The notes under the pieces: model-generated
The model's database searches: none
What the model was told of the DNA's origin: nothing
Seen by the model: the letters and a program-made list of their open reading frames with translations, nothing else
Translations under genes and position numbers: made by a program
Assembly (NCBI GenBank): GCA_026710545.1
Contig: JAPOQU010000077.1
Location: 1-62,062, forward strand
Length of the DNA stretch: 62,062 nt
Source: Gammaproteobacteria bacterium
Lineage (GTDB): Bacteria > Pseudomonadota > Gammaproteobacteria > Eutrophobiales > Eutrophobiaceae
Direction: 5' to 3'
In this document: positions 1 through 62,062 of the stretch, piece after piece
How the letters are laid out: each line of letters opens with the position of its first letter
Position numbering within the stretch: position 1 is the first letter of the stretch

Positions 1-48
1 CGGTAACAGGTAGGGTTGGTTGCGGTCGCCTTGTACAAAGTTTTGCAT
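1..48 (-). CDS. IS1182-family transposase, N-terminal fragment (runs off the window)
   Basis: Reading the minus strand from an ATG at 48 gives 16 codons that continue past the window edge: M-Q-N-F-V-Q-G-D-R-N-Q-P-Y-L-L-P. This matches, from memory, the typical start of IS1182-type DDE transposases (a QG-x-x-R-x-Q...LLPP opening), which cut and paste their own element. Only the first residues are visible, so the assignment rests on this short motif and on the terminal-looking sequence just outside it. It could be intact or degraded further left; that cannot be seen here. Confidence 0.55.
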   Translation of the reverse strand, partial: MQNFVQGDRNQPYLLP

Positions 49-143
49 CGGAGAGTAGCCTCTATCGCAGGTGGAGTGTTATCATCAAATCGTGTTGTAT
101 ATTATACCCCTGTCCAGACCCTAAGTCCGACAGACTGCTAGGA
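1..143 (-). mobile_element. Right-hand end of an IS1182-like insertion sequence (partial)
   Basis: The transposase start at 48 is preceded on the minus strand by a TATAAT-like box (RC of about 102-107) and by the stretch CAGTCTGTCGGACTTAGG (RC of about 122-139), which I recall as resembling IS1182-type termini. The outer end probably lies close to 143, only about 10 bases from the stop codon of the next gene, so the element sits directly downstream of the MotA/TolR-like operon and may have cut it short. The other end is outside the window, so target-site duplication cannot be checked. Confidence 0.45.
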
Positions 144-153
144 TTTATCGGGT

Positions 154-675
154 CTATTTATCCGGGATCAGCGGGTCGGGCAGGTCGAAGAACTCGATTT
201 CGACGCTCTTCTGACCTGTCCGGCTGAGCGTATCAACTTCCCGGACATGGCCGTCAGGCGGTTCCTTGAACTCGCCCAGTTGCTGCATGCCTTTTTCCAG
301 CTTTGATTTCGCCGCGATTATTGCTTCATGGAGTCCGGTGGAATATTCCAGTTTGTATGCCCTGGGCTGGGTCCTGCCGGAGAGGTCGTCCAGGTCCTTG
401 AGCCACAGGTAAACCATTCCGCTGGCGCCCGTCAATTTATCCGGCTGGACAACGTCCGCGGCAACCAGGCGAAAGCGTTGCGGGGGTTGTTCCCCGGTCG
501 GCCACCCGAGCAAGGGGGGGAATGACAGGTAAGTGATCACGTAAAAAAACGTGGTTATGATTATGGAACCGGCCTTGACCCGCCATGACCAGTTGGAATA
601 CAGATTGATGCTCAACAGCAGCAAGGCAATCAGGATGTAGGCGGCGATCAGGCCGGTTATTCCCAGTGCATACAC
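154..675 (-). CDS. Membrane protein of unknown function, third gene of a MotA/TolR-like operon
   Basis: I do not recognise this 173-residue protein. Two hydrophobic segments (about residues 4-22 and 36-56) are followed by a soluble, mixed-charge domain of about 110 residues that is probably periplasmic. It is the last of three genes on the minus strand, about 26 bases after the TolR-like gene, so it is probably co-transcribed and may be a partner of that channel. The stop lies about 10 bases from the inferred end of an IS1182-like element, so the natural C-terminus or further operon genes may have been lost. The gene is real by its operon position and plausible topology; its role is unknown. 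Confidence 0.7.
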   Translation of the reverse strand: MYALGITGLIAAYILIALLLLSINLYSNWSWRVKAGSIIITTFFYVITYLSFPPLLGWPTGEQPPQRFRLVAADVVQPDKLTGASGMVYLWLKDLDDLSGRTQPRAYKLEYSTGLHEAIIAAKSKLEKGMQQLGEFKEPPDGHVREVDTLSRTGQKSVEIEFFDLPDPLIPDK

Positions 676-701
676 GATAATTTCTCCTTGGCGGATTTTC
701 T

Positions 702-1295
702 CTATCCGATATTTACCAGTTGTTTTGGCAGGAAGTTGATATTTGATACCTTACCGTCGATATTGATACGGAAGCGGAACGCCGTCTTCTCGTCTCCGAC
801 TTTATTCAGGCTGACCGTATCGTAATAGACAATCTCCAGGGCAGGGTTGACTTTTGCCAGGCGCACATTCACATCGACGGGTTCATCGGTTTGAGTAGCA
901 TAATAATGCAGGTTGACGATGTATTCACCCTTCACCACGCCCCGGAGCGTAACAACCTCCTGGTTAAGGGGGTTTTGCAGTTCTTTACCGTTCACCAATA
1001 TCGTGTCGTTGATTAATCCCCGGTCGTCGCGGTCCAGGTGCAGCAGGCCGGCCGCCGGGTTGCGAAACCATATCACCCTGCCGTCGGGGTCTTCCACCCA
1101 GACGTCGATGTCGTCGGGGCTGTTGTCTTCCCAGGTAACGGTAAGGATATACTCCGCCTTGGGATCGATGATGCCCGACTTGGCTTCGGGGTTCATGAAC
1201 ATGATCGCCACGAGAAACAGAAAGGTAAAACCCAGCAGGGCATTGAACAGCAGGTCCGTGAACGGGTCCGACTGGTAGCGTTTGTAGTTGTTCAC
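702..1295 (-). CDS. TolR/ExbD/MotB-like subunit with a DUF2135/YfaP-like periplasmic domain
   Basis: A single N-terminal membrane helix (about residues 15-33) carries Asp14 at its start in D-L-L-F-N-A-L-L, the position of the proton-carrying Asp of TolR, ExbD and MotB. The rest is not the usual TolR or OmpA-like domain. Residues about 48-150 contain D-D-I-D-V-W-V-E-D-P-D-G-R-V-I-W-F followed by L-H-L-D-R-D-D-R-G, which resembles the DUF2135/YfaP beta-sandwich pattern. It lies 3 bases after the MotA/TolQ-like gene, so the two very probably form a proton-driven stator-like complex in the inner membrane. What the periplasmic domain binds cannot be read from sequence. The DUF2135 link is by motif memory only. 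Confidence 0.7.
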   Translation of the reverse strand: MNNYKRYQSDPFTDLLFNALLGFTFLFLVAIMFMNPEAKSGIIDPKAEYILTVTWEDNSPDDIDVWVEDPDGRVIWFRNPAAGLLHLDRDDRGLINDTILVNGKELQNPLNQEVVTLRGVVKGEYIVNLHYYATQTDEPVDVNVRLAKVNPALEIVYYDTVSLNKVGDEKTAFRFRINIDGKVSNINFLPKQLVNIG

Positions 1296-1298
1296 GGG

Positions 1299-2039
1299 TC
1301 AGAGCCTGGGCAGGATATGGACCTGGGTCAGGTGTTTGGTACTGTCTACCAGCTCGTCGGCTGCCTGGTCAAGCAAGTGGAACTGTGCTGCCGTCAAGAT
1401 ACTGCATACGAGTCCGGCAAACGTCGTGTACAGCGCGGTGCCCATGCCGGAACTCATCTGTTTCAATATGTTCTGCATGGTGGTAACGTCAAAGTCCGTC
1501 ACGTTCACCACGGAACCGAGCATGAGCACGAAACCGATAATCGTACCGAGCAGGCCGAGTTTTATCATGATATCGGAAAAGAACCAGCCCAGGTTGTGGG
1601 GGTTCTTGAGTTTTGCTTCGAATACCTGGATCAATTCCTGGTTGCCGGTCTGGTTCTGGTTATTATCGGCTTGCGCATCTCCTGCATGGGACGTCGCCTG
1701 GTAATACAGGTCCAGCAGGTAGCGGGTCATCATGCAGTCGGGTATCTGTTCCGTGTTATCGGCGTAGATGGCGCCGTTTCTGATTGACAGTTCGCGCTCC
1801 CGGGCCAGGGCGATTACCTTTTCCGAGATATTTATCTCCCGGGAAATAAACCAGACCCGGCGCGCACAGTAAATGGTGATTATGACGAACAGCAGGGTAA
1901 TGACCCAGGATAATTTGCTGTTGTCGCCCATGTAAAGCAGCAGGAGTACTTTCTCGCGCAGTGAGATAAATAACGCAAACCCAATCAGGCTGACCAGGAT
2001 CAACCACACCAGCAGTAAATGATGTTCGTCTTTCTTCAT
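1299..2039 (-). CDS. MotA/TolQ/ExbB-family proton channel
   Basis: A 246-residue protein with four likely membrane segments (about 8-27, 44-64, 155-178, 200-222). The last two carry the family signature: G-L-L-G-T-I-I-G-F, then S-S-G-M-G-T-A-L-Y-T-T-F-A-G-L. Four helices with a cytoplasmic loop between the second and third recall MotA more than the three-helix TolQ. It heads a three-gene operon with a TolR-like partner 3 bases downstream, so it is probably the ion-conducting ring that energises an envelope process. No flagellar, tol-pal or tonB genes are nearby, so none of those specific names is justified. The family call is safe; the biological role is unknown. Confidence 0.88.
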   Translation of the reverse strand: MKKDEHHLLLVWLILVSLIGFALFISLREKVLLLLYMGDNSKLSWVITLLFVIITIYCARRVWFISREINISEKVIALARERELSIRNGAIYADNTEQIPDCMMTRYLLDLYYQATSHAGDAQADNNQNQTGNQELIQVFEAKLKNPHNLGWFFSDIMIKLGLLGTIIGFVLMLGSVVNVTDFDVTTMQNILKQMSSGMGTALYTTFAGLVCSILTAAQFHLLDQAADELVDSTKHLTQVHILPRL

Positions 2040-2070
2040 GATTATTCCGGTTATGTCACCAGTGCTTCAA

Positions 2071-2095
2071 GGGGACGGAATTCAATTCCGTCCCC
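2071..2095. repeat. REP-like hairpin, GGGGACGGAATT arms
   Basis: A perfect 12-bp inverted repeat (GGGGACGGAATT and its complement) with a one-base loop. An almost identical hairpin with GGGGACGGATTT arms is at 61248-61272, and a looser relative at 31155-31195. Such GGGGACGGATTT palindromes are widespread in environmental proteobacteria and are often linked to REP-associated tyrosine transposases. No such transposase is visible in the window. Confidence 0.85.
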
Positions 2096-2097
2096 TC

Positions 2098-2259
2098 TAG
2101 TACTCTTTCAACCTGATATTGCCATGTTCAGAGCCACACAGCGACGCCAATACGGCGTTGCAGCCCTTGACAAGGGCGCGCCATTCTCTGCGGGCTGCGC
2201 CTTGTCTTGGCGCCGCTGTGTGGCTCTGAACATGTCAATATTAAGTTGAAAGAGTACTA
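2098..2259. repeat. MITE-like palindromic element, about 160 bp
   Basis: Two 53-bp arms (2098-2150 and 2207-2259) are inverted copies with four mismatches. The ends read TAGTACTCTTTCAAC and its complement, giving TA at both edges, as expected for a TA-targeting MITE. The centre has a further stem (GCAGCCC with GGGCTGC) around CCATTCTCTGCGGG. No protein is encoded. It sits between the MotA-like operon promoter region and rplS. Confidence 0.8.
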
Positions 2260-2279
2260 ACCACCATCACAGGAGAATA

Positions 2280-2420
2280 ATCCGCAGATGACGCAGATTT
2301 ACGCAGATTATTTGTAGTGTTGAGCGGTCTCAGAGAAAATAAAGCAGGACTCTTTAACCATCTCCGGGGCCTCGTTAATTTTCATATATTTATCTGCGTA
2401 AATCTGCGTAATCTGCGGAT
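2280..2420. repeat. Inverted repeat of the ATCCGCAGAT...ACGCAGAT type
   Basis: A 29-bp arm at 2280-2308 is repeated inverted at 2392-2420 with one mismatch; the motif ACGCAGATTTACGCAGAT is itself a tandem of GCAGATT units. The 83 bases between the arms show no gene. This repeat type is common between genes in many environmental bacteria. Together with the two preceding elements it fills the 393-bp gap between the MotA-like gene and rplS, in which I see no coding sequence. Confidence 0.8.
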
Positions 2421-2432
2421 AAATAAAATACT

Positions 2433-2789
2433 TCAGGATGAGGGCTTGATCTTTTCCTTGATCCTGGCCGCCTTGCCGCGCCGGCTGCGCATGTAATACA
2501 GTTTTGCCCGGCGCACGTCCCCGCGTCGTTTTACGGTGATCTGCGCGATACTGGGACTGTAGGTCTGGAATACCCGTTCCACGCCTTCGCCGTAAGAAAT
2601 TTTGCGCACCGTGAACGAGGAATTGAGACCGCGGTTCTTCTTGGCGATTACCGTGCCTTCAAACGCCTGTAACCGCTCACGCTGGCCTTCCACTACCTTC
2701 ACCTGTACAACAACGGTATCACCGGGATGAAATTCCGGAATTTCCCGGTCGCATTGTTCAGCCTCGAGTTGCTCAATTATGTTTACCAT
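2433..2789 (-). CDS. rplS: 50S ribosomal protein L19
   Basis: The 118-residue protein has the normal length for L19 and the family core ([13 protein letters not shown] near residue 24; [14 protein letters not shown] near residue 88). L19 lies at the interface of the 30S and 50S subunits. It is the last gene of rpsP-rimM-trmD-rplS, the canonical gammaproteobacterial order, separated from trmD by 43 bases. Confidence 0.98.
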
Positions 2790-2832
2790 GGTTGTACTCC
2801 TCGTCAGGGCCCGGCTTTATCACCAGGCCGTA

Positions 2833-3588
2833 TCATTCGTTGTTACGCTCTTTCTCTATGTATTCAGCAAGCAATGCCCGTTGTTCCGGGTCCAGGGTCA
2901 ATGCTTCCAGCAGTTCCGGGCGCCGCTTCCAGGTACGTCCAAGCGCCTGTTTCAGGCGCCACCTGCGGATGGCATCATGGTCGCCGCTCAGTAATACCGG
3001 CGGTACCGACCGTCCCGCAACCTGCTCCGGCCGGGTGTAATGGGGGCAATCCAGCAGTCCCCGGAAAAAAGAGTCCTCTTGCGCGGATTCTTCATTCCCC
3101 AGCACACCGGGCAGGCACCTCGCTACCGCGTCAATCAATACCATGGCCGGAAGCTCGCCGCCACTGAGCACGTAATCGCCGATGGACCACTCCTCGTCGA
3201 CTTCCAGTTCGATAAACCGCTCATCAACACCCTCATAGCGGCCCGCCACCAGGATGAATGAATCCCTGCGGGCGAATGCCGTCACGTCCTGCTGCTGAAG
3301 CTGCTTCCCCTGCGGCGACAGGTAAGCCACCGCGGCGCCGGGCAACGCTTCCCTGGCAGAGCGTATGGCAGCCTGCAACGGCTGCACCATCATGACCATA
3401 CCGGGTCCACCGCCGTAAGGCCGGTCATCCACACTGCGCTGGCGGTCCGTCGCGTAATCCCGTGGATTAAATGTGCTGATGTGCAGCAACCCCGACCTGA
3501 TGGCTTTTCCACTGATGCCGTAGTCGCTGACTGCAGCGAACATCTGCGGAAACAACGTAACCACACCTGCTGCTAATCCCATTCCCAT
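2833..3588 (-). CDS. trmD: tRNA (guanine-37-N1)-methyltransferase
   Basis: TrmD methylates G37 next to the anticodon of tRNAs reading CNN codons and prevents +1 frameshifting. The 251 residues match the family length. The trefoil-knot SAM site is visible as [19 protein letters not shown], with [12 protein letters not shown] near residue 53. The gene overlaps rimM by 16 bases, pointing to translational coupling. A second Met two codons later is an alternative start. Confidence 0.97.
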
Positions 3589-4109
3589 TCCACCGTAATG
3601 CGCGCGTCATCCAGGTCTACCCGCCTGATGACTTCACCCATTACAAACGGGATCGAACGGCGCTTGTCGCCCTCCACAACCAGCACGTCATTGGCGCCGG
3701 TCTCCAGCATGTCAACGACCCTGCCGAGGCGTTTGCCGGTCCGGGTTACAACCTCCATCTGCATCAGATCAGCCCAGTAATACTCACCGGATGCCGGCTC
3801 CGGCAACCGGTTGCGCTGCACGGCAAGCGGACGGCCGACGAAGCGACCCGCCGCTTCCCTGTCTTCCACCCCGGGAAATTTAACTACCAGGGTTTTGCCT
3901 CTGCTCCCGCACTCGTCATATTCGACCTCGGTCCATGCAGTGTCCGTATCCTTGCCGTCTTCTCCCAGCAGCCAGGGCTGGTATAAAAAAATGTTATCCC
4001 TCGGCGCCGTATAAGAAAATACCTTCAGCCACCCGCTTACCCCGTGTACGCCGGAAATCCTGCCGATGATGACCCGCTTTCCCTGCTCGTTGCCAGCAGG
4101 CTCCAGCAT
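3573..4109 (-). CDS. rimM: 16S rRNA processing protein RimM
   Basis: RimM binds ribosomal protein S19 and helps mature the 30S head. The N-terminal barrel starts with [17 protein letters not shown] and the C-terminal PRC-barrel contains Y-Y-W-A-D-L and G-A-N-D-V-L-V-V-E near residue 140. At 178 residues it has the usual length. It is 5 bases downstream of rpsP and overlaps trmD. Confidence 0.97.
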
Positions 4110-4114
4110 GGGGG

Positions 4115-4375
4115 TCAGCCCGTCTTGGCTTTATTTTTAGCGTTGATCCTGATTAACCCCGCCACGCGTTCCGATGGCTGTGCTCCCTGGGACAGCCAAT
4201 AGTCGACCCGCTCCTGTTCCAGGTTCAATCTTTGTTCCTGGCCGGTTGCTATGGGGTTGAAATAACCCAGCCTTTCTATATACCGGCCATCACGCGGATT
4301 GCGTGAATCGGTTGCAACTACATGATAAAAAGGCCTTTTCTTTGCGCCAGCCCGCGCTAATCGAATTGTTACCAT
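4115..4375 (-). CDS. rpsP: 30S ribosomal protein S16
   Basis: The 86-residue protein begins [17 protein letters not shown], the standard S16 opening, and contains [15 protein letters not shown]16 is an early-assembling 30S protein. It heads the rpsP-rimM-trmD-rplS operon and has a likely sigma-70 promoter about 60 bases upstream. Confidence 0.98.
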
Positions 4376-4431
4376 AAATTTAACCTTGTGCCGACGAAAC
4401 GGCAGAACTTACCTGCTGAAAAAAAGGCGTT

Positions 4432-4460
4432 ATTATACGGCCTTTTTCCGAAAATGAAAA
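4432..4460 (-). promoter_or_regulatory. Probable sigma-70 promoter of the rpsP operon
   Basis: On the minus strand a perfect TATAAT (RC of 4432-4437) is preceded after 17 bases by TTTTCA (RC of 4455-4460), a 4/6 match to the -35 consensus. It lies in the 125-bp divergent gap between rpsP and fau, about 57 bases before the rpsP start. Spacing and position fit; the -35 box is weak. Confidence 0.5.
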
Positions 4461-4500
4461 CGATGATTTCAGAACGACAGCGGCAGAGCCGGCCGGCACC

Positions 4501-5076
4501 ATGCTGAACAGGCAAAAAGCAATCCTGCGAGAACACCTGAAACTGGCGCGGCAGGCCTTGTCGCAGCAGCAGCGGCAGGAATTCGACCAGGCTATTCATG
4601 CGCGCCTGCAAGCCCGGGTCGAACAGAGCGATACGGTCTTCTGCTACGTATCCACAGATGCCGAAGTCAATACCCGGGATGTCATCGATCGACTGCGGAC
4701 ACTGGGTAAAACAGTTCTCGTCCCCAAAATCATCAACATGGAAAAGATGATCGCGGTCCGTTTCGACGGCTGGGAGCACCTGCGGGCCGGACAACTGGGC
4801 ATACTCGCGCCTGAGAACGATGCCGAATGGCAGTCCCCGGTTGACCTGAGTATTACGCCGGGGCTGGGGTTTACCCTGGACGGAAAACGCATAGGCTACG
4901 GTAAAGGTTATTACGACAAGTGGTTTGCCGCGCATCCGCACACTGCCAGAACGGCGTTATGTTATGAATGCCAGATCGTCGATGATATGCCCGTCACCGA
5001 CACGGATGTGCGAGTAGAGAAGATCATTACGGAACAGCGGATTATCGATTGTCAGGGGCCAGGGATTAGGGGCTAG
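4501..5076 (+). CDS. fau: 5-formyltetrahydrofolate cyclo-ligase
   Basis: The enzyme uses ATP to convert 5-formyl-THF to 5,10-methenyl-THF, recycling an inhibitory folate. The family signature P-G-L-G-F-T-L-D-G-K-R-I-G-Y-G-K-G-Y-Y-D-K is present near residues 120-140, and the N-terminus has the basic K-x-x-L-R-E-H-L-K segment. The 191 residues fit the family. The last residues (Q-G-P-G-I-R-G) are encoded by an inserted repeat whose palindrome starts at 5052, so the natural C-terminus has been altered. The gene is divergent from rpsP; there is no room upstream for a 6S RNA gene, which neighbours this gene in E. coli. Confidence 0.93.
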   Translation: MLNRQKAILREHLKLARQALSQQQRQEFDQAIHARLQARVEQSDTVFCYVSTDAEVNTRDVIDRLRTLGKTVLVPKIINMEKMIAVRFDGWEHLRAGQLGILAPENDAEWQSPVDLSITPGLGFTLDGKRIGYGKGYYDKWFAAHPHTARTALCYECQIVDDMPVTDTDVRVEKIITEQRIIDCQGPGIRG

Positions 5077-5144
5077 TGGTCCCTGGTCCCTGGCCCCTGA
5101 TATCTGGGGTCAGAGCAAGGGGTCAGAGCAAGGGGTCTGACCCC
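5052..5144. repeat. Palindromic repeat cluster between convergent genes
   Basis: A perfect 14-bp inverted repeat (TCAGGGGCCAGGGA, 5052-5065, with 5087-5100) is followed by two direct copies of GGGGTCAGAGCAA (5106-5118, 5119-5131) and then the palindrome GGGGTCTGACCCC. Both GGGGTCAGA and CCAGGGACC repeats are familiar environmental intergenic elements. The cluster supplies the stop codons and last residues of both flanking convergent genes. Confidence 0.8.
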
Positions 5145-6058
5145 AAATCTCGTTCATTGCTGATTCTGCCCCACCAGGCGGCCAGCATTGAACCGCTGAT
5201 GTTGTGCCAGATACTGAATACCGCGCCGGGCAGTGCGGCGAGCAGCGGAAACTTAGTCAGTTCGACCAGGGCAATGGCGAGGCCGGAATTCTGCATCCCC
5301 ACTTCTATCGCGAGGGTGCGCCGGACACGCTCGTCGCAACCGAACAGCCAGGCCAGGCAATAGCCGCCTGCCAGCCCGGATATGTTGTGCAGGCACACCG
5401 CGACGATAACCGGCGCCGCCAACAGGGCCAGCTGCCCCCGGGTATTGGCGATGATGATGCCGATGATCAGGATGACGGCGACCACGGAAACACGGGGGAA
5501 AATGCGTTTGACCGTCTCCAGCCTGTCACCGAAACGGTTGTTGATGAACACCCCCAGGGCAACCGGCGCCAGCACGATGCTAAAGATATTCAGCATCATG
5601 GCCGGTACCGGCACCGGTACTTTCTGCCCGATATAGAGCCAGGTCAGCAACGGTGTCAGGAATATCGCCAGCAGTGTGGACACGGCCGTCAGGGTAATGG
5701 ATACGGCAACCTCGCCTTTTGCCAGGTAGCAGATGATATTGGATGCGGTGCCCCCGGGGCATGAGCCTACCAGCACCATGCCCAGCATCAGTTCTACCGG
5801 CAACCCCAGCGCCTCCGATACCGTCCACGCCATGAACGGCATCAGGATAAACTGCAGGGCGACACCCAGTGTCACGGGCCGGGGCCTCCTGAGTACGTTC
5901 CTGAAATCAGCTGACCGGAGGGTCATCCCCATGCCCAGCATCACCAGGCCGAGCAAGGGGACAATATATCCCTTGAACGGCTGCAACAGGCCGGGATAGA
6001 GATAGGATATAATGCTGATCGCAACGGCGCCCAATGGAAAAAGCGTTGTCGTTCTCAC
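5123..6058 (-). CDS. Bile acid:sodium symporter (BASS) family transporter
   Basis: An integral membrane protein of 311 residues with about nine or ten hydrophobic segments. Two BASS hallmarks are clear: G-S-C-P-G-G-T-A-S-N-I near residue 98 and E-V-G-M-Q-N-S-G-L-A-I near residue 251, the segments that form the crossed helices binding Na+ and an organic anion. Bacterial members carry various organic anions; the substrate here cannot be told. The C-terminal D-L-G-S-D-P-L-L is encoded by the repeat cluster at 5106-5144, so the tail is not ancestral. No regulator or pathway gene is linked. Confidence 0.9.
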   Translation of the reverse strand: MRTTTLFPLGAVAISIISYLYPGLLQPFKGYIVPLLGLVMLGMGMTLRSADFRNVLRRPRPVTLGVALQFILMPFMAWTVSEALGLPVELMLGMVLVGSCPGGTASNIICYLAKGEVAVSITLTAVSTLLAIFLTPLLTWLYIGQKVPVPVPAMMLNIFSIVLAPVALGVFINNRFGDRLETVKRIFPRVSVVAVILIIGIIIANTRGQLALLAAPVIVAVCLHNISGLAGGYCLAWLFGCDERVRRTLAIEVGMQNSGLAIALVELTKFPLLAALPGAVFSIWHNISGSMLAAWWGRISNERDLGSDPLL

Positions 6059-6117
6059 TTGCCGTAATCTCCCGCCGCAATCTCACCTGCCGGTAAAAAG
6101 TGTTATTCTAACCGGTA

Positions 6118-7950
6118 ATGAATCCACTCACCGATCTTATTCCGGCGCCTTGTCGAAGCCGGTTTCGGAATTTCATCCTGCGTGCGCGCGCCACCCTGTC
6201 AGTGGCGCTGTGTTTCCTGTTTTCGCTACCCGCCGGCGCGGACCTCATCCTGACTGACCGCGCTGACTGGCCCTTGTACGGGCGCACCTACGACAACCAG
6301 CGCTTCAGTCCCCTGTCCCAGGTCAATAGCGGCAACGTGGACCGGTTACGGCTGGCCTGGCGTTTCAAAACCGGCAAATTCGGATCATTCCAGGCGTCAC
6401 CCATCATACGGGACGGGGTGATGTACGTAACGACCCCGTACAACGACATCATTGCCTTGCGCGCGGACACGGGCAAGGTGTTGTGGCGTTACGGTCATGA
6501 CCTTCCGGACAAGACCTTTTGTTGCGGACCTGCCAACCGCGGGCCCGCCCTCACCAACGACAAGGTGTTCAGCGTCACCATCGATGCCCGGCTGATCGCC
6601 CTGGAACGGGACACGGGCAAGGTGCTCTGGGATGTGGCGATCACGGACACCGACGCCGGCAAGGCGGAACAACTCCACCCGCTGATCGGGGTGGACGAAC
6701 TGAAAGGCGCAACCCAGTCCGGCCAGACCGGCTACACCGCCAACCTGGCCCCCCAGGTCTTTGCCGGCAAGGTCCTTGTCGGCATTTCAGGCGCAGGCTA
6801 CGGCCTGCACATGGACCTGGAGCAGGAAGGTGAATACGTATTGTCTGTCGGCGGCCTGTCCGGCGGAGGCCACGGGTTAAGGGGCTTTATCGTTGCTTAC
6901 GATACGGAAACCGGCAAGGAAATCTGGCGCTGGTACAGCACCCCGGAATCGGGCTGGCAAGGCGATTGGCATAAGAAAACAGGTTACGGCCTCCCCCTGA
7001 ACCGGGACCTGAAGGCGGAGCAGCGCGCCAACAGGACCCATGCCGACACCTGGCGTTACGGCGGCGGTTCCATCTATACGACACCGGCTATCGACCCTGA
7101 ACTTGGCCTGGTTTACATCGGCACCGGCAACCCGTCGCCGCAGATGGATGATTCGACCCGTCCGGGCGATAACCTGTACACCGTCAGCCTGGTTGCCCTG
7201 GAAGCGGATACCGGCAAGCTGCGCTGGTATTACCAGCAGGTGCCCCACGACCGCTGGGGTTACGACGTCGCCAGCCCGCCGGTACTGTTTGACCTGGTTG
7301 AAAACGGCCGGACCATCAAGGCGGTGGGACAGGCCAGCAAGCTCGGCTGGTTTTTTATCCATGACCGGCAGACCGGCAGACTGATCCGGCGCAGCGAAGC
7401 CTTCATCAACCAGGAAAACCTGTTTGCGCGCCCCGTGGCGGAAGGCGTGCGCATCGTCCCGGGCACCCTGGGCGCGGTCTCATGGTCTCCGGTCGCGTAC
7501 CACCCCGGACTGCAACAGGTGTATATCGCAGGCATTTACCAGCCTTCCCTGTTCTTCTCGCGCAAACTGGAACCCGGGCCGGGCGCGCCCTGGCAGAGCT
7601 ACACCTTTTTCAGGAAGGCGGATGAACCGGACTGGGGAGTGCTCAGCGCGGTAGACGTCGTATCCGGCAAGCTGAGCTGGCAACAAAAAGTGGCGCAACC
7701 CATGGTGGGCGGCGCGCTGGCTACCGCCGGCGACCTGGTCTTTACCGGTGAAGGGAACGGCCGCTTCGCCGCCTATGACGCGCACAGCGGCGCGCCCTTG
7801 TGGCAGCACCAGGCCGACTACGGCGTCAATGCCCCGCCCGTCAGTTACATGGTCGGCGGCAAGCAGTACATAGCCGTCGCCGCGGGAGGAAATTCCCTGT
7901 TCGGCTACACGGTCGGCGACGAGATACTGACGTTCAGCCTGGACAACTGA
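6118..7950 (+). CDS. PQQ-dependent dehydrogenase (quinoprotein, alcohol-dehydrogenase-like), atypical active site
   Basis: An exported beta-propeller enzyme of 610 residues: a signal peptide (about 1-41) is followed by repeated T-G-K-x-x-W propeller blades. A vicinal Cys pair (T-F-C-C-G-P-A-N-R-G, about residue 135) and G-T-G-N-P-S-P-Q...R-P-G-D-N match methanol/ethanol-type quinoproteins. Two usual key residues differ. The segment holding the metal-binding Glu (G-A-E-Y-G-V-R-G in relatives) reads G-G-G-H-G-L-R-G near residue 250, and the catalytic Asp motif W-D-Y-D reads W-G-Y-D near residue 380. About 25 residues are inserted just before the former. It stands alone, without a cytochrome c or PQQ-synthesis gene. 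The quinoprotein fold is safe; activity and substrate are uncertain. Confidence 0.85.
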   Translation: MNPLTDLIPAPCRSRFRNFILRARATLSVALCFLFSLPAGADLILTDRADWPLYGRTYDNQRFSPLSQVNSGNVDRLRLAWRFKTGKFGSFQASPIIRDGVMYVTTPYNDIIALRADTGKVLWRYGHDLPDKTFCCGPANRGPALTNDKVFSVTIDARLIALERDTGKVLWDVAITDTDAGKAEQLHPLIGVDELKGATQSGQTGYTANLAPQVFAGKVLVGISGAGYGLHMDLEQEGEYVLSVGGLSGGGHGLRGFIVAYDTETGKEIWRWYSTPESGWQGDWHKKTGYGLPLNRDLKAEQRANRTHADTWRYGGGSIYTTPAIDPELGLVYIGTGNPSPQMDDSTRPGDNLYTVSLVALEADTGKLRWYYQQVPHDRWGYDVASPPVLFDLVENGRTIKAVGQASKLGWFFIHDRQTGRLIRRSEAFINQENLFARPVAEGVRIVPGTLGAVSWSPVAYHPGLQQVYIAGIYQPSLFFSRKLEPGPGAPWQSYTFFRKADEPDWGVLSAVDVVSGKLSWQQKVAQPMVGGALATAGDLVFTGEGNGRFAAYDAHSGAPLWQHQADYGVNAPPVSYMVGGKQYIAVAAGGNSLFGYTVGDEILTFSLDN

Positions 7951-8019
7951 GTATATGTCATCATATATATACCTACCTCCCACATATGAATGGGTTATAA
8001 TGCTGCCAGGAGAGTAATA

Positions 8020-8370
8020 ATGACCATAAAAGAAAATGTAAAAAATACCGATGTGTGGCTGCGCGGCCTGTTTATCGTCATCTTCGGCGCCATTCTTTAT
8101 TTTGCCATTATCCTCGTCTGGCTGCTGGTCGTTTTCCAGTTTGTCAGCAAGCTCCTGACGGGCGAGTTGAACCGGCAACTGGCCGGTTTCAATACGGGCC
8201 TGTTGCGCTACATCTCCCAGGCCCTTGGTTACATCACGTTCCAGTCGGACGAACGGCCGTTCCCGTTCAGTCCCTGGCCTGCCGGCGATAAACCCGCAAC
8301 AACGGCTAAACCCAGGACCCGGCGCCGTACAACACGATCGACTGCGAGCAAAAAAGAAGACAGCCCGTAG
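8020..8370 (+). CDS. DUF4389 family membrane protein
   Basis: The 116-residue protein has one or two N-terminal membrane helices (about residues 18-45) after a short N-V-K-N-T-D-V-W-L-R-G-L segment, then S-D-E-R-P-F-P-F-S-P-W-P, the DUF4389 signature near residue 87, and a basic tail rich in Arg, Thr and Lys. Function is unknown. I chose the ATG at 8020 because AGGAGAG lies 4-10 bases upstream; a longer frame from 7990 lacks a binding site. A TATAAT at 7996-8001 would put transcription start about 12 bases before the gene, though no good -35 box is seen. Confidence 0.85.
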   Translation: MTIKENVKNTDVWLRGLFIVIFGAILYFAIILVWLLVVFQFVSKLLTGELNRQLAGFNTGLLRYISQALGYITFQSDERPFPFSPWPAGDKPATTAKPRTRRRTTRSTASKKEDSP

Positions 8371-8380
8371 CCCTGGGATA

Positions 8381-8486
8381 CAGGGTTGGCATGGCGTTTT
8401 CAAGACACGCTGTGAATACTTCCCTGTACGCTCATCGCCAGCCTTCCTTGGCTGTCGACGTTCTTGAAAACGCCATGCCAACCCTG
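8381..8486. repeat. Variable-arm hairpin element, copy A
   Basis: Perfect 25-bp arms at 8381-8405 and 8462-8486 enclose a 56-bp centre. The centre begins with the box CGCTGTGAATACTTCCCTGT, shared with copies at 38414-38518 and 41811-41985, and then forms an inner stem CAGCC-ttccttGG-CTG. The arms follow a loose pattern (CAG..TTGG....GC.TTT..A.GAC) but differ in sequence between copies while staying self-complementary. It lies between convergent genes and could act as a bidirectional terminator. Confidence 0.85.
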
Positions 8487-8515
8487 CCTGGTGCAGCTTT
8501 ACGCTCGTAACCCGG

Positions 8516-9529
8516 CTAACCCGGGTGGGTTGAGCGGTATACCTCCCCGACCCAGTTGTTGATCACGGATTCGGCGCTGTCATGCCAGGTATTGTCCAGT
8601 GAAGGGCTGATTAACTGTTCCGGGAACGGCGGCAGTTCCCTGCCCCTGTTCCTGGCATCAACTACGCGTTCCCGGTATTCGGCCAGTATCGCCCTGGTCT
8701 GCAGGCTGAAATAATTCTCCGGGAACGGCGGGTAGATTCCCGCGTCACCGCCCATAAACCGTAACACCTCGCGTTTGTACTCCTTGAACAGGCTGTTCGC
8801 GTCGTATTCGGGATGTCCCTGGAAAAACACCAGCCGCAGGCCGTCATCGCTGGCGGCCAGGTGGACCCCCACCTCATCACTTTCAACCAGGACCTTCAGG
8901 CCCGCTTCGGCAAACTGTTGCGGCGTCACTGCATTGAAGCGGGAGTGGGGAATGTCAAAACGCGTATTCATGCCGGCCACCAGGGGATGTGAGCGTTCCC
9001 GGACCCGGTGTGAATAAACTCCCCAGCACTTGCGCGCAAGCGGGATACGCTTCTGGCCGTAACGGAACTGCAACAGGGCGTGGGTAGCGAGGCAGGAACA
9101 CAATATGGACGTGACATTGCCGTAAGCCCAGTTAACCACGTCAATCAGCGGACTCCAGAACTCCTGGCGGTCCAGAGCCGGGTCGACTACGTTCGCCCCG
9201 GTGATGATCAACGCGTCCAGCCGGTCGGACTGGATTTGCTCGAAACTCCGGTAATACTTCTCGACGTGTTCCCGGCCTTCCCTGCCGCGCTGCAATTCCT
9301 CCAGGGTAAACGGGTGCATGTAAAACCTGGCTATCTGGTTGCTTTCACCCACCAACCGGAAGAATTGCCTTTCCGTGGCCTCCAGGGCCTTGTCCGGCAT
9401 CATGTTCAACAGGCCGATATGCAGTTCGCGCACTTCCCGGGTCTCGGCAGTATCCCTGGCTATCACGAGACTGCCTTCACTCTGAAGCCGCCCGAAGCTG
9501 GGTAAATCGGTATTCGCCACCAACGGCAC
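8516..9529 (-). CDS. metA: Homoserine O-acyltransferase, MetA type (probably succinyltransferase)
   Basis: MetA-type enzymes transfer an acyl group from acyl-CoA to homoserine, the first committed step of methionine synthesis. Family features in this 337-residue protein: L-N-M-M-P-D-K near residue 41, L-I-I-T-G-A near 107, the probable catalytic Cys146 in C-L-A-T-H, W-G-V-Y-S-H near 173, I-P-H-S-R-F-N near 197, and G-H-P-E-Y-D near 238. It is somewhat longer than E. coli MetA and diverged in the T-G-A-x-x segment that influences acyl choice, so succinyl against acetyl cannot be settled. A P-loop ATPase gene ends 2 bases upstream, so the two are co-transcribed. Confidence 0.85.
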   Translation of the reverse strand: MPLVANTDLPSFGRLQSEGSLVIARDTAETREVRELHIGLLNMMPDKALEATERQFFRLVGESNQIARFYMHPFTLEELQRGREGREHVEKYYRSFEQIQSDRLDALIITGANVVDPALDRQEFWSPLIDVVNWAYGNVTSILCSCLATHALLQFRYGQKRIPLARKCWGVYSHRVRERSHPLVAGMNTRFDIPHSRFNAVTPQQFAEAGLKVLVESDEVGVHLAASDDGLRLVFFQGHPEYDANSLFKEYKREVLRFMGGDAGIYPPFPENYFSLQTRAILAEYRERVVDARNRGRELPPFPEQLISPSLDNTWHDSAESVINNWVGEVYRSTHPG

Positions 9530-9531
9530 CG

Positions 9532-10380
9532 CTAACCCCCTCCCTGCCGGTCCAGCACACCGGCAATTACATCGATGAAATCCTGTTCGGTTGTTACATG
9601 AAGTACTTCATCGGTGGCAACGCGGTAACCGTAACTGGCCGCAATGTGTTCATAACGCGGGATACGGGCGCGGAACAACCTGGGGAACACCCACCTGACA
9701 AAATCATCGGGGTCGATCAGGGCGATGTAATCCAGGCCCCGTATGCGCATGTATGCGGCCAGTTGCTCGTCCAGGAATTCCTCCTTGTAATACAGCGGCT
9801 TGGGATCCTGTTCGGCCCGGGCAATCAGTTCCTTTTCGTCTTCAGCGGTGGCTTCAATGTATAAAACCAGCGTGTGCTGCGCCAGCAGCTTGATCACTTC
9901 GTCGTCCATTTCGCACAGGCTGCCGCCGGCGTCGTTGACAAAATGCGCATATCCGTAAACTTCACGGGCCCGGTGCATGAACTCCGGTACGTCGTACATG
10001 GAATCAGCCTCGGCTTGCCGGTGCAATTCCTGGCGGCGCTTGAATTCCTTCAGGTCCAACCCATCCTGTTCCGGGTTGCCCAGTTTGCCCAGGAAGGTGG
10101 AAAGCGGTTTCAGGTTGTCGATGTCCAGGTTGTTGGTGATGTAGATCGAATCAGAGCGCAGCAACTCCCGGGTAAAAGGGATCTGCATTACGTGCTGCTT
10201 GATATTATCCAGGATAGGCTCATCCAGGTAACGGGTACCGATCCGGTAATCGCCGGAATAATGGAACCAGTTGTGCCGGCGCAACTTTCTCGCCAGGGTG
10301 GTCTTGCCGACCCCGGACATGCCCAGCAGCGTTACGGACTTATGCTCCCAGCGCCTGAATTCATTACCTGACAGTCTCAT
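9532..10380 (-). CDS. P-loop ATPase of unknown function, operon partner of metA
   Basis: A Walker A motif G-M-S-G-V-G-K-T-T (about residues 20-28) near the N-terminus and a kinase-like layout (L-A-R-K-L-R-R-H-N-W-F-H-Y-S-G-D-Y-R-I-G-T-R-Y) suggest a small nucleoside- or shikimate-kinase-like P-loop fold. The remaining 200 residues carry conserved-looking blocks (V-N-D-A-G-G-S-L-C-E near 150; L-V-L-Y-I-E-A near 172) but no domain I can name. The stop lies 2 bases before metA, so the gene is the upstream member of that operon and could modify or regulate methionine or thiol metabolism. That link is inference from position only. Confidence 0.75.
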   Translation of the reverse strand: MRLSGNEFRRWEHKSVTLLGMSGVGKTTLARKLRRHNWFHYSGDYRIGTRYLDEPILDNIKQHVMQIPFTRELLRSDSIYITNNLDIDNLKPLSTFLGKLGNPEQDGLDLKEFKRRQELHRQAEADSMYDVPEFMHRAREVYGYAHFVNDAGGSLCEMDDEVIKLLAQHTLVLYIEATAEDEKELIARAEQDPKPLYYKEEFLDEQLAAYMRIRGLDYIALIDPDDFVRWVFPRLFRARIPRYEHIAASYGYRVATDEVLHVTTEQDFIDVIAGVLDRQGGG

Positions 10381-10480
10381 GCTCGTTGGAATACCTGGAA
10401 AAATAACGCCTAGTATAAAGCAAAGCGGTTAACAGTGACTTTTCAGGGAACCTCAATTCCGGTTCAGCATCGGGAGCGCG

Positions 10481-12664
10481 CTAGACTGACAGCTGATCCT
10501 GCAGTGGAAGCCGGCGCATACGCCGGCCGGTTGCAGCGAATATGGCATTGCACAATGCCGGCGCCAGCGGCGGCGTGCCGACTTCTCCCATGCCGCCCGG
10601 CGCGGCGCCGCTGTCGATGAAATACACCTCCATGGACGGTGTGTTGTCCATGCGCACCATGCGGTAATCGGTAAAATTGCCTTGCCGCACCCGGCCCCCG
10701 TCAACCGTGATATCTCCGTACAAGGCAGCAGTCAGACCGTAGATAATGCCGCTCTCCACCTGGTCGCGGGCCGTGGCGGGGTTGATAACCTCGCCCGGGT
10801 CGACCGCGGCCACCACTTTTTCCACCCGCAGCCTGTCCCCCGTGACGGCCACCTGCACCGCCTGGGCCACGATTGAACCGAAGCTGGCAACGACGGCAAT
10901 ACCGGTCCCGGAATTCTCAGGCAGCGGCCTGCCCCAGCCGATTTTCTCCGCTGCCAGGCGCAACGCGGCCTGGTAGCGCGGCTTTTCATCCAGCAGGGCA
11001 AGACGGTATTCAAGCGGGTCCTGTGCGGCGTGATGCGCCAGTTCATCGATGAATGACTCGTAGAAATATCCCTGGCAGGAATATTCCACGCTGCGCCAGT
11101 AACCGAGGGGGACCGGGGCCTCGCAGGGAACCCTGCCTATCTGCTGGTGCTCGACCGCGTAGGGAATCAGCGCCGCTTCACCGCCGCCGTTCAGACCGAT
11201 GTCCGTGTAGCGGTTCAGCCAGGTTACGGGTTTGCCCCCGGCATCCAGTTGCGCCTCGAAGCGGCTGAGTTCAGCCGGGCGGTAATAATCATGGCGGATG
11301 TCTTCCTCCCGGGACCAGATGAGCTTGACCGGGTAGGGCACGCGCATGGCAGTATGCACCGCAGCGCGGATGAAGTTGGGGCCAAATGTAGACTTTCGCC
11401 CGAAACTCCCGCCCATCTGGTACGGGTGGACAACGACATTTTCCATGTCCAGGCCGGCTGTCTCAGCGGCCAGCGCCCGGGCTCCAAGGGGGTTCTGGAC
11501 GCCTATCCAAAGCTCCAGTTGCCCGTCGCGGCGCCAGGCCGCGCAGTTCACCGGTTCCATCGGCGCATGGGCCAGGAACGGCACGCGGTACTCCGCCTGT
11601 ACACGTCCGGAGGCTGCGGAACCCGCTGCCGCGGCGTCACCCTGTTGATGATCGGCGCTGAACTCCCCTGCGTCCAGGGCTGCGCTGAAGTCGCGGCACA
11701 TCCGCTCCGAACTGAAACCACTGTTGCCGCCGTCGCTGAACTCCACGGCCAGGGCGGCAAGCGCCTTGCTTGCGCGCCAGTAGTTATCGGCAGTCACGAC
11801 AACGGCGCCGGGAATCTGCAATACATCCGCTACACCGGGCAGGGCCCTGGCGGGACCAGGCTCAAGGGATTTGACATCACCGCCGAAAACGGGCGCGTGG
11901 CGGATAGTGGCAACCTTCATACCGTCCAGCCTGAGGTCGCCGGCATAGGCCTGCGCGCCGGTTACCTTCCCGGCCAGGTCGATACGGGGTACGGGTTTGC
12001 CGCACAGGACATAATCCTGTTTCGCTTTCAACCTGGGGGTAAGCGAAGGCATGTGTTCTGCAGCCGCTGCAGCCAGGTCGGCAAAGCGGACGGATCGGCC
12101 GCTGGGGTCGTGGTGTAGATGACTCAACGCGGCGCGGCATTCCGCCTGCGCCACCTTCCAGTGTGCGGCCGCGGCCCTGAGCAGCATCTCCCGGGCGGCA
12201 GCCCCGGCGATGCGCATCCCGCCCTGGCCGGTAAACCTGACGCTGGTGCTGCCGCCGGTCAGTTGCAGGCTGTGCATGCCTGACGCCTTGTAGAACGAAT
12301 AATCCCAAAGCTTTTGCAGCGGGTCGGGCACGTCCGTCCTGCCCGCCATGAAACCCTGGGCTATCTTGTCCGTTACGTAAATCTCCTCTGCGGGGGCCTG
12401 CCTGATATCGAGCAGCGACCAGTCCGCCTCCATTTCTTCCGCCAGCATCATCGACAACGCGGTGTGGATTCCCTGGCCCATTTCCGTCTGCGGGACCAGG
12501 ATGGTGACCGTATTATCGGCATTGATGCTGACCCAGGAGGTCAGCCAGATCTGTTCGGGGGTTGAAACGGCCCGTAACGCCAGCCGGTTCGGCGTGAAGA
12601 TATAGCCCAGCGCCAGGCCGCCGCCCGCTAATCCGCCGGCAACCAGAAATGCGCGTCGCTTCAT
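10481..12664 (-). CDS. Molybdopterin-binding large subunit, xanthine dehydrogenase family (isoquinoline 1-oxidoreductase beta-like)
   Basis: The 727-residue protein starts M-K-R-R-A-F-L-V-A-G-G-L-A-G-G, a twin-arginine-like signal, so it is probably exported folded with its cofactor. Family motifs include T-E-M-G-Q-G-I-H-T-A near residue 61, the duplicated N-terminal domain of the IorB group, Y-Q-M-G-G-S-F-G-R-K near 415, and the catalytic Glu in P-G-G-M-G-E-V-G-T-P-P near 690. Such enzymes hydroxylate aldehydes or N-heterocycles and need a small [2Fe-2S] subunit, normally encoded next door. None is present here: pnp is upstream and the ATPase gene downstream. The family is clear; the substrate is not. 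Confidence 0.87.
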   Translation of the reverse strand: MKRRAFLVAGGLAGGGLALGYIFTPNRLALRAVSTPEQIWLTSWVSINADNTVTILVPQTEMGQGIHTALSMMLAEEMEADWSLLDIRQAPAEEIYVTDKIAQGFMAGRTDVPDPLQKLWDYSFYKASGMHSLQLTGGSTSVRFTGQGGMRIAGAAAREMLLRAAAAHWKVAQAECRAALSHLHHDPSGRSVRFADLAAAAAEHMPSLTPRLKAKQDYVLCGKPVPRIDLAGKVTGAQAYAGDLRLDGMKVATIRHAPVFGGDVKSLEPGPARALPGVADVLQIPGAVVVTADNYWRASKALAALAVEFSDGGNSGFSSERMCRDFSAALDAGEFSADHQQGDAAAAGSAASGRVQAEYRVPFLAHAPMEPVNCAAWRRDGQLELWIGVQNPLGARALAAETAGLDMENVVVHPYQMGGSFGRKSTFGPNFIRAAVHTAMRVPYPVKLIWSREEDIRHDYYRPAELSRFEAQLDAGGKPVTWLNRYTDIGLNGGGEAALIPYAVEHQQIGRVPCEAPVPLGYWRSVEYSCQGYFYESFIDELAHHAAQDPLEYRLALLDEKPRYQAALRLAAEKIGWGRPLPENSGTGIAVVASFGSIVAQAVQVAVTGDRLRVEKVVAAVDPGEVINPATARDQVESGIIYGLTAALYGDITVDGGRVRQGNFTDYRMVRMDNTPSMEVYFIDSGAAPGGMGEVGTPPLAPALCNAIFAATGRRMRRLPLQDQLSV

Positions 12665-12694
12665 TATTTACCCGGGAGCAACATTCCCACCGGT

Positions 12695-14779
12695 TTATTC
12701 GTTGACAGCTTTCATGCTGAGACGGACCCGGCCCTGCCGGTCAATCTCGAGCACCTTGACCTTGACAAAGTCGCCTTCCGACAATTTATCGCTGACATTC
12801 TGGACCCGTTCCTCGGAAATCTGTGAGATATGCACCAGGCCGTCCTTGCCGGGCAGAATATTGACGAATGCACCGAAGTCCATCAGCTTGGCCACCTTTC
12901 CCTTGTATATCTTTCCTACTTCCACGTCAGCCGTAATGTCTTCGATGCGTTTAAGCGCCGCGTCGCTGGCTGTCTTGTCGCTGGAATAGATTTTGACATA
13001 GCCGCTATCATCTATGTCTATGGCCGCCCCCGTCTCTTCCGTTATTGACCGTATCGTGGCGCCGCCTTTGCCGATAACGTCCCTGATCTTGTCCGGGTGA
13101 ATCTTGATCGTGGTAACCCGCGGTGCATATTCGGACATCTCTGTACGCGCCGTACCCAGCACGCTGTTCATGTTCTCCAGGATATGCAGCCGCCCGTCGC
13201 GGGCCTGGGACAGTGCAACCTCCATAATCTCCCTGGTTATGCCGGGCACCTTGATATCCATTTGCAGTGCGCTGATGCCCGTCTCCGTCCCGGCCACTTT
13301 GAAATCCATATCGCCGAGGTGATCCTCATCACCCATGATGTCCGACAATACCACAAATTTCTCACCTTCCTTTATCAAACCCATGGCGATGCCGGCCACC
13401 GGCGCCTTTATGCCGATACCGGCATCCATCAATGAAAGGCTGGCGCCGCATACCGAAGCCATGGAACTGGAACCGTTCGATTCGGTGATCTCGGATACAA
13501 TCCGCAGGGCGTAGGGAAATTCCTCCATGTTCGGCATGACTGCCATCAAGGATCGCTTTGCCAGCCGGCCATGGCCTATTTCGCGCCGTTTGGGCGACAT
13601 CGCGCGTCCGGTTTCACCGACGCAATAGGGAGGAAAGTTATAATGCAGCATAAACGGATCCTTGCGTTCTCCTTCTATCGCATCAATGATCTGCGCATCC
13701 CGGTCCGTGCCCAGGGTAGCCGTTACAATGGCCTGCGTCTCACCCCGGGTAAACACGGCGGAACCGTGAGCCCTCGGCAAAACGCCGACTTCCGATCTTA
13801 TTTCCCTTATCGTTGCCGTGTCCCTGCCGTCAATACGCGGCTCGCCTGCAACTATGGCGCCCCTGACGATACTGCTTTCCAACTGTTCAACGGTTTCCCC
13901 GATTGTCCTGTCGCTCCAGCGCTCAGGGTGCTTGTCGGCAAGCGTGGTGATTGCCTCATCCCGAATCTCGCCCAGGCGTTCCCGCCGGCTGATTTTATCC
14001 TGGATTGCATAGGCTTCACGCACCAGGTCCGCACACAGCTCGTTGACCTCATCCTCCAGTTCCCTGTCGTCAGCCGGAGGCTGCCAGTCCCAGGATTTGG
14101 TCCCCGCAGCGGCAACCAGCTGGTTGATATTTTCAATTACCGCTTGCAACCGGCTGTGACCGAACATCACTGCACCAAGCATTACCTCTTCCGATAACAA
14201 CCCGGCTTCGGATTCAACCATCAGCACTGATGTTTCCGTCCCCGCCACCACCAGGTCCAGCTCCGAAGTGGACAAGGCGCCGTAACTGGGGTTAAGCAGG
14301 TATTCGCCATCCCGATAGCCCACGCGCGCCGCGCCGATGGGTCCCTGGAATGGAACTCCGGATAGTCCCAGTGCGGCCGAGGCCCCTATCAGGGCGGGGA
14401 TATCCGGGTCAACCTCCGGGTCCAGCGACATGACCGTGGCGATGATCTGGACTTCGTTTTTAAAATGCTTGGGAAACAGGGGCCGTATCGGCCGGTCGAT
14501 CAGCCTGGAGGTCAGTACTTCCTTTTCCCCAGGCCGCCCTTCACGCCGGAAAAAACCGCCGGGTATCTTGCCCGCGGCATAGGTCTTTTCCTGGTAATCC
14601 ACCGTAAGCGGGAAAAAGCCCTGGTCCGGCCTGGATTCCCTGCTGGCTACACAGGCTACCAGCACGACCGTATCCCCCATGCTGACCATTACCGCTCCGC
14701 TCGCCTGCCTGGCAATTTTGCCGGTTTCCAGGACTACCGTTAAGTTCCCGTATTGAAATTCTCTTTTAACTACGTTCAT
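12695..14779 (-). CDS. pnp: Polyribonucleotide nucleotidyltransferase (PNPase)
   Basis: PNPase degrades RNA 3' to 5' with phosphate, alone or in the degradosome. The 694 residues show two RNase PH domains (R-P-L-F-P-K-H-F near residue 95; F-T-R-G-E-T-Q-A near 347), then KH (I-G-K-G-G-A-T-I-R near 570) and S1 ([14 protein letters not shown] near 630) domains. It follows rpsO on the minus strand, the canonical order. The 123-bp rpsO-pnp gap holds a CCCGGG-based hairpin (about 14850-14875) that could be an RNA-processing or attenuation site. Confidence 0.98.
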
Positions 14780-14902
14780 TATTTTTTCCCGATTATTATC
14801 TGTCTGATATTTGAAACGACTTGTTCCTGCAAGGAATGGAGCATGCTGACAGCCCGGGTGGCTTGCCCGGGTTGCCGGATATACTGAATGATGCCGGATC
14901 CG

Positions 14903-15172
14903 TTACTTTCTCAACGATAAACGGCCAATCAGTTCCCGATAGCGGTTGACGTCTTTGTTCTTTAGATAACTCAGCAGTTTCCGGCGCCGATTTACCATGC
15001 GCAACAGACCCTGTCGTGAATGGTGATCTTTGGAATGCGATTTGAAATGCTGTGATAAATCAGTGATACGCGCGGTCAGTAACGCGACCTGGACTTCCGG
15101 CGAACCCGTATCGCCGGAGGCACGTTGATAGTCTTTCAGGATATCAGCTGTTTGCTGCTGACTTAACGGCAT
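14903..15172 (-). CDS. rpsO: 30S ribosomal protein S15
   Basis: I start at the ATG at 15172, giving 89 residues ([13 protein letters not shown]), the normal S15 length; the frame is open 37 codons further upstream but without an S15-like sequence. AAGGAG lies 9-14 bases before the chosen start. Core motif [14 protein letters not shown] is present near residue 22. S15 nucleates assembly of the 30S platform. It follows truB and precedes pnp. Confidence 0.97.
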
Positions 15173-15323
15173 TGAAATATTATTCTCCTTCCCAATCATT
15201 CTTAAAGCGTGCGTATTGTACATACGCTTGCGGCAACAAACAAGAAAAACCTTAAGGAAGGCTATTACGTCGTTGCCGCGCAAGCGGCAATCTCAATCGT
15301 CCCGGTACGCATCAGGGAAAGAT

Positions 15324-16244
15324 TCAGCCTGGCGCCACCAGCCGTTTCGGCGCCACGCGCCCGTCATCAAGCACCTCGCCCACCCCCAGAAAACGCCCTT
15401 CCTCGGTGTAGATCCGCAACGCGCCGCTGGTCGGCGCCCCGGGCACCATGACCGGCTGGCCCTGGCACAGGTAAAAGGCAACGGGGTCGACCAGGTGGAC
15501 GGCCGGCATATCCTGCAGGACGGAATCGACGCCCAGCAATTCCGCATCCAGGTCAGGCAACCCGGTTTCGGCAATACTCTCCAGTTGGGGAATGGTGAGC
15601 AGGTTTTTATCGGAATACGGCCCTACGCCGATGCGCCTGAGGAATTTCACGTGGGCTCCGCAACCCAGTTCCTTGCCGATATCTTCAGCCAGTGTGCGGA
15701 TATAGGTCCCCTTGGAACACAGTATCTCCAGTTCCAGTTCTTCATCCCGGTAATCGAGCAACTCTATGCGGTGGACGGTAATTTCCCGGGGCTCCCGGTC
15801 CACCTCCAGCCCCTGGTGAGCCAGCTTGTACAACCTCTGCCCCTTGTGTTTCAACGCTGAGTACATGGGCGGCACCTGCAGGATTGTGCCCTTGAAGTGC
15901 TTGAGGACCGCGTTTATGCGCGTACGCGTCAGGTTCTGCAACGCGCCCCGGAATACGACCTCACCTTCCGCATCGCCGGTGCTGGTCTGTATGCCCAGTT
16001 GAAAAACTGTCCGGTAATGTTTATCTGCATTAAGCAAAAACCCGGAAAATTTTGTTGCCTCGCCAAAACATACCGGCAACAGGCCGGACGCGGCCTTGTC
16101 CAGGCTGCCGGTATGTCCCGCCTTTCTTGCCCGGAACAGGGACTTCACTCTCTGCAGCGCGTCATTGGAAGTCAACCCTACCGGCTTATCCAGCAGCAGT
16201 ATCCCTGTGACGTTGCGACCTCTTGGTTTGTTCCTTCGCGTCAT
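15324..16244 (-). CDS. truB: tRNA pseudouridine-55 synthase
   Basis: TruB makes pseudouridine 55 in the T loop of tRNAs. The 306-residue protein has L-L-L-D-K-P-V-G-L-T-S-N near residue 16 and the catalytic Asp in G-H-T-G-S-L-D-K-A-A-S-G-L-L-P-V near residue 46. In most relatives the residues after this Asp are P-L-A-T, so Lys-Ala-Ala-Ser here is unusual. A C-terminal PUA-like part follows. It sits between rbfA and rpsO as in E. coli. Confidence 0.96.
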   Translation of the reverse strand: MTRRNKPRGRNVTGILLLDKPVGLTSNDALQRVKSLFRARKAGHTGSLDKAASGLLPVCFGEATKFSGFLLNADKHYRTVFQLGIQTSTGDAEGEVVFRGALQNLTRTRINAVLKHFKGTILQVPPMYSALKHKGQRLYKLAHQGLEVDREPREITVHRIELLDYRDEELELEILCSKGTYIRTLAEDIGKELGCGAHVKFLRRIGVGPYSDKNLLTIPQLESIAETGLPDLDAELLGVDSVLQDMPAVHLVDPVAFYLCQGQPVMVPGAPTSGALRIYTEEGRFLGVGEVLDDGRVAPKRLVAPG

Positions 16245-16280
16245 AATGGCATATCAGCCACATTTGTGACCCTGAACCAA

Positions 16281-16640
16281 CTATTTTGCAGGTTTTTGAT
16301 TGGCGCGATCTATGAGTTCAGTCAAGCGGTTTGCCCGGTTGAGGGTGTGATCAAGGCGGAACGTCAGTTGCGGCACTCCCCGTAACGGCAGTACCTGCGC
16401 CAGCAGGTAACGCAAGTGGCCGGCCTGTTCGTTGAGCAAGTCTACGATTTCTTCCTCGGCGCAGGCAGGTTGCAGGCAGGTAAAATAGACGCCGGCATTT
16501 CTGAGATCAGGACTGACATCGACAAATGACACCGTAATCAGTCCCGTCTCCCGGAATGACGTTTCTTTTTGCAGCAATAACGCAATTTCACGTTGCAGCA
16601 GGTCCGCAACGCGTTGACTTCGTGCATATTCACGCGGCAT
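16281..16640 (-). CDS. rbfA: Ribosome-binding factor A
   Basis: RbfA is a KH-fold 30S maturation factor needed in the cold. The 119-residue protein starts P-R-E-Y-A-R-S-Q-R-V-A-D-L-L-Q-R-E-I-A and contains V-S-F-V-D-V-S-P-D-L-R-N-A-G-V-Y near residue 38. Gene order infB-rbfA-truB is standard. The usual short infB-rbfA gap is widened to about 80 bases here by an AATTAGG-type repeat. Confidence 0.96.
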   Translation of the reverse strand: MPREYARSQRVADLLQREIALLLQKETSFRETGLITVSFVDVSPDLRNAGVYFTCLQPACAEEEIVDLLNEQAGHLRYLLAQVLPLRGVPQLTFRLDHTLNRANRLTELIDRANQKPAK

Positions 16641-16651
16641 TTCACTTTTAA

Positions 16652-16722
16652 TTACGAATTAGGAATTAGGAATTACGAATTGCAGGCTTGCGCACCAATT
16701 CCTAATTCCTAATTCCTAATTC
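16652..16722. repeat. AATTAGG/AATTACG palindromic repeat, copy 1
   Basis: Degenerate heptamers (AATTAGG, AATTACG) at 16652-16681 are mirrored by AATTCCT units at 16697-16722 around a 15-base centre, forming a long AT-rich hairpin directly after the infB stop codon. Related copies are at 25642-25743, 45691-45783 and, as a half element, 48062-48098. Confidence 0.8.
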
Positions 16723-19272
16723 TCAAATACTCCGGTCGACTTCGATCCGCTCAAATACCTCGATCTGGTCGCCCGGTTTTACATCGTTGTAATTCTTTAC
16801 GCCGATACCGCATTCAATGCCGGACTTGACCTCGTTTACGTCATCCTTGAAACGCCGTAACGATTCCAGTTCTCCTTCATAGATGACTATGTTGTCGCGC
16901 AGCACGCGTATCGGGTTGGACTTTCGTACCAGGCCGCTGGATACCAGGCAACCGGCGATCTCTCCCAGGGCAGGGGAGCGGAACACTTCTTTTACTTCCG
17001 CCACGCCGACGATCTGCTCCCTGACCTCCGGCGACAACAGACCGTTGATAGCAGCCTTCACATCATCGATAACATCATAGATTACGCTGTAATAACGCAG
17101 GTCCACTCCTTCTTCGTCAACCAGTTTTCTGGCCGCGCCGTCAACCCGGACATTAAAACCGATTACCAGTCCGTTTGACGCCAGCGCCAGGTTGATATCC
17201 GATTCCGTAATGCCGCCGACCCCGGCGCTGATGATATTGACGGCTACTTCCTCACCGGAAAGTTTCAGCAGCGCCTCCGACAGCGCTTCCGCCGAACCCT
17301 GGACGTCGGTCTTGACAAGAACATTTACCGAGACGCCGTCCGCGTCGTTCATCCGGGTGATCGCGTTCTTCGTCTTGGATGCCTGTTGTTTTGCCAGCTT
17401 GACTTCCCTGTACTTGCCCTGTCGAAACAGTGCAATTTCCCTGGCCTTGCGTTCGTCGGGCACGACGATCATATCGTCACCCGCCTTGGGCGTTCCCGAC
17501 AAGCCCAGGACTTCTACAGGACTCGAGGGACCGGCTGCGGCTATATCATTGCCGTTTTCATCGTGCATTGCCCGGACCCGGCCGAACTCATGACCCGTGA
17601 GGATCATGTCGCCGCGCTGTAATTCTCCACTCTGCACAAGCACGGTGGCGACGGGGCCCCTCCCCTTGTCCAGCCTGGCTTCGATGACCGTGCCGGAAGC
17701 GGGTCCGTCGGACACTGCCTTGAGTTCCAGAATTTCGGCTGCCAGGGAGATGCTGTCGAGCAGACTGTCAACCCCCTCCCCGGTCATGGCAGAGAGGTTG
17801 ACGAATATTGTGTCACCACCCCATTCCTCAGGAATAACTTCGAACTTGGATAATTCCTGCTTGACGCGATCCGGGTCTGCTTCAGGCTTGTCTGTTTTAT
17901 TGATCGCCACGATAAGCGGTACGGAACCCGCCTTGGCGTGTTGTATAGCTTCTTCGGTCTGCGGCATCACGCCGTCATCCGCGGCGACAACCAGGATGAC
18001 AATATCCGTTACCCTGGCGCCACGCGCACGCATTGCCGTAAACGCTTCGTGGCCGGGTGTATCCAGGAAAGTGATGTTGCCGTTTCCCGTCGTGACGCTG
18101 TACGCACCGATGTGCTGGGTCACACCGCCGGCCTCACCGGCGGCAACCTTGCTGCGTCTGATAAAATCAAGCAGTGACGTCTTGCCGTGGTCCACATGGC
18201 CCATGATCGTGACTACCGGCGCGCGGGAAACTTCATCCCCCTGGGTACGGCCGGATTGTATGATCTCTTCTTCAAGGGCGTTTTCCTTAAGCAGCTTTGC
18301 CTTGTGGCCCATTTCCTCGGCAACGATGGCGGCCGTTTCCTGGTCAATCATCTGGTTGATGGTAACCATGGTTCCCAGGTTCATCATTACCTTGATGACC
18401 TCGGTGCTCTTCACCGACATGCGCTGGGCCAGTTCGGACACCGTGATACTTTCCGGCAACTCCACTTCGCGCACGATAGGCGCAGTCGGCTTTTCAAATT
18501 TGTGTTGCGCCGGCCTCTTCAATACCTGGCGCGACCTTTGCTTCTTCTTCCTGCGGCCTGATTTACCCGAAGCCACATGCAATTCTTCCCGGTGGATGCG
18601 GGCAGGTTTTTCAGCTTCAACCGGTGGCGCGGCGGCTGCAGGCAATTCAGGCGCCGGTTGCGGTTGGGCAGCTTCCTCTGCGGGTGGCGGCGTTTCCTCC
18701 TCCTGCGCGTCATCTGCACTGACTTCCTCGACAGGTTCAGCCGCGGCAGCGGCAGTCAGCTCTGCGGCCTGCCCAGGCGCGGCCTGTTCCCGGGCATCCG
18801 GCTGCGGTTCAGTGACAACCTGTGCCTGTTCTTCCGCTTTTGCAGCAGCTTCCTTCTCAGCTTCCAGGCGCGCCTGCTGTTCTGCCGCTTCTGTCCTTGC
18901 CGCCTGCTCTTCCAGTTCCTGTGCCCGCTTCAGGGCTTCCTCTTCAATTACGCTGCGCTTGATGTAGGTCCGGCGTTTTCTGACTTCCACGCTGACCGTT
19001 TTCGAGCGCACCTTGCTGCGGCTGCCCAGACCGGTAGCCGGTATCTTGATTTCACTGACGGTTTTCCTTCTCAGTGTTATCCTCTCCGGACCGGCCTGAT
19101 TTTCCTTTCCGTGTTTGCGCCGCAAATAACCCAGCAGTTCCGTTTTCTCATTATCGGAAATCGCATCATCGGCAGACTTTCCTGCCAGACCGGCCTCCTC
19201 GAGTTGCTCAAGCAAACGCTCTACCGGAATCTGTATAACCTCTGCGTACTGTTTTACCGTGACTTCGGGCAT
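16723..19272 (-). CDS. infB: Translation initiation factor IF-2
   Basis: IF-2 is the GTPase that delivers fMet-tRNA to the ribosome. I start at the ATG at 19272 ([12 protein letters not shown]), which matches the usual IF2 N-terminal domain and gives 849 residues; the frame is open 13 codons further into nusA. Then come a long Ala/Glu/Gln-rich linker (about 110-230), the G domain with G-H-V-D-H-G-K-T-S near residue 357 and N-K-T-D, and the C-terminal domains binding initiator tRNA. It starts 14 bases after nusA. Confidence 0.97.
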
Positions 19273-19285
19273 ATTCAACTCGTCT

Positions 19286-20797
19286 CTAACCGTTGATTTC
19301 TTCCGCTGCAAACCAGGGAATGCGTGCGGTCATTATCAGTTCGCCTGCGCGGGCTTTGTCCAGACCGTTAATTTCAAGCAATTCATCCACTGAGCTTTCC
19401 GCCAGGTCTTCCATGGTAACCACGCCCCGCACGGCCAGTTCATAAGCCAGCGCCTCATCCATACCCTCCATTTCCAACAGGTCGTCAGCCGGTTTTACAT
19501 CCGCCAGCTTTTCCTCGTTGACAATGGCGCGGGTCAACATGATATCCCGGGCGCGTCCGCGCAGTTCCTTCAGCAACTCCTCATCGAACTCGTCTATATC
19601 CACCATCTCATTCTCGGGAACGTAGGCGATTTCTTCAACGCTGGAAAACCCCTCCTGTACCAGGATGACCGCGATTTCCTCATCCACGTCCAGCTCTTCC
19701 ATGAACATTTGCTGCAGTCCCTGGGCTTCGGTCTCGGTCTTCTGGTCCGCCTGCTCAACCGACATGACATTCAATTCCCATTGCGTCAGTTCACTGGCCA
19801 GCTTGACATTCTGGCCGCCCCGGCCAATCGCCTGCGACAGGTTCTCTTCGGACACGGCTACGTCCATGCTGTGGCTGTCCTCGTCAACCAGTATCGAAAC
19901 CACCTCAGCCGGCGCCATTGCATTGATGACGAATTGTGCCGGGTTTTCGTCCCAGGGTATGATATCGACCCGTTCGCCTCCCAGGGCATTGGACACTGCC
20001 TGCACCCTTGATCCCCTCATGCCGACGCACGCTCCGATAGGGTCGATTCTGGGATCATTGGCTTTTACCGCGATCTTTGCCCGGGACCCCGGGTCGCGCG
20101 CCCCATTGATGATCTCAATAAGGCCTTCGTTGATCTCAGGCACCTCAATTTTGAAAAGTTCGATCAGCAACTCAGGCGCCGTCCGGCTGAGAAATAACTG
20201 CGGCCCCCTGCTTTCCGGCTTCACTTCACGCAGGTAAGCCCGGATCTGATCCCGCGGTCTGACTGCTTCCCTCGGTATCATTTCATCCCTGGGTATGAAC
20301 CCTTCCGCATTACCTCCCAGGTCCAGGATGACATTACCTCTTTCCACCTTCTTCACAAAGCCGATGACCATCTCGCCGACCCGGTCAATATACGCATCGA
20401 AAACCTGTTTGCGTTCGGCTTCGCGCACCTTCTGCATAATGACCTGTTTCGCGCTTTGCGCAGCAATTCTGCCGAACTCGACCGAGTTCATCGGTTCCTC
20501 GACAAAATCGCCAATCTCGATGGCCGTTTCTTTTTCCTGGGCGTCCGCCAGGTAGATCTGGCGTGTCGGAAATTCCAGGGGCTCAGGGTTGTCTTCCACT
20601 ACCTCCCATTGCCGGAATGTTTCGTAGTCGCCTGTCTCATGGTCGATGGCAACCCGCACTTCTATATCTTCCCGCTGGCGCTTTTTGGTAGCGCTGGCCA
20701 GCGCAGCTTCAATGGCTTCGAATATGATCCCCTTTCCTACGCCTTTTTCATTGGAAACCACGTCCACTACCATCAAAATTTCTTTATTCATCGACAT
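19286..20797 (-). CDS. nusA: Transcription termination/antitermination factor NusA
   Basis: NusA binds RNA polymerase and controls pausing, termination and antitermination. The 503-residue protein has the N-terminal domain (M-N-K-E-I-L), an S1 domain ([13 protein letters not shown] near 146), two KH domains ([11 protein letters not shown] near 257; A-I-G-R-G-G-Q-N-V near 327) and two acidic C-terminal repeats. A second ATG two codons downstream is possible; GGGAG about 12 bases upstream favours the first. It is between rimP and infB as expected. Confidence 0.97.
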
Positions 20798-20803
20798 AAG
20801 CCG

Positions 20804-21262
20804 TTAAAACTCCCGGGGCACAATTCTTGCCCTGTCTATATCTTGCAGCGGAATATGGAATTCCCTGCCTGCCTCATTCAGGATCACCGTGTCTCCACTC
20901 ACTCTCTGTATGGTTCCCGTGATACGTTTACGCGTGTCAAGCGTCCTTGAAAGTCTGACTTTTACCGTCTCTCCTGCAAACTGTTCAAATTGTGCCGGGG
21001 TAAACAGCAGCCGGTCCAGCCCGGGCGAAGATACTTCCAGCAGGTATTCGCCGCCAATGGGATCCTCGACATCCAGAACTCCGGACAGCCGGTGGCTCAC
21101 TCTCTCGCAGTCTTCCAGCGTGATCCCCTGCTCGCCATCGATATAGATACGCAACAGCGAGGAGCGGCCTTGACGCAAGTGTTCAATCCCCCAGCACACA
21201 TAACCCATATCCGTCACGACGGGTCTTAACAGTCTGTCCAGGTCCAGTGTTTGTCTGTTCAT
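20804..21262 (-). CDS. rimP: Ribosome maturation factor RimP
   Basis: RimP acts early in 30S maturation. From the ATG at 21262 (M-N-R-Q-T-L-D-L-D-R-L-L) the protein has 152 residues, as in relatives; an upstream ATG nine codons earlier is less likely. Motifs: G-I-E-H-L-R-Q-G-R near residue 26, G-I-T-L-E-D-C-E-R-V-S near 46, and Y-L-L-E-V-S-S-P-G-L-D-R near 73. It follows the initiator tRNA gene and its terminator and is 6 bases from nusA. Confidence 0.95.
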   Translation of the reverse strand: MNRQTLDLDRLLRPVVTDMGYVCWGIEHLRQGRSSLLRIYIDGEQGITLEDCERVSHRLSGVLDVEDPIGGEYLLEVSSPGLDRLLFTPAQFEQFAGETVKVRLSRTLDTRKRITGTIQRVSGDTVILNEAGREFHIPLQDIDRARIVPREF

Positions 21263-21325
21263 GTCTTCATCACAGCCGAATAAAGTCATTCAAGCCGAAC
21301 CTGTGCTCCGGAACGCCGGGGTTTA

Positions 21326-21353
21326 AAACAAAAAGTGGGCATATAGCCCACTT
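21326..21353 (-). terminator. Intrinsic terminator/attenuator between initiator tRNA and rimP
   Basis: Minus-strand hairpin with 8-bp arms AAGTGGGC/GCCCACTT (21333-21340 and 21346-21353, 5-base loop) followed by TTTTTGTTTT. It lies downstream of tRNA-fMet and upstream of rimP, so it should end the tRNA transcript, with readthrough feeding the rimP-nusA-infB operon. Confidence 0.75.
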
Positions 21354-21446
21354 CATGAAACCCATGCAACCGTTACCGTTACCTGAATTCAGGGTAACGG
21401 TTTCCGGCTTCCGGTTTTCTATCCCTGTATCTCTACCTTCAGTATC

Positions 21447-21523
21447 TGGTAGCGGGGGCAGGATTTGAACCTGCGACCTTCGGGTTATGAGCCCGACGAG
21501 CTGCCAAACTGCTCCACCCCGCA
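21447..21523 (-). tRNA. metY: Initiator tRNA-fMet (CAU)
   Basis: A 77-base cloverleaf with CCA encoded. The anticodon arm GGGCTCATAACCC has the three G-C pairs typical of initiators, and position 1 (T) does not pair with position 72 (T), the other bacterial initiator hallmark. The position just upstream of rimP-nusA-infB matches metY of E. coli. Confidence 0.96.
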
Positions 21524-21535
21524 ATAGAAACGGCT

Positions 21536-21564
21536 AGATTAGAACATTAAGACACAGATTTCAA
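21536..21564 (-). promoter_or_regulatory. Probable promoter of the initiator tRNA gene
   Basis: Minus-strand TTGAAA (RC of 21559-21564) and TAATCT (RC of 21536-21541) are separated by exactly 17 bases; the -35 box is a 5/6 match, the -10 box weaker. It lies just before the tRNA, in the gap after the TPR lipoprotein gene, and suggests separate tRNA transcription. Confidence 0.5.
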
Positions 21565-21576
21565 GTAACTTATCGC

Positions 21577-22161
21577 TCACTCAGTCTGTTTTCCGGCGCG
21601 TTCGATCAGCCCGGCATTGGCCTTGCGTAATTCCGGATGCCTGAGCGACAGGGAATTCGACTTTTCCGCCAGCGCCGCAGCCTGGCGCCAGTGCCCCTGT
21701 TGTAACCGTAAAACTGCAAGGCGATGCCACAGCCACGGGTTTTTCGGTTCCAGCCGCAGGGCCCGCTCCACGGAACTGGCGGCTGCCTCGGCGTCGCCCT
21801 CGCCGAGCCTGTAGTCCGTTTCATCCATCAGGGCAAGCACCGCGGGATTGTCGCTCACCCGATCCGGTAGCAGCGGCGCTTCAGTTTCCCGGATCTCCCC
21901 CTGCGGCTCCAGATCCTCCGGCTGAGGCAATTCAACCCATGCCGCGCCGGCATCATCCCCTGCGTCAGGTTCCGCAACCAGGTCTTCGACCGGCTGGCCG
22001 GGGGCCTCCACAACGGCTTCTGCTTCTGCTGCCGCTCTATCTACCACAGGCGCATGGCGCACGGTAGAACAGGCGCTGCAGAGTAATAATCCGGCGATTA
22101 CCGGAACAAGCCTGCCCCTGCCCTGACAGGGAGACAAATAAGGGGACAGAATTATTTTCAT
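21577..22161 (-). CDS. TPR lipoprotein, probable PBP1b activator (LpoP-like)
   Basis: A 194-residue lipoprotein: hydrophobic N-terminus ending at a probable lipidated Cys31 (L-C-S-A-C, with Cys rather than Leu at -3), an acidic Pro/Ala/Glu-rich linker (about 45-105), then TPR-like repeats (Y-R-L-G-E-G-D-A-E-A-A-A-S-S-V-E-R-A-L near 117 and L-Q-Q-G-H-W-R-Q-A near 152). It is the gene after mrcB on the same strand. In Pseudomonas the TPR lipoprotein LpoP, encoded with PBP1b, is the outer-membrane activator of that synthase, so the same role is likely here. Family similarity is by architecture and context. Confidence 0.75.
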   Translation of the reverse strand: MKIILSPYLSPCQGRGRLVPVIAGLLLCSACSTVRHAPVVDRAAAEAEAVVEAPGQPVEDLVAEPDAGDDAGAAWVELPQPEDLEPQGEIRETEAPLLPDRVSDNPAVLALMDETDYRLGEGDAEAAASSVERALRLEPKNPWLWHRLAVLRLQQGHWRQAAALAEKSNSLSLRHPELRKANAGLIERAGKQTE

Positions 22162-22247
22162 TAATTAAAAGCCTCCGCCGCTCCGGTGCATGCAACCAGG
22201 TTCTATTCTACACGGGAATGAACAGGTAGAATAAATCCGTGCCCTTT

Positions 22248-24512
22248 TCAACACCTGTCAAAGTCTGCAGGCCTGGCGCCAAGTACATAAGGAATATGGG
22301 GAAACCGGACGCAGGCGCCGGCAAAAGGCAGGGAAATGCCGGCAAGCGAGCCAACGCCGGGCGGCGGCAACAATTCGATACCCCTGATATGTTGCCGCCT
22401 GACGATATTGCCCCAGATTGGCAGTGCGCCGGACGCGCCGGTGAACCCGGTCGGCCGGTTATCGTCGCGACCCACCCACACGACACCGGTCACATCGTCG
22501 CCGAACCCGGCGAACCAACTATCCCGCAGACCGTTGGTAGTGCCTGTTTTACCGGCCAGGGGCACGCCGGGAACAATACGGGACAGGCCGCGCCCGGTAC
22601 CGTGACCGACTGCCTGCACCAGCATGTAACCGGTCAGGAAAGCAGCCTCTGCCTGCAGCGCCTGCCGTACTTCCAGCGCATAGCGCCTGAGTGCGCGCCC
22701 GTCGCTGTCCAGGACCTCCCTGATGCTGTTAACAGGCACAAGAAATCCACCGTTGGCCAGGGTCTGGTACAACTGGCTGACCTGCAACGGCGTTAACTCC
22801 AGGGACCCGAGCAACAGCGCCGGGAACGGTTCGATGTCACCGTTGACCCCGGCCTTGCGGAGTGTGGCTGTGACCAGGTCCAGGCCTACCTCCCAACCCA
22901 GTCTTACGCTTGCCCTGTTGTATGATCGGGCCAGGGCTTCGAGCAGGCTTACCCTGCCGTGGTTCCTGCCGTCGTAGTTATCCGGCCGCCAGGATGTGCC
23001 GTCGTCCAGCCTGATGCTGATCTCGCTGTCATTCACCCCGGAAACGAGTGAATAACGCTGCGGGTCGGTCAGGGCGGTATAATATATAAACGGTTTTATC
23101 AACGACCCTACCGGACGACTCGCATGCATGGCCCGGTTGAAACCGGCATACTGCGCGTTCCTGTCTCCGGCCAGTGACAATACCGCGCCGGTACTGCTTT
23201 GCAGAAAAATGGCGGCGGCCTGCAGGGCGCCTGCTTTCATGGACCTGCCCCGTTCCATCTGCTGCAACTGTTGCCGCAGTACCTGTTCGGCGCTGTCCTG
23301 ACGCCGGGTATCCAGCGTGGTAAATACCACCAGGCCCTCATTGCGCAAATCTTCCATCTCGTATTCACGCAAAAGCTGACTCTTGACAAGTTGCAGAAAT
23401 GCCGGGTATTTGCCGCTGACCCAGCGCGGGCCGGCGCTCAGGTCCAGCGGCTGCGTGCGCGCCTGCGAGCGGGTTCGCTCGTCCAGGTAGCCTTGCTGAA
23501 ACATCAGGTCCAGCACCAGGTTGCGGCGCCGTTCGGCGCGCCCCGGATGGCGCCTGGGGTTATACCAGGAGGCTCCCTTGACCATACCGGCCAGCAGGGC
23601 AACCTGGTCCAGGCGCAGTTCGTCCAGGGGCCTGGCGAAATAAAACTCGGCGGCAGTGCCGAAGCCGTGCACGCTGCGCCGCCCCTGTTGCCCGAGGTAG
23701 ACTTCGTTGATATAGGCAGTGAGTATTTCTTCCTTGCTGTAATGGCGCTCCATGAGTAACGCCATGATCATCTCGTTCATTTTCCTGGCCAGGGTGCGCT
23801 CCCGGCTTAAGAAGAAATTCTTTACCAGTTGCTGGGTGATGGTGCTGCCGCCCTGCTCGATTTGCCGTCTGAGAATGTTCTGGTAAAGGGCTCTCATTAT
23901 GCCCCTGAGATCAATACCCTTGTGGTCGAAAAAATTGCGGTCCTCCACTGCCAGCAAGGCATCGATCAACGCGGGGGGGATATCACCGTAGGCAACCAGT
24001 ATGCGGTCTTCATAGTTATCCGGGTAGACCCTGCCGATCAATTCCGGTTCGAGGCGCACCAGCGGCAGCGCCCGGTCCGGGTCAAGACCCCGGATCTGTG
24101 CTACGCGCCGGTTATCAAACCGTATCCGCACCAGCCTGCTGTCCTGCCGCCCGTCCCAGAAGTTAAATGCGCGCTGCCTGAATTCCAGGGTTGACGCAGT
24201 GCGCTTGTAGGTGCCTGGCTGCCTGACGTCCGCAACGTTCCTGTAACCCGACCTGGCCAACAGGTTTTCGGTTTCGTCGGCTGTCAGTTCCTGGCCGGCA
24301 TAGATCTCCGTCGGGCCGGCATATACCCGGGCGGGCAGGAACCAGCGTTTGCCGGCAAATTCAGACTGCACGCGATAATCAAGCCAGAGGATGTAAGCAA
24401 CGATGGCGCATAGCGCGATGAGTACGATATGTACGTACCAGAAGTTATGACCGGCGCGGCGTTTTGCTTTACGTGAGGGTTTTCCTGCCTTGCGCTTACG
24501 CTTTGGCGGCAT
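22248..24512 (-). CDS. mrcB: Penicillin-binding protein 1B (bifunctional peptidoglycan synthase)
   Basis: A class A PBP of 754 residues: a basic cytoplasmic tail, one membrane helix (about 28-46), a UB2H-like region (about 60-140), glycosyltransferase domain with the catalytic Glu in A-V-E-D-R-N-F-F-D-H-K-G near residue 190 and Q-G-G-S-T-I-T-Q-Q-L-V-K-N near 220, and transpeptidase domain with S-L-I-K near residue 470 and K-T-G-T-T-N near 655. The start overlaps the adk stop by one base (TAATG), implying coupling. The probable activator lipoprotein follows. Confidence 0.96.
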   Translation of the reverse strand: MPPKRKRKAGKPSRKAKRRAGHNFWYVHIVLIALCAIVAYILWLDYRVQSEFAGKRWFLPARVYAGPTEIYAGQELTADETENLLARSGYRNVADVRQPGTYKRTASTLEFRQRAFNFWDGRQDSRLVRIRFDNRRVAQIRGLDPDRALPLVRLEPELIGRVYPDNYEDRILVAYGDIPPALIDALLAVEDRNFFDHKGIDLRGIMRALYQNILRRQIEQGGSTITQQLVKNFFLSRERTLARKMNEMIMALLMERHYSKEEILTAYINEVYLGQQGRRSVHGFGTAAEFYFARPLDELRLDQVALLAGMVKGASWYNPRRHPGRAERRRNLVLDLMFQQGYLDERTRSQARTQPLDLSAGPRWVSGKYPAFLQLVKSQLLREYEMEDLRNEGLVVFTTLDTRRQDSAEQVLRQQLQQMERGRSMKAGALQAAAIFLQSSTGAVLSLAGDRNAQYAGFNRAMHASRPVGSLIKPFIYYTALTDPQRYSLVSGVNDSEISIRLDDGTSWRPDNYDGRNHGRVSLLEALARSYNRASVRLGWEVGLDLVTATLRKAGVNGDIEPFPALLLGSLELTPLQVSQLYQTLANGGFLVPVNSIREVLDSDGRALRRYALEVRQALQAEAAFLTGYMLVQAVGHGTGRGLSRIVPGVPLAGKTGTTNGLRDSWFAGFGDDVTGVVWVGRDDNRPTGFTGASGALPIWGNIVRRQHIRGIELLPPPGVGSLAGISLPFAGACVRFPHIPYVLGARPADFDRC

Positions 24513-25171
24513 TACTGCCTTGCCAACCTGTCAAGCCCTGAATTCAGCTTTTCCCAAATGTCCCGGACCGCGCCGATCCCGTCCACTCGCAGATACCCGG
24601 GCGCAGTCCGGCCGGCCAGGTCGCGGTAGAACCTGACCAACGGCGCGGTCTGGTCATGATAGACCTGCAAACGCTTCCTGACGGTCTCTTCCCTGTCGTC
24701 TTCCCGCTGGATCAGCGCCTCGCCGGTGCCGTCATCAATACCGGGCGTTTGCGGCGGGTTGAACACGACATGATAAACGCGTCCGGACCCGGGATGTACG
24801 CGCCGGCCGCTCAGGCGTTTGATGATCTCTTCATCAGCTACGGCGATCTCGACCACGCAATCAATTTCTATCCGTTCCTGCCGCATCGCTTCAGCCTGGC
24901 CCAGGGTCCGGGGAAAACCGTCGAACAGGTAACCCCGGCTGCAATCATCCTGACGGATCCTCTCCTGCACCAGTCCCATAATCAAGTCATCGGAAACCAG
25001 TTCACCGGCACCCATCACCTGTTTCGCCTCCAGGCCCAGGGGAGTTCCGGCCCTGACCGCGGCGCGCAACATATCTCCGGTTGAAATCTGCGGTATGGTA
25101 AACTTCTCCGTGATGAATGCAGCCTGGGTTCCCTTGCCGGCGCCCGGCGCCCCTAATAATATTATTCTCAT
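24512..25171 (-). CDS. adk: Adenylate kinase
   Basis: Adk interconverts ATP + AMP and 2 ADP. The 219-residue long-form enzyme has P-loop G-A-P-G-A-G-K-G-T near residue 7, the AMP site S-T-G-D-M-L-R, F-D-G-F-P-R-T near residue 85, and a LID with [14 protein letters not shown] but no zinc Cys set. The stop codon overlaps the mrcB start, an unusual pairing that ties nucleotide supply and wall synthesis into one transcript. Confidence 0.97.
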
Positions 25172-25272
25172 GTATTCGTTATCCGACGTTTTTCAAAAAC
25201 TCTTGACAGGCGATTTAACCACAGGTTCCTCCGGCCAGGTAGTGGAAAAAAATAAACCCGTTTCTGTTACCC

Positions 25273-25647
25273 ATGAAAATTGAAGCGGATATCAATCAAG
25301 GCCAGTTCAAGATCGATGCCTACGCGGCCGGCTCCGTAACCGTTGCCGGCATACACTATTCGACAAACATCATCATCACGCCGGAGGCGGTCATCGAAGG
25401 CCGGTTGCCGGACAACACACACTCCCTGGCGGAGCCGCATGTCACGACCATACTCGAATTCAATCCGGAAATCGTGATATTCGGCAGCGGCAGAACGCTC
25501 ACTTTCCCGCCTGATGAAATCTGCGAAATGCTCTATGTCCGTCAAATCGGTTTCGAAATCATGGATACCGGCGCTGCCTGCCGGGCCTTCAACTTCTTAT
25601 CAGGAGAAGGCCGTCTGGCCGTTGCCGCACTTTTTCAAATCAATTAG
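25273..25647 (+). CDS. Mth938-like domain protein (DUF498)
   Basis: A 124-residue soluble protein with the family features Y-A-A-G-S-V-T-V near residue 17, a central F-N-P-E-I-V-I-F-G-S-G near residue 67, and a C-terminal T-G-A-A-C-R-A-F-N-F-L near 101. The mitochondrial relative NDUFAF3 helps assemble complex I; the bacterial role is not established. Its stop codon TAG is provided by the AATTAGG repeat that begins at 25642. Confidence 0.9.
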   Translation: MKIEADINQGQFKIDAYAAGSVTVAGIHYSTNIIITPEAVIEGRLPDNTHSLAEPHVTTILEFNPEIVIFGSGRTLTFPPDEICEMLYVRQIGFEIMDTGAACRAFNFLSGEGRLAVAALFQIN

Positions 25648-25743
25648 GAATTACGAATTACGAATGAATGTGCCGCCTGCGGCGGCTGTGTAATCTGAAA
25701 ACTCCAATTCCTAATTCGTAATTCCTGATCCGTAATTCCTGAT
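25642..25743. repeat. AATTAGG palindromic repeat, copy 2, with GCCGCCTGCGGC core
   Basis: AATTAGG/AATTACG units on the left and AATTCCT/AATTCGT units on the right flank a core of about 40 bases beginning TGTGCCGCCTGCGGCGGCTG. The same core, inverted and diverged, is in the copy at 45691-45783. It fills the gap between the convergent Mth938-like gene and rpoS and supplies a stop codon to the former. Confidence 0.8.
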
Positions 25744-26691
25744 TCACTGCAGCGCATCCAGGGAAAACCCTTCCCGTTTCAGGATGCGCCGCAGGCGTTT
25801 CAGCGCTTCGAGCTGAATCTGCCTGACCCGCTCTCTGGTTACACCCAGTTGCGCGCCTACGTCTTCAAGGGTAGACGCTTCCTTGTCGTGCAGACCAAAG
25901 CGGAGTTCCACCACGGCGCGCTGCTTTTCCGTCAATTGTTCCAGCCACAAGTCGATGTGTTCCTTGACATCATCATTCTGGATTAAGACCGAAGGGTCGA
26001 TATTGTGTTCATCGGGTATGGTATCCAGCAGCGGCCGTTCCGCTTCCCTGCCAATCGGGGCATCCACCGACGTCACCCGTTCGTTCAGTCCGAACATGCG
26101 TTTAACACTTTCCAGCGGCCGGTCCAGCATTTCCGCCACGTCCTCGCTACTGGGTTCGCGATCAAGGGTCTGCGCCAGTTTTCTGGCTGCGCGTATGTAA
26201 ACATTTATCTCCTTGATTACGTGTATCGGCAACCTGACCGTCCTGGCCTGGTTCATCAATGCCCGTTCGATGGTTTGCCTTATCCACCAGGTGGCATAGG
26301 TCGAAAAACGGAACCCTTTATCCGGATCAAACTTTTCCACGGCCCGGATCAACCCGAGGTTGCCCTCTTCAATCAGGTCCAGCAATGCCAGGCCTTGATT
26401 CATGTAACGTCGTGCAATTTTCACTACCAGGCGCAGGTTGCTCTCGATCATGCGTTTACGCGCATCCTCATTGCCGCAACGCACCTGGCGGGCAAACTTT
26501 ACTTCTTCCTCGGCAGTCAACAACGGAGTAAAACCGATCTCGCTCAAATACAGGCGCGTCGCGTCAAGGTCCGTGTCGTTAATGGCGGCCTGCCGGGAGT
26601 TTTTTACGGGCTTCCTGTTGCTTCCGGAAGCAGCGGGATCCGAACCGGAATCCTCCAGGTTCAGGGCTCCTGTTTCTTTGTCTTCAGGCAT
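25744..26691 (-). CDS. rpoS: RNA polymerase sigma factor RpoS
   Basis: The stationary-phase and general-stress sigma factor. The 315 residues contain region 1.2 ([11 protein letters not shown] near 42), region 2 ([19 protein letters not shown] near 103; T-Y-A-T-W-W-I-R-Q near 131), region 3, and region 4 ([12 protein letters not shown] near 283). It lies 37 bases after nlpD. In E. coli a major rpoS promoter lies within nlpD, and the same could hold here. Confidence 0.97.
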
Positions 26692-26728
26692 AAGTACTCG
26701 ATGTTTACCCAGCTATATCACCAGACCT

Positions 26729-27514
26729 TCAGCCGCGCGGGAGTTGCCTCCGCGGGTCTATGGGCTTGCCGTTTTTCCGGATTTCAAAATGCAGCACTGG
26801 AGCGCCTTTACCGTCCAGGCCCATGGTTGATATCTGTTGCCCGGCTGTTACCATTTCACCTTCCTTCACTATCAATTCGCGATTATATGCATAGGCGCTC
26901 AGGTAGGTATCATTATGCTTGATTATAATCAGCTTACCATAACCGCGTAATCCACTACCGCTGTAGACCACTTCACCGGTCGCGGCAGCGACGATTTTCT
27001 GGCCTGTCCTGCCGGAGATGCTGATACCTTTTTGCGTGGTCGGTGATGACGGGTTAAGCAACTTGCCGCGCGCCGGCCACTGCCAGCGGATACCCGTGGC
27101 TGCCGTTGTTGCGGCAGCCTTGCGTTTTACTGTTTCCTGCTGCTTCGCCGGCGGCTTTTCACGCGGCCGTTTTTGCTTTTGCGTCACCGGAGGCGGTTGT
27201 GTAACGCGCCGTTTTTCAGCCTGTTTCAGGTTAATGACCTGACCCGGGTAAATTACAAATGGCGGCTTGATCCGGTTCCAGGCAGCGAGGGCCTTGTAGT
27301 CGTAGCCGTAACGCCAGGCGATTGAAAACAGGGTGTCGCCCTTGCTGACGATATGTGAATTGCGGGTCCTGGCAGTTCTTGCGGAAGCGGAAGACACGGC
27401 AACGGCAGCCTGCTCTTTCTCCTTGCGGGCGCTTACCGGGGCGTTGGCCGTTGAACAGGCGCTGATACAGCCTGACAGTAACAGCAACCAGCATATGCCG
27501 GGAATTCTCCTCAT
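26729..27514 (-). CDS. nlpD: NlpD-type LysM/M23 lipoprotein
   Basis: A lipoprotein with lipobox L-S-G-C16, a LysM peptidoglycan-binding domain (V-S-K-G-D-T-L-F-S-I-A-W-R-Y-G near residue 56), a basic Gln/Pro/Lys linker, and an M23 (LytM) domain (about 150-255). The first zinc-binding His-x(3)-Asp site is absent (K-G-I-S-I-S-G) and the second keeps only L-H-F-E-I-R, so like E. coli NlpD it should be an amidase activator rather than a peptidase. It lies between pcm and rpoS, 3 bases from pcm. Confidence 0.93.
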   Translation of the reverse strand: MRRIPGICWLLLLSGCISACSTANAPVSARKEKEQAAVAVSSASARTARTRNSHIVSKGDTLFSIAWRYGYDYKALAAWNRIKPPFVIYPGQVINLKQAEKRRVTQPPPVTQKQKRPREKPPAKQQETVKRKAAATTAATGIRWQWPARGKLLNPSSPTTQKGISISGRTGQKIVAAATGEVVYSGSGLRGYGKLIIIKHNDTYLSAYAYNRELIVKEGEMVTAGQQISTMGLDGKGAPVLHFEIRKNGKPIDPRRQLPRG

Positions 27515-27517
27515 CAG

Positions 27518-28180
27518 TTACCCCATTCCCGTACGCAGGGGAACGAAACTGACACCATCCAGGTGTTTTTCAACATAGCCATCATCGGTTCGGGTGATGG
27601 ACAGCAGTTTCTGTTGCCCGCTGTGACCGATGGGAATGATCAGGCGCCCCCCGACAGCAAGTTGGCTGAGCAGCGTCTCCGGAACTTTAGCGGGCGCGGC
27701 CGTTACCAGGATCCCCTGGTACGGCGCATTTTCCGGCCAGCCCTGGCCCCCGTCCCCGTAGATGGATTTAATATTGCGGTAGTTCAGGGACTGAAACCGT
27801 TCCCTGGCATTAGCCAGCAATGCCTTGATACGTTCAATACTGTAAACCTGGCGGGCGAACTGCGCCAGGATTGCCGTCTGGTAACCACAGCCTGTGCCTA
27901 TCTCCAGCACCCTGTCCGGCTCCCCGGTTTCCAGTAAGGCTTCAGTCATGCGCGCGACGATATAGGGTTGCGAAATGGTCTGGTTATGCCCGATTGGCAA
28001 AGCCGTATTGTCGTACGCGCGGCTGGCCAGGGCCTCGTCAACAAAAATGTGTCGCGGGGTGCTTCGAATGGACGCCAGGACGCTTTCTGATCGTATTCCC
28101 ATCTCCCGCAACTGGATTACCAGCCTGTCCCGGGATCGCTGGGACGTCATTCCGATACCTTGAAAATGCTTAGCCCGCAT
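27518..28180 (-). CDS. pcm: Protein-L-isoaspartate O-methyltransferase (cytosolic)
   Basis: Pcm methylates isoaspartyl residues in aged proteins, starting their repair. The 220-residue protein has the SAM site V-L-E-I-G-T-G-C-G-Y-Q-T-A near residue 90 and L-P-I-G-H-N-Q-T-I-S-Q-P-Y near 62. No signal peptide is seen, in contrast to the paralogue at 38546-39328. It sits between surE and nlpD, the classical stress cluster. A start at the internal Met11 is also possible. Confidence 0.95.
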   Translation of the reverse strand: MRAKHFQGIGMTSQRSRDRLVIQLREMGIRSESVLASIRSTPRHIFVDEALASRAYDNTALPIGHNQTISQPYIVARMTEALLETGEPDRVLEIGTGCGYQTAILAQFARQVYSIERIKALLANARERFQSLNYRNIKSIYGDGGQGWPENAPYQGILVTAAPAKVPETLLSQLAVGGRLIIPIGHSGQQKLLSITRTDDGYVEKHLDGVSFVPLRTGMG

Positions 28181-28267
28181 TTCTCACCAGGTCGCTGTCT
28201 GCCACCGGATGTTTGTTTGCCGTCAATGAGTTAATATACATTTTAGCCCGCATAGATTATATCAAGT

Positions 28268-29035
28268 TTACATCTGATTCAGTTCAAGGTCAGCCAGCCA
28301 GTCACCGATACGCGTCAGGGCAGCATAGCGGGTCAGGTCAACCTGTAACGGCGTAATGGAGACCTTGTTGACGGAGACGGCATGAAAATCGGTGCCGGGT
28401 CCCGCATCTGCACCCGCGCCGGCCGGCCCGACCCAGTAGACGGTCCGGTCTTTAGGATCTTTCATCCGTATCGCAGGTTCGGATTTGTGCCTCTGGCCCA
28501 GCCGCGTTACTTCAAAACCGTGAAGCTGCTCATACGGCACATCGGGGATGTTGATATTCAGCAGCATATCGTTATCGATGGGGTCGGACAGTAACTTGCC
28601 GACAATATTCCTGACCACCATCCCCGCTGTTTCATAATGTGTCGGATTCTCGCCTGCCAGGGACAAGGCAATGGCGGGCCGCCCCAGAAAGCGCCCTTCC
28701 ATCGCCGCGGCAACGGTTCCCGAATATATTACGTCGTCGCCGAGGTTGGCGCCATGGTTGATTCCGCTGATCACCATATCCGGTATATCATCCAGCATTC
28801 CTGTTATAGCCAGGTGTACGCAGTCCGTGGGCGTACCGTTGACGTAGAAAAACCGATCCGAGACCTGCCTGGTATAGAGCGGAGAGTCAAGAGTCAGTGA
28901 ATTACTCGCGCCGCTCCGGTTCCGGTCCGGCGCGACCACGGTAATCTCGCCGAAGTCCGCCACCGTCTGCACCAGCATCTCCAGGCCCACAGCCTGGTAG
29001 CCGTCATCATTACTCAAAAGAAAATGCATCGGCAC
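28268..29035 (-). CDS. surE: 5'/3'-nucleotidase SurE
   Basis: SurE is a metal-dependent nucleoside monophosphatase linked to stationary-phase survival. The 255 residues include the N-terminal metal site L-L-S-N-D-D-G-Y and [19 protein letters not shown] near residue 90. The start may be Met1 or Met3. It is 11 bases after argF and 87 bases before pcm. Confidence 0.96.
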
Positions 29036-29046
29036 CCGGCGCGCTG

Positions 29047-29943
29047 TTACAGCAGGAATTCCAACAGCGCTTTCTGGGCGTGCAGGCGATTACCTGCTTC
29101 TTCCCAGACCACACTCCTGCTGCCGTCAATCACTCCTGCACTCACTTCTGCGCCGCGATACGCCGGCAGGCAGTGCATGAAAATCACATCCGCGGCCGCC
29201 TGCGCCAAAATCTCTTCATTCACCTGGAACGGTTCAAGTAATTCCTGCCTTTCCTGCCTCTCGGCTTCCTGGCCCATGCTCATCCAGGTATCGGTAACAA
29301 CCAGGTCGGCGTTAGCGGCTGCCTGTTGCGGGTCCCGGGTCAGGGTAATGTTGCCTCCGGATCCGGCGAGCATCTCCCCGTCAGGTTCATATTCCTCGGG
29401 GCAGGCGATATGCAGGTGGAAATCCATCAACCTTGCGGCATTGATCCAGGAATTGCACACGTTGTTCCCGTCACCCAGCCAGGCGACTTTCCTGCCCTTG
29501 ACGGGTCCTTTCCGCTCATAAAAAGTCTGTAAATCCGCCAGCAACTGGCAGGGATGATAACTGTCCGACAGCCCGTTGATCACCGGCACTGATGAATTCT
29601 CTGCGAAACGGGTTATCCGGGCATGCTCAAATGTCCGTATCATGATGCCGTCAACCATCTCCGATAATACTTTGGCAGTATCCTCAACCGGTTCGCCGCG
29701 GCCCAGCTGGCTGTCCTGTGGGGACAGGAAGATCGCATGTCCTCCAAGATGCGCCATGGCAGTCTCGAATGACACCCGGGTGCGGGTAGAGGATTTTTCA
29801 AATATCATGGCCAGTACCCGGCCGTTGCAGGTCCGCTGGAGTTCCCGGCGTTTGAATGCCGCCTTCAGGTCGATAGCCCGGTATACCAGGCCCTCTATTT
29901 CAGCGGGGCTGAGATCGTTCAGGGTCAGAAAATGACGCGCCAT
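29047..29943 (-). CDS. argF: Ornithine carbamoyltransferase
   Basis: ArgF joins ornithine and carbamoyl phosphate to citrulline. I start at the ATG at 29943 (M-A-R-H-F-L-T-L), one base after the argD stop, giving 298 residues; the frame opens 25 codons earlier inside argD. Motifs: carbamoyl-phosphate loop S-T-R-T-R-V-S-F-E near residue 50, H-P-C-Q near 130, and H-C-L-P-A-Y-R-G near 260. The argD-argF pair is part of arginine synthesis. Confidence 0.96.
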
Positions 29944-29944
29944 G

Positions 29945-31138
29945 TCAGCCTGCAAATTTTTTGACCAGGAGGCAGACCGTATCGACGATGTGGTGCAGTT
30001 CCTCTTCAGAAATGACAAGAGGGGGCAGCAGGCGCACGACCTTGCCCGCAGTTACGTTGATCAGCAAACGCTGCTCGAGGGCCTGGTCGACCAGGCCGGC
30101 ACAATCCCGGGAAAGTTCTATCCCGATCATCAATCCCTTGCCGCGTATCTCAACCACTTCATCCAGGTCTCCCAGCTCAGCGCGGAACCTGTCCAGCATG
30201 ATCCTGCCGAATTCGGCCGCCCGTTCGGCCAGGTTCCCGGCGCTCATGATTTCGGTGACGGCAAGCGCCGCCGCCGAAGCCAGCGGATTGCCGCCGAAAG
30301 TCGAGCCGTGACTCCCCGGTTGCAGCATCCCAGCGGCTGTTCCCGAGGCCAGGCAGGCGCCGACAGGCAGGCCGTTGCCGAGGGATTTCGCAAGGGTTAC
30401 GACATCCGGCCGGATGCCTTCATGCTGGTAGGCGAACCAGGCGCCGGTGCGGCATAACCCGGTCTGGACCTCGTCCAGGATCAACAGCCAGCCATTCCGG
30501 TCGCAGATCCTGCGCAGGGCCTGGAGATAACCGGGATCGGGTATGACAACACCGCCTTCTCCCTGCACGGCTTCGAGCATGACGGCGACGACCTGGCCGC
30601 GCCCGGCCTCGACCTGTTCCAGGGCAGACACGTCGTTATAGGGGATATATTGAAACCCGGGCAACAGGGGAGAAAATCCGGCGCGCACTTCCGGCTTTCC
30701 GGTTGCGCTCAACGTTGCCATGGTGCGGCCGTGGAAACTGCCTTCCATGACGACAATCAGCGGGTCGGAAAGCTGTTTGTGCGCGGCGAACTTGCGGCAT
30801 ATCTTTATCGCAGCCTCATTTGCCTCTGCCCCTGAGTTACAGAAAAAGACCCGGTCCATCCCGGCTAACCCGGCCAGGCTCCGGGCCAGTTTCTCCTGCA
30901 GGGGGATACGGTAGAGATTGGAAGTATGGACCAGCCGGCGCGCCTGCTGCGCAACCACGTCGGCAATCCCCGGATGGGCATGGCCCAGGCCGCAGACTGC
31001 GATGCCGCTGAGCGCGTCGAGGTAGCGGGTCCCCTGTCCGTCAATCAGCCACGCGCCCTGACCTGTTTCAAAAGCCACGTCCAGGCGCTTGTAGGTTGTC
31101 ATTATCGCTTCCGGCATTACAGCCTGATTATCTGACAT
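29945..31138 (-). CDS. argD: Acetylornithine aminotransferase
   Basis: A class III PLP aminotransferase of 397 residues converting N-acetylglutamate semialdehyde to N-acetylornithine. Motifs: F-C-N-S-G-A-E-A-N-E-A-A near residue 97, L-I-L-D-E-V-Q-T-G near 219, and the PLP Lys in T-L-A-K-S-L-G-N-G-L-P-V near 250. It precedes argF in a tight operon. Some family members also act in lysine synthesis. Confidence 0.95.
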   Translation of the reverse strand: MSDNQAVMPEAIMTTYKRLDVAFETGQGAWLIDGQGTRYLDALSGIAVCGLGHAHPGIADVVAQQARRLVHTSNLYRIPLQEKLARSLAGLAGMDRVFFCNSGAEANEAAIKICRKFAAHKQLSDPLIVVMEGSFHGRTMATLSATGKPEVRAGFSPLLPGFQYIPYNDVSALEQVEAGRGQVVAVMLEAVQGEGGVVIPDPGYLQALRRICDRNGWLLILDEVQTGLCRTGAWFAYQHEGIRPDVVTLAKSLGNGLPVGACLASGTAAGMLQPGSHGSTFGGNPLASAAALAVTEIMSAGNLAERAAEFGRIMLDRFRAELGDLDEVVEIRGKGLMIGIELSRDCAGLVDQALEQRLLINVTAGKVVRLLPPLVISEEELHHIVDTVCLLVKKFAG

Positions 31139-31154
31139 AAAAGTTCCAGTAAAA

Positions 31155-31195
31155 AAGGGGACGGGGTGATATGGTTAATCGCCACGTCCCCTTTG
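31155..31195. repeat. REP-like GGGGACG hairpin upstream of argD
   Basis: Arms AAAGGGGACG (31155-31164) and CGTCCCCTTT (31186-31195) with partial extra pairing inside. Related to the palindromes at 2071 and 61248. It lies between the PuuD-like gene and argD, both on the minus strand, and may terminate or attenuate transcription. Confidence 0.7.
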
Positions 31196-31253
31196 CCGAA
31201 GAACTGGTCGTTCCGACCGGCGGTCCCTGTATTGCGCTGACTATACCCCGTAG

Positions 31254-31859
31254 TTAAAAAGGCAGCCCATGCCCATACCCGACCATGCACATCAGCATGG
31301 GTATGGACAGGAAGGTATTCGTGCGCGACGCCATGGCGGCAACCACCCTGGCTTTGGCCTTTTCTTCGTCCGAGGCCTCAACGATTCCCAGAATTTTCTT
31401 CTGGTTCGGCCAGATCAGCACCCACACGTTGAACAACATGATGGTGCCCAGCCAGGCGCCCGTACCGATAACGACTGCGCCGCTGCCCAGGGCAAAGGCA
31501 TTCATAAGACCGATTCCCATCACTTCCAGTGCGGCCGCGCCGGTCAACCAGGTCAGTAACGCCGCCCAGCGGAACCACAACAACGCCAGGGGTGCGACAT
31601 ACTTGCCGATAGCGGCCGGCCCGGGACCATCGCTGTCCGCCGCCGCGGCTGCCAGCGCCGGGGTCTGGACAAAGTTGAAATAATACAGCAGTCCTACCCA
31701 GATCACCCCGAAGAAAACATGCAACCAGACTACCAGTGACCAGGCGTTTAAACCGCCCATGGCGGAATCGGTCACACCCTGGTTAATCAGTACGGCTATC
31801 ACCACAGCGGTGACAAACCCCAAAATCAATGTGCCTTTTATCGTTTTAAGCGGATTCAT
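31254..31859 (-). CDS. Urate oxidase N-terminal (PuuD-like) membrane protein without cytochrome c domain
   Basis: An integral membrane protein of 201 residues with about five helices. Segments W-L-H-V-F-F-G-V-I-W-V-G-L-L-Y-Y-F-N near residue 45 and M-L-F-N-V-W-V-L-I-W-P-N-Q-K near 140 resemble the membrane domain of PuuD, a urate hydroxylase that normally carries a C-terminal cytochrome c. Here the protein ends after the membrane domain with no CXXCH, and no purine-degradation gene is nearby. Use in urate oxidation is therefore doubtful; the conserved helical fold may serve another role. Confidence 0.75.
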   Translation of the reverse strand: MNPLKTIKGTLILGFVTAVVIAVLINQGVTDSAMGGLNAWSLVVWLHVFFGVIWVGLLYYFNFVQTPALAAAAADSDGPGPAAIGKYVAPLALLWFRWAALLTWLTGAAALEVMGIGLMNAFALGSGAVVIGTGAWLGTIMLFNVWVLIWPNQKKILGIVEASDEEKAKARVVAAMASRTNTFLSIPMLMCMVGYGHGLPF

Positions 31860-32058
31860 TGTTACCCCTCCAGCATAAGGTTTCTATAATAATACGGTGC
31901 CAGCTGATTATACTACTGCATGATTGCCGGACAAGTATTATTAGTTTCTGGTCATTATCAGGCGGAACCACTATAATAACGATTAAACCCCCTGCTGCCG
32001 GCAATTCATTACCGGCAGCCGGCTACCGGCAACCAAAAACGGAAACTGAAAACTTACA

Positions 32059-32394
32059 ATGAGCGACATAATTGAGCAGTTAAAAACTACCATTTCGGAA
32101 AATCCGGTCATCCTGTTCATGAAAGGGTCCCCTGACTTTCCCCAGTGCGGCTTCTCCATGCGCACCGCGCAGGCGCTGAAGGCATGCGAGGTCGACTTCG
32201 TGTACGTCGATGTCCTGGCATCGCCCGAAGTACGCAGCAACCTGCCCGGCGTCTCCAACTGGCCGACATTCCCCCAGGTGTTCGTCAACGGCGAATTGAT
32301 CGGCGGATGCGACATTGTCCTGGAAATGCACCAGACCGGAGAGCTCAAGACCGTTCTGGAACAGGCCGGAACAAACACGGACAAGACCAACTAG
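32059..32394 (+). CDS. grxD: Monothiol glutaredoxin
   Basis: The 111-residue protein carries the monothiol motif C30-G-F-S in F-P-Q-C-G-F-S-M, preceded by F-M-K-G-S-P, and the cis-Pro region N-W-P-T-F-P-Q-V-F-V-N-G near residue 70. Such proteins bind a [2Fe-2S] cluster with glutathione and pass it on. The stop TAG overlaps the dnaQ stop on the other strand through the palindrome CTAG at 32391-32394. Confidence 0.95.
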   Translation: MSDIIEQLKTTISENPVILFMKGSPDFPQCGFSMRTAQALKACEVDFVYVDVLASPEVRSNLPGVSNWPTFPQVFVNGELIGGCDIVLEMHQTGELKTVLEQAGTNTDKTN

Positions 32395-33077
32395 CTGATT
32401 TCGACTTGTTCCTCGATTAGTCCGAGCATCCTTTGGTGTGCCGCCAGTTCGTCCTGGCTGGGTTCCACAATTTTCAGACTGGTTTGACGCGTGACGGCGC
32501 GAGGGCGCTGTGGACCTGAACGCGCGCCTTGCTCACCATCCTCGTCCAGCAGCAGGCTCGACTGGCCTCCGGTCATTGCCAGGTAGACGTCCAGCAGGAT
32601 CTGCGCGTCCAGCAGGGCGCCATGCAGGTTACGTTCGATATTCACCTGGTAGCGCGCGGACAACGCGTCCAGACTGTTTCTCTGGCCCGGGTGCAGTTCC
32701 CTGGCCATCTCGAGAGTATCCGTAATCCTGCAGTAATCTTCCAGCCTGCCCCATTCGTCTCCAAGGCGGGACAACTCGGCATCAATGAAGGCCGCGTCGA
32801 ACGGCGCATTGTGCATGATTACCTCACTGTCCCTGATAAAGTCGATAAACGGGTCGGCAATATCCGCAAAAACAGGTTCCCCCTGCAGTTGTTCTTGCGT
32901 AATACCGTGTATTTCTACCGCCGCATCTTCTATTTCCCGTTCGGGATTGATGTAGTAGTGCAGGACGCGGTCAGTCTTGCGCCGGTCCTTGAGTTCAACA
33001 CAGCCGATTTCAATAATCCGGTGCCCGCTGGCCGGTTTCAGCCCCGTCGTCTCGGTATCAAGAATGACCTGGCGCAC
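32391..33077 (-). CDS. dnaQ: DNA polymerase III epsilon subunit (proofreading exonuclease)
   Basis: A DEDDh 3'-5' exonuclease of 228 residues: ExoI D-T-E-T-T-G (7-12), ExoII H-N-A-P-F-D near residue 93, ExoIII H-G-A-L-L-D-A near 152, then a C-terminal tail that would bind the polymerase subunit. It lies 2 bases after rnhA; dnaQ and rnhA are also neighbours in E. coli, where they are divergent. Confidence 0.96.
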   Translation of the reverse strand: MRQVILDTETTGLKPASGHRIIEIGCVELKDRRKTDRVLHYYINPEREIEDAAVEIHGITQEQLQGEPVFADIADPFIDFIRDSEVIMHNAPFDAAFIDAELSRLGDEWGRLEDYCRITDTLEMARELHPGQRNSLDALSARYQVNIERNLHGALLDAQILLDVYLAMTGGQSSLLLDEDGEQGARSGPQRPRAVTRQTSLKIVEPSQDELAAHQRMLGLIEEQVEIS

Positions 33078-33079
33078 AT

Positions 33080-33541
33080 TTACCCCCCTTGTATTGGTCC
33101 ATTTTCGAGCATCGTGTCTATGGCCTGGTTTGCCAGGGCATCGACCCGTTCATTTTCCGCATGGCCGCTATGGCCTTTTACCCAGCGCCATTCAATCTCG
33201 TGGCGGACCGCCAGTTCATCCAGGCGTTGCCACAGGTCCTGGTTTTTTACAGGACGTTTGGATGCAGTGCGCCAACCCCGGCGTTTCCAGTCGCCGATCC
33301 ATTGCATAATGCCGTTTTTTACGTAATTCGAATCCGTAGTCAGGCTAATCCGGCAAGGTTCGGTCAATGCCTCGAGGGCCTTTATCGCCGCGGTCAGTTC
33401 CATACGATTATTGGTCGTTTGCGCTGCCGCGCCGGACAGTTCTTTCTCTCGGCCGCTATAGCGCAACAATGCGCCCCAACCCCCGGGACCGGGATTGCCG
33501 CGACAGGCGCCGTCGGTGAAGATCTCAATAGACTTGTTCAC
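33080..33541 (-). CDS. rnhA: Ribonuclease HI
   Basis: RNase HI cuts RNA in RNA-DNA hybrids. The 153 residues match E. coli in length: [17 protein letters not shown] near residue 8, M-E-L-T-A near 47, T-D-S-N-Y-V-K near 69, and [11 protein letters not shown] near 124. It overlaps the end of the upstream methyltransferase gene by 4 bases. Confidence 0.97.
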
Positions 33542-34332
33542 AGCTCACGTTCATGATGCAGTTTATCCGCTCCGGTCATGGTTGCCGGACCTGCCGAAGC
33601 GCCGGGCAGAAACGTTTTTTCGCGCCAGTTAATTTTTACCGGAGTTACGGGAATACGGCGTTTCCGGGCCAGTATGATATAAGCCGCGCCAAGATACGGC
33701 CAGCATAATTTTCCCAGTTTTTCCAGGAACAACCAGCGCTTCATGCGGCTCCTTTGCCCGAATGGGGGGCGGTATAAAAACCGATCCACTTCAAGCAACT
33801 CAAAATCGAGCATGGACAACCAGTGTTTAAGCCTGGCCGTGCCGTGAAAGCGGCCGTTCCACGGTGGCCGGTTACGCAACACCGGATGCAAGCGCCACAA
33901 CCCCCACAGGCTCCAGGGGTTGAAGCCGGCGATGACCAGGAGGCCGTCGTCGATCAGGACGCGGTCGATTTCCTTCAACGCGGTGTCGGGATCCCGGGCG
34001 AACTCAAGGACGTGGGGGATGACCACGACATCGATGCTGTGCGCGGCGAACGGCAGGGAAACGGCGTTGGCCAATACGCCGCAACCGCAATCCTGCAAGC
34101 CGTCTTCTTCGAGGTGTAACTCTATTTTATTCCTGATGCGGCAGGCTGAATCCAGCATCCCGCCATCAAAATGGCCGATCTGGGTTATGTGATAACCGAT
34201 CAGGTCGGATAATATCCCGGCGATTTTTTCCCGTTCATAGCTCACCAGAATGCCGCCTGTCACGCTTTTCAACCATGCGGAGAACCCGGCCCGGGCAGGA
34301 TTGGAGGATGCTGTGGTGGATTTGTTTTCCAT
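33538..34332 (-). CDS. SAM-dependent methyltransferase, YafS-like
   Basis: A class I methyltransferase-like protein of 264 residues from the ATG at 34332 (an upstream start adds 7 residues). The nucleotide-binding half is diverged, but [14 protein letters not shown] near residue 103 and [15 protein letters not shown] near 132 fit Methyltransf_11. E. coli yafS has the same neighbours (rnhA, dnaQ, mltD); gloB, which lies between yafS and mltD there, is missing here. The substrate is unknown. Confidence 0.8.
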
Positions 34333-34384
34333 CGTCTGGTACCGCTGTCTCACAGGTAAAATCTTACCCTACGATTTTTCATTT

Positions 34385-34459
34385 TTCCGAAAAAAATACT
34401 GTTCCGAAAAAAATAGTTCCGAAAAAATACTTGACATGGAGTCCGGGCGCACATAGCAT
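34385..34459 (+). promoter_or_regulatory. Strong sigma-70 promoter with A-tract repeats, mltD
   Basis: TTGACA (34431-34436), a 17-base spacer and TAGCAT (34454-34459). Just upstream are three tandem copies of TTCCGAAAAAA(A)TA (from 34385, 34402 and 34417), resembling an UP element. Expected transcription start is about 34462-34466, at or within 4 bases of the mltD ATG. Confidence 0.7.
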
Positions 34460-34465
34460 TCACCG

Positions 34466-36100
34466 ATGCGTTATCGAGGGCTGCCTACAATTGCTGCCAG
34501 TGTCGCTTTCCTGTTAAGCGCCTGCAGCCAGCAACCCCCTCGTGAAACCGCAGAAGCCCTGCCGGAATCCCCAATCCAGTCCGAGCCCGAGCGGGTTGAA
34601 TACATCGTCCCGGAACCGGAACTTTTACCCGAAGCCGAAACGGAGATCAGCGCGGCGGAAAGCGAACTCCCCGAACCTGCCGTACAGCATGCCGACATCT
34701 GGAAAAGGATCGGCGCCAACCTGAATTTACCGCGGCATATGGACCACCGCTCAGTCAAGGGGCGGTTGGCCTGGTATGCCAGGAACCAGGAATACCTGGA
34801 CCGCGTCGCCGATCGCAGCAGGCCTTACCTGTTCCATGTCGTCAGCGAGGTCGAAAAACGCGGGATGCCCCTGGAACTGGCCTTGCTGCCTGTCGTGGAA
34901 AGCGCGTTCCTGCCGTTTGCCTATTCCCGGAGCCACGCCTCGGGCATCTGGCAGTTTATTCCGAGCACCGGGAAGATCTACGGGCTGAAACAGAACTGGT
35001 GGTATGACGGCCGGAGAGATATCGTCGCCGCCACCCGCGCCGCACTGGACTACCTGGAAAAGCTGAACAAGGAATTTGGCGGGGACTGGTTACTCGCCCT
35101 GGCCGCATACAACACCGGCGAGGGGAACGTGGCCCGGGCGATCAGGCGCAACCAGCGCGCCGGCAAGGATACCGACTTCTTTTCCCTGCGCCTGCCCAGG
35201 GAGACCAGGGGCTACGTACCCAGCCTGCTGGCCGTGGCCGAATTGGTCGCCAACCCTGAACAGCACGGTATAACCTGGAAACCGGTGGCCGACCAGCAGT
35301 ACTTCGCCCAGGTGGATACGGGGGAACAGATCGACCTGGCAGTCGCCGCGCAACTGGCCGGCCTGAACATGGATGAACTGTATACCCTGAACCCGGGCTT
35401 TAACCGCTGGGCAACCGACCCGGCAGGACCGCACCGGTTGCTCGTGCCCCTCGCAAAGGAACAGACATTCAGGGAAAAACTTGCCGGCCTGCCGCCCGAA
35501 CAGCGCATGAACTGGCAAAATCATGTGGTCAAGAAAGGCGACACCCTTGGCCGAATCGCCGCACGCCATCGCACTTCCGTCTCCGCGCTCAAGAATATCA
35601 ACAAGTTGCGCAGCAACACGATACACCAGGGAGATTCACTCCGGGTTCCCGTCCCGAAACAGGCGCTGAGACATTATACCCTCAGTGTGGACGGGCGGCG
35701 TTTGCGCGGGCTTAAGGATACCGGCGACGGCAAGAAGTTTGTCTATACCATAAAGCGCGGCGATACGCTCTGGGATATCGGCCGGAAATACGGCGTAAGC
35801 GTGAAACAACTGGCAGGCTGGAACGGCATTCCCTCGCGCAAAATCCTGCGTCCGGGGCAGAAACTGGACCTGTGGTTTGCCGATGATGGAACCAAGGCTG
35901 TAGCCGGAACCGAACCACCTCCCGGCAAGGATCCATTCCATTACACCGTGAAACGGGGCGATTCCCTGTGGTCGATAGCCAATAAATTCAATGTAACGGT
36001 TAAACAGTTGCTGGCATGGAACAACCTGCGTAAGAACAAATACCTCTACCCCAACCAGAGAATAACGGTCTACCGAGGCAGCCGCCCGGTCGGCATTTGA
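34466..36100 (+). CDS. mltD: Membrane-bound lytic murein transglycosylase D
   Basis: A 544-residue lipoprotein (lipobox L-S-A-C20) that cleaves peptidoglycan glycan strands with formation of 1,6-anhydro ends. Catalytic Glu in L-P-V-V-E-S-A-F near residue 140, then A-S-G-I-W-Q-F-I-P-S-T-G and A-Y-N-T-G-E-G-N. Three LysM domains follow (about 352-393, 428-470, 490-533), as in E. coli MltD. No other Met, Val(GTG) or Leu(TTG) start codon precedes the lipobox, so the ATG at 34466 must be used although the promoter leaves almost no leader. Confidence 0.95.
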   Translation: MRYRGLPTIAASVAFLLSACSQQPPRETAEALPESPIQSEPERVEYIVPEPELLPEAETEISAAESELPEPAVQHADIWKRIGANLNLPRHMDHRSVKGRLAWYARNQEYLDRVADRSRPYLFHVVSEVEKRGMPLELALLPVVESAFLPFAYSRSHASGIWQFIPSTGKIYGLKQNWWYDGRRDIVAATRAALDYLEKLNKEFGGDWLLALAAYNTGEGNVARAIRRNQRAGKDTDFFSLRLPRETRGYVPSLLAVAELVANPEQHGITWKPVADQQYFAQVDTGEQIDLAVAAQLAGLNMDELYTLNPGFNRWATDPAGPHRLLVPLAKEQTFREKLAGLPPEQRMNWQNHVVKKGDTLGRIAARHRTSVSALKNINKLRSNTIHQGDSLRVPVPKQALRHYTLSVDGRRLRGLKDTGDGKKFVYTIKRGDTLWDIGRKYGVSVKQLAGWNGIPSRKILRPGQKLDLWFADDGTKAVAGTEPPPGKDPFHYTVKRGDSLWSIANKFNVTVKQLLAWNNLRKNKYLYPNQRITVYRGSRPVGI

Positions 36101-36200
36101 CGGGCGGCTTGCAGCCGTCCAAATCCATTCCGGACGGATTTGTGACGTGCGCTATCCATGGCGCACGCCCTGCGGGCGTCCTGTGCCCCGGTTCACATTC
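36101..36200. repeat. Hairpin-array repeat downstream of mltD
   Basis: A run of short palindromes: AAATCC/GGATTT (36121-36141), GTGCGC/GCGCAC (36147-36166) and CGCCC/GGGCG just after. The module GTCCAAATC...GATTTGT recurs, with a matching hairpin of different sequence, inside the element at 41831-41907. No coding potential; it could end mltD transcription before aas. Confidence 0.7.
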
Positions 36201-36226
36201 TGAGTAAATCTACGTAAAATCGGGTC

Positions 36227-38374
36227 ATGGCCGGATTCCTGAAATTCCTCCTGCGTTGCCTGTTACGGGTGCTTTACCGGGTTGAAGTGACCGGGATTGA
36301 ACACTACCACCAGGCGGGCAAGCGGGTATTGATCGTCGGCAACCACACCTCTTTGCTCGATGGCATCCTGCTTTACGCCTGGTTACCGGACACGCCCAGG
36401 TTTGCAATCAATACGCAGATTGCCCGGCGCAGGCAGTTCAAACCGTTTCTCTATTTCGCCGACTTGTACACCATGGATCCGACCAGCCCGCTGTCGGTCA
36501 AGTCCATGGTGCGGTTTCTGCAGCAGGACAAAAAAGCCGTCATCTTCCCGGAAGGCCGCATCACAACGACGGGCAGCCTGATGAAAATCTATGAAGGGCC
36601 GGGATTAATAGCCGACCGTTCCGGGGCGGCAGTCCTGCCCATCGCTATCGAAGGAGCGCAATTCACTAAACACGGCTACCTCGGTGAACGCAGGAGACCT
36701 CCCAAAATCAGGCTGAAAATACTGCCGCCTGAGAAAATAGAGATACCTGCTTCAATCCAGGGGCAGGGGCGGCGCAAAATCGCGGCAAAGCTGATGCAGG
36801 ACCTGATGTACAGGTTAGCCTTTGCCTGCTATGACCACGACAGGAACCTGCTCGATGCCATCCTGGAAGCGGCCGGCACATTCGGTAGAAATCGCGTCGT
36901 ACTGGAAGACATCAAGCGGGAGCCGCTGAACTACGGGCAGCTGCTCACGCGCACTTTTATCCTGGGGGGTGTTTTGCGCAACGATACGCAACCCGGAGAA
37001 TATGTCGGCGTACTGATGCCCAACGTCGCGGCAGGCGTGGTGACCTACCTGGCCATGCTGTACCTGGAGCGCGTTCCTGCCATGCTGAACTATACGACCG
37101 GCCTGCAGGTCCTGTTGAAAGCCTGTGAAACCGCGTCGATAAAAACGGTCTACAGTTCCAGGCAGTTTATCGAGAACGCCGGGCTTGAAACCCTGGCAGA
37201 AGGGCTGCAACAACACGTGAACCTGGTCTACCTGGAGGACCTGCGCGATCGCATCGGTGTCAAGGACAAGTTGCTGGGACTGCTGCGCAGCTACTATCCC
37301 CGAACCCATTTTCGCCCGGCAGCAAAACCCGGCGACCCCGCCACCATCCTGTTTACCTCCGGTTCGGAAGGCACTCCCAAGGGCGTGGTATTGTCCCACC
37401 GCAACATTTTGTCCAATTTCGCCCAGGCGCGCAGTTGCATCGGTTTCAAACCCAGCGATATCTTCTTCAGTTGCCTGCCGTTGTTCCACTCGTTCGGGCT
37501 GAACATCGGATGCGTGCTGCCTCTCCTCGGCGGCGCGAGGATATTCCTGTATACCACTCCTCTGCACTACCGGGTTATTCCCGAACTGATATACCAGACA
37601 GACGCATCGGTTTTATTCGCTACCAATACCTTCCTTCAGGGGTATGCCCACCATGCCCATCCCTACGATTTCAGATCCCTGAAGTACGTGTTTGCCGGAG
37701 CTGAAAAGCTGCAGGACGATACCCGCAAGCTGTGGCTGGAAAAGTTCGGTATCCGCATACTGCAAGGCTACGGCGCGACGGAATGCAGTCCGGTTGTCTC
37801 GGTAAATTCCCAGGTCCGGAATAAAGACGCCAGTGTGGGAAGAATGATGCCGGGGATGGACGCTTACCTGGCTCCCGTTGAAGGAATAAACAAGGGCGGC
37901 CGCCTGGTGGTAAAGGGACCGAACATCATGTCTGGCTACCTGCTGCACGGCACCGACGGAAACATCCGGCCGCCGGGCACGGAACGCGGGGAAGGCTGGT
38001 ATGACACGGGTGATATAGCCGCAATCGATGATGAGGGATATATTGATCTGCTGGGACGGGTGAAACGCTTCGCCAAGATAGGCGGCGAGATGATTTCGCT
38101 TACCGCCGTGGAGGAACTTGCCGGCGCGGCCTGGCCGAATTACAACCATGCCGCCATAGCCCTGCCCGATAAACGCAAGGGTGAAAAAATCATCCTGGTT
38201 ACCGAATATGACCAGGGTAATCGTAAATCCTTCCAGAAAAAGGCGCGGGAACTGGGCTATGGGGAATTGTATATACCCAGGGATGTGGTGCACGTGCGCG
38301 AGATTCCGGTGCTGGGTACTGGGAAGACGGATTACGTCACCTTAACAGAAATGATCCAGAACCAGGCTAATTAA
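36227..38374 (+). CDS. aas: Acyl-ACP synthetase / 2-acyl-glycerophosphoethanolamine acyltransferase
   Basis: A fusion enzyme recycling lysophospholipids. The N-terminal PlsC domain has N-H-T-S-L-L-D (HX4D, about residues 38-44) and P-E-G-R-I near 107; the C-terminal AMP-forming domain has F-T-S-G-S-E-G-T-P-K-G near 375, G-Y-G-A-T-E near 513, and Y-D-T-G-D near 590. The 715 residues match the E. coli Aas length. It follows mltD after a 126-bp hairpin-rich gap and ends before a variable-arm hairpin element. Confidence 0.94.
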   Translation: MAGFLKFLLRCLLRVLYRVEVTGIEHYHQAGKRVLIVGNHTSLLDGILLYAWLPDTPRFAINTQIARRRQFKPFLYFADLYTMDPTSPLSVKSMVRFLQQDKKAVIFPEGRITTTGSLMKIYEGPGLIADRSGAAVLPIAIEGAQFTKHGYLGERRRPPKIRLKILPPEKIEIPASIQGQGRRKIAAKLMQDLMYRLAFACYDHDRNLLDAILEAAGTFGRNRVVLEDIKREPLNYGQLLTRTFILGGVLRNDTQPGEYVGVLMPNVAAGVVTYLAMLYLERVPAMLNYTTGLQVLLKACETASIKTVYSSRQFIENAGLETLAEGLQQHVNLVYLEDLRDRIGVKDKLLGLLRSYYPRTHFRPAAKPGDPATILFTSGSEGTPKGVVLSHRNILSNFAQARSCIGFKPSDIFFSCLPLFHSFGLNIGCVLPLLGGARIFLYTTPLHYRVIPELIYQTDASVLFATNTFLQGYAHHAHPYDFRSLKYVFAGAEKLQDDTRKLWLEKFGIRILQGYGATECSPVVSVNSQVRNKDASVGRMMPGMDAYLAPVEGINKGGRLVVKGPNIMSGYLLHGTDGNIRPPGTERGEGWYDTGDIAAIDDEGYIDLLGRVKRFAKIGGEMISLTAVEELAGAAWPNYNHAAIALPDKRKGEKIILVTEYDQGNRKSFQKKARELGYGELYIPRDVVHVREIPVLGTGKTDYVTLTEMIQNQAN

Positions 38375-38413
38375 CTGGAAGGCCTATAAAGCTATTCACT
38401 GTAAGCTCCTCAA

Positions 38414-38518
38414 ACAGTTTTGGAGCAGGCTTTCAGGACCCGCTGTGAATACATCCCTGTACGCTTACCATCCGCTATCCCTGCGGATGATAGTCCTGAA
38501 AGCCTGCTCCAAAACTGT
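38414..38518. repeat. Variable-arm hairpin element, copy B
   Basis: Perfect 26-bp arms at 38414-38439 and 38493-38518 enclose a 53-bp centre. That centre is identical at 52 of 53 positions to the (inverted) centre of the copy at 41908-41960: box CCGCTGTGAATACATCCCTG, then an inner stem CATCCGC/GCGGATG. The arms differ strongly from those of the other copies. It lies between the convergent aas and PIMT genes. Confidence 0.9.
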
Positions 38519-38545
38519 CTGGACTCTCGTTGGATGACCAGGTTA

Positions 38546-39328
38546 TCAGGGGCTAATTTTCTGACTATCTCCTTTGACAAAAGGCACAAATCCCACAGGC
38601 AGGATGTCCGTGACCGTGATCTCTCCGGTTTGCTGTTTTTCCAGCACTTGAAGTGATTGATACCCATGTTGCGGGCCGACCGGCACCACCATGCGTGCGC
38701 CGGTTTTTAACTGATCGATCAAGGGTTGGGGCACCTCCTCAGGAGCGGCCGTCACAATTATTGCATCGAAAGGCGCATGTTCCTCCCAACCGATGTAACC
38801 GTCTCCGATCTTCACTGTCACATTATCGTAACCGAGTCGCACCAGTGTATCCTCTGCCCTCTTACCCAGTGATTCGATGATCTCTATGGTGTACACATGG
38901 CGCACCAGAGCGGCCAGGACCGCCGCCTGGTAACCCGAACCCGTGCCGATCTCCAGGACGGTCATGTTTTCATCCACGCCCAGCAGGTGCGTCATCAGTG
39001 CAACGATATAAGGCTGTGAGATAGTCTGGCCCTCACCGATAGGCAGTGCGTTATTCAAATAGGCAAGTGCGCGTAAGGAAGGGGGCACGAATTCATGGCG
39101 CGGCGCCGCAGCCACGGCCTGCACCACCTTTTTATCCAGCGCCTCTATGCCGGTATAACTGCGGGTGTCGGCCACCATCTCCTCTACTTCGGCAAGCATC
39201 TCCCTGCGCGCCGTTTCATATTCCTGCTGCGCGCACAGACTGCCGGGGATGGAAATTAAAACGAGAAAACCGTAAACCGCCATTCTGCGCAGGCAAAGTG
39301 GCGGAAGCCGGGTGTCAGACAATCCCAC
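38546..39328 (-). CDS. Protein-L-isoaspartate O-methyltransferase paralogue with signal peptide
   Basis: The catalytic part (about residues 60-255) is a clear PIMT: L-P-I-G-E-G-Q-T-I-S-Q-P-Y near 95, V-L-E-I-G-T-G-S-G-Y-Q-A-A near 123, G-D-G-Y-I-G-W near 168. Unlike the pcm at 27518 it begins with a hydrophobic leader: C-L-R-R then A-V-Y-G-F-L-V-L-I-S-I-P-G-S-L-C-A-Q-Q, a likely signal peptide. Start choice is open: GTG 39328, TTG 39322 (AGGGGG five bases upstream) or ATG 39283; only the first two keep the basic n-region. It overlaps or abuts the SDR gene upstream. Export of a SAM-dependent enzyme is puzzling. Confidence 0.85.
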   Translation of the reverse strand: MGLSDTRLPPLCLRRMAVYGFLVLISIPGSLCAQQEYETARREMLAEVEEMVADTRSYTGIEALDKKVVQAVAAAPRHEFVPPSLRALAYLNNALPIGEGQTISQPYIVALMTHLLGVDENMTVLEIGTGSGYQAAVLAALVRHVYTIEIIESLGKRAEDTLVRLGYDNVTVKIGDGYIGWEEHAPFDAIIVTAAPEEVPQPLIDQLKTGARMVVPVGPQHGYQSLQVLEKQQTGEITVTDILPVGFVPFVKGDSQKISP

Positions 39329-40070
39329 CCCCTATATTGAGAACCGCACCGGTGATATAGGAGGCTTCGTCGGAGGCAAGAAACACAGCCGCCCTGGCCA
39401 CGTCGTCGGGTGTGCCGAATCTTTTCAGTGGAATTTCCGCGATACGTTCCGAATAATACTCCTCATCCATCACGTCATTGGCAAAGGCAGTCGCGATCCA
39501 GCCGGGCGCCAGTACGTTGACCCTGACCGCAGGGGCTACGGTCCTGGCCAGGGATCTGCTGAATGCCGTAACACCGGCCTTTACCGCGGAAAACATTTGC
39601 GGATTGGTGCCCTGGTAACCGTGGATAGCCTGGTCCCAGGACATATTGAGGATCACCCCGCCGCCCTGCCGCTGCATGATCTCTGCGACAGACCAGCAAC
39701 ACTGGATTGTCCCTCTCAGGTCCACGTCTATCAGTCCGGAGAGTTTTTCCCGGTCCGTCAGTTCGGCCCCGCTGCCCGTCAGGATATCCGCGCCGGCATT
39801 GTTCACCCATACATCGATCCGGCCGAAGCGGGTGGTGACTTTTTCGAGCAGGCTGTTGACACTGTCCTGGTCCGCAACATCCGCCTGGATGGCAACTGCC
39901 TGTCCGGGCAAGCCCTTTATTTCCCTGACCACGTCCTGCGCCCGGCCCCTTGACCTGTTGTAATTGACGACCACCTGCGCCCCTTCCCCGGCACAAGCCA
40001 GCGCGATAGCGCGCCCTATCCCGGAACTCGCACCGGTGATCACCGTTACCTTATCCTCAAGCCGCGACAT
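39315..40070 (-). CDS. Short-chain dehydrogenase/reductase family protein lacking the catalytic Tyr
   Basis: From the ATG at 40070 (M-S-R-L-E-D-K-V) the protein has 251 residues, a typical classical SDR. The cofactor site T-G-A-S-S-G-I-G (12-19) and N-N-A-G (90-93) are intact and R-S near residue 40 hints at NADP. The catalytic set is not: where YxxxK is expected there is F160-S-A-V-K164, and the usual Asn in N-L-R-G is Asp117. Ser144 is kept. It may therefore be a non-catalytic or altered enzyme. The gene is divergent from the glycosyltransferase across a 24-bp-arm palindrome. Confidence 0.85.
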   Translation of the reverse strand: MSRLEDKVTVITGASSGIGRAIALACAGEGAQVVVNYNRSRGRAQDVVREIKGLPGQAVAIQADVADQDSVNSLLEKVTTRFGRIDVWVNNAGADILTGSGAELTDREKLSGLIDVDLRGTIQCCWSVAEIMQRQGGGVILNMSWDQAIHGYQGTNPQMFSAVKAGVTAFSRSLARTVAPAVRVNVLAPGWIATAFANDVMDEEYYSERIAEIPLKRFGTPDDVARAAVFLASDEASYITGAVLNIGGGIV

Positions 40071-40094
40071 GGCGTATAGTATAGCCACAGAGAA

Positions 40095-40155
40095 CATAAT
40101 TTGGGACACCCATAAATTAATAATTTTTAGCAATTTATGGGTGTCCCAAATTATG
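40095..40155. repeat. Perfect 24-bp inverted repeat overlapping a start codon
   Basis: Arms at 40095-40118 and 40132-40155 are exact inverse copies (centre 13 bases) containing TTTGGGACACCCATAAATT. The right arm ends with the ATG of the glycosyltransferase gene. It could be an operator between the divergent genes or a mobile REP-like hairpin that has supplied the start codon. Confidence 0.85.
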
Positions 40156-40974
40156 ATAAGCGTTATTATTCCCTGTTATAACCGCGCGCACCTGCTGCCA
40201 CGGTGCCTGGATTCGGTGCTCGCGCAGGAGTTCAGGCCTCTTGAAATCATTGTTGTCGACGACGGGTCAACCGACTCAACTCGATCTCTGCTACAGGGCA
40301 GCTACCCCGGTATCAGGATAATCAGCCAGGAAAACAAGGGGGTGAGCGCGGCCAGGAACGCGGGCATCAGCGCCGCAAAAGGCGATTGGCTGGCCTTCCT
40401 CGATTCGGATGATACCTGGTTCCCCGCCAAGCTGGGACGGCAGGTACGGGCTGTCGAGGCATCTCCCGGCAGCAATATCGTGCATACCGATGAGATCTGG
40501 ATTCGCAACGGCGTCCGGGTCAACCCCCAGCGCAAACACAGGAAATACGGCGGCTCGATCTTCAAACACTGCCTGCCTCTCTGTGTCATCTCCCCTTCAT
40601 CCGTCATGATTCACCGGCGCGTGTTCGACCGGGTCGGCCTGTTCGATGAAACGCTGCCGGTCTGCGAGGATTATGACTTATGGCTGCGCATCTGCGCCCG
40701 GATGCCGGTACTGTTTGTCCGGGAACCCCTGGTCACCAAGTACGGCGGGCATGATGATCAACTCTCAAGCCGCTACCGGGGCATGGACCGCTACCGCATC
40801 AGGTCGATCGACAGGGTTCTCAATGAAGTGGAACTGGAAAGTTCTGACAGGAAAGCAGCAATAGATACACTGGTCAGCAAGACCAGGATCTACCTGAACG
40901 GCGCCAGGAAACACAACAACCGGGTATTTGTCCAGGAGTGTGAACAGCTGCTGGAACAATACGTAACAAGCTGA
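40153..40974 (+). CDS. Family 2 glycosyltransferase
   Basis: A GT-A glycosyltransferase of 273 residues starting M-I-S-V-I-I-P-C-Y-N-R-A, with V-V-D-D-G-S-T-D-S-T near residue 35, N-K-G-V-S-A-A-R-N-A-G, the metal-binding D-S-D-D near 87 and E-D-Y-D-L-W-L-R near 171. It would transfer a sugar from a nucleotide-sugar to an unknown acceptor. The start codon lies inside an inverted repeat. The stop overlaps the next gene start (ATGA), so it is coupled to the nucleosidase-like gene; no polysaccharide cluster is present. Confidence 0.9.
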   Translation: MISVIIPCYNRAHLLPRCLDSVLAQEFRPLEIIVVDDGSTDSTRSLLQGSYPGIRIISQENKGVSAARNAGISAAKGDWLAFLDSDDTWFPAKLGRQVRAVEASPGSNIVHTDEIWIRNGVRVNPQRKHRKYGGSIFKHCLPLCVISPSSVMIHRRVFDRVGLFDETLPVCEDYDLWLRICARMPVLFVREPLVTKYGGHDDQLSSRYRGMDRYRIRSIDRVLNEVELESSDRKAAIDTLVSKTRIYLNGARKHNNRVFVQECEQLLEQYVTS

Positions 40975-41789
40975 TGCTGCATATAATCTGTGCCCTGAAA
41001 CCCGAGTCCCGGCCGTTGCAGGAACATTTTGAACTGCGACCCCTGCCAGGCGCAGCTTCGATCTACCAGAACCCGGAAGCGCGCCTCACCCTCACCTTGT
41101 CAGGCATCGGCAAATCCGCTGCGGCAGCGGCGGTCGCCCGCACCCGCGACCATTTCAGGGCCGGCAGGTCGCACGCCTGGCTGAATCTCGGGATTGCAGG
41201 CCATGCCAGCCTGCCGCTCGGCCAGGCGGCCGTCATCAACAAGGTAACCGATGCCGCTTCGGGCAAAACCTGGTACCCATCCCTGGTTTTCACCACGACG
41301 CTGCCTGCCCGCGACCTGCTGACCCTGGACCAGCCGGACAACGACTACCGGGAGGAATTATTCGACATGGAGTGCGCCGGATTTTTTCAGGCTGCAAACG
41401 AATGTGCAACCCTGGAACTGGTACAGGCATTGAAGATAATCTCGGATAACGCCGACCAATCCATGGACCGCATCAACCCGGACCTTGTCAGTCGCCTGGT
41501 GACGCAAAACCTGCCCGTAATTGAAGAGGTCATTGAACAACTGCTTGCTCTCTCGGAACTGCAACAACGCCTCAACGACCCGGGCCCGGACTACCATGTG
41601 ATTATCAGACACCGGCATTTTACCGTTAGCCAGGGACACAAGTTGCAGTCTTCACTGAGAAAATGGCGGGCACTGTACCCCGGAGATACAGGCCTTGCCG
41701 ACCGCCTGGCCGGGATGAAAACTGCCGCAGACATCCTCCGGCTGCTGCAGGACGAACTTGCGAAGACACCGATCAGATTTAACAAATAA
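40974..41789 (+). CDS. Nucleoside phosphorylase / MTA-SAH nucleosidase-like protein
   Basis: A PNP/UDP-family protein of 271 residues. Visible features: S-G-I-G-K-S-A-A-A near residue 43, N-L-G-I-A-G-H near 71, the purine/ribose-contacting F-D-M-E133-C-A-G, and the catalytic-type I-S-D158-N-A-D. About 85 extra residues follow the core. Relatives remove the base from methylthioadenosine, S-adenosylhomocysteine or 5'-deoxyadenosine. It overlaps the glycosyltransferase stop and is followed, after a repeat, by a spore photoproduct lyase-like radical SAM gene, whose by-product could be its substrate. Confidence 0.8.
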   Translation: MLHIICALKPESRPLQEHFELRPLPGAASIYQNPEARLTLTLSGIGKSAAAAAVARTRDHFRAGRSHAWLNLGIAGHASLPLGQAAVINKVTDAASGKTWYPSLVFTTTLPARDLLTLDQPDNDYREELFDMECAGFFQAANECATLELVQALKIISDNADQSMDRINPDLVSRLVTQNLPVIEEVIEQLLALSELQQRLNDPGPDYHVIIRHRHFTVSQGHKLQSSLRKWRALYPGDTGLADRLAGMKTAADILRLLQDELAKTPIRFNK

Positions 41790-41810
41790 CAGGAGTACGT
41801 ATGATGGTTG

Positions 41811-41985
41811 CAGGTTTGGATAAGCGTTTTGATGTATACCCTCCCTGGTATACACCCTACGGGCACCCGTCGGGTGTCCAAATCTGCTCCTGGCAGATTT
41901 GTTACACTATCATCCGCAGGGACAGCGGATGGTAAGCGTACAGGGATGTATTCACAGCGGGTCTTAAAACGCTTATCCAAACCTG
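41811..41985. repeat. Variable-arm hairpin element, copy C, carrying an inserted hairpin array
   Basis: Arms of 20 bp (41811-41830 and 41966-41985) enclose, in inverted orientation, the same 53-bp centre as copy B (41908-41960). Between the left arm and the centre are 77 bases (41831-41907) of small palindromes: GTATACC/GGTATAC and AAATCTGC/GCAGATTT, resembling the array after mltD. The element separates the nucleosidase gene from the SPL gene, and a good ribosome-binding site (AGGAG) and ATG at 41801 lead straight into it. Confidence 0.85.
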
Positions 41986-42012
41986 TCCCGCTATCTCACA
42001 ACGCAGAGACTG

Positions 42013-43050
42013 ATGATTGATCAGATCTACATTGAGGATGCAGTGATCGAACACCCGCGGGCGCGCGCCATCCTGCAGAAGTTTCCGCACGCGACCGTGA
42101 CGCAATGTGCGCGTTACGGCGAAATATTCAACCGCAGAGCGCAGAACTTCCGCCTGCAGAAAATCAAACCGGCGCTGATCCTGGCTGAGAAGTTCACAAA
42201 TCACGTATTACCCTCCCCGCCTGAATACGCCATCGGAGGGGAACAGAATTATTATTTCTCCCACATGCTGAACTGCATCTATGACTGCCGCTACTGTTTT
42301 TTACAAGGCATGTACCAATCGGCGCACTACGTGGTATTCGTCAATTACGAGGACTTTTTCGACGCCATCAGCGACAAGGTCCGGGCCGCGGGCGACGCCT
42401 CGGTCCATTTCTTTTCCGGTTACGACTGCGACAGCCTTGCCCTGGACCCGGTCACGGGTTTCGTGGAGGAGTTCCTGCCCGTATTCAGGGGACACCCTGG
42501 CGCCCTGCTGGAATTACGCACCAAGAGTACGCAGATCCGCTCGTTGCTGGCACAGGAACCCATGCCCAACTGCATTATCGCCTACAGTTTCACCCCTGCT
42601 GAAATCGCGCACGCCATCGAACACAAGACACCTGCCGTGAGTAAACGCCTGCAGGCGCTGCAACGGCTGCAGGCACACGGTTGGCAAATCGGTCTGCGTT
42701 TCGACCCGTTGATTTACCAGGAGGGCGTAAAGGAACAATACAAGACCTTGTTCGAGCAAGTGTTCAGGCGCGTGGACACGGAATTGCTGCACTCGGTCAG
42801 CCTGGGCAGTTTCCGCCTTCCCAAATCGTACTACCAGAAACTCTCCCGGCTTTACCCCGAAGAAGTCCTGTTCGCCTCGCCCCTGGAGGAAACAGGCGAC
42901 GGGATGGTCAGCTACCGGGAAAACATACGTGACGACCTGTTATCGTTTTGCCGGGATGCCCTGCTCTGTTACATCCCGGAGCACAAGTTCTTCCCCTGCG
43001 AACCTTCCCCGCCGTTCCAGCGGAAGCAGGAACGACAGCACGCGCTCTGA
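42013..43050 (+). CDS. Spore photoproduct lyase family radical SAM protein
   Basis: A 345-residue radical SAM protein. The [4Fe-4S] motif is C88-I-Y-D-C92-R-Y-C95, followed by F-L-Q as in SPL enzymes, and Cys139 in S-G-Y-D-C-D-S-L lies where Bacillus SplB has its hydrogen-donor Cys141. R-T-K-S-T near residue 172 and A-Y-S-F-T-P near 195 also fit. SplB repairs the UV thymine lesion of spores; this organism shows no sporulation genes, so another DNA lesion or substrate is likely. It is downstream of a nucleosidase-like gene. Confidence 0.87.
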   Translation: MIDQIYIEDAVIEHPRARAILQKFPHATVTQCARYGEIFNRRAQNFRLQKIKPALILAEKFTNHVLPSPPEYAIGGEQNYYFSHMLNCIYDCRYCFLQGMYQSAHYVVFVNYEDFFDAISDKVRAAGDASVHFFSGYDCDSLALDPVTGFVEEFLPVFRGHPGALLELRTKSTQIRSLLAQEPMPNCIIAYSFTPAEIAHAIEHKTPAVSKRLQALQRLQAHGWQIGLRFDPLIYQEGVKEQYKTLFEQVFRRVDTELLHSVSLGSFRLPKSYYQKLSRLYPEEVLFASPLEETGDGMVSYRENIRDDLLSFCRDALLCYIPEHKFFPCEPSPPFQRKQERQHAL

Positions 43051-43055
43051 CCCGA

Positions 43056-45683
43056 TTACCCGACGAGACGGGTAAACGCCTCCCTGACCTTTTCCCTGAT
43101 ATCCAGGAATTCTTCCATGAATTCACCGGTCTGGCCATCGGCGTAGCCCATGCCCCGGGACAGGACCGCGTTTTGTTTATGGTCTGCCGGTATCGTGCTG
43201 CTGGGTTTCAAATCTATCAGGCGCATGCAGATCTCTGCCTTCTTCAGGTAGTTGTATGCCATTAACAAATGGCCGGCAGTGTCCGCGTCGATATATTTCA
43301 GTTCCGACAAGCGCGCCAACGCGGTGCGGGTGCTTTTCGTCTGTAATTCAGCATGGTTTCTGCTATGGCTTAACTGTAAAAAATGTGTAATAAAATCAAT
43401 GTCCATGATGCCGCCCTTGCCGCGTTTGATGTCATGCTTGTGGCGCGGACTGCCCAGCGTCTCCTCGACCAGTTCACGCATTTTCACGATTTCATCCTGC
43501 AGCAGCTCCGCGTCGTAGTCCCCATAGACAGAGTCCGAGATAGAACGCAATGCCTCCCGGCCAATGTTTTCCGGGTCATAGATAGGCCGGCAGCGGGTCA
43601 TCATCTGCCGCTCCCAGATCGCCCGGTCCGACCGGTGATAATCGACAAAGGAATCCACCGACGTAATCAGGGACCCGGAGGTACCGTGAGGCCGCAGGCG
43701 CATGTCCACCTCGTAAAGCAGGCCGGCAGGGGATATCCTGGCCAGGTTGCGCATCAAACCCTGCAACTCGCGTGCAACCCCGCTAGCGTCCCCGCTAGCG
43801 TCTCCGCTGGATGCGCTCCCGTACAGGAATATCAGGTCGAGGTCCGAACCGAATATCATCTCGTACCCCGCCATCCTGCCCATACCCAGGACCGCCACAT
43901 TGTCCAATAACCGGCGATTGGTCCCGGCCATCTGCCTGAGCATATAGCTGAAGACACACTCGGCAAGCAGGGTCAGGTTTTTTTCAACTTCCGCAAGCGA
44001 CATCTCTCCCTGGAGAAAACGGATGAGCAACAGCAGCATCCACTGGTTTTTTATCGACGACAGGACATTCAGTCCCTGCTCGATATTCCGCTTGAACCCT
44101 TCCACCTGCAAGGTACGCATCATTTCGTCGGCGTTGATCGGTTTATCCCGGTAATTGTCGATCAACTCCGTTATTTCATAGCCGCGGAAAAAGATATACC
44201 GGGTGAAATACCAGCTGGCGCCGAAAATATTGATAATCAGGTTCTTGTCCACCGGCCTGTCCCCCCATTGTTCCTTTTCGCACAATTCGTTCCAGCGGCT
44301 GAAACTGACGTCCGCCTGCACCCTGTTCCAGGCGCCGGCAAAGGTTACATGGGACTGTTTATCGACCCCGGCGTCATCTCCTCCTGCCTCAGGCAGAACT
44401 TTTTCAAAGGACCTCTCGGCTATTTCCCGGTTAGCGTTAAGGCGGCGTTCGAAGTCTGCCAGGATTTCTTCATTTGACCCGTCTCCTCCACACAGAGAAC
44501 GCGCTACCCTGATCCTGCCCTCTGCATCATCCGGCAAGGCATGTACCTGTTTCTCGTCCGCCATCTGCAACCGGTTTTCCAGGCGCCGCAGGAACAGGTA
44601 CGCGGTCCTGAGATCCTGCTCGTCTTCCGGGCTGATAAAATTCAGCTTGCGCAGGCTCTCCAGCACCGCCAGGGTATTGGTTGTACGCAATTCGGCGTGC
44701 CTTGCAGCGCTGACAAGCTGCAGTATCTGCACAAAAAACTCGATATCCCTGATCCCGCCCCGGCCCAGCTTGACGTGCCATTGGCCGCTGCGCGCCCGGA
44801 CCCGGGCCATATCCCCCTTGATGGCCACAAACCGCTCCAGGTCCTCGGCGCTCATGGAACGTATAAACACGAAAGGACGCAACCGGGTCAGGAGTTCATC
44901 AGCCAGCGTTGCATTGCCCGCAACACAGCGGGCGCGCAACCATGTCAGCCGCTCCCAGGCCTCCGTACTGGCCTGGTAATAGTTCTCGGTCTCGTCCACG
45001 GACAGAAACAGCGGCCCGCTTTTCCCCCAGGGCCGGAGTTTCAGGTCAACCCGGTATAAAAACCCGCTGCGGGTGGTCTGTTCCAGCATCCTGGTAAACT
45101 GCCTCAGGCCGCTTGACAACTGCGCCTGCAGGTCGTGGGATTTGAGACCGCCTATCTCATCGTAATTGGCGGCGGCGAAGATCAGGTCCACGTCGGAACT
45201 GTAATTCAATTCGCCCGCTCCCAGTTTCCCCAGGGCGAAAATACTGACGTATTGACCGGGATCGTCTTTATTTCCCGCGTTGAAGCAGAAGGCAAAAGCC
45301 TTTTTGAGAATGGAATCCGCCAGCAGGCTCAGCCGCTCCAGGACGATCTCATAAGGATAGCGCCCGGACACATCCATCCATGTTATTTTCAGTAACTGCT
45401 CGTACTTGAAACGGCGCAAAGCCTCCGGGTCCTGGATGCCGTCCAGTTGTGCCGGGGTAATTTCACATGGTTCACCCAGCAGGCGAATGGTCTGCGGGTT
45501 GCGGCAGACATAGTTAAACAGGAAGGTTGAATAGCCGATGATGCTGATGAAATCAGCCGCAAGCGAAGCCGGCAGCCGATCCAGTTCCTCACGCAGGGCG
45601 GCATCTTCACGCATCCGATCAAACCTGAGCGCGGCAGCCTCAGCATCAGGCGCGGCGGCGATAAATTGCTGGAAATCAGGCAT
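43056..45683 (-). CDS. glnE: Glutamine synthetase adenylyltransferase / adenylyl-removing enzyme
   Basis: GlnE adenylylates glutamine synthetase under nitrogen excess and removes AMP when nitrogen is short. Two nucleotidyltransferase domains are present: S-S-D-V-D-L-I-F near residue 163 (removing half) and G-S-D-L-D-L-I-F-L-Y near 615 (adding half), with GlnD_UR_UTase-type helical regions between. At 875 residues it is somewhat shorter than E. coli GlnE. A loop after the second active site contains a small duplication (G-D-A-S-G-D-A-S-G) encoded by 12-bp repeats. Confidence 0.95.
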   Translation of the reverse strand: MPDFQQFIAAAPDAEAAALRFDRMREDAALREELDRLPASLAADFISIIGYSTFLFNYVCRNPQTIRLLGEPCEITPAQLDGIQDPEALRRFKYEQLLKITWMDVSGRYPYEIVLERLSLLADSILKKAFAFCFNAGNKDDPGQYVSIFALGKLGAGELNYSSDVDLIFAAANYDEIGGLKSHDLQAQLSSGLRQFTRMLEQTTRSGFLYRVDLKLRPWGKSGPLFLSVDETENYYQASTEAWERLTWLRARCVAGNATLADELLTRLRPFVFIRSMSAEDLERFVAIKGDMARVRARSGQWHVKLGRGGIRDIEFFVQILQLVSAARHAELRTTNTLAVLESLRKLNFISPEDEQDLRTAYLFLRRLENRLQMADEKQVHALPDDAEGRIRVARSLCGGDGSNEEILADFERRLNANREIAERSFEKVLPEAGGDDAGVDKQSHVTFAGAWNRVQADVSFSRWNELCEKEQWGDRPVDKNLIINIFGASWYFTRYIFFRGYEITELIDNYRDKPINADEMMRTLQVEGFKRNIEQGLNVLSSIKNQWMLLLLIRFLQGEMSLAEVEKNLTLLAECVFSYMLRQMAGTNRRLLDNVAVLGMGRMAGYEMIFGSDLDLIFLYGSASSGDASGDASGVARELQGLMRNLARISPAGLLYEVDMRLRPHGTSGSLITSVDSFVDYHRSDRAIWERQMMTRCRPIYDPENIGREALRSISDSVYGDYDAELLQDEIVKMRELVEETLGSPRHKHDIKRGKGGIMDIDFITHFLQLSHSRNHAELQTKSTRTALARLSELKYIDADTAGHLLMAYNYLKKAEICMRLIDLKPSSTIPADHKQNAVLSRGMGYADGQTGEFMEEFLDIREKVREAFTRLVG
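43778..43813. repeat. 12-bp tandem repeat inside glnE
   Basis: CCCCGCTAGCGT occurs twice in tandem (43778-43789, 43790-43801), followed by a diverged third unit (CTCCGCTGGATG). Each unit keeps the frame and adds four residues to a loop of the adenylylating domain. Confidence 0.8.
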
Positions 45684-45690
45684 GGTGATG

Positions 45691-45781
45691 CGAATTAAGA
45701 ATTACGAATTAGGAATTAGGAATTGGAGACGTCACAATACGCAGTCGCCGCAGGCGGCACAATCATTCCTAATTCCTAATT

Positions 45782-45783
<2 letters not shown>
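45691..45783. repeat. AATTAGG palindromic repeat, copy 3, with GCCGCAGGCGGC core
   Basis: AATTAGG/AATTACG units at 45691-45724 and AATTCCT units at 45767-45782 flank a core that is the diverged reverse complement of the core at 25664-25706. The element lies between thiC and glnE and reaches the thiC stop codon. Confidence 0.8.
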
Positions 45784-47743
<1,960 letters not shown>

Positions 47744-47745
47744 TC

Positions 47746-48063
47746 ATGCAAAGTATCACGGCAGAACAACTGTCAACGCTGCTGAATAACCGGGACAAGG
47801 TCGTATTACTGGATGTCCGCGACCCTTGGGAAATCGAGATCTGCCGGCTCGATGGTTCCCTGAATATCCCCATGAACGAGATTGCCGAAAAGACGAATGA
47901 ACTCGACACGGATGCCAGGACTATCGTCATCTGCCATTTCGGCATGCGCAGCATGGAGGTGGCGAATTACCTGGAGGGCGCCGGGTTCAAGGATATCGTA
48001 AACCTGGAAGGAGGTCTTGACGCCTGGGCGGAACAGGTGGACCAGGACATGGCCAGGTATTGA
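47746..48063 (+). CDS. Single-domain rhodanese (sulfurtransferase)
   Basis: A 105-residue rhodanese domain with L-D-V-R-D-P-W-E near residue 22 and the persulfide-forming Cys63 in C-H-F-G-M-R-S, the six-residue active-site loop of sulfur-carrying rhodaneses. It is divergent from thiC; a TATAAT at 47712-47717 could be its -10 box, with no clear -35. A link to thiamine sulfur transfer is possible but not shown. Confidence 0.92.
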   Translation: MQSITAEQLSTLLNNRDKVVLLDVRDPWEIEICRLDGSLNIPMNEIAEKTNELDTDARTIVICHFGMRSMEVANYLEGAGFKDIVNLEGGLDAWAEQVDQDMARY

Positions 48064-48098
48064 GAATTAGGAATTGGGAATTGGGAATTACTGATCTG
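48062..48098. repeat. AATTAGG-type half repeat
   Basis: GAATTAGGAATTGGGAATTG units directly after the rhodanese stop, without the mirrored arm seen in the other three copies. It lies in the gap before tolC. Confidence 0.6.
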
Positions 48099-48133
48099 GT
48101 ATTGCGGGTTGCGGAGTGCGAATTCAGGATATT

Positions 48134-49456
48134 ATGAGAATCAGGAATTTTGCTTTTTTGTGGGTTTTTTTGACAGCTTATGTCAGTCCTGTTTTTCCGG
48201 TTGACCTGCTGGAAATCTACGGCTACGCCCTGGACAGCGATCCGCAATACCAGCAGGTGGCTGCAACCAGGAGGGCGGTCCTGGAACAACGGCCGCAAGC
48301 CCTGTCACAACTGCTGCCGTCACTTTCATTCAGCGCCAACGCCTTTACCAATGAGCAGGAAATCGAGAGTATTTTCAATCCCCTGGGCCAGGGAGGAAAA
48401 GTGACTTACAGCAGCCACGGCTACAGTCTGGACCTCACCCAGCCCCTGTTCCGGGGCGACCGGATAATGCAGTACCTGCAGGCGGACAATCGCATCAAGC
48501 AGGCGGACGCGGAACTCATCGCCGCGGAACAGGACCTGATATTGCGCACGACGGTGGCCTATTTCGAGGTGCTGGCTGCCTATGACAACCTGGGTTTTGC
48601 CGAAGCCGAGAAAAAATCACTGAGCCGGCAACTGGACCAGGCAAAACAACGCTTTGACGTGGGCCTGACCGCCATCACGGACGTACAGGAGGCCCAGGCC
48701 GGGCATGACCGGGCCTTCGCCGCTGAAATCGAGGCAAGAAACAACGTCGACAATGCCTGGGAGGCGTTGCGCGAGATCACCGGCGCCTATTTTTCCGAGC
48801 CGGCGACACTGGGAGATACCATGCCCCTGGTAAGCCCGCAACCTGAGGAAATTGATGCGTGGACGGGCGCTGCGCTGGAACAGAACCTGAACATCCTGGC
48901 CGCACGGCATGCAGTAGATACCGCCCGCAGGGAAATAAAACGGCAAAAGGCAGGCCACCTGCCCACGGTCGACATGGTTGCCCGGCACAGACTGGACGAG
49001 TCGGGCGGACGTTTCGGCTCAATCGAAAGCACCACCTCATCCGTGGGTGTTGAGCTCAATGTCCCGATATTCCAGGGCGGCTATGTCAGCTCACGGGTGC
49101 GTGAAAGCCATCAACGGCTTGATGCCGAGAGGCAACGGCTGGAACAGGCGCGCCGGAACGCACAACGCCTGACGCGTCAGGCCTACCTGGGCGTTATCTC
49201 CGGCATCAGCCGGGTCAATGCCCTGAAACAGGCCGTGGTCTCCAGTGAGACTGCCTTGCTGGCTACCGAAGCCGGTTTTGACGTCGGCACCCGCACCGCA
49301 GTGGACGTCGTGGCGGCCGAGCGGGCCACATCCCAGGCGCGGCGGGATTATGCCCGAGCCCGCTACGATTACCTGCTGGATACATTGCGCCTGAAACAGG
49401 CTTCCGGCAGCCTGTCGACGGAAGACCTGCGCGAAGTAAACCGCTGGTTGAACTGA
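48134..49456 (+). CDS. tolC: TolC family outer-membrane efflux channel
   Basis: TolC forms the outer-membrane exit duct for type I secretion and drug efflux pumps. The protein has a signal peptide, then two homologous halves of outer-membrane-efflux domain; D-L-L-E-I-Y-G-Y-A-L-D-S-D-P-Q-Y near residue 25 is the usual mature start and D-V-G-T-R-T-A-V-D-V-V near 386 the repeat signature. I start at the ATG at 48134, after AGGA (48126-48129); a GTG six codons upstream is the alternative. It could serve export of the RTX protein at the right edge. Confidence 0.92.
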   Translation: MRIRNFAFLWVFLTAYVSPVFPVDLLEIYGYALDSDPQYQQVAATRRAVLEQRPQALSQLLPSLSFSANAFTNEQEIESIFNPLGQGGKVTYSSHGYSLDLTQPLFRGDRIMQYLQADNRIKQADAELIAAEQDLILRTTVAYFEVLAAYDNLGFAEAEKKSLSRQLDQAKQRFDVGLTAITDVQEAQAGHDRAFAAEIEARNNVDNAWEALREITGAYFSEPATLGDTMPLVSPQPEEIDAWTGAALEQNLNILAARHAVDTARREIKRQKAGHLPTVDMVARHRLDESGGRFGSIESTTSSVGVELNVPIFQGGYVSSRVRESHQRLDAERQRLEQARRNAQRLTRQAYLGVISGISRVNALKQAVVSSETALLATEAGFDVGTRTAVDVVAAERATSQARRDYARARYDYLLDTLRLKQASGSLSTEDLREVNRWLN

Positions 49457-49469
49457 CAGGGTAGCCTGA

Positions 49470-50057
49470 ATGTCGCCGACGAAAACCACTGCCGGGAATT
49501 ACACGTCACTTTGCGATGCCGGAAATTCCGTATTGCTCATTATCGACATACAGACGGAACTGACCGCGGTCATGCCGGCCAAGGTCCTGGCCAGGTTGCA
49601 AAGAAATACCGGGTTGTTGATCAACACGGCCATCAGGCTGTCGCTGCCGATATTTGCCGCGGAACGATCTCCCGAGGCACTGGGTATCATGGAGCCTGAA
49701 ATACGGAAATTGTTGCCTGCGGCGGCGAAACTTTATGAAAAAACCTCATTCTCCTGCACCGGCGCCAAGAATTTCGCCGAGGACCTGACCTCGACAAAAC
49801 GGAAGCAGGCCATACTGGTGGGCATGGAAGCCCATGTCTGCGTGTTACAGACGGCGCTCGACCTGTACAACCGGGGTTACGCGGTCTTCGTGGTCGCGGA
49901 CGCGGTCTGTTCCCGGCAACGGGAAAACTATGAAACAGCCCTGCGGCGCCTGGGCAGGGCGGGAATTATTATCTGTGATGCGGAGTCCGTGCTGTTCGAA
50001 TGGATCCGCGGCGCCGACGAGACGTTGTCCCGGGAAGTGCAGTCCTTACTGCGTTAA
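49470..50057 (+). CDS. Isochorismatase-family cysteine hydrolase
   Basis: A 195-residue hydrolase with the complete triad of the family: Asp26 (L-L-I-I-D-I-Q), Lys91 (Y-E-K-T-S-F-S) and Cys124 (M-E-A-H-V-C-V). Members hydrolyse amides or vinyl ethers such as nicotinamide or isochorismate; the substrate cannot be told. It starts 13 bases after tolC, so it may be co-transcribed, and precedes the accessory islet. Confidence 0.9.
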   Translation: MSPTKTTAGNYTSLCDAGNSVLLIIDIQTELTAVMPAKVLARLQRNTGLLINTAIRLSLPIFAAERSPEALGIMEPEIRKLLPAAAKLYEKTSFSCTGAKNFAEDLTSTKRKQAILVGMEAHVCVLQTALDLYNRGYAVFVVADAVCSRQRENYETALRRLGRAGIIICDAESVLFEWIRGADETLSREVQSLLR

Positions 50058-50073
50058 TTGTCCCAAACAAAGC

Positions 50074-50361
50074 CTATTGGCCGTTTCTTCTCATTAGTGG
50101 ATGGCGCCTGCCGCCCCATCTTGAGGACACAGATTGTGACCTCAAGTGGCCAAATTCTTCTCTTGTAAGTTGGAACATGAAATCAGCAGGAAAACGAGAC
50201 ATGTTACGCCGGACGGTTTGGGTGAGAACTTTAGTCTCCACTTCATAGAGTGTCGCCAGATCAGAATCCAGTATCACTTTCTCCCCACGAATGATAAGAA
50301 TGAGACTCTCAATTTGAATGGCTGGGATAGTAGTTTTTGATTCCATGATATGTTTTGCCAT
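50074..50361 (-). pseudogene. ORF6N (KilA-N-type) domain protein, truncated
   Basis: 95 residues match the start of ORF6N DNA-binding proteins (I-R-G-E-K-V-I-L-D-S-D-L-A-T-L-Y-E-V near 24; R-R-N-M-S-R-F-P-A-D-F-M-F-Q-L-T near 51; W-G-G-R-R near 82). Full-length relatives continue after W-G-G-R-R with a P-Y-A-F-T-E-like segment and a long C-terminal part; here the frame changes to H-P-L-M-R-R-N-G-Q and stops. These genes belong to phage and mobile accessory regions. It is probably a decayed remnant. Confidence 0.75.
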
Positions 50362-50764
50362 TCCGTGCTCTCCTTACTTTCTACATCGTCACATAAATTG
50401 GTTCAAGGATACATAATCTTTCACGTTTTCGGGAATGATCTTTTTTTGTAAGTATGATGCTTTATTGTCAATTTACAAATTTGTAGGTGAACAAATAAGT
50501 TTGTAACCGAGGACATCAAGTTATCCATTCAACAGAAGATATAAATATACAAGCTGCACCATGAACGCACACGTTCGACCGGATAAAAGATCGTCCGTGA
50601 CTTGTTTATCGGCAATGCCTTGCACATGAAACATTCGCTGAACAACAAAACCTGCCACAGCCGGGAGTAAGCCCTGAACACCTTGCACATTCTGCACCTC
50701 ATCACCAGACCCAGCCAATAACATCAACTATCACTTTTTAAACCAATTTGCTACACTTAAGCTG
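50362..50764. other. AT-rich gap without a convincing gene
   Basis: About 400 bases, clearly richer in A+T around 50395-50520 than the neighbours, with a small palindrome ACAAATTTGT near 50475. A 68-codon minus-strand frame (50521-50727) has no recognised features. I see no RNA gene. Composition fits acquired DNA between the isochorismatase and glmS genes. Confidence 0.6.
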
Positions 50765-50944
50765 ATGAAGCTGAAGAAACTGAACCTTTCCACCACAGCT
50801 GAAGACGCTCGACGACTAGGCATCATCCTGATAGCGGCCGGACTGGTTTCCGGATTCCTGGAAGGGACGAATGTGCTCAGCGCCTCGGCACTAACCGGGA
50901 TCGGTTTAGCCCTGTCCTGGTACGGCAACCTGGAGCAACAATGA
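50765..50944 (+). CDS. Small membrane protein of unknown function, 59 residues
   Basis: M-K-L-K-K-L-N-L-S-T-T-A-E-D-A-R-R then two likely membrane spans: I-I-L-I-A-A-G-L-V-S-G-F-L near residues 20-32 and A-L-T-G-I-G-L-A-L-S-W-Y near 43-54, ending in a short polar tail. The Gly spacing and charge layout look like a real two-helix protein. The stop overlaps the next start (ATGA at 50941-50944). No good ribosome-binding site is seen, which lowers certainty. I do not recognise the family; holin-like, toxin-like or accessory membrane subunits are possibilities. Confidence 0.6.
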   Translation: MKLKKLNLSTTAEDARRLGIILIAAGLVSGFLEGTNVLSASALTGIGLALSWYGNLEQQ

Positions 50945-51051
50945 ATATTGCACTACTGACCGCGGGATTGATCGCTGGACTTGGCGGCCTGCTCATGCTG
51001 TATGTGGCCAGAGCACAAGACCGGCGCGCACGCCAATCTGACTCCGACTAG
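50941..51051 (+). CDS. Tiny membrane protein of unknown function, 36 residues
   Basis: M-N-I-A-L-L-T-A-G-L-I-A-G-L-G-G-L-L-M-L is one strongly hydrophobic helix, followed by Y-V-A-R-A-Q-D-R-R-A-R-Q and an acidic end. It overlaps the preceding small gene by 4 bases (ATGA), a sign of coupled translation. One-helix peptides with a basic flank include type I toxins and small regulatory subunits; nothing distinguishes these here. Confidence 0.55.
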   Translation: MNIALLTAGLIAGLGGLLMLYVARAQDRRARQSDSD

Positions 51052-51242
51052 CTGCACGGCGTTGAGGCGGAATATGAACGCTGCGTTGCTCGCGCTGCAG
51101 CCGTAGCTTTTATAGGCAACCTCCTGTTACACTTAACATGCCACCGTGCGCCGTCGTGACTGGCCGATAACAGAAGGTTCTCTTAAAACTGCCCATAGAC
51201 CTTCGCGCGCTGCCACAAAATTTCTGGCGTCTGAGGCTAAAA

Positions 51243-53072
51243 CTATTCTACTGTGACGGACTTGGCCAGGTTCCTCGGCTGGTCGACATCCGCTCCCTTG
51301 AGTACGGCCACGTGGTAGGAAAGCAGTTGTAGCGGCACGGTATAAACAATCGGCGCGATACTGTTGTCGACTGCAGGCAATTGCAGGATGTTGACGGCGG
51401 GACTCATTTCCATGCCGATATCCGCGTCGGAAAACACGTACAGCCTGGCGCCGCGGGCCCGCACTTCCTGCAGATTTGAATTCAGTTTTCCCAGCAGGCT
51501 GTTGTTCGGCGCGACCGCGATGACCGGCATTTCATCGTCTATCAGGGCCAGCGGACCGTGTTTCAGTTCCCCTGCCGCATAGGCTTCCGCGTGGATATAG
51601 GAAATTTCCTTCAGTTTTAACGCGCCCTCCATGGCGACCGGCAGCATTGTTCCCCTGCCCAGGAACAGGGTGTGGTGTTTGTGGATAAATTCCTCCGCCA
51701 GTTTTTTCAGGCGGCTGTCCAACTCAAGCACGTGATTTATCTGGCCGGGCAGTCGTTCCAGCTGGTTGAGCATGTGCCTTTCCTTGTCACCGGCCAGCCC
51801 GCGCCGCCGCGCCATGACTGCCGTCAGCATATACAATGCAACCAGTTGTGTGGTGAACGTCTTGGTTGAGGCGACACCGATCTCTATCCCGGCCCTGGTA
51901 AGGAAAACCATGTCCGCCTCGCGCGTCAACGAACTTTCCGGGACGTTGCAGATGGCAAGAGACGCCAGGTACGGCCTGGTCCGGGCCAGCCGCAGGGCTT
52001 CGAGGACATCCAGGGTCTCCCCCGATTGGGAAATGGTCAGGAACAAGGTGTTTTCCGGTACCACGCTGGCGCGGTAACGGTATTCACTGGCTATATCAAC
52101 ACTGCACTGGATCCCCTCGGCTTCCAGCCAGTACTTCGCAATCAGGCCCGCATGGTAGCTGCTGCCGCAGGCGATGATATGAATATTTTCCACACGGTCG
52201 AGCAGGCCGGTTGCCGCCATGCCGAATTCAGACTCGATCACTGCTCCATTTTCAATCCTGCCTTCCAGTGTGTCGGCGATAGCCACGGGCTGGCTGAAGA
52301 TTTCCTTGGCCATGTAATGGCGGTAACCGGCCTTGTCGGCGCTGTCGGAAGAGATTTCCGAGGTGACCAGGGCGCGTTCCACCTGGTTGCCGTCCCGGTC
52401 GAATACGGTGACCCTGTCCCGGAAAACCTCGGCCAGGTCTCCCTCCTCCAGGATTATAAACTGCCGCGTCACCGGCAACAGGGCAAAGACGTCCGACGCA
52501 ATAAAATGTTCGCCGATACCCACCCCGATGACCAGGGGGCTGCCCTTTCTGGCGGCAATCAGCCGATCCGGCCGGGTTTTGTGGACGACGCCCAGGGCAT
52601 AGGTGCCCTCGATTTCCGCCATGGTATGTTTTACCGCAGCAAGGAGGTCGCCGTTTCCTTGCAGGTTGTGGTGGATCTGGTTGACGGCAACTTCCGTATC
52701 CGTCTCGGATGCGAACGCGTAGCCGCCCTTGGTTTGTTCCAGCCGCAGCGCATCGTGGTTTTCAATTATGCCGTTGTGTACCAGGGCAATTTCATCCCTG
52801 CAGATATGGGGATGGGCATTATTGACGCTCGGACGTCCGTGGGTCGCCCAGCGGGTATGGGCAAGACCGGTTTTGCCGTACAGGGATGAAGCGCCGGCGG
52901 ATTGCGCCAGCTCGTTTACTTTGCCCTGGACCCTCAGGCGGTCGAAACCGTCAGTTTTGTCAAGGACGACAATACCGGCGGAATCATAGCCGCGGTACTC
53001 AAGGCGGCGTAACCCTTCCAGGAGGATAGGTGTAACATCCCGTTGCGCAACTGCGCCGACAATACCACACAT
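51243..53072 (-). CDS. glmS: Glutamine:fructose-6-phosphate aminotransferase (isomerising)
   Basis: GlmS makes glucosamine-6-phosphate, the entry to peptidoglycan and LPS synthesis. The 609-residue protein starts M-C-G-I-V-G with the catalytic Cys2 and has R-L-E-Y-R-G-Y-D-S-A-G, then two SIS domains (C-G-S-S-Y-H-A-G-L near 304; S-Q-S-G-E-T-L-D near 350) and the C-terminal N-L-A-K-S-V-T-V-E. The start overlaps the stop of the upstream Sel1 gene (TAATG). glmU, its usual neighbour, is not here. Confidence 0.97.
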   Translation of the reverse strand: MCGIVGAVAQRDVTPILLEGLRRLEYRGYDSAGIVVLDKTDGFDRLRVQGKVNELAQSAGASSLYGKTGLAHTRWATHGRPSVNNAHPHICRDEIALVHNGIIENHDALRLEQTKGGYAFASETDTEVAVNQIHHNLQGNGDLLAAVKHTMAEIEGTYALGVVHKTRPDRLIAARKGSPLVIGVGIGEHFIASDVFALLPVTRQFIILEEGDLAEVFRDRVTVFDRDGNQVERALVTSEISSDSADKAGYRHYMAKEIFSQPVAIADTLEGRIENGAVIESEFGMAATGLLDRVENIHIIACGSSYHAGLIAKYWLEAEGIQCSVDIASEYRYRASVVPENTLFLTISQSGETLDVLEALRLARTRPYLASLAICNVPESSLTREADMVFLTRAGIEIGVASTKTFTTQLVALYMLTAVMARRRGLAGDKERHMLNQLERLPGQINHVLELDSRLKKLAEEFIHKHHTLFLGRGTMLPVAMEGALKLKEISYIHAEAYAAGELKHGPLALIDDEMPVIAVAPNNSLLGKLNSNLQEVRARGARLYVFSDADIGMEMSPAVNILQLPAVDNSIAPIVYTVPLQLLSYHVAVLKGADVDQPRNLAKSVTVE

Positions 53073-53605
53073 TATTGTACGGAGCCGGTCTGCAACCGGT
53101 TGCGAAACAAGGTGCCTTCGGAACCATGCTCCGTTACTACGGGATTGGCTATGTACTGTTTTGCCTGGAGCTTGGCATAGTCTATCTGGTTTGGACTCAG
53201 CAGGTTGTCATCCGCCAGGGAATTCATATACAGCTCAGCATTCCGGTTACCCTGCCGGTAGGAAGCGTAATACCACTTGAAAGCATCGGTCATGTTATGT
53301 TCCGTACCGTACGCGTTATGGAACATGAGGCCATAGTTGAATTGCGCCTCCGGGTTTCCCTGTATTGCCGCTTTCTCATACCACTGCAACGCCTTGTGCA
53401 GGTCCCGTTTTACGCCCAGACCCAGGAAATAATGTACGCCCAGGTAATTCTGCGCCTCGTCGTCACCGGCCTCGGCCCTGGGTTTGAACAGCTCGTACGC
53501 GGTACTGTAATCCGCGTTGTCAAAAGCTTCTTTCGCGGTCCTGCGATCGGCGCAACCCCCTGCGAGCAGGTTTACGCAGACCAACAGGATAAACAGTAGT
53601 CTCAT
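53072..53605 (-). CDS. Sel1-repeat lipoprotein
   Basis: A 177-residue lipoprotein (probable lipidated Cys18 in L-A-G-G-C) with Sel1-type repeats: A-Q-N-Y-L-G-V-H-Y-F-L-G-L-G-V near residue 51 and A-Q-F-N-Y-G-L-M-F-H-N-A-Y-G near 87. Such repeats act as protein-binding solenoids. It overlaps glmS by one base, an unexpected partner that suggests an envelope role. The family is clear; the function is unknown. Confidence 0.85.
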   Translation of the reverse strand: MRLLFILLVCVNLLAGGCADRRTAKEAFDNADYSTAYELFKPRAEAGDDEAQNYLGVHYFLGLGVKRDLHKALQWYEKAAIQGNPEAQFNYGLMFHNAYGTEHNMTDAFKWYYASYRQGNRNAELYMNSLADDNLLSPNQIDYAKLQAKQYIANPVVTEHGSEGTLFRNRLQTGSVQ

Positions 53606-53608
53606 TCA

Positions 53609-53708
53609 CTTTCCAGTAGTCGGTTATCAGTTACCAGTTTTCAGGTTTCAGTCATGGGGAACAGGCTGCCTGGCCTGCAACAAAAACCGGCTACTGAAAA
53701 CTGAAACT
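53609..53708. repeat. Degenerate CAGTTTTCAG / CTGAAAACTG inverted repeat
   Basis: TCGGTTATCAGTTACCAG and CAGTTTTCAGGTTTCAG on the left are mirrored by CCGGCTACTGAAAACTGAAA on the right, around about 35 bases. Shorter pieces of the same low-complexity repeat occur at about 32010-32056 and 58664-58720. Intergenic between the Sel1 gene and tRNA-Pro. Confidence 0.6.
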
Positions 53709-53712
53709 AAAT

Positions 53713-53789
<77 letters not shown>

Positions 53790-53940
53790 GCCAACGGTTT
53801 AATACCGGCTTATTGTAACCTACATCCCGATGAAATCCGTCCCGGCATGCCGTAAGCACTCTGCACACAAGGGGTAAGCCATGACAGGATGCCAGGGCCC
53901 GGGCATGACGGATGGAAGTTCAACGGTACAGCGACAGGAA

Positions 53941-54297
53941 TTAACGCCGCAGCAGTTCCCTGACTTTTTCCAGCTCAGCACACAACTGGCGGATAATCTG
54001 CTGGCTCTGGTTGGAATCTTCCCTGGCTTCATCGCCCGACAGGCGCTGCCTGGCGCCGCCTATAGTAAACCCGTGTTCATAAAGCAGGCTTCTGATCTGC
54101 CGGATCAGGATTACGTCCTGGCGCTGGTAATAACGCCTGTTGCCACGCCGTTTCAGAGGTTTCAGTTGCGGGAATTCCTGTTCCCAGTAACGCAAGACGT
54201 GGGGTTTCACAGCACACAAGTCGCTGACTTCCCCGATGGTGAAGTAGCGCTTGCTGGGAATTGGGGGTAATTCGCTATTCTGTGCCGGTTCCAGCAT
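53941..54297 (-). CDS. MerR-family transcriptional regulator
   Basis: A 118-residue MerR winged-helix protein: [22 protein letters not shown] near residue 18 and [10 protein letters not shown] near 50, then a coiled-coil end. No Cys-based metal site is seen. It is the last gene of the pheST-ihfA operon and overlaps ihfA by 23 bases, a common arrangement in proteobacteria; its targets are unknown. Confidence 0.92.
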
Positions 54298-54580
54298 AGG
54301 CTTCTACCCGTGCTTTCAGCTTTTGTCCGGGGCGAAACGTCACCACCCGGCGAGCACTGATGGGAATTTCCTGACCGGTTTTGGGATTGCGGCCCGGCCG
54401 CTGCTTTTTATTTCGCAGTTCAAAGTTGCCGAAGCCGGAGAGTTTGACCTGGTTTCCCGCTTCCAGTGCCGAGCGGATCTCTTCAAAGAACAATTCCACT
54501 ATTTCCTTAGCCTCCCGCTTGTTCAGGCCATCCTGTTGATGAAGCCTCTCGGCCATGTCTGCTTTTGTCAGTGCTGCCAT
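54275..54580 (-). CDS. ihfA: Integration host factor alpha subunit
   Basis: A 101-residue HU/IHF-fold DNA-bending protein, with L-S-G-F-G-N-F near residue 45, [14 protein letters not shown] near 60 and [12 protein letters not shown] near 77. Position after pheT marks it as the alpha subunit. It starts 1 base after pheT ends. Confidence 0.97.
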
Positions 54581-54581
54581 C

Positions 54582-58006
<3,425 letters not shown>

Positions 58007-58056
58007 TTAAAGGCAGGATGCTACGCGTGCAGAACAGGCTCAAAGCCTTTTCCCGG

Positions 58057-58410
58057 TTACAGGTACTGTCTGGCCTGTTCCGCCAACCGGGTAAACGCGT
58101 TTTTATCATTCACCGCCATTTCCGCCAGCAGTTTCCGGTCAATCTGAATATCCGCCTTGTGCAACCCGTCCATGAAGCGGCTGTAAGACAGACCGTTCTC
58201 CCTTGCTGCTGCATTGATGCGGGTGATCCACAATGCGCGAAACTGCCGTTTACGCTGGCGCCGGTCCCGGTAGGCGTACTGGCCCGCTTTTATAACCGCC
58301 TGTTTCGCTACCCGGTATACATTTTTCCGGCGGCCCCGGTAGCCCTTGGCCTGTTTAATCACCTTTTTATGTCTGGCGTGTGCGGTAACGCCCCGTTTTA
58401 CTCTCGGCAT
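58057..58410 (-). CDS. rplT: 50S ribosomal protein L20
   Basis: 117 residues of normal L20 length and opening ([18 protein letters not shown]), then [13 protein letters not shown]20 is an early 50S assembly protein and in E. coli represses its own operon by binding the rpmI leader. It follows rpmI. Confidence 0.98.
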
Positions 58411-58463
58411 GTCTCAAGACTCCTTAACGGCAAATAACTGTTCAACGACGGCAAGCGACCGGG

Positions 58464-58661
58464 TTACTGATACGGCAGCAACTGCGCCAGTGCTTTCTCA
58501 TCACTCTTGTCGATCAACTGCATCGAGCGCAATTTCCTGATCCGCTTGGCGCTTTTTTTGGTCAGAATATGACTGCGGTGGGATTGCCGGTGTTTAAACC
58601 GGCCCGACGCAGTCTTGCTGAAACGCTTCGCCGCGCCCCGGTTTGTTTTCAGTTTTGGCAT
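58464..58661 (-). CDS. rpmI: 50S ribosomal protein L35
   Basis: 65 residues, the standard L35 ([13 protein letters not shown] start, [10 protein letters not shown] near residue 31). It lies between infC and rplT in the canonical order; the 62-base infC-rpmI gap holds a degenerate CAGTTT/CTGAAA repeat rather than an evident L20-binding pseudoknot. Confidence 0.97.
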
Positions 58662-58723
58662 TATCAGTTTCCAGTCTTCATTTTTTTGTCATTGATAACG
58701 ATACCCGGCTGCTGAAAACCATC

Positions 58724-59239
58724 TTATCTTCTCGGGGCCAGAATCATGATCATCTGGCGGCCTTCAAGTTTGGCCTTCTGCTCTACTTCCGCGCTTTGCT
58801 GCATATCCGCTTCGATCCGATCCAGCATTTTGCTGCCCAGTTCCTGGTGAGCCATCTCGCGGCCACGAAAGCGCAAGGTCACTTTTACCTTATCGCCGTT
58901 CTGTAGAAACCGGGAGATATTTCTGAGTTTGACCTGGTAATCACCATCATCCGTACCGGGTCTGAACTTCACTTCCTTGACCTGGATCTGCTTCTGCTTC
59001 TTTTTTGCTGCGTGCTTTTTCTTGTTTTGTTCAAACAGGAACTTGCCAAGGTCCATTATCCTGCAGACGGGAGGTGCTGAATTGGGAACAATCTCTACCA
59101 GATCGAGTTCGGCTTCATCCGCCTGCCTCAAGGCTTCTTCCAGGCCTACGATACCGACCTGCTCGCCCTGCGCGCTGATTAACCTGACCTCGACGGCGGT
59201 TATTTCGTCATTCACACGATTCTGTTTTTTAATTGCGAT
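58724..59239 (-). CDS. infC: Translation initiation factor IF-3, non-ATG start
   Basis: IF-3 checks start-codon choice and keeps 30S subunits free. Homology extends upstream of the GTG at 59215: the preceding codons read [13 protein letters not shown], the usual IF-3 beginning, back to the thrS stop TAA at 59243. No ATG, GTG or TTG is available there, so the start is ATC (59239) or ATT (59233). GGGAGG (RC of 59248-59253) is 8 bases from ATC and 14 from ATT, favouring ATC. Rare start codons allow IF-3 to repress its own translation. About 171 residues; R-I-M-D-L-G-K-F and F-R-G-R-E-M-A-H are present. Confidence 0.93.
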
Positions 59240-59242
59240 TCG

Positions 59243-61156
59243 TTATTCCTCCCGGTATTCCGCTGCTTCGCTATTCAGCCGTTCGATAAAACCGGCTAAT
59301 GATAACACACCCAGGTCTTTTCCGTCACGGGTACGAACGGCTACCGTATTACCCTCTGCCTCACGGGCGCCGATAATCAATTGGTAAGGTATGCGCTGCA
59401 GCGCGTGTTCGCGGATTTTAAGGTTGATCGTTTCATTTCTCAAGTCCGTATTGACCCTGAACCCCTGATCGGTCATTGCCTGCGCTACGGACCGGGCATA
59501 ATCTGCCTGGTGTTGCGTGATGGAAGCAACGACGACCTGCACCGGCGCCAGCCACAGCGGGAACGATCCCGCGTAATGCTCGATGATAATTCCGATGAAG
59601 CGCTCCAGTGAGCCGAGAATTGCCCGGTGCAGCATTACGGGCGCCTGCCTGTCGCTGTTATCATCCACGTACTGTGCGCCCAACCGGCCGGGCATGGAAA
59701 AATCCGCCTGGATAGTGCCGCATTGCCACACGCGCCCAATGCTGTCCTTCAGGGAAAAATCGATCTTGGGCCCATAAAACGCGCCCTCCCCCGGTTGCAG
59801 GTCCCAATCCACCCCCTTGGCGTTCAGCGCCTGCTCCAGCGCCTGCTCGGCCTTGTCCCAGCTCGAATCATCACCTACACGATTTTCCGGCCGGGTGGAC
59901 AACTTCATGATGACTTCGTGGAAACCGAAATCGCCGTAAACCTCGAACAATAAATCGATGAAATCCGAGACTTCCTGCTGGATCTGGGCTTCGGTACAAA
60001 AAATATGGGCGTCATCCTGGATAAACCCCCTGACCCGCATGAGTCCGTGCAAGGTCCCGGACGCCTCGTTCCGGTGGCAGGAACCGAATTCGGAAAAGCG
60101 CAGCGGCAGGTCCCGGTAGCTCTTGAGACCCTGGTTGAACACCTGGATATGGCCCGGACAGTTCATCGGTTTGATGGCGTAATCGCGGTTTTCCGAACTG
60201 GTCGTGAACATGTCCGCGTGAAACTTGTCCCAATGGCCGGATTTCTCCCACAAGCTGCGGTCCAGCACCAACGGCGTGTTGATTTCCCGGTATCCCCGCA
60301 ACGCCAGTTTACTGCGGATATAATCCCGGATGGTGTTGTAGAGCGTCCACCCATGGGGATGCCAGAACACGAGGCCCGGCGCTTCTTCCTGGAAATGAAA
60401 CAGGTCCTGTTTGCGCCCCAGTTTGCGGTGGTCGCGTTTCTCCGCTTCTTCCAGCCGCCGCAGGTATTGTTTCAGCGCCTTCCGGTCCGGCCAGGCCGTC
60501 CCGTAGATACGCTGCAACATTTCATTGGCCGGGTCGCCGCGCCAGTAAGCGCCTGCCAGCTTGGTCAACTTGAACGCGGTCAGTTTGCCGGTGCTGGGCA
60601 CGTGCGGGCCGCGGCACAGGTCTGTGAAGTCGCCCTGCCGGTACAGCGACAGTTCCTCATCCGCGGGAATGGCTTCGATAATCTGCGCCTTGTACTCCTC
60701 GCCGAGGTTGCGAAAAAATGCAACGGCCTCGTCCCGCCCCATGACCGCGCGGCTGACCCCGAGGTCCTGCTGGGCAAGCTCCTTCATCTTTGCTTCGATT
60801 GCGGCCAGGTCCTCCGGGGTAAACGACCGCTCAAAGGCGAAATCATAATAAAAACCGTCTTCAATGACGGGGCCGATGGTGACCTGTGCCTGCGGGAACA
60901 GTTCCTTCACCGCCTGCGCCATCAGGTGCGCGCAGGAATGGCGCAATATCTCCAGCCCTTCATCGTCACGCCCGGTAATGATGCGCAGGCCGGTATCGGC
61001 GTCGACCCGGTAGGAGGCATCGACCAGCCTGCCGTCCACTTCGGCCGCCAGGGTCGCCCGGGCGAGTCCCGCTCCGATATCGGCGGCGATATCCAGTACG
61101 GATACGGGCTGTTCATAACTGCGCTGACTACCGTCAGGCAGGGTGATAACAGGCAT
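59243..61156 (-). CDS. thrS: Threonyl-tRNA synthetase
   Basis: A class II synthetase of 637 residues from the ATG at 61156, which has AAGGAG about 8 bases upstream; the frame is open 10 codons further. It has the TGS domain ([10 protein letters not shown]), the editing domain ([10 protein letters not shown] near 76; C-R-G-P-H near 183), and the core with the zinc ligands, M-N-C-P-G-H near 333 and [11 protein letters not shown] near 510. It heads the thrS-infC-rpmI-rplT-pheST operon and ends 3 bases before the infC start. Confidence 0.97.
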
Positions 61157-61247
61157 TCTGTCTCCTTCACCAGTGGTGGCCCCCACAACAGGCCACGTGC
61201 TTTAAGAGATAATCAATGTTGTGGATTGTAACTCGCTCTCATCGTCC

Positions 61248-61272
61248 GGGGACGGATTTGAAATCCGTCCCC
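61248..61272 (+). repeat. REP-like GGGGACGGATTT hairpin with T-run
   Basis: Perfect 12-bp arms (GGGGACGGATTT, 61248-61259, and 61261-61272) with a one-base loop, followed on the plus strand by TTTTTT. It lies between thrS and tRNA-Val. The T-run faces plus-strand transcripts, although both neighbours are on the minus strand, so it is probably an inserted repeat rather than their terminator. Confidence 0.8.
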
Positions 61273-61292
61273 TTTTTTCCAGGCTTTAGGTC

Positions 61293-61369
61293 TGGTAGGC
61301 GCGATTGGATTCGAACCAACGACCCCTACCGTGTCGAGGTAGTGCTCTAACCAACTGAGCTACGCGCCT
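61293..61369 (-). tRNA. tRNA-Val (GAC), with C instead of U at position 33
   Basis: A 77-base cloverleaf with encoded CCA: acceptor AGGCGCG/CGCGCCT, D arm GCTCAGTTGGTTAGAGC, anticodon stem CTACC/GGTAG with the 7-base loop TCGACAC, T arm GTTGGTTCGAATCCAAT. The loop places GAC at 34-36. Position 33, nearly always T, is C here. Confidence 0.9.
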
Positions 61370-61398
61370 TTGGACCGCTCAGTGTACAACAAACCGAA

Positions 61399-62062
61399 TT
61401 AGCGGGCAAACAGGAAATCCGACGGATCCAGGTCTGAAGCGTTAAACTTGCGCAGTACGATCGTGCCCCCGCCGTGGGCGGTGAGATCGATTACGCTCTT
61501 GCCCCGATCATCCGAGATAAGCAAATCCCTGAAAGTCAGGCTATCGAAACCGGACAGGTCGATACGATCTTCCCCGTCACTGAAATCATCGATTGTATCA
61601 GAGTGTCCGCCGTCAACATCGAACATAAAAATATCAGATCCTTTCCCTCCGATAAGCCGATCTGAACCGGCGCCGCCAACGAGAATGTCGGCGCCTTCCT
61701 CTCCCAGGATAAGATCATCTCCATCCCCGCCGTTCAACAAATCCGCCCCTGCTCCGCCCAGCAGTCTGTCGCTACCCTGCGCGCCCAGTAAACTATCGTC
61801 ATCTTCATTCCCCCGCAACCAATCATCTCCGGCGCCGCCGTCCAGCTCATCCGCGCCCCCCCTACCCGATAATGAATCAGCTCCGGCGCTCCCCAGCAGC
61901 CGATCTGCATACGCCGAACCCCACACGCTCTCCATCTCCACTATACGGTCCCCCTCCGCATCACCCCCGGCGCCCGTACCCAAGGCAAAGTCCACCTCCA
62001 CACCCGCCGGCGACCCGCTGTAGTCCAGGATGTCAAACCCGGCGCCACCGTCCAGCTCATCC
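61399..62062 (-). CDS. RTX (hemolysin-type calcium-binding repeat) protein, C-terminal part, start outside window
   Basis: The minus-strand frame is open from the window edge to the stop at 61399, giving 221 codons of a larger protein. It holds at least ten Gly/Asp nonapeptides of the GGxGxDxLx type (G-G-A-G-D-D-W-L, G-G-A-G-A-D-L-L, G-G-D-G-D-D-L-I, G-G-K-G-S-D-I-F), which bind Ca2+ and fold as a parallel beta roll after export. The end (T-I-D-D-F-S-D-G-E-D-R-I-D-L-S...D-F-L-F-A-R) is the usual uncleaved type I secretion signal region. Any enzymatic or adhesive domain would be upstream, out of view. Confidence 0.93.
   Translation of the reverse strand, partial: DELDGGAGFDILDYSGSPAGVEVDFALGTGAGGDAEGDRIVEMESVWGSAYADRLLGSAGADSLSGRGGADELDGGAGDDWLRGNEDDDSLLGAQGSDRLLGGAGADLLNGGDGDDLILGEEGADILVGGAGSDRLIGGKGSDIFMFDVDGGHSDTIDDFSDGEDRIDLSGFDSLTFRDLLISDDRGKSVIDLTAHGGGTIVLRKFNASDLDPSDFLFAR

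Follow-up and report, generated by a model that had tools for sequence, protein, structure and literature searches.

A gammaproteobacterial family of hairpin repeats with a fixed GGA-bearing core and arms that change together

The stretch of DNA analysed here, all 62,062 nucleotides of contig JAPOQU010000077.1 (GenBank assembly GCA_026710545.1, Gammaproteobacteria bacterium) and called the window below, holds three short repeats in which a nearly constant core is enclosed by long inverted arms. The arms match closely within each copy and differ from copy to copy. How can both arms of a palindrome change and still pair, and what keeps the core constant? The first-pass annotation of the window had proposed selection for pairing or an arm-copying mechanism such as template switching, and had argued that the repeats are not an ordinary MITE. 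Both statements are supported by the comparisons described here, and traces of both processes are visible.

All three elements lie where they had been reported (8381-8486, 38414-38518 and 41811-41985). Element 1 (8381..8486) is a simple form of which the minus strand is the structured one. Its variable arms (8381..8405 and 8462..8486) pair at 25 of 25 positions and enclose a putative CsrA/RsmA-type core site on the minus strand, GUACAGGGAAGU (8418..8429), recognized by its likeness to the consensus RUACARGGAUGU, together with a second minus-strand hairpin, identified from sequence and fold, with the loop AAGGAA (8439..8454). Element 2 (38411..38521, minus strand) is also simple. The earlier arm lengths of 25, 26 and 20 bp hold for elements 1 and 3, whereas the arms of element 2 (38411..38439 and 38493..38521) are slightly longer, with 28 of 29 positions paired. 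Its putative core site, GUACAGGGAUGU (38451..38462, minus strand), matches the SELEX consensus exactly, and its second hairpin has the loop AGGGAUA (38469..38489, minus strand; sequence and fold). Element 3 (41811..41985, plus strand) is a composite form in the opposite orientation to elements 1 and 2, with arms (41811..41830 and 41966..41985) that pair at 20 of 20 positions. It contains a second hairpin with the loop AGGGACA (41911..41931, plus strand; sequence and fold), the putative core site GUACAGGGAUGU (41938..41949, plus strand; motif match) and a nested module of two hairpins, seen in the sequence, with GGA loops on the opposite strand (41831..41909, minus strand). Between elements 2 and 3 the core differs by a single position, as had been stated. 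Elements 1, 2 and 3 have predicted folds of -63.1, -70.3 and -90.2 kcal/mol, respectively.

The placement of the elements at gene ends also holds. Element 1 is 30 bp past the stop codon of gene 8516-9529 (minus strand), element 2 is 25 bp past that of gene 38546-39328 (minus strand), and element 3 is 22 bp past that of gene 40974-41789 (plus strand); the first two lie between convergent genes and the third between tandem genes. Among 224 elements with both neighbours called, 87 have convergent, 116 tandem and 21 divergent neighbours. Spurious ORFs cross the repeats at three loci (L086, L117 and L097; for example MDGGAERTGTYSQR and PTWTYLR), and such ORFs may figure as hypothetical proteins in databases.

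The core pattern matches three times in the window and never in 100 shuffled windows. Across the 4.43 Mb window genome it finds 17 copies, compared with none for a reversed control pattern. Twelve of these copies have perfect arms (19-26 bp), four have arms with one or two mismatches and one is without a second arm, L009 being a truncated copy of this kind; seven of the 17 are composites, their loops holding additional small hairpins. The element is present in 17 of 96 genomes of relatives (the window genome included), in up to 93 copies. A GTDB genome scan found at least 119 further stretches in other Gammaproteobacteria, and the genera among the matches listed include Halomonas, Marinobacter, Microbulbifer, Sedimenticola, Thiohalobacter, Pectobacterium and others. 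Seventeen Marinobacter genomes, picked for having a copy, carry 9-54 copies each. Copies were counted by pattern search throughout, and each figure is a minimum. No match to the element was found in the phage, plasmid and E. coli collections, and a literature search for the core sequence gave no match. The longest perfect arms seen, 49 bp, belong to a copy in a groundwater MAG (L164, minus strand). A MAG labelled Klebsiella pneumoniae (CAMBTO010000005, isolate TrH-03may19-115; L109) carries the element of G029 (L022, G029:C5), a genome from the family of the window's genome; the Klebsiella label is probably wrong.

The YPAL or RU-2 repeats have been described as mobile, intergenic elements that have filled and empty sites and lie next to dyad symmetry (PMC2229807, PMC2759123). 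Filled and empty sites between relatives occur here as well, at window site 1 and at the Marinobacter ureF-ureG and trpC loci. No element is present at window site 1 in G001, G002 or G003, and the site orthologous to window site 3 is empty in G004 and G005. The intergenic region orthologous to window site 2 is filled in G001 and G006 and is without the element in G002. In Marinobacter, the ureF-ureG site is filled in G099, where the copy (L354) interrupts the urease operon, and empty in five other genomes. Empty sites lack the arms. A further trait of YPAL/RU-2 is target-site duplications of 3-26 bp; around the present elements the intergenic sequence has diverged too far to mark precisely where each element ends. 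At the ureF-ureG position of G107 and G108 there is an element with different arms in the same place. At L181 in G001, which shares window site 2, the outer arm sequence ACAGGTTTGGATGGTTTCGTGC is tandemly repeated upstream of the element, and at two orthologous sites in sister genomes (L181, L400) another palindrome, GGGGTCAGAGTAA..TTACTCTGACCCC, adjoins or replaces the element.

The arms are variable throughout the family. Arm positions 12-28 are near maximal entropy in many columns, and even the outer arm ends are only weakly conserved in the Marinobacter profile, so that the conserved terminal inverted repeats of an ordinary MITE are lacking. Because earlier counts of mismatches and pairing had used arms selected for pairing, the claim of covariation rests on a test in which the register was fixed by the inner seven pairs only. 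In 127 Marinobacter copies, pairing at arm positions 10-28 is 0.77-1.00, against 0.27-0.80 expected from column composition, with covariation z of 11.7-17.7, and all four pair types occur at every one of these positions. The 52 copies from the window's genus give z of 4.5-10.3 in the same test. Since the copies share descent in part, these z values are not strict probabilities. The arms are clearly coupled, and the first-pass annotation would have been overturned by arms conserved across most copies or by flanking sequence with chance complementarity, neither of which describes the family.

The two arms also change together at orthologous sites. In 22 alignable, non-overlapping Marinobacter element pairs (600 arm pairs), we found 72 two-arm changes (45 transitions and 27 transversions) versus 27 one-arm differences. 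The flanks of these pairs differ by 13.3%, and if the arms had changed independently at that rate, a rough estimate would be about 138 one-arm differences with few matched changes. Transversions make up 0.375 of the paired arm changes and 0.41 of the changes in the flanks. Arm changes are clustered (p 0.0016), some as mirrored blocks (L283 and L294 versus L327; also L286, L292 and L321), and mirrored 1-nt indels are found in L286/L321 and L130/L323. Such a combination of transversions, blocks and indels is not readily expected if compensation ran through G.U intermediates alone.

The core itself has been turned around in place. It is inverted at four orthologous sites, three in the window's genus (L222/L234, L221/L230 and L216/L220) and one in Marinobacter (L260/L322), while the arms, and one long flank or both, still match; the spacers align at 97.5-106 after inversion versus 15.5-29 as placed. 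At window site 3, G003 and G006 carry oppositely oriented elements, and the arms there have diverged. Homogenization of arms with inversion of the spacer is a reported outcome of template switching between inverted repeats (PMC8604942), and the same process has been put forward as a source of RNA stems and a means of preserving them (PMC8794818). Both parts of this outcome are found in the present family, and together with the flank-like transition/transversion mix and the mirrored blocks and indels they bear the trace of arm copying. Template switching is the best-supported mechanism for the arm changes, with recombination between the arms as a possible alternative.

The mismatches that remain in the arms carry the trace of a constraint on pairing. 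Leftover transition mismatches are biased toward A.C on the core strand as written, which is G.U on its complement, by 113 to 18 in reverse (p 5e-18), or by 63 loci to 10 when collapsed by locus. All four gene contexts (sense, antisense, convergent, divergent) show the bias, and orientation relative to tandem genes is random (56:60). Hence one strand of the element itself is kept foldable, as RNA or single-stranded DNA, and co-transcription with an upstream gene is not the only reason; function in the 3′-UTR as the sole cause of pairing was rejected on the same grounds. Cytosine deamination alone was likewise rejected as the cause of the strand bias, the orthologous partners of the G.U cells being A-T in nine cases and G-C in five. 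The bias suggests selection. Single-stranded DNA instead of RNA could lie behind it.

On the complementary strand the core reads as a CsrA/RsmA-type site, which the first-pass annotation had missed. In 234 of 235 copies this strand carries UACANGGANGU, with a leading G in 221. ANGGA is found in the second hairpin of 194 of the 215 simple copies, over 54 different stems, and CAGGA in most of the remainder. The published CsrA SELEX consensus is RUACARGGAUGU. The elements thus combine ANGGA in a hairpin loop with a site like this consensus, and the match, noticed after the fact, suggests CsrA as a candidate ligand of the GGA loops. A csrA gene was found in all 18 genomes tested and is also carried by element-free genomes, so that its presence is necessary for such a reading and does not discriminate. 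Nested modules are GGA hairpins as well, some of them with GGA on the other strand. One was gained in the inner loop at the trpC site of G100 (L337), where the element of relatives has the simple form. The opposite-facing modules, the random gene orientation, which makes transcription of the structured strand in antisense copies hard to account for, the csrA genes of element-free genomes and the strand of the Rfam Ysr224 model discussed below all count against the explanation favoured here.

Taken as a whole, the observations are best explained by YPAL/RU-2-like hairpin repeats with a CsrA-type core, template-switched arms and strand-specific selection, an account we hold to have a little better than an even chance of being right. 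The complement of the core would fold into a long stem presenting at least two short GGA-loop hairpins, mostly A-N-GGA, and the core may stay fixed because these loops are recognized. As the arms need only pair, their sequence is free. Arm-to-arm template switching by a polymerase within the palindrome would copy one arm onto the other, an outcome visible at the orthologous sites, and sometimes flip the core in place, while selection would tolerate G.U and not A.C on the functional strand. The likeliest role would be that of a CsrA-binding RNA element or decoy spreading by insertion near gene ends. A different account would dispense with arm copying and have the hairpin act in mRNA 3′ ends, with single mutations compensated through G.U intermediates under selection alone. 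The 113:18 bias, the persistence of G.U cells at orthologous sites and the enrichment of elements near stop codons and in convergent intergenic regions agree with it, as do reports that YPAL is co-transcribed with upstream genes and affects upstream transcripts (PMC2229807, PMC2759123), for which protection of the upstream transcript has been proposed. We nevertheless consider purely compensatory selection unlikely, given that paired transversions are as frequent relative to transitions as in the flanks, that blocks and indels are mirrored, that cores are inverted between matching arms, and that orientation is random with the G.U bias extending to antisense and divergent copies.

A mobile element acting as single-stranded DNA (REP/RAYT, IS200/IS605-like or another system), in which strand bias and GGA loops would reflect a recombinase rather than RNA and CsrA, could account for a bias that belongs to the element itself whatever its gene context, for two hairpins per unit and for filled and empty sites. 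No copies were found near 15 Y1-transposase loci (flanks of about 1.5 kb to either side, contig ends permitting), however, and on this ground membership of REP/RAYT was rejected. G001, with 23 copies, yielded no Y1 gene, no GTAG-type tag was noted, and the loops fit the CsrA consensus, with most of their variation at its N positions; a single-stranded DNA system is accordingly rather improbable. Overwriting or reinsertion of whole copies at the same site, by ectopic conversion from copies with matched arms, would suit L301/L317, where flanks are 90% identical and arms unrelated, and several intergenic regions that hold different elements in sister species. Most changes, however, are partial, keep the outer arm and the core and are mirrored around the unchanged core, and inverted cores retain the site's own arms, which leaves this explanation with a very small chance. 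The gene-end position of all three window copies would also be expected of ordinary intrinsic terminators or of chance inverted flanks around a repeated core. Chance flanks are refuted by the fixed-register test, with covariation z above 10, and by the absence of arms from empty sites; the 3′ flank of the structured strand leans toward A, without a U-run, in the window copies and in the profile of 112 Marinobacter copies, so intrinsic terminators were rejected and we give this idea virtually no credence.

If the account of template-switched hairpins with a CsrA-type core is extended to function, the elements could be class-wide mobile CsrA/RsmA-binding hairpins that supply each genome with tens of sites acting as decoys or controls and are kept functional by template switching, which rewrites both arms and flips the core. 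We regard this as a real prospect that falls somewhat short of even chances. If true, a mobile element would be linked to a global regulator, and the repeats would serve as a natural archive of bacterial template switching. The question of how long RNA stems remain fully paired as their sequence changes is an old one, argued mostly with rRNA. With tens of independent stems per genome, orthologues, empty sites and marked orientation, rates of arm conversion and core inversion become measurable. Should the GGA loops bind CsrA, genomes such as those of Marinobacter would hold dozens of unrecognized CsrA sites, and models of CsrA titration would change. The Yersinia YPAL repeat also finds its place within a much wider family.

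Several known systems share features with the elements. CsrB, CsrC and RsmX-Y-Z decoy RNAs are single genes with their own promoters and terminators. Like the element, they present several GGA-loop hairpins on one strand; the element, in contrast, is an insertion scattered in many copies and closed by a long stem of variable sequence. The TwoAYGGAY model (RF01731) matches a Marinobacter copy on the GGA strand at 22.3 bits, below its threshold of 43. Integron attC sites bear their conserved sites in the arms and not in the loop, and were dropped as candidates for this reason. REP/BIME sequences with RAYT (GTAG and CGTC repeats, PMC3733652) are likewise short, palindromic, intergenic and often found by gene ends; the element differs in its variable arms around a fixed core and in the absence of its copies from the surroundings of the 15 Y1-transposase loci. 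Published cases of hairpin maintenance by template switching (PMC8794818, PMC8604942, PMC7202029) also show arm homogenization, multi-base compensatory changes and spacer inversion. They concern RNA genes, yeast coding genes and E. coli quasipalindromes, whereas the traces described here are in a bacterial repeat family, at many loci and with spacers of about 55 bp.

The closest relatives, already known in Yersinia (YPAL/RU-2 and Ysr224), had been missed by the first-pass annotation. An Rfam scan of the window at threshold gave tRNAs only, and the window copies do not match Ysr224 (RF02770) at the Rfam threshold. This Yersinia sRNA model does match Pectobacterium copy L079 across the element (73.3 bits, threshold 70) and, weakly, a Marinobacter copy (22.4 bits). 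The model runs on the other strand from the GGA loops, with its start inside one arm, and its strand is in tension with a reading on the GGA strand. The published Y. pestis RU-2 (YPAL) sequence holds the same core and a second GGA hairpin. It is 88.9% identical to Pectobacterium copy L090 over 72 nt (E 2e-19) and 82.6% identical to a Marinobacter copy over 46 nt (E 6e-4), and scores 55 and 47 against window elements 1 and 2, compared with shuffle maxima of 42 and 39. Judged by transitive homology through the common core, the window elements are members of a wider YPAL/RU-2 family. YPAL/RU-2 as described is confined to Yersinia and Erwinia/Pectobacterium and measures about 168 bp, while the family here has a far wider host range; arm coevolution, core flipping and CsrA are not described for it in PMC2229807 and PMC2759123. 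The YPAL/RU-2 precedent is thus known, and what is new is the class-wide reach, the coevolution of arms with flipping of the core, and the CsrA-type sites that the core appears to carry.
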